Origin: an uncultured Solirubrobacterales bacterium
Lineage (GTDB): Bacteria; Actinomycetota; Thermoleophilia; Solirubrobacterales; 70-9
Assembly: GCA_903891285.1 (NCBI GenBank)
Contig: CAITDZ010000004.1
Span: 1 to 33,546, forward strand
Reading direction: 5' to 3'
Length of the DNA stretch: 33,546 nucleotides
Below are positions 1-33,546 of the stretch, piece after piece. The notes under the pieces were generated by a model. It saw only the letters and a list, made by a program, of their open reading frames with translations. It was not told the DNA's origin and made no database searches. Positions within the stretch are counted from its first letter, which is position 1, and each line of letters starts with the position of its first letter. The position numbers and the translations under genes were made by a program.

Positions 1-827
1 CTGGCGATCATCAGGACGTTGAAGATGAACCCGGCCGCTGCGACGCCTTCGATGCCCCTGATCAGCAGGGGACCTGCATTGAGGAAGACCTGCTCACCGA
101 CCATGATCAGGAAGACGGAGCCGACGAAGCCCGCTCCATCGGTCAGCGACAGGTCCTCGCTGACGTCGGGTCCGGAGTCCGCGGCGGTCCGGCGACTCCT
201 CGCCCCGATCGCGAACGGCACCACGAGCAGGCTGAGAAGCGGGGCCGCGAGAATTCCGAGCGCGACCATCGATTGGCCGGCCAGGATCCCGACCGCGACC
301 AGGACCGCGAACAGGGTCCGGAAAAAGGACTCGGAGAGGATCAGGGCGGTGAATGGCCCGAACTTCTGGAGCCCAGCGAGGTAGCCCCGGGCGAAGTAGC
401 TTGCTGCGTAGAAGAGGACGGCGCCGACGAAGATCCAGTAGAGGTCCTCGTTGCCCCCGAACAGGTCGATCAGGGGACCCTTGAGCAGGATCGCCGCTAC
501 CGCGAAGCCGAGGGCGAGCAGCGCCTGGATCCGGACCGCGACCCGGATCGGCTCGAGTTCGGTCCCACCCCGCTCGATGTTCTCGGCGATGTGTCGGGAG
601 AGCAGCTGGTCCACCGGCCGGTAGAGGATCGAGACCGTGATGAAGACGGCAGACCAGAGGATCGTCAGTTCGCCGTAGTCGACCCGGTCGAGCTGGTGGG
701 ACGCGATGAAGAAGTAGACGTAGGTCAGCAGGCCGGTCAGGCCCACGCCGACCGAGAGGAGACTGGCCCGGCGGCCGTACTCCCGTGTGCCCTCCGCGGG
801 CGAGTCCGTTCGGTCCGGCTCGGCCAA
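1..827 (-). CDS. Polysaccharide flippase/Wzx-like multi-spanning membrane protein (partial, C-terminus beyond window)
   Basis: Frame not in the supplied ORF list because it runs off the window. Minus-strand translation ...EYGRRASLLSVGVGLTGLLTYVYFFIASHQLDRVDYGELTILWSAVFITVSILYRPVDQLLSRHIAENIERGGTELEPIRVAVRIQALLALGFAVAAILLKGPLIDLFGGNEDLYWIFVGAVLFYAASYFARGYLAG... has repeated hydrophobic helices. TTG start at 827 is tentative. Confidence 0.72.
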   Translation of the reverse strand, partial: MAEPDRTDSPAEGTREYGRRASLLSVGVGLTGLLTYVYFFIASHQLDRVDYGELTILWSAVFITVSILYRPVDQLLSRHIAENIERGGTELEPIRVAVRIQALLALGFAVAAILLKGPLIDLFGGNEDLYWIFVGAVLFYAASYFARGYLAGLQKFGPFTALILSESFFRTLFAVLVAVGILAGQSMVALGILAAPLLSLLVVPFAIGARSRRTAADSGPDVSEDLSLTDGAGFVGSVFLIMVGEQVFLNAGPLLIRGIEGVAAAGFIFNVLMIA

Positions 828-832
828 CCGCT

Positions 833-1828
833 CTAGACCGGTGTCTCGCGGCGCTGCGGCTCCGTCCGGTGGGTCGGCTCGACACCGACTTCGAGCTCGA
901 TCCGCCTTACCCGCTCGAAAACCCGCTGGGTCATCACGCGCTGGCTTGCGAGCAGGTCGCCGATGATCCCGAGTGCGAAGAGCTGGACCGAGGCAATGAA
1001 CAGGACGGCCCCGAGCAGGAGCGACTGGATGTGTCCCTCGCTGTCCCCGTTGAGGATCCAGTCGGTGAGGAACGGCATCCATGCTGCGAGGGCGGCGATG
1101 AAGCCGATCAGCCCGAGGATCGAGAAGACCTTGAGCGGCTCGTACCGGGTGTAGATCCTCAGGATGGCCAGGCCATTCCTGCGGACGTAGCCGCCGGTCG
1201 AGTCGAAGAGACGGGATTCCCGGGTCTTCGGGTTGGTCCGGACCGGCACCTCGTCGACCGCGATCCGGGTCTTGCCCGCCTGGATCAGGCTCTCGAGGGT
1301 GTAGGTGAAGTTGTCGACCACGACCAGCTGGAGGGCCGCCTCACGGCTGTATGCACGAAAGCCCGAGGTCGCATCGGTGACCCCGGTGCCGGACAGTCGG
1401 CGAACCACCCAGCTGCCGATCGACTGGAGCGCCTTCTTCGCCGGAGAGAAGTGGGCGATCTCCGACACTTCGCGGTCCCCGACGACCATCTCGGCATCGC
1501 CCTCGACGATCGGGGCGACCAGCAGGGCGATGTCCTCGCCGCGGTACTGGTTGTCGGCGTCGGTGTTGACGATCACGTCGGCCCCCAACTTCAGGCAGGC
1601 ATCGAGTCCTGCCTGGAATCCATTGGCAAGGCCCCGGTTGGCCGGGAGGCTGACGATGTGGTCGACTCCGCACTCGCGGGCGACTTCGACCGTTGCATCG
1701 GTCGAGCCATCGTCGATCACCAGGGTCTCGATCTCGTCCACTCCGGACAGCTCCCTGGGCAGGTCGGCGAGCGTCGCCGGGAGGGTTGCCTCTTCGTTCA
1801 GGCAGGGGATTTGGATGATCACCTTCAT
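833..1828 (-). CDS. Family 2 glycosyltransferase (DPM1/polyprenyl-phosphate sugar transferase-like) with C-terminal TM segments
   Basis: MKVIIQIPCLNEEATLPATL...LVIDDGSTDAT...NTDADNQYRGEDI; hydrophobic C-terminal segments. Confidence 0.9.
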   Translation of the reverse strand: MKVIIQIPCLNEEATLPATLADLPRELSGVDEIETLVIDDGSTDATVEVARECGVDHIVSLPANRGLANGFQAGLDACLKLGADVIVNTDADNQYRGEDIALLVAPIVEGDAEMVVGDREVSEIAHFSPAKKALQSIGSWVVRRLSGTGVTDATSGFRAYSREAALQLVVVDNFTYTLESLIQAGKTRIAVDEVPVRTNPKTRESRLFDSTGGYVRRNGLAILRIYTRYEPLKVFSILGLIGFIAALAAWMPFLTDWILNGDSEGHIQSLLLGAVLFIASVQLFALGIIGDLLASQRVMTQRVFERVRRIELEVGVEPTHRTEPQRRETPV

Positions 1829-1847
1829 CAGTTGCGAAGATTGTCAC

Positions 1848-2954
1848 ATGGTGAAACCGGTCAAACCGGGAGATCAGCCGCATCTGGACCGGGCCATGCA
1901 GCTCGCCCTCAACGGCAGAGGCCAGGTCAGCCCTAACCCCGTCGTCGGTGCCGTAGTGGTCAAGGACGGCCAGGTGATCGGCGAAGGCTGGCACAGGGAG
2001 TACGGCGGACCCCATGCCGAGCGGCTCGCGATCGAGGACGCCGAGTCGGGTGGGAACGACGTCGCCGGATCGACCGTCTACGTCTCGCTCGAGCCTTGCG
2101 GGCACCAGGGCAACCAGCCCCCCTGTGCCGAGCTCCTTCGCGACCGGGGCGTGGCCGAGGTCGTGGTCGGCTGCGACGACAACAGCGAGAAGACCGCGGG
2201 GGTCGGTCCGGCCCTGCTCGAGGATGCCGGGATCGAAGTCCGTTTTGCCAGTGGTGCCCAGGCTGCGAGGGCGAGGGGCCTGGTGCAGGACTTCCGTAAG
2301 TTCAGTGCCACCGGGAGGCCCCTGGTCACCCTGAAGATGGCGACTTCGCTCGACGGGCGGGTCGCCGGTCCGGGCGGGGAGCCGATCCATCTTTCCTCGC
2401 CCGACACGGACCTCCTGGTCCACGAGTGGCGGGCGGCCTCCGATGGCGTGGCCGTCGGTGCCGGGACGGTCAGGGCGGATGATCCAAGGCTGACCGCCCG
2501 GGGAGTGGAGGCTGCAAAGCAACCCCGACGAATCCTCTTCGGAGGTTCCGATTCGATCGAACCGGGGTCGGCGGTGTTGGAAGACCTCGGTGAGGCCCCG
2601 GTCATCCTGATCTCCCGGCCGGGCGAGGCATCGGACTCTTCCCCGGATCTCGCCGACCTTGGCATCGAGGTGATCGAGGTCGAGGCGGCTGACGGTCCGG
2701 CCCGGTTCGCATCGGCTCTCGATGCCCTCGGCGAGCGGGGGATCCACTCGATCCTCCTGGAGGGTGGCGCCCGCCTGGCCGGCTCGGCCCTGGAGGCCGG
2801 CTGCGTCGACCGGATCGAGGTATTCATCGCCCCCCGTCTGCTCGGAGAAGGGCCACCGATGGTCGAGCTGGAGCGGACGATCGACCTGCAGGAGATCTCG
2901 GTTTCACGATCCGGGACCGACGTCCGGCTTTCCGCCGTGCTGCGAGAGTGGTAG
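1848..2954 (+). CDS. ribD: Bifunctional riboflavin deaminase/reductase RibD
   Basis: Zinc deaminase motif GGPHAER...LEPCGHQGNQPPC; C-terminal reductase TLKMATSLDGRVA...LLEGGARLAGSAL. ATG 1848, in frame with ORF 1305..2954. Confidence 0.95.
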   Translation: MVKPVKPGDQPHLDRAMQLALNGRGQVSPNPVVGAVVVKDGQVIGEGWHREYGGPHAERLAIEDAESGGNDVAGSTVYVSLEPCGHQGNQPPCAELLRDRGVAEVVVGCDDNSEKTAGVGPALLEDAGIEVRFASGAQAARARGLVQDFRKFSATGRPLVTLKMATSLDGRVAGPGGEPIHLSSPDTDLLVHEWRAASDGVAVGAGTVRADDPRLTARGVEAAKQPRRILFGGSDSIEPGSAVLEDLGEAPVILISRPGEASDSSPDLADLGIEVIEVEAADGPARFASALDALGERGIHSILLEGGARLAGSALEAGCVDRIEVFIAPRLLGEGPPMVELERTIDLQEISVSRSGTDVRLSAVLREW

Positions 2955-2958
2955 GGCG

Positions 2959-3576
2959 ATGTTCACTGGACTGATCCAGGACGTTGGAACGGTTGCCGGG
3001 GTGGACCGGACCGAGGACGGCGCCCGCCTTTCCTTCGAGAGCAGGCTCGCCCCGGAGCTCCCGGCTGGTGCCTCGGTTGCCATCGACGGCGCCTGCCTGA
3101 CGGTCGTCGAGACCGGCGAAGAGCGGTTCTCCGTCGAGGCGATGAACCAGACGCTGGGAATGACCTCGCTCGGGGACCTCTCGGCGGGGGACCGGGTCAA
3201 TCTCGAACCGGCCCTCTCGGCCGGGGATCGGCTCGGGGGCCATCTGGTCCAGGGCCACGTCGACGGGGTTGGGATCGTCTCGGGTGTCGGGGCGGACGGG
3301 TTCTCCCGTCGACTCGAGGTTGACCTTCCGGAAGGGGCAGGCCGGTACGTGATTCCCCAGGGCTCGATCACCCTGCGGGGCGTGAGCCTCACCGTGACCG
3401 GGGTCGAGGAGGACACCGTGGCGGTCGCCCTGATCCCCGAGACCCTCGAACGGACCAGCCTCGGGGAACTCGTCGAGGGGGACCGGGTAAACGTCGAGCT
3501 CGACGTGATCGCCCGCTACGTGGAGAAGATGTTGTCACCATATGGGGCAGCCCCCGAACCGGGGACTAGACGATGA
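2959..3576 (+). CDS. ribE: Riboflavin synthase alpha chain
   Basis: [13 protein letters not shown]-terminus, duplicated lumazine-binding domain (GACLTVV..., [21 protein letters not shown]). Confidence 0.95.
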
Positions 3577-4898
3577 ACGACTCCGATCGAACAGGCTCAA
3601 CGCCGACCACGGGCTTCGCCTCGATCGAGGATGCGCTGGAGGACATCAGGCGCGGGCGGATGATCGTCGTGGTCGACGACGAGGATCGCGAGAACGAGGG
3701 CGACCTCGTGATGGCGGCCCAGTTCGCCACCCCGGAAGCGATCAACTTCATGGCCAAGGAGGGGCGTGGCCTGATCTGCCTCGCCCTGACCCCGGCCGGC
3801 TGCGACCGCCTGGGCCTGAGCCTGATGACGGCCAAGAACGAATCGCCGCTCGAGACGGCCTTCACCGTCTCGATCGAGGCTGCCGAAGGGGTGACGACCG
3901 GGATCTCGGCCCACGACCGCGCCCACACGATCCAGGTCGCGATTGACCCGGGGTCCGGCCCGCGCGACATCGTCGTTCCGGGACATGTCTTCCCGCTGAA
4001 GTCGAAGGAGGGCGGAGTCCTCGAGCGGACCGGTCATACCGAGGCCAGCGTCGACCTTGCGAGGCTTGCCGGACTGACCCCGGCCGGGGTGATCTGCGAG
4101 GTGATGAACGAGGACGGGACGATGGCGAGGATCGACGACCTGGTCGGTTACGCCGCAAAGCACGACCTGAAGATGATCACGATCGCCGACCTGATCTCCT
4201 ACCGGAGGCGGCACGAGAAGCTGGTCGAGCGGGTGGTGGAGACTTCCCTCCCGACCGGCTTCGGTGACTTCCAGGCGGTTGGCTATCGCTCGCTGGTCGA
4301 CGACAAGCACCACGTCGCGATGGTCAAGGGCGATGTCTCCGATGGCAGCCCGGCCCTCGTCCGGGTCCACAGCGAATGCCTGACCGGGGACGTCTTCCAT
4401 TCCCTCCGTTGCGACTGCGGGGAGCAGCTCGCAGCCGCCCTGGCGATGATCGAGGAAGAGGGCAGGGGAGTGCTCCTCTACCTCTCGCAGGAGGGCCGGG
4501 GAATCGGCCTGCTCAACAAGCTGAAGGCCTACCGACTCCAGGAGGAGGGCCTGGACACCGTCGACGCAAACCTGAGGCTGGGCCTTCCCGCCGACCTCCG
4601 GGATTACGGCATCGGGGCCCAGATACTCAGGGACCTCGGCCTGACCGAGATCAGGATCCTGACCAACAATCCGAAGAAGATCGTCGGCCTGGAGGGCCAC
4701 GGACTGAGCGTCACCGAACAGATCGAGATCGTCGCCCCGCCCAACCGTCACAACGAGGACTACCTGAGGACCAAGCGGGAGCGGATGGGCCACATCCTCC
4801 ACCACCAGGGCCTGCCCTTCGACGAGGAGATGATCGTCGAGGGACGGGAGCGCGACCGTGAACGCCAGAACGAAGACGAGGCTCCCGACGGTGACTGA
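3573..4898 (+). CDS. ribBA: Bifunctional DHBP synthase / GTP cyclohydrolase II
   Basis: DHBP synthase motif [21 protein letters not shown] motifs [22 protein letters not shown] and [20 protein letters not shown] overlap with ribE. Confidence 0.96.
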
Positions 4899-5346
4899 CG
4901 ACCCGATCGAAGGAAGCTGGGCGATCTGCGTCGGAGGCTTCTACGAGGAGCTTGCCTCCCGGCTGGTCAAGGGCGCAAGGGAAGAGCTGGAGCGAGCCGG
5001 GGTCGATGGTGCCGGGATCGATGTCTTCGAGGTGCCAGGGGCCTTCGAGTTGCCCCTGGCCGCACTGTGGTGCGCCGAATCGGACTCTCCCGAGTACCAG
5101 GGTGTCGTCTGCCTCGGGGCCGTGATCAGGGGTGAGACCGACCACTACGACTTCGTCTGCAGCGAGGCTGCCCGCGGGATCCAGGAGGTACAGCTGAGGA
5201 CCGGGACGCCTTGCGGTTTCGGCGTTTTGACCGTGGATGACATGGAGCAGGCGCTGGAGCGCACCGGTGGCGGGGTCCGCGATCAGGGGGCGGCAGCCGC
5301 GCGGGCCGCAGTGGAGATGGCCGGGCTGCAGCGAAAGCTCGGTTAG
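4858..5346 (+). CDS. ribH: 6,7-dimethyl-8-ribityllumazine synthase
   Basis: [53 protein letters not shown] at 4858 (41-nt overlap with ribBA) or GTG at 4891. Confidence 0.92.
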
Positions 5347-5360
5347 TGCGGCCCGAACCG

Positions 5361-5376
5361 GGGGCCCTTCGGCCCC
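5361..5376 (+). terminator. GC-rich hairpin between ribH and rpmB (no U-tract)
   Basis: Perfect stem ggggcc-cttc-ggcccc 15 nt after the ribH stop. Confidence 0.5.
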
Positions 5377-5392
5377 GACCCATCCGATCGGT

Positions 5393-5398
5393 TACGAT
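5393..5398 (+). promoter_or_regulatory. -10 hexamer TACGAT, 8 nt before rpmB ATG (leaderless-type)
   Basis: TACGAT-cgccagcg-ATG; see leaderless finding. Confidence 0.6.
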
Positions 5399-5406
5399 CG
5401 CCAGCG

Positions 5407-5598
5407 ATGGCACGGGTATGTCACAGCTGCGGAAAGGGTCCTTCCTTCGGGAATTCACGGAGCCACTCGATGGTCGCGACCAGACGGAGATTCGACGCCA
5501 ACCTCCAGCGGGTGAGGATCATCGAGAACGGTGTTCGCAAGCGGGTCAATGTCTGCACCCGGTGCCTCAAGGCGAACAAGGTCGCCAAGGCACGCTGA
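5407..5598 (+). CDS. rpmB: Ribosomal protein bL28 (zinc-ribbon form)
   Basis: [21 protein letters not shown]...[12 protein letters not shown]...[12 protein letters not shown]; two CxxC motifs. Confidence 0.96.
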
Positions 5599-5634
5599 GC
5601 CTCCGGTTCCGCGCCGCTACGCCTGCCTCTCTCC

Positions 5635-5640
5635 TAGACT
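5635..5640 (+). promoter_or_regulatory. -10 hexamer TAGACT, 7 nt before yloV ATG
   Basis: TAGACT-cgcacca-ATG. Confidence 0.6.
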
Positions 5641-5647
5641 CGCACCA

Positions 5648-7282
5648 ATGGGTGACCCCAGCATCGAGCGCTTCAAGCGCGTCGTGGCGTCTGCCTATGG
5701 CACGCTCGATGCGCGAAGGCAGGAGGTCAACGACCTCAATGTCTTCCCCGTAGCCGACGGCGACACCGGCGACAACATGGCGATGACCATGAGGGCCCTG
5801 GCCGAGGAGCTGGAGAACCTCGACGACGGACGCTCGCTCGACGAGATCGGTCGGGCCGAACTCGTCTCGGCGCTGGCCCGGGCGGCCCTGCTCGGCGCCC
5901 GAGGGAATTCCGGAGTGATCCTCAGCCAGATCATCCGGGGTGCTGCGGAAGAGCTCGCTTCCCGCCCGGGCGAGCCGGTCGATCCCACCCTCGTCGCCTC
6001 GGCCTTCGCCCAGGCGGCCGATGCGGCTTACGAGTCGGTGCGGGACCCGGTCGAGGGGACGATGCTCACGGTCTTCCGTGAGATCGCCCACTCCGTTTCC
6101 CGACAGCTCGCCCACATCGAACCCTCGAGCCAGCGCCTCGAGCCCGGGGTTGCTCCCGGTGCCCAGGATGCAGTCCTCGCGGCGGTGCTCGAGCAGGCGA
6201 TCGCGGATGGCGAGAAGGCAGTCGAGCGGACCCCGGAGCAGCTTGACGTCCTCGCCGAGGCCGGCGTGGTGGACGCTGGCGGGTACGGCCTGATCCTGAT
6301 CCTCACCGGAGTGCTGGCCGCCCTGCGGGGTCAGGAGCCGCAGCTGCCGGAACCCGGTCGCTTCGGTGTGGCACCGGCCTCCAGGCCACATCATTCCGGC
6401 TCGAAGTACCGCTACTGCACCAACTTCATCGTCACCGGGAGCGGCCTTTCCGGGCGGGAGTTCATCCCGGGCCTGGAGGAACTTGGGGACTCCGTCCTGG
6501 TGGTGGGGGACGCCTCCACCCTGAAGGTCCACGTCCACACCGATGACCCCGAGTCGGCGATGGAGGTATTCGCCGATGCCGGCTCGGTCGGCAAGCTCGA
6601 CGTGGCGGACATGCATCGCCAGGTGGCCGAGCGAAACGCCCGGCTCGGTCCCTCCGCCACGGGGCTCGTCTCGGTCGCCTCGGGAGCGGGGTTAGAGGAG
6701 CTGATGGCCGGGATGGGTGCCCTCGTGGTCCAGGGCGGGGAGACGATGAACCCCTCGACCTCCGAGATCATCTCGGGCATCCGGGAAACCGGTGCAGCTT
6801 CGGTCATCGTCCTGCCCAACTCCTCGAATGTGGTCCTCGCTGCGGAGCGTGCCTGCGAGATGTGCGACGTCGAGGCGGTGGTGATCCCTACCGGCTGCCA
6901 GCAGGAGGGCCTGCTCGGTCTGGTCGGGTACGAGCCGGATGCCGACCTCGAGACGAACCGTGGAAAGATCGAAGAGGCAGTCGGGGAGCTGATCGTCGGG
7001 GGGGTCGCCCAGGCTGCCCGGGACGATGCGTCCGGCCGCTTCCGCCAGGGCGATGCGGTCGGGATGATCGGAGACGAGGTCGTCGCCTGGGGCGGTACCG
7101 GCTCGACCCTCGCGGCAATGATCGAGCGGGTCGGGGAAGGCAGGGAGCTGGTCACGGTCATCGCCGGCGAGGGTGCACCGATCGCACTCGACGCAGTCGA
7201 GGAGCACGTGCCCGACGGGATCGAGATCGAACTCCATGAAGGCGGCCAGCCGAGCTGGTGGTGGCTGCTGGCCGGACAGTAG
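5648..7282 (+). CDS. yloV: DAK2-domain protein, YloV/FakA (fatty acid kinase-like)
   Basis: NDLNVFPVADGDTGDNMAMTM, GARGNSGVILSQI, DAGGYGL; position rpmB-yloV-recG is conserved in many bacteria. ATG 5648. Confidence 0.9.
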   Translation: MGDPSIERFKRVVASAYGTLDARRQEVNDLNVFPVADGDTGDNMAMTMRALAEELENLDDGRSLDEIGRAELVSALARAALLGARGNSGVILSQIIRGAAEELASRPGEPVDPTLVASAFAQAADAAYESVRDPVEGTMLTVFREIAHSVSRQLAHIEPSSQRLEPGVAPGAQDAVLAAVLEQAIADGEKAVERTPEQLDVLAEAGVVDAGGYGLILILTGVLAALRGQEPQLPEPGRFGVAPASRPHHSGSKYRYCTNFIVTGSGLSGREFIPGLEELGDSVLVVGDASTLKVHVHTDDPESAMEVFADAGSVGKLDVADMHRQVAERNARLGPSATGLVSVASGAGLEELMAGMGALVVQGGETMNPSTSEIISGIRETGAASVIVLPNSSNVVLAAERACEMCDVEAVVIPTGCQQEGLLGLVGYEPDADLETNRGKIEEAVGELIVGGVAQAARDDASGRFRQGDAVGMIGDEVVAWGGTGSTLAAMIERVGEGRELVTVIAGEGAPIALDAVEEHVPDGIEIELHEGGQPSWWWLLAGQ

Positions 7283-9402
7283 ATCCGACGGCCCGCTTCG
7301 GTGGCGGACCCGGGCCGGATCGCCGCGAGCTGCTCGAGGCCCCGGTCCACTGGCCGGACCCTGTCGGGCTGGGTGCCCGGCTCTCGACACTGAAGGGAAT
7401 CGGACCAGTACTCGAGCGAAATGCCCTCGAGGTCGGGGTGGGCACTGTCTTCGACCTGCTGTGGCGGCTCCCCGCGGACTATGGGGAGCCCCCCGTCCGT
7501 CGCACCCTCGACTCACTCCCCGAGGACGAGCCGGTGGCGGTCGAGGTCGAGGTCGTCGAGCGGCGCCGAGTGAGGCCGGGTAGGCGAGCGGTGGTCGAGG
7601 CGAAGGTGCGGGACCGGGGTGCAAGCATGAGGGCGGTCTGGTTCAACCGACCCTGGGTCTTCGACCGGATCGGGCCCGGAGACCACCTGGTCCTGGAGGG
7701 TCGACTCTCCGGGGAGTCCTTCGTGGTGGCAACGCATCGGGAGGCGGGAGCACCCGAGCCGTCCGGACCCCGCCCCCGGTACGGCTCGGCAGGTGAGGTA
7801 TCCCCGGGAAGGTGGGCCAGCTGGTCGGGCGAGGCCCTTGAGAGGGCAGGTATTGCCCCTGACCCCCTCCCGGCATGCACGAGGACCCGGCTCGGGTTGC
7901 CGGGCGGGCCAGCCGCCCTCGCCGAGGCCCATCGACCCTGTTCCTTCGAAACGGCCTGGCAGGCGAGGTCCCGCCTCGCCTTCGAGGAGCTCTTCCTCCA
8001 CCAGGTGATGGTCCTGGCGAGGGGTGCCCGGGAGCGACAGGCGGCCGGAGCCGCCCTGAGGCTCGGAGGGGACCCCGGACTCGAGGCCGAGTGGTTCCGG
8101 GAGCTCCCCTTCGAGTTGACCCCGGGGCAGGAAGAGGTGATCGGGATCTTCGGCGAGGAGCTGGGGAACGAGCGGCCGATGCGCCGACTACTGATGGGCG
8201 AGGTCGGGTCGGGCAAGACCGTTCTGGCCGCCTTCGCTGCACTCCGCGCATTTGGGAGCGGGACCCAGGCCGCCCTGATGGCGCCAACCGAGGTCCTCGC
8301 CGAACAGCACCACGCGACACTCACCGACCTGCTCGGTCGGGCCGGGGTCGAACCCTTCCTCTTGACCGGTTCGACCGGGGTTCCCGAGCGTGAGCTGCTC
8401 TTCGATCGACTCGTTGGGGGTCAGCCAACGGTGGTCGTCGGCACCCATGCGCTGCTCGGGGAGAGGGTCGAGTTCGCCCGGCTCGGGGTTGCCGTGGTCG
8501 ACGAAGAGCATCGATTCGGGGTCAGGCAACGGACCGAGCTCGATGGTCACGACCCCGGGGCCCCGGCAGTCCACCGCCTCCACCTGAGTGCTACGCCGAT
8601 TCCCCGGACGCTCGCACTCACGGCATGGGGAGACCTCGACCTCTCCGAGCTCCGCGACCTCCCGGGAGGGCGGCGCCCGGTCGAGACCACGCTGCTCGAT
8701 GAGGGCGGAAGGGAGGAGGCCTTCGACGCGATTCGTCGCGAGGTGGCGGCCGGACGCCAGGCATTCGTGGTCTGTCCGCTCGTCGAGGAATCCGAGGCGG
8801 TCCAGGCCCGGGCTGCCGAGGTCGAGGCGAGGCGGCTCGCCAAGGGCGAACTCGCGGGGCTCGAGGTCGGCCTGCTGCACGGACGGATGACCCAACAGGA
8901 AAAGGCGGTGGTGATGGATCGTTTCCTCCGAAGGGAGATCGACGTCCTGGTGGCGACCACGGTGATCGAGGTCGGGATCGATGTCCCGAATGCGACCGTG
9001 ATCGTGATCGAGGGTGCGGAGTCGTTCGGCCTTGCACAGCTCCACCAGTTGAGGGGTCGGGTCGGGCGCGGGGATCGGCCCGGTCGCTGCTACCTGGTGG
9101 CCGGTCGTCCCGGGGGGCGCGCGATGGAGCGCCTCTCCCGACTCGCCGGTGAGTCGGACGGCTTCCGAGTAGCGGAACTCGACCTCGAGCTGAGGGGGGA
9201 GGGAGAGCTTGCCGGGACCCGTCAGCACGGGCTGCCGAGATTTCGGGCGGCGAGCCTGCCCGCCGACCGCGAGCTTCTCTTCGCGGCCCGATCCGAGCTC
9301 GAACGGCTGCTCGGCAGCGGGGAGCGGATCGATGGGCCGCTGCTCGGCCCCTCCCTCGCCGAGGCGCTGGAACGGTTCGGCCCGGAGGGGGTCACCGGGT
9401 GA
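7258..9402 (+). CDS. recG: ATP-dependent DNA helicase RecG
   Basis: LKGIGPV wedge-domain HhH-like motif, LLMGEVGSGKTVLA Walker A, VVDEEHRFGVRQR (DExH), LSATPIPRTLALT, ATTVIEVGIDVPNATVIVIE, QLHQLRGRVGRG. GTG start overlaps yloV. Confidence 0.95.
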   Translation: MVAAGRTVDPTARFGGGPGPDRRELLEAPVHWPDPVGLGARLSTLKGIGPVLERNALEVGVGTVFDLLWRLPADYGEPPVRRTLDSLPEDEPVAVEVEVVERRRVRPGRRAVVEAKVRDRGASMRAVWFNRPWVFDRIGPGDHLVLEGRLSGESFVVATHREAGAPEPSGPRPRYGSAGEVSPGRWASWSGEALERAGIAPDPLPACTRTRLGLPGGPAALAEAHRPCSFETAWQARSRLAFEELFLHQVMVLARGARERQAAGAALRLGGDPGLEAEWFRELPFELTPGQEEVIGIFGEELGNERPMRRLLMGEVGSGKTVLAAFAALRAFGSGTQAALMAPTEVLAEQHHATLTDLLGRAGVEPFLLTGSTGVPERELLFDRLVGGQPTVVVGTHALLGERVEFARLGVAVVDEEHRFGVRQRTELDGHDPGAPAVHRLHLSATPIPRTLALTAWGDLDLSELRDLPGGRRPVETTLLDEGGREEAFDAIRREVAAGRQAFVVCPLVEESEAVQARAAEVEARRLAKGELAGLEVGLLHGRMTQQEKAVVMDRFLRREIDVLVATTVIEVGIDVPNATVIVIEGAESFGLAQLHQLRGRVGRGDRPGRCYLVAGRPGGRAMERLSRLAGESDGFRVAELDLELRGEGELAGTRQHGLPRFRAASLPADRELLFAARSELERLLGSGERIDGPLLGPSLAEALERFGPEGVTG

Positions 9403-9932
9403 GGGTGATCGGGGGCTACCTGGGTGGGCGGCCTCTGCTCGCCCCGAAGGGGTGGTCGGTACGTCCGACACCGGCCAGGGTTCGGGAGGCGGTCTTCTCT
9501 GCACTCGGTGACGTGAGCGGGGCCACGGTCGCCGACCTCTTCGCGGGAACCGGGGCGATGGCGATCGAGGCGATCTCGCGGGGTGCGTCGCGAGCCGTCC
9601 TGGTCGATCGCGAGCCGCGTCCGGCCGAGGGCAACATCCGTCACCTCGAGATCACCGACCGTTGCGAGGTAGTCCGTTCCGAGACGGTTCCCTGGCTCGA
9701 GTCCCAGCAGGAGGGGGCGGTATTCGACCTCGTCTTTCTCGACCCGCCCCATCGAATGTGGCCCGAACTCGGCGATCAGGTGGCGCCCCTCCTCATCGGG
9801 ATACTTACCCCCGGAGGGAGGGTGGTCGTCGAGAGCGGACCGGGCAAGGCACCTGGGCTGCCAGGTTTCGAAACGGTGCGGGAGCGCCGCTACGGCCGGA
9901 CACTGGTTACATTTCACGCGCTCCCGGGCTAA
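9399..9932 (+). CDS. rsmD: 16S rRNA (guanine966-N2)-methyltransferase RsmD
   Basis: MRVIGGYLGGRPL, RPTPARVREAVFSAL, VADLFAGTGAMAIEAISRGA, FDLVFLDPPH. Confidence 0.9.
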   Translation: MRVIGGYLGGRPLLAPKGWSVRPTPARVREAVFSALGDVSGATVADLFAGTGAMAIEAISRGASRAVLVDREPRPAEGNIRHLEITDRCEVVRSETVPWLESQQEGAVFDLVFLDPPHRMWPELGDQVAPLLIGILTPGGRVVVESGPGKAPGLPGFETVRERRYGRTLVTFHALPG

Positions 9933-9980
9933 GGCCCGGCGAGCCCTCACCATGAGAGCCGACCGAGCGAGGCAAACCCT

Positions 9981-10484
9981 TTGACCGATCCACGGACAGT
10001 CGTCTGTCCGGGAAGCTACGACCCGGTAACCAACGGCCACCTGGACATCATCACGAGATCGGCCAGCCTGTTCGACAGGGTGGTCGTCGGAGTCGTGAAC
10101 CAGCCGATCCGAAAGCAGAAGACTGCCTTCACGGCAGGAGAGCGGAAGGCCTTCATCGAAGATGCGACTGCCGATCTCGGCAACGTCGAGGTGGCGGTCT
10201 TCTCCAACCTTCTGGTCGATTTCGCGCGCGAGGTCGAGGCGACCGCGATAGTCAAGGGACTTCGTGCGATCTCGGACTTCGAGTACGAATCGGAGATGGC
10301 CCAGCTGAACCACAAGATCGATTCCGGGATAGAGAGCGTCTATGTCTTCGCCCGTCCCGATTACAGCTTCCTTTCCTCCACGGGGGTCAAGGAAATGGCG
10401 ACCTTCGGAGCCGATATTTCGGATCTGGTCCCAGCTCCTGTCGCTGTGGCGCTTGCGGATAGACTCGAGCGCGACCGAAAGTGA
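9981..10484 (+). CDS. coaD: Phosphopantetheine adenylyltransferase
   Basis: CPGSYDPVTNGHLDIITRSASLFD, VKGLRAISDFEYESEMAQLN, FLSSTGVKEMA; TTG start with GAGG upstream. Confidence 0.95.
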   Translation: MTDPRTVVCPGSYDPVTNGHLDIITRSASLFDRVVVGVVNQPIRKQKTAFTAGERKAFIEDATADLGNVEVAVFSNLLVDFAREVEATAIVKGLRAISDFEYESEMAQLNHKIDSGIESVYVFARPDYSFLSSTGVKEMATFGADISDLVPAPVAVALADRLERDRK

Positions 10485-10517
10485 ATGGTCGAGACGGCAG
10501 GGGGACCGCCTGGAAGG

Positions 10518-10587
10518 TCGGTCGGGGCGCTGAAGCCCGGCATGCAGGAAGCCGCCCCCGATTCGGCCGGCCCCGACCGATTCAGCG
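10518..10587. other. Structured intergenic element: 11-bp perfect inverted repeat plus overlapping/crossing 7-bp repeat
   Basis: tcggtcggggc (10518-10528) pairs gccccgaccga (10570-10580); cgctgaa (10528-10534) pairs ttcagcg (10581-10587). Confidence 0.6.
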
Positions 10588-10596
10588 AAAGATGCT

Positions 10597-10602
10597 TAGG
10601 GT
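10597..10602 (+). promoter_or_regulatory. -10 hexamer TAGGGT, 9 nt before ATG 10612
   Basis: TAGGGT-ttatcgcca-ATG. Confidence 0.55.
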
Positions 10603-10611
10603 TTATCGCCA

Positions 10612-11082
10612 ATGGACGTTCTAGTGCTGATCGACAAGCTGGACGATCTCGTCCACAACGCTCGTCCCGTGCCCCTGACCGACCAGGTGAGGGTCGACCG
10701 GGAAGAGATCTACGACCTGCTCGACCAGATGCGGGCAACCATTCCTGAGGAGATAAAGCAGGCGCGTTGGATCGTCAAGGAGCGGCAGGAGATGCTCGAG
10801 GAGGCGAAGCGCGAAGCCGAGCGGGTCGTCCGTGAGGCTCGTGAGCAACAGGCTCGGCTCGTCTCCGACGAGGAGGTAACGAAGCAGGCCGAAAGGGCTG
10901 CCGACGAGATAGTCGAAGACGCGAGGGCTCGTGAGCGGGAGATCCGGCTCGGCGCCGAGGACTATGCCGACGACATCCTCAGCACCCTCGAGGTCAACCT
11001 CGAGAAGTTCACTGCCGCTGTCAGGAGGGGCCGCGACCGGCTTGCCGGGCGCGACGAAGAGCCCCTCGACGAGTCCGAGTAA
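10612..11082 (+). CDS. DivIVA/SepIVA-like (ATP synthase b-like) coiled-coil protein
   Basis: MDVLVLIDKLDDLVHNARPVPLTDQVRVDREEIYDLLDQMRATIPEEIKQARWIVKERQEMLEEAKREAERVV...: charged coiled coil; sits next to DUF177/rnc as SepIVA (Rv2927c) does in mycobacteria. Confidence 0.75.
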   Translation: MDVLVLIDKLDDLVHNARPVPLTDQVRVDREEIYDLLDQMRATIPEEIKQARWIVKERQEMLEEAKREAERVVREAREQQARLVSDEEVTKQAERAADEIVEDARAREREIRLGAEDYADDILSTLEVNLEKFTAAVRRGRDRLAGRDEEPLDESE

Positions 11083-11165
11083 ACCCGGCCGGACGCCTTC
11101 GGCCAGTCAGTAGGATCGTCCCGGGCTCGATCTGAGTCCCGAACTCACGGCTGCCTGGAGGTGCC

Positions 11166-11711
11166 ATGGCCACTGAACGGATAGATCTGGCTGGGCTGGG
11201 ACTGGCCTTCGGAGAGGCATCCTCCGTCGAGGGCACCGTCGCCGTGGATGATGTCGTCCTCGGCGGCCAGGGCTACCGGGTCGAGCCACCTGAGATTCCC
11301 TTCCGACTCGATGTCTCCAGGACGAGCACCGGTTATGCCCTGAGGCTCAGGTTCGACACCGTGATTGCGGGACCCTGCTTCAGGTGCCTGGAACCGGCTT
11401 CAGTCGAAGTTCCGGTCGATGCCCGGGAGGTTGACCAGCCCGAATCGGCGTTCCGGGATCCCGGAGAGGGACCCACGGGGGAAGGTAAGGAGGCCGGCTC
11501 CCCTTACGTCGATTCAGCCGCCGTGCTCGACCTCGCGGGCTGGTCTCGCGACGCCCTGATCCTCGCCCTCCCAGAGAGGATCCTCTGCAGCCCGGATTGC
11601 CCTGGACTCTGTCCCTACTGCGGCAAGGGGCTGGCCGGAGCGGACCCCGAGGAGCACCGTCACGGCGAAGGGGGCGATCCGCGCTGGGAGAAGCTCAGGG
11701 AGCTCGGCTGA
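11166..11711 (+). CDS. DUF177/YceD family protein
   Basis: FDTVIAGPCFRCLEP ... ALPERILCSPDCPGLCPYCGKGL; directly upstream of rpmF. Confidence 0.9.
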   Translation: MATERIDLAGLGLAFGEASSVEGTVAVDDVVLGGQGYRVEPPEIPFRLDVSRTSTGYALRLRFDTVIAGPCFRCLEPASVEVPVDAREVDQPESAFRDPGEGPTGEGKEAGSPYVDSAAVLDLAGWSRDALILALPERILCSPDCPGLCPYCGKGLAGADPEEHRHGEGGDPRWEKLRELG

Positions 11712-11758
11712 GGCCCTTCTCCCTGCCCCCGCGCGGGATGGGGCCAGGCCACTTGCCC

Positions 11759-11764
11759 TAGACT
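11759..11764 (+). promoter_or_regulatory. -10 hexamer TAGACT, 8 nt before rpmF ATG
   Basis: TAGACT-gtcgcgcc-ATG. Confidence 0.6.
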
Positions 11765-11772
11765 GTCGCGCC

Positions 11773-11988
11773 ATGGCCGTACCGAAGAAGAGGACCTCCA
11801 GGGCCCGTCGCGACCGTCGCCGGGCCACCCACCGGGCCGCACGGGCTCGCACGAACCTCTGCCCCAAGTGCTATTCGCCTCGACTCCCGCATCGGGTCTG
11901 CCCGAGCTGCGGGGAATACGCGGGTCGCCAGGTGGTTGCCCCTCCGGTGGTCGAACCGGAGCCGACCGAGCCGGCCACGGACGAGTAG
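11773..11988 (+). CDS. rpmF: Ribosomal protein bL32 (zinc form)
   Basis: MAVPKKRTSRARRDRRRATH...LCPKC...VCPSCGEYAGR. Confidence 0.96.
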   Translation: MAVPKKRTSRARRDRRRATHRAARARTNLCPKCYSPRLPHRVCPSCGEYAGRQVVAPPVVEPEPTEPATDE

Positions 11989-13068
11989 TTGTCCGGATCC
12001 GAACCGGTCGTCGCCCTGGATGGCTTCGGGGTCGAGGGCGGTTTCGACGTCCTCGCGGAAGGCGCCAGGAGGGCGGCCGCTGATGGGATCTCGATCAGGG
12101 TCTTCGGCCCTTCCGATCCGTTGGGGACTCTGTTGGACGGAGCCCCTGGGGTCGAGCTCGTGGAGACCTCGGACTGGATCGCCAACGAGGATGATCCAGT
12201 TCCGGCGGTCCGCTCGCGGCCGGAGGCATCGGTGGTGCGGGCGGTCAGGGATGTCGCCGAGGGACGGGCAGGCGCGATCACCAGTCTTGGTTCGACCGGG
12301 GCAACCATGGCTGCCGCGACCTTTGGCCTCAAACGGATCAAGGGAGTCAAGCGTCCGGCCCTGGCTGCCCAGGTACCGCTACCCGGAAGGACGGTCCTGT
12401 TCCTCGATGTCGGGGCAAACGTCGAAGTAAGGGCTTTGCACCTCGTGCAGTTCGCCTGCCTCGGAGCCTCCTTCATGTCGGCCGTAAAGGGCATCGAGTC
12501 ACCGGAGGTCGGACTACTCTCCGTCGGTGAGGAGAAGGGAAAGGGACGACCGGAGGAGGTCGAGGCCCATGAGCGCCTCGAAGGGCTCACTGGATCCGGG
12601 GATTCCGGTGGGATCCTCCCCCTCCGGTTCATCGGCAATGTCGAGGGGAATGACATTCCCGATGCCTCCGCCGACGTCATAGTCACCGATGGATTCACCG
12701 GGAACGCCGTCCTGAAGGCGATGGAGGGGGCGGTGAGACGGGTGACCGGGGCGATCAGGGGCGCTGCCCGGTCCAGTCCGCTGGCTGCAGCCGGGGGACT
12801 CCTGCTGAAGCCTGCCCTGGGGGGGCTTCGCGACGACCTCCACCCCGACACCACCGGCGGTGCCCTGATGCTTGGGCTCCGGCACGTTGCTGTGGTGGGC
12901 CATGGCGGTTCGGGGCCGGACGGGGTGGCCAATGCCGTTCGCCTGGCAGCGGCATCCGTCGAGGCGGATGCCCCGGGCAGGACCGCGGAGCTGCTCCACC
13001 AGTTCGGCCTCGACCGGCGGGAGGGCAGTTCCTCCGGGGATGCCGGGCCATCCACTGGTGGCACCTGA
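11989..13068 (+). CDS. plsX: Phosphate acyltransferase PlsX (divergent N-terminal signature)
   Basis: LGSTGATMAAATFGLKRIKGVKRPALAA, LDVGANVEVRALHLVQFA, VGLLSVGEEKGKG, GNVEGNDIPDASADVIVTDGFTGNAVLKAMEG. TTG start adjoining the rpmF stop. Confidence 0.88.
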   Translation: MSGSEPVVALDGFGVEGGFDVLAEGARRAAADGISIRVFGPSDPLGTLLDGAPGVELVETSDWIANEDDPVPAVRSRPEASVVRAVRDVAEGRAGAITSLGSTGATMAAATFGLKRIKGVKRPALAAQVPLPGRTVLFLDVGANVEVRALHLVQFACLGASFMSAVKGIESPEVGLLSVGEEKGKGRPEEVEAHERLEGLTGSGDSGGILPLRFIGNVEGNDIPDASADVIVTDGFTGNAVLKAMEGAVRRVTGAIRGAARSSPLAAAGGLLLKPALGGLRDDLHPDTTGGALMLGLRHVAVVGHGGSGPDGVANAVRLAAASVEADAPGRTAELLHQFGLDRREGSSSGDAGPSTGGT

Positions 13069-13081
13069 TAGGAACCCGGGA

Positions 13082-13327
13082 ATGGAGCGATCTGAAGTCA
13101 TGGAGCTGGTCAGGAGCCACTTGTCCGAGGAACTCGACCTTGACCCCACTCGGATCAACGAGGATTCACGCTTCAGGGAAGACTTCGACGCCGACTCACT
13201 CGACCTGTACGAACTGGTCATGGAGCTCGAAGACCGGTACGGGATCTCTGTTTCCGAGCAGGAGGCTGGGGAGATCGAGACGGTCAAGGACGCAGTCGAC
13301 TTTGTCCTGGTCAAGGCGGATTCGTGA
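13082..13327 (+). CDS. acpP: Acyl carrier protein
   Basis: FREDFDADSLDLYELVMELEDRYGI phosphopantetheine (DSL) site; ATG 13082. Confidence 0.92.
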   Translation: MERSEVMELVRSHLSEELDLDPTRINEDSRFREDFDADSLDLYELVMELEDRYGISVSEQEAGEIETVKDAVDFVLVKADS

Positions 13328-14042
13328 CCGGCGCCGCAGCGCGCCCGACCCCGGTCGGGAGTCGCTGCGGGAGCTGATCGGGCAGCTGCCGGACGGGCGA
13401 AGGGATGAGGCGCTCCGGCATACATCCTGGACCAGCGAGCGACTCGGCTCGTACGAGCGCCTTGCCTTCCTGGGCGACAGTGTCCTCGGGCTCTCGGTAG
13501 CGGAATCGCTCCATCGGGACAACCCGACGATGGATGCCGGTGAGCTGACCAAGATCCTCAATCAGGCGGTGAGTGGCGAGGCCTGCTCTGAGGTGGGGAG
13601 GGAGACCGGGATCCCGGAGATGCTCCGGGAGGCAGAACCCGAAGGGGAGGACGGGGGACATACCTCAGCCGCATCGCTACTGGCGGCCGAACGACCGCTC
13701 CCCGAAGTGACGGAGGCCCTGATCGGGGCCTGCTTCCTCGAGTTCGGTTTCGAGCGGACCTCGGCAGCCGTTTCGAACGCCTTCGCGCCCCGCATCGCGC
13801 GAGTCCGTTCGAATCGGACCGACTTCAAGTCAGCGCTTCAGGAGCTTCTCGCCTCGAAGGGAGAGACGGTGTCCTACGAGGTGGTAGCAACCGAAGGCCC
13901 ACCGCACGACCGAACCTATGAGGTCGCTGCAGTGGTGGGCGGTGACGAGGTCGGTCGGGGCTCGGGCCGGAGCAAGAAATCGGCCGGTCAGGCAGCCGCC
14001 GAGGCAGGGCTCGAATTCCTCGAGGAGAGCGGCCCCTCGTGA
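13302..14042 (+). CDS. rnc: Ribonuclease III (altered metal-binding residues)
   Basis: SYERLAFLGDSVLGLSVAE, AGELTKILNQAVS, EALIGACFLEFGF, C-terminal dsRBD (DFKSALQELLASKG...SKKSAGQAAAEAGLEFL). Probable TTG start 13302 (overlaps acpP); no ATG/GTG in frame downstream that keeps the domain. Confidence 0.88.
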   Translation: MSWSRRIRDRRRSAPDPGRESLRELIGQLPDGRRDEALRHTSWTSERLGSYERLAFLGDSVLGLSVAESLHRDNPTMDAGELTKILNQAVSGEACSEVGRETGIPEMLREAEPEGEDGGHTSAASLLAAERPLPEVTEALIGACFLEFGFERTSAAVSNAFAPRIARVRSNRTDFKSALQELLASKGETVSYEVVATEGPPHDRTYEVAAVVGGDEVGRGSGRSKKSAGQAAAEAGLEFLEESGPS

Positions 14043-14050
14043 TCCGAGCC

Positions 14051-14098
14051 CCGTCCCCAAAGGACGGTTCCACCGCTTGGTGTGGCGTCCGACGGGAC
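14051..14098 (+). terminator. Cluster of three short hairpins between rnc and smc
   Basis: CCGTCC-ccaaa-GGACGG (14051-14067), CACC-gctt-GGTG (14071-14082), GTCC-gacg-GGAC (14087-14098). Confidence 0.45.
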
Positions 14099-14116
14099 CG
14101 TAAGCCTTAAGTCCGT

Positions 14117-16453
14117 ATGTTCCTCAAATCGCTGACCATCAATGGCTTCAAGTCCTTCCCCGAGCGGACGGAACTGGAGTTCTCCCCTGGCGTGAGCGTG
14201 ATCATCGGTCCGAACGGCTCAGGGAAGTCGAACATCACCGACGCCGTTCTCTGGGCGCTCGGGGAGCAGAGCCCCGGCGCGGTTCGTGGCGTGACCATGC
14301 AGGACGTGATTTCGGAAGGGGGAGGGTCGATGGGCGCCCGTTCGTCGGCCGAGGTCGAGGTCGTGTTCGAGGCCCCCGACGGCTCCGACTTCTCCGAGAT
14401 CTCGATAAGTCGTCGGCTGACCCGCGACGGGGAGGGGGAGTACAGGCTGAACGGGGCCCGATGCCGCCTCGTCGACGTGATCGAGGTTCTTTCCGACGCC
14501 AACCTCGGCAAGGAGATGCACTCGGTGATCAGCCAGGGTCAGGTCGATTCGATCGTCGGCTCGAAGCCCGCACAGCGGCGGCTCCTGATCGAGGAAGCTG
14601 CGGGACTCGGAAAGTTCAGGCGCAGGCGTCGTCGGTCCGAGCTGAAGCTGAAGGCGACCCGGGAGAACCTCTCCCGGGCACTCGACGTCGAACGCGAGGC
14701 CAAGCGGGCGCTCAGGCCCCTCAAGGAACAGGCCAATGCCGCCGAGATCGGGGCCAAGATCGAGCGGGAAGAGCTCGGCCTCAAGGCGAGGATCATCGCC
14801 GAGGAGATCAGGTTCGGCCAGGATCGCCTCGAGGCCGCGCGGGGTCTCGCCGAGGGAGCCCGCGGTCGTCGATCCAAGCTCGAGGAGAAGCTCGGCGAGG
14901 TATCGAAGCGGAGGACGGCGGCCGAGGAGCGTTTCGCGGACCGCGACCGGCTGAGGACGGAGCTCTGGGAGACGCTCAACGATCTGAGGGGAGCAAGGGA
15001 GCAGGTCCACTTGGCCACCGTCTCGATCTCGGAGCGTGGCCGCTCGCTCGAACCGGGAATCGAACGGCTTCGGCGGGAGCTCGAGCCCCTTTCCCTCGAC
15101 CTCGAGGGAACGGCCGGGGAGCCCGACCGGGCCCGGCGTCTGGTCGATGAGCTCGGTTCAGTCGAGCTCGGCCTCGGAAGGGCCAGTCGCGGCCTCGAGC
15201 GGGCCGGTTCGGAGGGTTCCGAGACGGACCGACTGGCGGGGCTGGCGGAGGTTCATGAAGGGACCCGGGAAGCCCAGGACCACGCTCGTCGGGCGGAGAG
15301 CCTCCTGGGGGAGCGCCATCGGGAGAGGCTGGGTGAACGGCTCGGACGGGCGGAGTCGCTCCAGGGGGCGATTTCCGGCCTTGCCGAAGCCGCGACCGGG
15401 ACGGCCGAAGCCCTCGCTTCGAGGATCGAAGCTGCCGAGCGGACTGCGGTCGGGAGCGACTCGGAAGAGGCCGACGAGATAGCGGCCGAGCTGAGGAAGT
15501 GTTCCGACGAGGAGGTCGAGATCCAGGCCGATCTTCGCAAGGTTGCCGAGGAGGTGACCGAAGCCGAGGTCGAGGCTGCCCAGCTCGAGAACCGGAGGGC
15601 AGAGCGGGTTGCCGAGATCGAGCGAATCGAATCCCGGCTCGGCGAGCCCCTCGAGGAGGCTGGGGAGCCGATGGACGACGAGGAGCGCGAGACGATCGAG
15701 CGCAGGCTCGAGGCGCTGGCCCGCAGGCGTGAGCGGATCGGTCCGGTCAATCCCCTCGCCCAGCGTGAATACGAGGAGGCCCAGGAGCACCACGCCGGGC
15801 TGGTCGAGCAGCGAGAGGATTCCGAGCGGGCGCTTCGCGAACTGGAAGACATCATCCGAGACATCGATACGGAGATGTCCCGCTCCTTCGAGCAGACCTT
15901 CGATGCCGCGGCTGCGAACTTCGAACAGGTGATCGCACACCTCTTTCCCGGTGGCTCGGGCAAGCTGAGGAAAGTCGAGCTCGAGGGGCCGGTCGATCCG
16001 GAGGCGGAAGCTGCCGATCCCGAGGGCGAACCGGATGTAGACGATGTACCCGCACCCGGCGAGCCCAAGTTCGGGGTCGAGCTCGAGGTCACCCCGAAAG
16101 GCAAGAAGACCCGCCAGATGCGTCTGCTCTCTGGTGGCGAGAAGGCACTCACCGCGCTCGGCTTCGTCTTCGCCGTCTTCCTCGCCCGCCCATGCCCCTT
16201 CTACATCCTCGACGAGGTCGAGGCCGCCCTCGATGACGCCAACATCGCCAGGTTCCTCGAACTGGTCGGGGAGTTCTCCACCCGAACCCAGTTCATCATC
16301 GTCACCCACCAGAAACTGACTATGGACGCGGCCGACGTCCTCTACGGCGCGAGCATGGGTGGCGACGGAATCACCAAGGTCGTCTCCCGCCGTCTTCCTC
16401 CTGCCCGGGACGAGGAGTCCGGGGTCGAAGAGCGGCTCGACCGCGCGGCCTGA
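14117..16453 (+). CDS. smc: SMC-family ATPase, short and apparently hingeless (778 aa)
   Basis: MFLKSLTINGFKSF...GPNGSGKSNITDAVLWALGEQSP, VISQGQVDSIVGSKPAQRRLLIEEAAGLGKFR, RIGPVNPLAQREYEE, LLSGGEKALTALGFVFAVF, FYILDEVEAALDDANIARF. Confidence 0.93.
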   Translation: MFLKSLTINGFKSFPERTELEFSPGVSVIIGPNGSGKSNITDAVLWALGEQSPGAVRGVTMQDVISEGGGSMGARSSAEVEVVFEAPDGSDFSEISISRRLTRDGEGEYRLNGARCRLVDVIEVLSDANLGKEMHSVISQGQVDSIVGSKPAQRRLLIEEAAGLGKFRRRRRRSELKLKATRENLSRALDVEREAKRALRPLKEQANAAEIGAKIEREELGLKARIIAEEIRFGQDRLEAARGLAEGARGRRSKLEEKLGEVSKRRTAAEERFADRDRLRTELWETLNDLRGAREQVHLATVSISERGRSLEPGIERLRRELEPLSLDLEGTAGEPDRARRLVDELGSVELGLGRASRGLERAGSEGSETDRLAGLAEVHEGTREAQDHARRAESLLGERHRERLGERLGRAESLQGAISGLAEAATGTAEALASRIEAAERTAVGSDSEEADEIAAELRKCSDEEVEIQADLRKVAEEVTEAEVEAAQLENRRAERVAEIERIESRLGEPLEEAGEPMDDEERETIERRLEALARRRERIGPVNPLAQREYEEAQEHHAGLVEQREDSERALRELEDIIRDIDTEMSRSFEQTFDAAAANFEQVIAHLFPGGSGKLRKVELEGPVDPEAEAADPEGEPDVDDVPAPGEPKFGVELEVTPKGKKTRQMRLLSGGEKALTALGFVFAVFLARPCPFYILDEVEAALDDANIARFLELVGEFSTRTQFIIVTHQKLTMDAADVLYGASMGGDGITKVVSRRLPPARDEESGVEERLDRAA

Positions 16454-16462
16454 GGGGCCGGG

Positions 16463-17470
16463 ATGGCCACGACCTGGGCCGACGTCTTCGAGACGGGGAG
16501 GCCGCCCAGCGCCCTTTCAGAGGGCGAGGGAACCGAGTTGGAACCAGCTCGCAAGGGTGCCTTCGCCCGACTGAGGGAGTCCCTCTCCCGTAGTCGTCGA
16601 GTCCTCGCATCGGAGATCGGCGCGGGCCTGTTCGAGCGGATCGACGCGTCGACCTGGGAGCGCCTGGAGGAGGCCCTGGTAATGGCTGACGTCGGAGTTA
16701 CCGTCACCGCCTCGGTGGTCGCCGACCTCGAACGCGAGGTCGAAGCAGGGGAGGTGGCGGCGACACCCGATGCCGTCAGGGAGCGTCTCGTCGAGCTTCT
16801 CGCGGCCGTCGCCTCGATACCCGTCGGCCCAATCGCCCTCGATGGCGACCCGTCGGTGATCCTCCTGACCGGTGTCAACGGCAGCGGCAAGACGACTTCG
16901 GCCGGCAAACTTGCCTGGCGCTTGAGGGATGAGTTCGGCCTTTCCGTCCTGCTCGGGGCGGCCGATACCTACCGGGCGGCTGCCGGAGAGCAGCTCGAAG
17001 CCTGGGCCGATCGGGCCGGAGCGGGACTCGTCGCATCCCAGCAGGGTGCCGATCCCGGGTCGGTGGCGTTCGATGCGATTGCGGCTGGCAGGGCAAGGGG
17101 CGCCGACGTGGTGATCATCGACACGGCAGGCCGGCTCCAGACCGAGAAGAGCCTGATGGATGAGCTGGCAAAGGTGAGGCGGGTGGTCGAGCGCGAGGCG
17201 CCTGGAGCCCCCCACGGAGCATTTATCTCGATCGACGCGACCACCGGCCAGAACGGCCTCCGCCAGGCAACGGCATTCTCGGAAGCGGTCCCGCTCGATG
17301 GGGTGGTCCTGACCAAGCTGGACGGTTCGGCCAAGGGCGGGATAGCGCTCGCGATCACGTCCGAACTCGGCATCCCCGTCCGGATGGTCGGGGTGGGCGA
17401 GGGGATCGAGGACCTCGCCCCGTTCGATCCCGGGGAATTCGCCCGGGCACTTCTCGATCCGGACGAGTAG
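16463..17470 (+). CDS. ftsY: Signal recognition particle receptor FtsY
   Basis: LLTGVNGSGKTTSAGKLA, GAADTYRAAAGEQL, IIDTAGRLQTEKSLMDEL, VVLTKLDGSAKGG. Confidence 0.95.
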   Translation: MATTWADVFETGRPPSALSEGEGTELEPARKGAFARLRESLSRSRRVLASEIGAGLFERIDASTWERLEEALVMADVGVTVTASVVADLEREVEAGEVAATPDAVRERLVELLAAVASIPVGPIALDGDPSVILLTGVNGSGKTTSAGKLAWRLRDEFGLSVLLGAADTYRAAAGEQLEAWADRAGAGLVASQQGADPGSVAFDAIAAGRARGADVVIIDTAGRLQTEKSLMDELAKVRRVVEREAPGAPHGAFISIDATTGQNGLRQATAFSEAVPLDGVVLTKLDGSAKGGIALAITSELGIPVRMVGVGEGIEDLAPFDPGEFARALLDPDE

Positions 17471-17505
17471 GCCGGGCAACAGCGGGCACTCCCCCGGGCG
17501 GTCGG

Positions 17506-17511
17506 TACGCT
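17506..17511 (+). promoter_or_regulatory. -10 hexamer TACGCT, 7 nt before ffh ATG
   Basis: TACGCT-gggcggg-ATG. Confidence 0.55.
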
Positions 17512-17518
17512 GGGCGGG

Positions 17519-18883
17519 ATGTTCGACCAGCTTTCGGAACGCCTTCGCACCGCGCTCGACCCGCTCGGCAAGAAGGGCCGGATCACCGACGAAGACGTCG
17601 ATCGGGCGATGCGTGAGGTACGCCTCGCCCTGCTCGAGGCGGACGTAAATTTCAAGGTGGTCAAGGAATTCACCGAGGGAGTCAGGCAGCGCTGTCTCGA
17701 GACCGAGGTGACTTCGAGCGTCGATCCGGGCCAGCAGGTCGTCAAGGTCGTAAACGATGAGCTGGCCGCCCTCATGGGCGGGACCGGTCGCGAACTGGCG
17801 ATGGCGGACGAGGGCCCTACCGTCATCCTTCTGGCGGGTCTCCAGGGATCGGGCAAGACGACCACCGCGGCCAAACTGGCATCGATGCTGGTCGGGGAGG
17901 ACCTCGAGGTGGGAGTTGCCGCCTGTGACCTGCACCGCCCGGCAGCGATCGAGCAGCTGGCGAACGTCGGGGGACGGGCGGGCGCGACCGTGATCACCAG
18001 GCCCGGAGCGTCCGATCCGGTTGTCGTGGCGGCCGAGGCACGGCAGGAGGCAGTCGACTCCGGACTCGACGTCCTGATCGTGGACACCGCTGGGAGGCTC
18101 GATGTCGATGAGGAGCTGATGGAGGAGCTCACGGCGATCCGCAAGGCCGTCCGTCCCCATGACGTGCTGCTCGTGGTCGACGCGATGACCGGCCAGGCTG
18201 CGGTGGAGGTTGCCCAGGCCTTCTCCGACTCGGTTGGGGTGGACGGGGTGGTCCTGACCAAGCTCGACGGCGATGCCAGGGGCGGTGCGGCACTTTCGGT
18301 CCGGGCCGTCACCGGGAGTCCCATCCTCTTCGCCTCGACCGGGGAGGGCCTCGAAGCCTTCGATCGCTTCCACCCCGACCGGATGGCCGGGCGGATCCTC
18401 GGAATGGGGGACATCCTCAGCCTGGTCGAGAAGGCTGAACGGGAGGTCGACCGTGACCAGGCGGAGGAACTCCAACGGAAGATGGCCTCCGACGGCCTCA
18501 CCCTCGAGGATTTCCTCACCCAGATGAGACAGGTCCGGAAGATGGGTCCGCTCGGCTCCCTGCTCGGGATGATGCCCGGACTCGGCCAGATGAAGCAGCT
18601 CAAGGAGGCCGACCTCGACGAGCGGGAGCTCGACCGGGTCGAGGCGATCATCCTCTCGATGACCCCTGAGGAGAGGCTCAACCCGGATCTCGTGAAGGGT
18701 TCCCGTCGGCGCCGGATCGCCACTGGATCGGGGACTTCGATCCAGCAGGTCAACAACCTGGTCAAGCAGTTCGGCCAGATGAGGCGGCTGATGAAGCAGG
18801 TCGCCTCGGGGGGGATGCCCGACCCCGAAGCTCTCGCAAAGGCGGTCGGCAAGCCGGCCCGCCCCCGCGTGCGGCGGCGCTGA
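17519..18883 (+). CDS. ffh: Signal recognition particle protein Ffh
   Basis: LLAGLQGSGKTTTAAKLA, VDTAGRLDVDEELMEEL, VLTKLDGDARGGAALS, Met-rich M domain (MGPLGSLLGMMPGLGQMKQL). Confidence 0.96.
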   Translation: MFDQLSERLRTALDPLGKKGRITDEDVDRAMREVRLALLEADVNFKVVKEFTEGVRQRCLETEVTSSVDPGQQVVKVVNDELAALMGGTGRELAMADEGPTVILLAGLQGSGKTTTAAKLASMLVGEDLEVGVAACDLHRPAAIEQLANVGGRAGATVITRPGASDPVVVAAEARQEAVDSGLDVLIVDTAGRLDVDEELMEELTAIRKAVRPHDVLLVVDAMTGQAAVEVAQAFSDSVGVDGVVLTKLDGDARGGAALSVRAVTGSPILFASTGEGLEAFDRFHPDRMAGRILGMGDILSLVEKAEREVDRDQAEELQRKMASDGLTLEDFLTQMRQVRKMGPLGSLLGMMPGLGQMKQLKEADLDERELDRVEAIILSMTPEERLNPDLVKGSRRRRIATGSGTSIQQVNNLVKQFGQMRRLMKQVASGGMPDPEALAKAVGKPARPRVRRR

Positions 18884-18890
18884 GACCCTG

Positions 18891-18896
18891 TAAGGT
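18891..18896 (+). promoter_or_regulatory. -10 hexamer TAAGGT, 9 nt before rpsP ATG
   Basis: TAAGGT-cccgatccg-ATG. Confidence 0.55.
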
Positions 18897-18905
18897 CCCG
18901 ATCCG

Positions 18906-19157
18906 ATGGTCCGGATAAGACTCAAGCGCGTGGGTTCGAAGAAGAACCCGATCTGGCGGATAGTCGTCGCCGATCGCCGTTCCCCCAGGGACGGGCGGAA
19001 CATCGAGACGATCGGCCAGTACAACGCCCAGACCGATCCGTCGACGATCGAGGTCGACGAAGATCGCGCCCGATACTGGCTCGAGAAGGGCGCGCGGCCG
19101 ACCCGGCGGGTCGCGGGGCTCTTCCGGATCAAGGGAATCGACGCCCAGGGGAGCTGA
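18906..19157 (+). CDS. rpsP: Ribosomal protein bS16
   Basis: MVRIRLKRVGSKKNPIWRIVVADRRSPRDGRNIETIGQYN. Confidence 0.96.
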   Translation: MVRIRLKRVGSKKNPIWRIVVADRRSPRDGRNIETIGQYNAQTDPSTIEVDEDRARYWLEKGARPTRRVAGLFRIKGIDAQGS

Positions 19158-19164
19158 GGGACCT

Positions 19165-19392
19165 GTGCAGGAGATGCTCCTGTTCATGGTGCGCTCGCTG
19201 GTGGACGACCGGGAGGCCGTCGAGGTCGACGAGATCGAGGAGGACGACGACCTGGTCTACGAAGTCACGGTGGCCGAGGACGACCTCGGACGGGTGATCG
19301 GTCGGGGTGGCCGGGTAGCCAAGGCGTTGAGGACGGTCGCGAGGGCGGCCGCCCAAGATGACCGGCGCGTCCTGGTCGACATCCTCGACTAG
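19165..19392 (+). CDS. khpA: KH-domain RNA-binding protein KhpA
   Basis: KH GxxG segment DDLGRVIGRGGRVAKALRTVARAAA; follows rpsP. GTG start. Confidence 0.92.
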   Translation: MQEMLLFMVRSLVDDREAVEVDEIEEDDDLVYEVTVAEDDLGRVIGRGGRVAKALRTVARAAAQDDRRVLVDILD

Positions 19393-19408
19393 GAGGGAGG
19401 GCCGCCCG

Positions 19409-20143
19409 GTGCGGTTCGACATCTTCACGCTTTTTCCCGATGCCTTCGAGTGGCTGCTCGGCCAGCGGAGCTTCCGGAAGTCCGGCGAAGAGGGGGCCGA
19501 GTTCACCCTCCGGGACTACCGGACGTGGACCCCCCTGAAGGGCGGGCGGGTCGACGACTCCCCCTACGGAGGGGGCTCCGGAATGGTGATCCGGGTCGAT
19601 GTCGTCGACGCAGCCCTCCGGGCGGTCTACGGCGAGGGTTCCCGGCCCCGAACCATCCTGCTCAGCCCGGTGGGTCGTCAGCTCGACGAGGACCTCGTCA
19701 CGGAGCTCGCGGCCGAACCCGCACTCGCCCTCCTCTGTGGCAGGTACGAGGGCTTCGACCAGCGGGTGCACGACCACCTGGCCGATGACGAGGTCTCGAT
19801 CGGGCCCTACGTCCTCGCGGGGGGTGAACTGCCGGCGATGGTCCTTGCCGATGCTGTGGTCCGACGTCTACCGGGAGCGCTGGGGGACCCCGGCAGTTCG
19901 GTCGAGGAGTCCTTCTCCGAAGCGCTCGACGGGCAGCCGGAGTACCCCCACTACACCCGTCCCCCCGAGTACGAGGGCTGGGCGGTTCCCGAGGTCCTGC
20001 TTTCCGGGGACCACGCATCGGTCGAGAGGTGGCGCAGGGAGCAGAGTGCCGTTCGTGCTGCGGGCGCCGGCCACGAGCGGTCGGGCGACTCGGTAGCATC
20101 CCCGGGCCGCTCCCCGCGGGACGACGACCCAGGGATCGGCTGA
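19409..20143 (+). CDS. trmD: tRNA (guanine37-N1)-methyltransferase TrmD
   Basis: [71 protein letters not shown]-like ggagggagg upstream; GTG 19409. Confidence 0.95.
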
Positions 20144-20171
20144 GACTTCGCCCCTCCATCAGGGACCAGAG

Positions 20172-20858
20172 ATGAGTACGACCATCGACGACATCGAGCG
20201 CAGTCAGTTGCGCAGCGGCCTCCCGGAGTTCTCTCCCGGGGACCGGGTCCGTGTCCACTTCCTCGTGATCGAGGGCAACCGAAGTCGACCCCAGGTCTTC
20301 GAGGGCGTGGTAATCAAGCGGCAGGGCTCGGGCGTCCGGGAAACCTTCACGGTGAGGAAGCAGTCCTTCGGAGTCGGGGTCGAAAGGACGTTCCCGCTCC
20401 ACTCACCGAAGATCGAGAAGCTCGAAGTCGCATCCCGTGGCCGGGTTCGCAGGGCGAAGCTCTACTACCTGAGGGGACGTACCGGAAAGGCGGCGAGGGT
20501 CTCCGAAAGGCGCTGGGGAATCGATGAGGAAGTCCTTGGAACGGAGGAGGTCGGGGCGGTAGATGCCTCCGGCGAAGGGCTTGCCCCTGAGGAGGTTCCC
20601 GAGGAGGCTCCAGTCGAAGGGGTCGAAGTGGAGGTTCCCGAGGGCGAAGCCGGTGAGGAGGGGGCCGAAGCCGAGCCCGCTACCGAGCCGTCGGATGGGG
20701 AAGCGAGCGGAGCGACTCCCGAGGGCGACGGACAGCCCGATGGCGCAGACGATGTCGCAGCCGAGGCCCCCGAGGACGGTCAGGCCGAGGAAGAGCCCGC
20801 CGGGGACGACGCGGGTCAGGACGAGTCCGACCAAGAGGAAGCCAGGGAAGAGGACTGA
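20172..20858 (+). CDS. rplS: Ribosomal protein bL19 with ~110-aa acidic C-terminal extension
   Basis: Core: [67 protein letters not shown]...[18 protein letters not shown], then an E/D/G/A/P-rich tail. Confidence 0.94.
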
Positions 20859-21484
20859 GCCCGCTCATCCCCAAGCCGAAGACGGCCCGGGGAAGTTTCT
20901 TCGAGCTGATCATCATCGTCGCGGTTGCCGTCGGCCTTGCCCTGCTAGTCCAGGCCTTCGTGGTCAAGCCGTACCAGATCCCTTCGGGGTCGATGCTGCC
21001 CACCCTCCAGATCGGCCAGAGGGTCCTGGTCAACCGCTTCATCCTCAATTTCACCGACCCCGAGCCGGGCAACGTCGTCGTCTTCCATCCACCCGAGGCG
21101 GTCGTGGGAGGCGGCCCGGAGTGCGGCGCCGTTCGCCCCGAGGACCAGAGCTGTCCGAGGCCAGCGATCAGGAAATCCTCCGAGACATTCATAAAGCGGA
21201 TCGTCGCTGGACCCGGTGACACCGTCTCGATCCGCAACGGACTACCCGTTGTGAATGGAAAGGTCGAGCGCCCCGATGGCTACGAGATCACCCCGTGCGG
21301 ACCGGCCGGACTCGGCTGTGACCTGCCAAGACCGATCCGTATCCCGCCGGGCCACTACTTCCTGATGGGTGACAACCGCGGTCAGAGCGATGACTCGCGC
21401 TTCTGGGGTCCCCTTCCGGAGGAGTGGCTGATCGGCAAGGCGTTCGGCACCTACTGGCCCCCGAACCGGATCGGCGGCCTCTAG
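20855..21484 (+). CDS. lepB: Type I signal peptidase LepB
   Basis: Signal anchor [34 protein letters not shown], catalytic Ser (PSGSMLPTL) and Lys ([13 protein letters not shown]), [16 protein letters not shown]. Listed ORF (20960) omits the TM segment; true start uncertain (CTG 20855 or another non-ATG codon within the rplS 3' end). Confidence 0.88.
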
Positions 21485-21523
21485 CCGGGCAGCAACCGAC
21501 GGGGTGACGTGGTCCGGGCGGGA

Positions 21524-21529
21524 TACCCT
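21524..21529 (+). promoter_or_regulatory. -10 hexamer TACCCT, 7 nt before rnhB ATG
   Basis: TACCCT-gacgacc-ATG. Confidence 0.55.
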
Positions 21530-21536
21530 GACGACC

Positions 21537-22223
21537 ATGGCACCGGGAGGCAAACCGGAGGAGCACGACCTCTTCCGCCACGACCTCGAGCTCGAAAGTC
21601 CCCTGGTAGTCGGGGCCGACGAGGCCGGGAGGGGATGCCTTGCCGGACCGATAGTCGCAGCGTCGGTGAGCTTCGAGCGCTCCACGCTGGAGGACCGTGG
21701 TGGGGGTGCGCTCGAGGGCCTGTTCGACTCCAAGCGCCTCACCGAGAAGCGGCGCGAGGCGCTCTACCCGGAGATCCTCGGCACGGCCCGGGTCGTCCGG
21801 GTGGTGGTCAGGTCGGCCCGATTCATCGACAGCGAGGGGATCCAGCGGGCGAACCTCGACGCACTCGAGAGGTCGCTGGCCCCGACCGGCACTGCGCCCG
21901 ATGCGGTCCGGTTGGTCGATGGGTTTGCCCTGGGTGAGGGGGCCCCACCGCACAGGCGCCTGGTCAAGGGGGACACCCTGAGTGCATCGGTCGCCGCCGC
22001 CTCGGTCATTGCCAAGGTGACCCGCGATGCGTTGATGCGCCAGGCTGCCGAACTCCACCCGGGCTACGGCTTCGAGGGGCACAAGGGATATGGCAGTGCG
22101 GCCCACCGGGAAGCGATCGAGGAGAAGGGTCCCTGCCCTATCCATCGGCTTTCGTTTCGCCTCATCGCCAGCCCCGACGACGAAGCCACGCAGAGCCCGC
22201 GGGCCGCGCGACGTGCGGCCTGA
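21537..22223 (+). CDS. rnhB: Ribonuclease HII
   Basis: VVGADEAGRGCLAGPIVAA, DSKRLTEKRREALY, KGDTLSASVAAASVIAKVTRDALM, GYGFEGHKGYGSAAHREAI. Confidence 0.95.
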   Translation: MAPGGKPEEHDLFRHDLELESPLVVGADEAGRGCLAGPIVAASVSFERSTLEDRGGGALEGLFDSKRLTEKRREALYPEILGTARVVRVVVRSARFIDSEGIQRANLDALERSLAPTGTAPDAVRLVDGFALGEGAPPHRRLVKGDTLSASVAAASVIAKVTRDALMRQAAELHPGYGFEGHKGYGSAAHREAIEEKGPCPIHRLSFRLIASPDDEATQSPRAARRAA

Positions 22224-22626
22224 AGGCATCTTCGAGGTGCTCGAGGCTCACGGCTGACCGTCCGAATTCGACGCCGACCACATCGAACCTGACCTCCTCC
22301 CAGTTGGCGCCCAGCCCTCTGCCCGGGCCGGCAAGCCAGGCCGAGGCAAGCCGGGAAAGGCGATCCCGCTTGTTCGGGCCGACGGCGAGGACGGGCCGTT
22401 CCGGCCCGGAACCGTGCGGGGAGCGGAGGGCCTTGACCTCGACGAAGACGATCGTCCGCTGGTCGAGGCCCACGATGTCCAGCTCGCCGAGTCCGATCCG
22501 CCAGTTGCGATCGAGAATCCGCCAGCCGAGGTGGGCCAAGTGGTGGGCGACTCGTCGCTCGGCCTCATCACCGACCGATCGCCGCTCGTCCTCACCGGTC
22601 CGCTTCGTCGGTCGATCGTTCACCAT
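22162..22626 (-). CDS. yraN: YraN/UPF0102 family nuclease-fold protein
   Basis: GDEAERRVAHHLAHLGWRILDRNWRIGLGELDIVGLDQRTIVFVEVKAL (GELD..EVK); inverted relative to flanking rnhB and comM. Confidence 0.9.
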   Translation of the reverse strand: MVNDRPTKRTGEDERRSVGDEAERRVAHHLAHLGWRILDRNWRIGLGELDIVGLDQRTIVFVEVKALRSPHGSGPERPVLAVGPNKRDRLSRLASAWLAGPGRGLGANWEEVRFDVVGVEFGRSAVSLEHLEDAFRPHVARPAGSAWLRRRGWR

Positions 22627-22675
22627 CGGCTTAGCTCCAGTGCGCCCTTTCTCGCCCCCGCAACTCGGCCACGCC

Positions 22676-22681
22676 TACCGT
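22676..22681 (+). promoter_or_regulatory. -10 hexamer TACCGT, 7 nt before comM GTG
   Basis: TACCGT-cgcaggc-GTG. Confidence 0.5.
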
Positions 22682-22688
22682 CGCAGGC

Positions 22689-24182
22689 GTGCTCGCGAAG
22701 ACGGTTTCCTTCACCGTGGATGGAACGGCAGTCAGACCGGTCGAGGTCGAAGTCGACGTCTGTCGGGGCCTTCCGAGCTTCGGATTGGTAGGCCTGCCCG
22801 ACACTGCGGTCAGGGAAGCGAGGGAGCGGGTCCGCTCGGCGATGGAAAATTCCGGTTTCGATTTCCCCCTCCGGCGGATCACCGCCAGCCTTGCACCTGC
22901 CGACCTCCGTAAGAACGGGCCCGGGTTCGACCTGGCCCTGGCCGGTGCCCTCTCGATCGCAGCCGGAGAGGTTCCACCGGGCAGGCTCGACGGATGGGGT
23001 CTGGTCGGCGAGTTGGCCCTGGATGGTTCGGTTCGGCCGGTTCGCGGGGCACTTGCGATGGCTGAAGGAGCAAGGGAGGCCGGCCTCCGGGGGATCCTCG
23101 TCGCCACCCCCAACGGACCCGAGGCCGCCCTCGCCGAGGGGATTACGGTCCGGACGATCGACGGACTGTCCGAGCTGAGGGCCACGACCGGGGAGGGGCC
23201 ACCTGGCAACGCAGCCGTTCCGATGGAGCTCGGCATCCACCCGGACCGGGAAGGCCCTGATCTTGCCGACCTGAGGGGCCAGCCGGGTCTTCGTCGCGCC
23301 CTCGAGGTCAGTGCGGCCGGGGCGCACGGGCTGTTGATGGTCGGACCGCCCGGAGCAGGCAAGTCGCTCGCCGCGAGAAGGCTCCCCTCGATCCTTCCCG
23401 GACTGGCCCGGGACGAGGCCCTCGAGGTCGCACGGATCGGGGGGATCTGTGGCACCCTCGCCCCCGACGTCACGCGGCCCTTCAGGGCACCCCACCACAC
23501 GGTGACCCGCGCCGGGCTGATCGGTGGCGGCTTACCCCCGCGGCCCGGAGAGATAACCCTGGCCCACCGGGGCGTCCTCTTCCTCGACGAACTGCCGGAG
23601 TTTCGTCGCGAGGTGCTCGAGGCGCTACGGGAGCCGCTCGAGGCAGGTCGGGTCGAAATCTCGAGGGCGAACGGCCAGTACTCGATGCCGGCCCGGTTCG
23701 TCCTGGTCGCGGCCGCCAATCCATGCCCATGCGGAAGGGGAGACAGCGACCCGGGCTGCAACTGCTCGAGGGCGGCGATCGATCGCTACTCCCACGCCCT
23801 CAGTGGCGCCCTGGCCGACCGGATCGACATGACCGTCTCGGTTACCCAACCCGGCTTCGAGTCGATGAGTGGTCCGGCAGGGGAAGGATCGGGCAAGGTC
23901 CGGGAGCGGGTCGAGTCGGCCCGAAGGCGGATGGAGGCGAGGCTGGGTCCCGGGCGGGCAAACGGTGATGCCACCCGGGAGGAGACGGCAGGGTTTTCCG
24001 TCACCCCGGGGGCGCTGGCCCTGCTCGGTGAGGCGACCCGTACCAGGCGCCTCTCGGGACGGGGGCACGATCGGGTTCTACGTCTCGGAAGGACGCTCGC
24101 AGACCTTGGCGGGAGGAAGTCGATCGCCGAGGAGGACGTTGCCGTTGCTCTGCAGCTCCGGAGCCGCGAAGGGGCCGGATGA
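22689..24182 (+). CDS. comM: Mg-chelatase-like AAA+ ATPase ComM/YifB
   Basis: PSFGLVGLPDTAVREARERVRSAMENSGFDFP, MVGPPGAGKSLAARRLPSILP, RPFRAPHHTVTRAGLIGGG, GVLFLDELPEFRREVLEALREPLE. Confidence 0.95.
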   Translation: MLAKTVSFTVDGTAVRPVEVEVDVCRGLPSFGLVGLPDTAVREARERVRSAMENSGFDFPLRRITASLAPADLRKNGPGFDLALAGALSIAAGEVPPGRLDGWGLVGELALDGSVRPVRGALAMAEGAREAGLRGILVATPNGPEAALAEGITVRTIDGLSELRATTGEGPPGNAAVPMELGIHPDREGPDLADLRGQPGLRRALEVSAAGAHGLLMVGPPGAGKSLAARRLPSILPGLARDEALEVARIGGICGTLAPDVTRPFRAPHHTVTRAGLIGGGLPPRPGEITLAHRGVLFLDELPEFRREVLEALREPLEAGRVEISRANGQYSMPARFVLVAAANPCPCGRGDSDPGCNCSRAAIDRYSHALSGALADRIDMTVSVTQPGFESMSGPAGEGSGKVRERVESARRRMEARLGPGRANGDATREETAGFSVTPGALALLGEATRTRRLSGRGHDRVLRLGRTLADLGGRKSIAEEDVAVALQLRSREGAG

Positions 24183-25306
24183 ATTCCAAATCCGATCAGA
24201 TCCAGGCCTGCATCGAGTGCCTGAGGAGGAGTTGGCTCCTCGCCGACCTTGGACCGTTCATCGAGGTGGCCTGCGACGATCGTCCGGGGAAGAGGACCCC
24301 CGAGCTGCTCGCCCTCGATGACCGGGACCTCGTTCAGGCGATGGCCCCCTCGCGAGCCAAGCAGATGTTCGCCTCGAACCGCGGACTTGGGGCAGATCTT
24401 CTCCATGGTGAGCTGTTGGCGGCCCGCTCCTGGGCAATCTGCCGCCACGACCCATCCTTTCCGGAGGTTCTCCTGGGAAGCCAAGACGCTCCCCGCTGCC
24501 TGATCGGCCGGGGCGACCCGAGCCTTCTGGCCGAATGGGACCCAGGTGCATCGGCAACCGTGGTCGGTTCCCGGAGACCAACCCGAGAGGGCCTGGCACA
24601 GGCCCGGAGCCTCGGCAGAGACCTCGCCCGGGCAGGGGTAGTGGTGGTGAGTGGCATGGCGATGGGTATCGACGGGGCGGCCCACCGTGGAGCACTCGAG
24701 GCAGGGGGTCCCGGAAGGACGATCGCAGTCCTTGGCTGCGGCGCCGATCGGGCCTATCCGGGCCGCCATCGCGGTCTGCACGCCGAGATCACGACCCAAG
24801 GAGCAGTCATCTCGGAGATGCCTCCGGGGAGCAGGCCGTGGCGCTGGAGCTTCCCGGCGAGGAATCGGATCATGGCGGCACTCTCGTCGGTCACGGTCGT
24901 AGTCGAGGCACGGTCCGGGTCGGGATCCCTGATCACGGCCGACCTCGCCACTTCCTCGGGGCGCGACGTGGGTGCCGTTCCCGGGCCCGTCTCCAGCCCG
25001 CTTGCGGAGGGGACGAACTCGCTCATTCGAGACGGAGCCGCCCTGATCCGGGATGCCGGTGACGTGGTCGAGGCGCTCGGTATCCCCGGTAACGCCCTCC
25101 GAGGGGTAGATGCCTTCGATCGGGACCCGGAGTCGCGTGCGGTGCTCGAGGCAGTGGCGGAGGGGTCCTCCTCGGTCGATCCGATCGTCGGTCGAACCGG
25201 CTTTCCCGCGGAGCTCGTGCTTTCGATCCTGACCCGGCTGGAGATCGATGGCCTGGTCGAGGTCTCGGGCACCGGGGAGGTCGTCGCGGTAACGACCGTC
25301 CGTTGA
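24179..25306 (+). CDS. dprA: DNA processing protein DprA
   Basis: ATVVGSRRPTREGLAQARSLGRDLARAGVVVVSGMAMGIDGAAHRGAL, FPARNRIMAALSSVTVVVEARSGSGSLITADLA, C-terminal winged helix. ATGA overlap with comM. Confidence 0.95.
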   Translation: MNSKSDQIQACIECLRRSWLLADLGPFIEVACDDRPGKRTPELLALDDRDLVQAMAPSRAKQMFASNRGLGADLLHGELLAARSWAICRHDPSFPEVLLGSQDAPRCLIGRGDPSLLAEWDPGASATVVGSRRPTREGLAQARSLGRDLARAGVVVVSGMAMGIDGAAHRGALEAGGPGRTIAVLGCGADRAYPGRHRGLHAEITTQGAVISEMPPGSRPWRWSFPARNRIMAALSSVTVVVEARSGSGSLITADLATSSGRDVGAVPGPVSSPLAEGTNSLIRDGAALIRDAGDVVEALGIPGNALRGVDAFDRDPESRAVLEAVAEGSSSVDPIVGRTGFPAELVLSILTRLEIDGLVEVSGTGEVVAVTTVR

Positions 25307-25346
25307 TCCATCCGGAGCGGTCGAGCGCCGCCTTCACTCCGGGGGC

Positions 25347-25352
25347 TAGGCT
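25347..25352 (+). promoter_or_regulatory. -10 hexamer TAGGCT, 9 nt before thiD ATG
   Basis: TAGGCT-ctccaaccg-ATG. Confidence 0.55.
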
Positions 25353-25361
25353 CTCCAACCG

Positions 25362-26198
25362 ATGACTGAGCGACAGGGCAGGGACGGGTTTTCCAACGGA
25401 GGTTCGACCCCGGTCGCCCTCGCGATCGCCGGCTCCGATTCGGGTGGCGGGGCCGGGATTCAGGCCGACCTCAAGGCATTCGCGTCCTGCGGGGTCTTCG
25501 GCACGACTGCGTTAACCGCGGTTACCGCCCAGAACACCGTCGGGGTCGAGAGGGTCGAACCCGTTTCCCCCGCGATGATCGAGGCCCAGGTCGAGGCCGT
25601 CGTCTCTGACATCGGGGTCGATGCGGTCAAGGTCGGGATGCTTGGCGCAGCTCGAACTGCAGACGCGGTAGCCCATGCACTCGACCTGATTCGCGGCGCA
25701 CCGGTGGTGGTCGATCCGGTGATGGTCGCCGAGAGCGGAGCCGCCCTGCTCGATCCCGCTGCAACGGAAGTCCTGGTCACCGACGTCCTCCCGAAGGCAA
25801 CGGTAGCCACTCCGAACATTCCCGAAGCCCGGGAGTTGACCGGTCTCGACGAGGGCTCAGGACAGGAGGATCTGGCCCGGGCCGTGCTGGAACTCGGACC
25901 CGCGGCGGTCGTTGTGACCGGCGGTCACAGCGAGGAGGGGGTGGATCTCCTTCTCACCGGGGATTCCCTGGTCCGGATCGAGGGAGAGGTTCACCCGGCG
26001 GGTGCCAGCCACGGTTCGGGCTGCACGCACTCGTCCGCCCTGGCGGCTGGGCTGGCCAGGGGACTCGATATCGAGCAGTCGGCCCACCTCGCCCGTCGGG
26101 TCGCCTCGAGGGCGGTCCGGAATGGGCTCCGGGACGTGGGTGCGGGGGCCGGGCCGGTCGATGCCCTGGGGATCCGGACCCGCTCGGTCGATGCCTGA
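25362..26198 (+). CDS. thiD: Hydroxymethylpyrimidine/phosphomethylpyrimidine kinase
   Basis: ALAIAGSDSGGGAGIQADLKAFASCGVFGTTALTAVTAQNT, VVDPVMVAESGAALL, TPNIPEARELTG, GSGCTHSSALAAGLA. Confidence 0.95.
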   Translation: MTERQGRDGFSNGGSTPVALAIAGSDSGGGAGIQADLKAFASCGVFGTTALTAVTAQNTVGVERVEPVSPAMIEAQVEAVVSDIGVDAVKVGMLGAARTADAVAHALDLIRGAPVVVDPVMVAESGAALLDPAATEVLVTDVLPKATVATPNIPEARELTGLDEGSGQEDLARAVLELGPAAVVVTGGHSEEGVDLLLTGDSLVRIEGEVHPAGASHGSGCTHSSALAAGLARGLDIEQSAHLARRVASRAVRNGLRDVGAGAGPVDALGIRTRSVDA

Positions 26199-26218
26199 CG
26201 AAAGCTGCCCGGCGTCAA

Positions 26219-26224
26219 TAGGAT
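26219..26224 (+). promoter_or_regulatory. -10 hexamer TAGGAT upstream of ilvD leader
   Basis: TAGGAT-tgccggcg-ATG(26233), then aggggag SD-like sequence before ATG 26250. Confidence 0.5.
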
Positions 26225-26249
26225 TGCCGGCGATGCAGGGGAGCAGGGA

Positions 26250-27926
26250 ATGATGAGCCAGGAGCTGCCGCGTCCGCGGTCGGCGGCGGTCTTCGACGGA
26301 CCCGACAGGGCAGCTGCCCGTGCCTACATGAAGGGGATCGGACTCACCGACGAGGATCTCTCCAAGCCGACCATCGGCATCGCCAATACCTGGACCGACG
26401 CGATGCCTTGCAACTACGGCCTCCGCGATCTGGCCGAGTACGTCAAGGAGGGCGTGCGTGCGGCCGGGGGCACCCCGATGGAGTTCAACACCGTCGCGAT
26501 ATCCGACGGGATCACGATGGGGACCAAAGGGATGAAGTCGTCGCTGGTCAGTCGGGAGGTGGTCGCAGACTCGATCGAGCTGATGGCCCGCGGCTACCAG
26601 TTCGATGCGATCGTGGCGCTCGCCGCCTGCGACAAGACGATTCCCGGGGCGGTGATGGGGGTCACCCGGATCGACATTCCCTCGATCGTCCTCTACGGCG
26701 GCTCCATCAAGCCCGGCCACTACGAAGGGCATGATGTGACCATCCTCGACGTCTTCGAGGCGATCGGGGCCCACTCGGCGGGCAAGATCACCGATGAGGA
26801 GCTGACCGCCCTCGAGGATGTCGCAAGTCCCGGTTTCGGGGCATGCGGTGGCCAGTTCACGGCGAACACGATGGCCTGTGCCTTCGAGGCCCTGGGGATC
26901 TCCCCCGCCTTCTCGGCGATGGTTCCCGCGGAGGACGTCCAGAAGAACGAGGTCGCGAAGGGCATCGGCGAGATGGTCCTCGGAGTCCTGGCCGACGACA
27001 TCAGACCCTCCAGGGTGATCACCCGAAAGTCTTTGGAGAACGCGATCGCCACGGTCTGTGCGACGGGGGGCTCCACCAACGCCGTCCTGCACCTGCTCGC
27101 GATCGCAAGGGAAGCCGGTATCGACCTCGACATCGACGTCTTCGAGGAGGTCTCGCGTAGGACCCCGCTGCTGGCCGACATGAAGCCCGGTGGTCGGTTC
27201 GTCGCGACCGACCTGCACCGAGCGGGCGGCGTCCCACTCGTCCTCAAGCGTCTGTCAGAGGGCAGCCTGCTCAATGACGACGAGATCACGGTTACCGGGA
27301 AGACGATCGGCGAGGAGGCCGCCGTTGCCGAGGAGACCCCTGGCCAGGAGGTCGTGCGGACGGCTGCCGATCCGCTCAAGGCGCAGGGTGGCCTGGCGAT
27401 ACTTCGCGGGAACATCTGCCCGGACGGGGCGGTCGTGAAGGTGGCCGGAACCGAGCGGACCTCCCACACCGGACCGGCCCGGGTCTTCGAGAGCGAGGAA
27501 GACTGTTTCGCCGCCGTGAAGGAAGGCGCGATCGAGAAGGGCGACGTCGTGGTGATCCGCAACGAGGGTCCGGCCGGTGGGCCGGGGATGAGGGAGATGC
27601 TCCAGGTGACAGCTGCCCTGGTCGGTGAAGGACTGGGGGAGCATGTCGCCCTGCTGACCGACGGCAGGTTCTCGGGGGCGACACGGGGTTTGATGATCGG
27701 ACACGTCGCACCCGAAGCGGTCAAGGGTGGACCGATATCCGCGATCCAGGACGGCGACACGGTCGTCGTCGATCTCGACGACCGGCGACTGGACGTCGAG
27801 CTTGCGCCCGAAGTCATCGCCGAGCGGATCGCGGCCTATGAACCGCCGCCGGCCCCCTATGATCGTGGAGTGATGGCCAAGTACGCCGACTCGGTAAGTT
27901 CCGCTTCGCTCGGGGCGATCACGTGA
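26250..27926 (+). CDS. ilvD: Dihydroxy-acid dehydratase
   Basis: [106 protein letters not shown]. Confidence 0.97.
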
Positions 27927-29239
27927 GCCTGCGCCGTCTGTTCATCCCCGTGCTCGGCTTTCTCGTCGCCGCAGCCCTCCAGCCCGCGGTGGCCGGTGCC
28001 GGCGCGGCTGCGAGCGAGTCGACGGTCTGGCTCTGCAAGCCGGGCATTTCGGACAACCCATGCCTCGACGGAAGTCTTGGCGGCACGCGCTCTTCTCCAT
28101 CGGGGACATCAAGCCTCGGCTACCGGGCGGCGCCAGACCCTTCGTTCGACTGCTTCTACGTCTACCCGACGCAGTCGGAACAGACCACCGCCAATGCGGA
28201 CCTGTCCAGGGACGAGGAACTCAAGCTGGTCGCGATCAACCAGGCGAGCCAGTTCTCACGGGTCTGCGATGTGTATTCGCCGGTCTATCGCCAGTACACC
28301 TTCGCCGAGCCGGTGACCGATCAGGTCCGGGACATCGCCTACGAGGGCGTGTTGGCCGGTTTCCGGGAGTACCTCTCGAAGTACAACAAGGGCCGGAGCT
28401 TCGTCCTGATCGGTCACTCGCAGGGAGCGTCTCACCTGTCCCGGCTCCTCGCCCAGGTCGTGGATCGCCGGAGCGGGATCAGGGATCGGATGATCTCGGC
28501 GATCGTGCCCGGCTCCAACAACATCTACGTCCCGAAGGGCAAATCGGTCGGGGGAAACCTGTCGAAGATCCCGGCCTGTCGGATCGGGGATCAGATCGGG
28601 TGCGTCATGGCCTGGTCGATCTACTTCGATCGCGCCGGATCCGGCCTGCCACCGAATGCGACTTTCGGGCGGCTCTCCACCGGTTACTGGGTCTATCCCG
28701 GAGGGCGCCCCGATCCCTCCCGCTTCGAGGTGCTCTGTACCAACCCCGCTGAACTGACGGGGGATGCTGGATTGATGACCCCGTTGGCCAACCTCGCTGC
28801 TTTCTACGGATCCCCCGGAGTATCGAACCCCTGGAATGCGTATCCGGGCTTCTATCGTGGGGAGTGCCTTACCGGACCCGACGCATCCTGGCTGAATATG
28901 AGCGAGGTTCCCGGCTACAACTCGGGCCTCGACAGCCTGCTCGACCTGATCGGGAGCGAGGCGGGCGGTCTCCATACCGGGGACATCAACCTGGTGCTGG
29001 ACAACCTGGTCCCGCTCGTTACGGCTCAGGCAGTCCATCACGCCCGTTGGCGCAAGCTCGACCTTCGGCTCGACGGCTTGGTCAGGCAGCTCGCAAGGGC
29101 CCGCAAGGCAAGTGCCCGGGCCGGCGGAGCGAATCCCGCACTGAAGCGTCGTGTGGCCTCGCTCGAGAAGAAGGTCAAGCTGGCGAAGGCGGCAGCGAAG
29201 GCCGCCTACCGGCCATCCGGAGGCTCGAGCACCGGCTGA
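27923..29239 (+). CDS. Secreted DUF3089 alpha/beta-hydrolase (lipase-like) with basic C-terminal tail
   Basis: Signal peptide-like N-terminus; [12 protein letters not shown]..., [29 protein letters not shown] nucleophile elbow; GTGA overlap with ilvD. Confidence 0.85.
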
Positions 29240-30156
29240 ACCTGTGAGTCGACGCCGATAACTTCCCGGGCGAACTCCTCGATCTCCCAGTCGAATCGGG
29301 CCGGCCTCTCGATCTGGACCATGTGACCGGTGTCGTTGAGGACGACGAGCTCGGATTCCGGGAGCCGCTTCCTGTACGAGTAGGCAGCTCGAAGCGGCAC
29401 CAGGAGGTCCCGAGCGCCCCAGAGCAAGAGGACCGGGAGGTCGATCTCCCCCAGCCGACTCCGCCCGTCGAAACCGGATAGGGCATAGGCGGCCTGGAGG
29501 GTTCCGGGCGCCCGAGCCCCATAGGTGACCAGCTCCCAGAGGATCTCGGGGTCGATCTCGTTCGGGTGGGCGATGAAGCTCCCCAGGGAGGCCGCCCGGA
29601 GGCGCGGCCGGGAGAGACCCCGTCCGGTCCGCTCCGGTGCCGGCAATCGGTTCAGCGCGATGATCGCCTGAGCGACCCTCTTTCGGCTCTTCGACGTTCG
29701 GGCAAATGCGGTGCCCGCGGCCGCCACGAGCGATGCCCCCGAAAAACGCCCCGGGGCAGCCAGAAGGGCCTCGGTCACGACCACGCCTCCCATCGAGTGG
29801 CCGACCAGGATCGTCTCCTCTGGAAGGCCCAGACGATCGGCCAGGTTGACCAGCATGGAGCCATAGCCGGGCATGGTGATCGGCCTCTCGGGAAGAGGAC
29901 TGTCCCCGAAGCCGGGGAGGTCGAGGGCCACCACCCGGTGTCGGTCGGAGAGCCTCGGGATGTTCTCCAGCCAGTTCCGCCAGCTCCCGGCGAGGCCATG
30001 GACCAGGACGATCGTCGGGCCCTCCCCGAGCGAGACGTACTCGACCTCGGAAACCCCAAGTTCCGAATCGACCTCGATCCGCTCGATCTTCGAGCCCCAA
30101 TCGACCTTCAGCCACCTGCCGTCAGACAGTCCGTAGTCGCCATCTCGAGCCTCCAT
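29206..30156 (-). CDS. Alpha/beta hydrolase
   Basis: TIVLVHGLAGSWRNWLENIPRLSDRHRVVALDLPGFGDSP, ILVGHSMGGVVV, LLLWGARDLLVPL, VVLNDTGHMVQIERP. Start ATG at 30156. Confidence 0.92.
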   Translation of the reverse strand: MEARDGDYGLSDGRWLKVDWGSKIERIEVDSELGVSEVEYVSLGEGPTIVLVHGLAGSWRNWLENIPRLSDRHRVVALDLPGFGDSPLPERPITMPGYGSMLVNLADRLGLPEETILVGHSMGGVVVTEALLAAPGRFSGASLVAAAGTAFARTSKSRKRVAQAIIALNRLPAPERTGRGLSRPRLRAASLGSFIAHPNEIDPEILWELVTYGARAPGTLQAAYALSGFDGRSRLGEIDLPVLLLWGARDLLVPLRAAYSYRKRLPESELVVLNDTGHMVQIERPARFDWEIEEFAREVIGVDSQVQPVLEPPDGR

Positions 30157-30163
30157 CGCCCTC

Positions 30164-30169
30164 AGGCTA
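30164..30169 (-). promoter_or_regulatory. -10 hexamer TAGCCT, 7 nt before hydrolase ATG
   Basis: Minus strand TAGCCT-gagggcg-ATG. Confidence 0.5.
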
Positions 30170-30202
30170 GCCCCCGGTCCGAGTTGGTGTGAGAATCGGG
30201 GC

Positions 30203-31288
30203 GTGGAGCAATCGCCCGATTTCGCCCCCCGCAGGGTCCTGGTGACCGGCCTCTCGACCTTCTGGGGGGGACGCCTGGCCCAGCTGCTCGAGTCGGACCC
30301 CCGGATCGAGGCGGTGGTCGGCGTCGATCCCGATTCGCCCTCCAGGGAGCTCGACCGGACCGAGTTCGTTCGGGTCGGTCCGGAGCACACAGCGATCGAG
30401 CGGATCATCCGGGCGGCTCGAATCGACACGGTGGTCGATACGAGGATGACCCTCGACCTCAGCCGGATCGGCAGGACTGCCGCCCACGAGAACAACGTGA
30501 TCGGAACCCTCAACCTTCTGGCGGCCTGCTCGGCCGGCGACAGCCCGGTGAGGAGAGTGGTCTTCCGGAGCTCCGGCCTCTTCTACGGATGCTCGCGGAG
30601 CGACCCCGGTTACTTCACCGAGTCGGACCGACCTCCGGAGAATCATCCGACGGCTGCCGGTCGGGACCTGCTCGAAGCCGAGGCAGCGGTTGCGGCGTTC
30701 AGGTCGCGAAGGCCCGGGGTATCCGTGACCGTGCTTCGCTTCGCCGACGTCCTCGGACCAGAGGTCGACTCGACCATGGTCAGGTTCCTTTCGCTTCCGG
30801 TGATTCCGTCAATCACCGGTTTCGACCCCCGACTCCAGTTCGTCGACCAGGAGGATGCCGTCCATGCACTCGGCCACGCAGTCTCGAAAGCTCCGTCCGG
30901 GACCTTCAATGTTGCTGCCGACGGCGTGCTCGTCCTTTCGGAAGTGGCCTCCCTGATCGGTCGCCGGCTTGCCCCGTTGGTTCCTCCAATCGGTACCGGC
31001 ACTTCGGTCTCGACGCTCAGGCGCCTCGGCCTGCCCCTCTCCGAGGAGCTCTCGGGACAGCTCCGGTATGGACGGGCGATGGACAATCGCGCCTTCAAGG
31101 GGACCGGCTTCCACTTCCGGTTCACATCACGCGAAGCGGTGCTCGGCCTGAGGAACCACTTGATTCTCGATCCGGTCATCCGGGGGGCCAGGAGTCCTTA
31201 CCGCTACGAACCCGAGGTCGAGGAGTTCCTCCGAAGGAGCCCCCTGGTCGAGGCGACGCACGGGGATTCCAGCACCGCCGGATCCTGA
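30203..31288 (+). CDS. NAD-dependent epimerase/SDR family protein
   Basis: RVLVTGLSTFWGGRLAQLLESDPRIEAVVGVD, ENNVIGTLNLLAACS, VTVLRFADVLGP, LQFVDQEDAVHALGHA; GTG start. Confidence 0.82.
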   Translation: MEQSPDFAPRRVLVTGLSTFWGGRLAQLLESDPRIEAVVGVDPDSPSRELDRTEFVRVGPEHTAIERIIRAARIDTVVDTRMTLDLSRIGRTAAHENNVIGTLNLLAACSAGDSPVRRVVFRSSGLFYGCSRSDPGYFTESDRPPENHPTAAGRDLLEAEAAVAAFRSRRPGVSVTVLRFADVLGPEVDSTMVRFLSLPVIPSITGFDPRLQFVDQEDAVHALGHAVSKAPSGTFNVAADGVLVLSEVASLIGRRLAPLVPPIGTGTSVSTLRRLGLPLSEELSGQLRYGRAMDNRAFKGTGFHFRFTSREAVLGLRNHLILDPVIRGARSPYRYEPEVEEFLRRSPLVEATHGDSSTAGS

Positions 31289-31376
31289 GGCCGCTGGCCC
31301 GCCCAAGATCGGCTCCCATGCGGGTGACAGCGCCATTTCCTGTTTGCGATTCGCCCGGCCCGCAGGAATCGATCCG

Positions 31377-31382
31377 TACAAT
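31377..31382 (+). promoter_or_regulatory. -10 hexamer TACAAT upstream of L,D-transpeptidase (leadered)
   Basis: TACAAT about 60 nt before ATG 31444 in the longest intergenic gap of the window. Confidence 0.45.
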
Positions 31383-31443
31383 CCGAAAAGGTCTTTGATG
31401 GCCTGAGCGAGGCCCGGCAAGAAGGAGCGAGGCAGAGGCTCAG

Positions 31444-32484
31444 ATGGGACGCAAGGCACGGATATTCGGTGCGGTGGCAGTCGGGGTTCTGGTTCTCGGA
31501 GCCGTCGCGGCATACGGCTACGACGCCTCGAGGAGTCACCTGATCTCGGATGGGGTCACGATCAACGGTGTCGAGGTCGGTGGCCTCGATACCGAGCAGG
31601 CCGAGGTTCTTGTCCGAAAGAAGGTGGTCGAACCCAGGCGGCGTGCCATCCGGGTCGAGGCGGACGGCGAGACCTTCACGCTTCCGGCCCGCGACCTCAA
31701 GGTCCGGGCCAATGTCCGAGGTGCCGTTCAGGACGCGCTCGACGCCAGTCGGGAGGGCTCGCTCCCCGAGAGGGTCTTCCGACAGATCACCGGGGGATCC
31801 GATCCCAGGGAGGTCACCCTGGACGTCCAGTGGTCTCGCCCCGCACTCAACGGTTTCGTTCGCGAGGTGGCGGATGGGGTCTACGTGGCACCGAGGGATG
31901 CCTCGGTAGAGCCGGGACCGGAATCGCTCACTGTGGTCGACGAGGCCGACGGCCAGAAGCTTCGCGACAACCTGCTGGATTCCGAACTCGAATCGATCCT
32001 CGCAGGCGGCCCCTACCGCCCCGTGGTAAGGGGCAAGACCAGGGTGCTCAAGCCATCGGTCACCCGGGCAGAGGTCTCGGGTGCCTACCCGACCTACATC
32101 ACGGTCAGCAAGGCCTCCTACACCCTCACCCTCTGGAAGGACCTCGAGGTTGCGGCCCAGTATCCGGTGGCAGTTGGATCGCCCGACTACCCGACTCCGG
32201 ACGGACTCTTCTCGATCCAGGACAAGCAGGTCGATCCCGACTGGCACGTCCCCACCTCCGACTGGGCGGGAGACCTCGCCGGGACCGTCGTCCCCGGGGG
32301 TTCGGCCGAGAACCCGCTCAAGGCCCGGTGGATGGGCATCTACGGGGGTGCCGGGATCCACGGGACCGACTCGATCTACTCGCTGGGAACGGCCGCTTCC
32401 CATGGCTGCGTCCGAATGGCGGTCGACGACGTGATCGCCCTGTACGACCAGGTCGATGTCGGGACACCGATCTACATCGGCTGA
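31444..32484 (+). CDS. L,D-transpeptidase (YkuD) with N-terminal TM and PG-binding-4-like domain
   Basis: N-terminal TM; INGVEVGGLDTEQAEVLV; YITVSKASYTLTLWKDL; IHGTDSIYSLGTAASHGCVRMAVDDVIALYD catalytic motif. Confidence 0.92.
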   Translation: MGRKARIFGAVAVGVLVLGAVAAYGYDASRSHLISDGVTINGVEVGGLDTEQAEVLVRKKVVEPRRRAIRVEADGETFTLPARDLKVRANVRGAVQDALDASREGSLPERVFRQITGGSDPREVTLDVQWSRPALNGFVREVADGVYVAPRDASVEPGPESLTVVDEADGQKLRDNLLDSELESILAGGPYRPVVRGKTRVLKPSVTRAEVSGAYPTYITVSKASYTLTLWKDLEVAAQYPVAVGSPDYPTPDGLFSIQDKQVDPDWHVPTSDWAGDLAGTVVPGGSAENPLKARWMGIYGGAGIHGTDSIYSLGTAASHGCVRMAVDDVIALYDQVDVGTPIYIG

Positions 32485-32494
32485 TTCGGCCGTC

Positions 32495-33397
32495 ATGGAG
32501 AGGGAAGACCTCAGCTGGTCCGGGGCGATCGAACTCCACCGGCGCGACCTTGCCGCCGCCGGATCCTCCGAACGCACGGTCGAGGCCTACGGCCGGGACC
32601 TCGGTCAGTTCGCAGGATGGGCAGGGGGCCGTGGGCTTGCGCCGGATCAGGTGACCCACCGCGAGGTCCGCCTGTTCGCCGCCTCATTGACCCAGGACGG
32701 CCGCTCGCCGGCGACCGTCGCGAGGAAGCTCGCATCGGTCAGGAGCCTCTACGCATTCCTGCTGAGGACGGGCCGGGTCCCACAGAACCCGGCCGACCTG
32801 GTCTCGGCACCGAAGGCCGGCCGAAAGCTGCCCAAAGTCCTGACCGTCGTGCAGGTGGAGGAAGTCCTGGGCGCGGTCCCGGCAACGACACCGATCGAAC
32901 TCCGCGACCAGGCGATGCTCGAGCTGGCCTATTCCTCGGGACTGAGGAGCGCCGAACTGGTCGACCTCGACCTGACCTCGCTCGATTCCACGGGCGGTCG
33001 GGTCAAGGTGATCGGAAAGGGTTCCCGGCACCGGATCGTTCCGGTGGGCGATCCCGCGATGGAAGCGATCGACCACTACATCGAGGGGGGCAGGCAGCGA
33101 CTCGTGGTCGATCCCGAGGAGCGAGCCCTCTTCATATCGAAGAACGGTCGTCGACTCTCGACGTCAGACGTCTCCCGCCGCCTGGCAGTGCGGGTCCGCA
33201 AGGCCGCTTCGGCCGGCGGCATATCCCCGCACACCCTCCGACATTCCTTCGCTACCCACCTGCTGGAGGGCGGGGCGGACCTCAGGACGATCCAGGAGCT
33301 GCTCGGACATTCCTCCATCTCGACCACCCAGGTCTATACCCACCTCGATGCGGCCCGACTCAGGGACGTCTACGCCGAGAGCCATCCCCGGGCCTGA
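32495..33397 (+). CDS. Tyrosine recombinase XerC/XerD family
   Basis: YSSGLRSAELVDLDL, KVIGKGSRHRIVPVG, SPHTLRHSFATHLLEGGADLRTIQELLGHSSISTTQVYTH. Confidence 0.93.
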   Translation: MEREDLSWSGAIELHRRDLAAAGSSERTVEAYGRDLGQFAGWAGGRGLAPDQVTHREVRLFAASLTQDGRSPATVARKLASVRSLYAFLLRTGRVPQNPADLVSAPKAGRKLPKVLTVVQVEEVLGAVPATTPIELRDQAMLELAYSSGLRSAELVDLDLTSLDSTGGRVKVIGKGSRHRIVPVGDPAMEAIDHYIEGGRQRLVVDPEERALFISKNGRRLSTSDVSRRLAVRVRKAASAGGISPHTLRHSFATHLLEGGADLRTIQELLGHSSISTTQVYTHLDAARLRDVYAESHPRA

Positions 33398-33415
33398 CCC
33401 GCCTTCGAGGGCGGG
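33398..33415 (+). terminator. GC-rich hairpin directly after the xer stop codon
   Basis: CCCGCC-ttcgag-GGCGGG, no U-tract. Confidence 0.5.
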
Positions 33416-33425
33416 GCGTCGCGGA

Positions 33426-33431
33426 TAATCT
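33426..33431 (+). promoter_or_regulatory. -10 hexamer TAATCT, 7 nt before rnhA GTG
   Basis: TAATCT-tcggccg-GTG. Confidence 0.55.
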
Positions 33432-33438
33432 TCGGCCG

Positions 33439-33546
33439 GTGCCGAGGTTCAAGGTCAACGTCGATGGGGGGGCCAGGGGGAACCCGGGTCCTGCGGCGAT
33501 CGGGGTCGTCATCCGTCAGGGCGAGGAAGTGATCGCCGACCTCTCC
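33439..33546 (+). CDS. rnhA: RNase HI family protein (partial, runs off window)
   Basis: Translated from GTG 33439: MPRFKVNVDGGARGNPGPAAIGVVIRQGEEVIADLS; DGGARGNPGPAAIG signature. Not in the ORF list because truncated. Confidence 0.85.
   Translation, partial: MPRFKVNVDGGARGNPGPAAIGVVIRQGEEVIADLS

What the first reader, a model, noticed from the sequence alone, without database searches (positions are those of the whole stretch)
14117..16453. Compact SMC ATPase (778 aa) with intact heads but no hinge and strongly shortened arms
Seen: one uninterrupted ORF with every head motif (GPNGSGKSN Walker A, ISQGQVDSI Q-loop region, LSGGEKALTALGFVFAVF signature, FYILDEVEAALDDAN Walker B). The N-head ends near residue ~165; the C-side IGPVNPLA segment is near residue ~540. 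Only about 370 residues lie between them, all coil-like with Gly/Pro breaks around residues ~310-370. Established: bacterial SMC is ~1150-1200 aa, with a ~170-aa globular dimerisation hinge between ~300-residue arms. The recognisable N-arm matches canonical head-proximal coil, so the distal arms and hinge appear missing. There is also no CxxC zinc hook (single Cys in RKCSDEE). It occupies the conserved rnc-smc-ftsY-ffh locus, so it is probably the chromosomal SMC rather than a paralog. How such a protein dimerises, entraps or extrudes DNA is unclear; an alternative dimer interface or a distinct condensin-like mechanism is inference.
Basis: partly seen in the sequence, partly recalled or inferred. 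Interest (0 to 1): 0.85.

Follow-up and report, generated by a model that had tools for sequence, protein, structure and literature searches.

The report
Natural SMC protein without its hinge
A group of Solirubrobacterales bacteria encodes a chromosome-folding SMC protein that has cleanly lost the 'hinge' that normally joins the two halves of the ring, yet keeps its partner genes, so nature appears to have made the stripped-down DNA-looping motor that was only recently engineered in the laboratory.

Summary
The 778-aa ORF at 14117-16453 is the chromosomal SMC (NCBIfam SMC_prok_B, above cut-off) in plsX-rnc-smc-ftsY-ffh. It has no hinge by Pfam, by a purpose-built hinge profile or by AlphaFold. 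It is not an artefact: 17 of 18 genomes of its genus, and seven further genera of the family, encode it (one single-contig genome included). No hinge domain exists anywhere in those genomes, while ScpA, ScpB and ParB are retained. Three sister genera keep a hinged SMC of about 1080 aa. Comparison with these shows net loss of about 286 residues: hinge plus hinge-proximal coil, between two coil breaks. The arms now meet in a short turn, near a patch (RRxExLLGxR) as conserved as the ATPase head. Hinge-less SMCs were reported in 2025 from marine Actinobacteria, so the type is not wholly new; trees require at least three independent losses in Actinomycetota. It is a natural counterpart of the engineered 'core-only' Wadjet SMC, which still extrudes DNA if its arms are tied at the elbow. 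Most likely it is a core-only Smc-ScpAB closed at the tip by the conserved patch; closure is inferred, not shown.

The parts
14117..16453 (+). smc, hinge-less SMC ATPase, 778 aa
   Evidence: ORF; TIGR02168 603 bits over cut-off; no PF06470; conserved across 8 genera
14117..14605 (+). N-terminal half of the ATPase head (residues 1-163), Walker A at 14207-14233
   Evidence: motif in translation; AlphaFold; SMC_N match
14606..15208 (+). N-side arm, residues 164-364 (helices 164-233, 235-326, 335-364; break 327-334)
   Evidence: AlphaFold secondary structure
15209..15220 (+). tip turn, residues 365-368, where relatives carry the hinge-proximal coil and hinge
   Evidence: AlphaFold of this protein and of a hinged relative
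15278..15331 (+). conserved tip patch, residues 388-405 (DHARRAESLLGERHRERL region; invariant R392, E394, L396, L397, G398, L405)
   Evidence: alignment of 27 hinge-less relatives; block 391-400 at 3.92 bits against 3.01 for the arms and 3.80 for the N-head
15221..15943 (+). C-side arm, residues 369-609, with GPVNPLA at 15740-15760
   Evidence: AlphaFold; translation
15944..16402 (+). C-terminal half of the ATPase head, signature 16127-16141, Walker B 16199-16216
   Evidence: translation; SMC_N match
13140..14042 (+). rnc, RNase III (true start probably further in)
   Evidence: TIGR02191, 160 bits, just under cut-off, match from residue 89
16463..17470 (+). ftsY
   Evidence: TIGR00064 over cut-off
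17519..18883 (+). ffh
   Evidence: TIGR00959 over cut-off
11989..13068 (+). plsX
   Evidence: TIGR00182, 229 bits, just under cut-off

Best explanation
This is the cell's ordinary chromosomal Smc, the orthologue of hinged Smc, from which an in-frame deletion in an ancestor of these Solirubrobacterales genera removed the peripheral module (hinge plus hinge-proximal coil, about 286 residues net) between two natural breaks in the coiled coil. What remains is the motor core: the two-part ABC head, the neck and cap that bind the kleisin ScpA, and a coil arm of about 200 residues per side that turns back on itself. It most likely still works as Smc-ScpAB: loaded at parS by ParB, two protomers bridged at the heads by ScpA-ScpB, with ATP-driven head engagement and release moving DNA. 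The far end is probably closed by contact between the two tips through the conserved patch around residues 388-405, beside the coil break at 327-334. Shown: orthology, loss of the module, conservation, retained partner genes, conservation of the patch. Inferred: assembly with ScpAB, tip-tip closure and DNA extrusion; without a hinge gate it should lack hinge-mediated obstacle bypass.
For: Full-length matches at 52-72% identity in 8 genera, single uninterrupted ORFs. M1 to GPVNP is 540-555 residues in 24 hinge-less and 826-851 in 15 of 16 hinged proteins, the other being 771. AlphaFold: hinged helices 168-328, 337-353, 365-440, hinge, 578-653, 658-730, 738-794 against hinge-less 164-326, 335-364, 369-445, 449-508, so elements 365-653 are missing. 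ScpA and ScpB in 43 of 43 good genomes, hinged or not, full-length and adjacent in this genome; ParB. Patch conserved like the head. Precedents: an engineered ecJetC lacking residues 348-686 (elbow to hinge) still cleaved plasmid DNA if the elbow was disulphide-linked (PMC12647877); B. subtilis grows normally on rich medium with a Rad50 zinc hook in place of the Smc hinge (PMC5344682).
Against: No dimer or complex was modelled or measured, so tip closure rests on conservation alone. The patch may only brace the coil break inside one protomer. In the engineered Wadjet core, loss of the elbow cross-link abolished activity, so without a real tip contact this model fails. Hinged relatives have a moderately conserved block at the matching C-side break (661-680), so the patch need not be a new interface. 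The Smc tree weakly (89/76) places the hinged genera inside the hinge-less ones.
Confidence: 0.55

Rival explanations
1. Open clamp: the protein is the chromosomal Smc working with ScpAB, but the distal ends are not joined. Two protomers are held only by ScpA and by ATP-engaged heads, giving a DNA clamp or bridge and not a closed ring.
For: No known dimerisation domain at the tip; hinge-less Smc5 and Smc6 head-arm pieces associate through ATP-engaged heads in vitro (PMC8327961); ScpA retained.
Against: A distal patch as conserved as the head and near-fixed arm length (540-555) imply function at the tip; the engineered Wadjet core needs a closed ring to work.
Confidence: 0.3
2. A different job: the protein has become a head-and-coil DNA repair ATPase of RecN or SbcC/Rad50 type and no longer organises the chromosome.
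For: The architecture (ABC head, short coil, no hinge) resembles these families superficially.
Against: SMC_prok_B above cut-off while Rad50/RecN models score far below theirs; no CxxC hook; best PDB fold matches are Smc head with coil and ScpA-bound heads; no hinged SMC in the genomes to do the chromosome job while scpAB and parB persist.
Confidence: 0.06
3. Assembly collapse, truncation or a decaying gene in one metagenome bin.
For: The window's genome is an 87% complete bin in 242 contigs.
Against: Same architecture in 16 other congeneric genomes (two of them as overlapping contig-edge fragments) and in 7 further genera, including a one-contig and a 5-contig genome; head motifs invariant.
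Confidence: 0.01
4. A paralogue beside a normal SMC that the incomplete bin lacks.
For: This genome is incomplete.
Against: No PF06470 hit in any of the 18 genomes of the genus, eight of which are at least 90% complete, nor in the other hinge-less genera; it sits in the canonical rnc-smc-ftsY-ffh locus.
Confidence: 0.02

Closest known systems
Bacterial Smc of Smc-ScpAB (B. subtilis type)
   Same: Head motifs, ScpA, ScpB and ParB encoded in the genome, chromosomal locus, family model above cut-off
   Different: No hinge; about 286 residues fewer than hinged relatives; arm about 200 residues per side against about 272 in the hinged relative
'Hinge-less' SMC cluster of marine Actinobacteria (PMC12153180, 2025)
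   Same: Head plus antiparallel coil, no hinge, no zinc hook, no hinged SMC alongside
   Different: Reported from ocean gene catalogues as one divergent clade; partner genes not examined in the text read. Here: Solirubrobacterales, genomes with ScpAB and ParB shown, sister genera still hinged, and an origin independent of the hinge-less f12/f30 lineage. That f12/f30 is the marine cluster is only a guess from small AT-rich genomes.
Engineered Wadjet 'core' ecJetC (PMC12647877, 2025)
   Same: Elbow-to-hinge segment (348-686) removed and replaced by a short linker; comparable to loss of 365-653 here
   Different: Laboratory construct of a plasmid-defence SMC with nuclease, needing an engineered disulphide at the elbow; here it is natural, chromosomal and fixed in a clade
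Rad50/SbcC
   Same: ABC head with antiparallel coil and no hinge
   Different: No CxxC zinc hook, family score far below cut-off

Membership tests
Canonical bacterial Smc | SMC ABC head with Walker A, signature, Walker B; family model above cut-off | tested here: met
   TIGR02168 603.3 against 567.4; motifs
Canonical bacterial Smc | SMC hinge domain | tested here: not met
   No PF06470; own hinge profile 4.4 bits or less; AlphaFold
Canonical bacterial Smc | Arms of normal length | tested here: not met
   M1 to GPVNP 541 against 826-851 in most hinged relatives
Canonical bacterial Smc | ScpA and ScpB encoded in the genome | tested here: met
Canonical bacterial Smc | Conserved rnc-smc-ftsY-ffh locus, single copy | tested here: met
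Canonical bacterial Smc | Homodimer, ScpAB complex, DNA entrapment or extrusion | not testable with these tools
   needs biochemistry or complex prediction
Marine hinge-less SMC (2025) | SMC head and coil, no hinge, no CxxC, no hinged SMC alongside | tested here: met
Marine hinge-less SMC (2025) | One clade with the other hinge-less SMCs | tested here: inconclusive
   Monophyly of all hinge-less SMCs tested here is rejected, AU p = 5e-42, but that f12/f30 are the published marine cluster is not proven
Rad50/SbcC | CxxC zinc hook | tested here: not met
   none in 24 relatives
Rad50/SbcC | Family model above cut-off | tested here: not met
   Rad50 87 bits against a cut-off of 700
RecN | Family model above cut-off | tested here: not met
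   24 bits against 418
MukB/MksB | Family membership and a MukEF-type operon | not tested
   no MukB/MksB model among the 25 listed matches; operon and genome not searched specifically

The most novel reading that the evidence does not exclude
Loss of the hinge has happened at least three times in Actinomycetota and is viable because Smc-ScpAB can run as a core-only motor: its two arms close into a ring through a tip interface (residues about 388-405) at the site where the peripheral module was excised, so the complex extrudes DNA but lacks a hinge gate.
Probability: 0.35. Interest if true: 0.9.

Novelty: new variant of a known kind. Interest (0 to 1): 0.72.

Why it matters
The hinge is treated as a defining, normally essential part of SMC rings. 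A family with closely related hinged and hinge-less genera, both with ScpAB and ParB, makes 'what is the hinge for?' testable by comparison. It offers a natural, evolutionarily tuned version of the core-only SMC that was engineered in 2025, and a small (778 aa) protein convenient for structural and single-molecule work. Repeated independent loss shows that the peripheral module is removable in evolution.

Tried and rejected
Assembly artefact, paralogy and pseudogene: rejected by relatives. Cryptic hinge: rejected by Pfam, a custom profile and AlphaFold. Hinge supplied by a separate gene: no PF06470 hit in the genus. Zinc hook: none. Single origin of all hinge-less SMCs: rejected. Two losses inside family f1: the tree hints at it (89/76), but one clade is not rejected (AU p = 0.198) and both halves share a tip motif not seen in hinged relatives, so I prefer one loss. 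Exact junction: not resolved; profile alignment scatters the gap, and resemblance of LLGERHRERL to a hinge motif (ALGERLRA) or to a C-arm block (RAQIEAELAAER) could not be decided. Class-level genome surveys failed twice; order and phylum samples were used in their place. AlphaFold confidence is modest (pLDDT 76, pTM 0.50), so only secondary structure is used.

Full report
Observation. The ORF at 14117-16453 (+) encodes 778 aa with all SMC head motifs. It matches SMC_prok_B above the curated cut-off (603.3 against 567.4 bits), while Rad50 and RecN models score far below theirs. Pfam finds SMC_N but no SMC hinge, and PF06470 has no match in the whole 1.75-Mb bin. Neighbours are plsX, rnc, ftsY, ffh and trmD, so this is the standard chromosomal smc locus. 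Named relatives are Solirubrobacterales metagenome-assembled genomes.

It is not an artefact. In 61 related genomes, 17 of 18 members of the genus give an smc match, none contains a hinge domain anywhere, and the same full-length architecture occurs in genera g2, g4, g5, g7, g9, g11 and g12 of the family, among them a one-contig and a 5-contig genome. Three genera of the same family (g3, g8, g10) and most genomes of the other families of the order have a hinged SMC, with open frames mostly of about 1050-1300 aa. From the start codon to the GPVNP motif is 540-555 residues in 24 hinge-less proteins and 826-851 in 15 of 16 hinged ones: a tightly kept length, not decay.

What was lost. AlphaFold was run on the window protein (27-row alignment, pLDDT 76) and on the hinged relative G024 (pLDDT 72). 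The hinged protein shows helices 168-328, 337-353, 365-440, a strand-containing hinge at 441-577, then 578-653, 658-730, 738-794. The window protein shows 164-233, 235-326, 335-364, a four-residue turn, 369-445, 449-508. The missing elements are therefore the hinge-proximal coil on both sides and the hinge (hinged residues about 365-653), bounded by coil breaks that exist in the hinged protein too. The exact junction is not resolved. The best PDB matches are Smc heads with coil and ScpA-bound Smc heads.

What was kept. ScpA and ScpB are present in all 43 good-quality genomes of the sample, hinged or not, and in the window's genome scpA and scpB are adjacent and full-length. ParB is found in 34 of 37 genomes, including this one. 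The distal arm carries a patch, RRAESLLGER (391-400), at 3.92 bits, equal to the N-head (3.80) and above the arm mean (3.01). Invariant residues are R392, E394, L396, L397, G398 and L405. The matching helix of hinged relatives (658-730) averages 2.61 bits, though a block at 661-680 reaches 3.1-3.4.

Evolution. In a phylum sample, families f12, f30 and f37 also have short SMCs (736-916 aa) without hinge, whereas f24, f10 and f13 have one. ScpA is found in all of the f12, f30 and f37 genomes searched except one f30 bin. One genome of family f3 (G084, 788 aa) lacks the hinge while its f3 relatives that could be judged keep long frames, and its tip differs; it rests on one bin. A single clade of the hinge-less SMCs tested is rejected (AU p = 5e-42), as is f1 plus G084 (p = 3e-6); f12, f30 and f37 together is borderline (p = 0.034). 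So hinge loss occurred at least three times, or at least twice if the single G084 bin is set aside. Within f1, one loss is not rejected (p = 0.198) and the shared tip motif favours it, although the tree weakly separates two hinge-less groups around the hinged genera.

Known work. A 2025 study reported a 'hinge-less' SMC cluster in oceanic Actinobacteria, from gene catalogues; partner genes and mechanism were not worked out in the text read (PMC12153180). Another 2025 study showed that Wadjet JetC lacking the whole elbow-to-hinge segment (348-686, replaced by nine residues) still cleaves plasmid DNA, read as loop extrusion, but only if the ring is closed by an elbow disulphide, and cannot bypass obstacles (PMC12647877). 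B. subtilis Smc tolerates replacement of its hinge by a Rad50 zinc hook (PMC5344682).

Mechanism. I conclude that this is a natural core-only Smc of Smc-ScpAB. By the Wadjet precedent it needs closure at the tip, for which the conserved patch is the best candidate; this step is inferred. The main rival is an open, kleisin-bridged clamp. By descent it is bacterial Smc; by architecture it fails the hinge criterion and should be filed as a hinge-less variant of Smc.

Noticed in passing
18906-19358: Between rpsP (18906-19157), a KH-like ORF (19165-19392) and trmD (19358-20143) there is no rimM, which many bacteria carry at this place.
   Followed up: no
L132:3-2366 (G084): A second, apparently independent hinge-less SMC (788 aa) in a family whose other judged members are hinged; only one bin supports it and the gene ends near a contig edge.
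   Followed up: partly
L128:2174-4921 (G222, family f37): A 916-aa SMC without detectable hinge, sister to a hinged 1181-aa SMC (f13) with 92-94 support; possibly a further independent loss.
   Followed up: partly
10612-11082: 156-aa coil-rich protein between coaD and a DUF177-like ORF, no NCBIfam match at 1e-8.
   Followed up: no
L044:3029-6286, residues 661-680: Hinged SMCs of the order have a conserved block RAQIEAELAAER just headward of the C-side coil break, possibly an elbow element ancestral to the hinge-less tip patch.
   Followed up: partly
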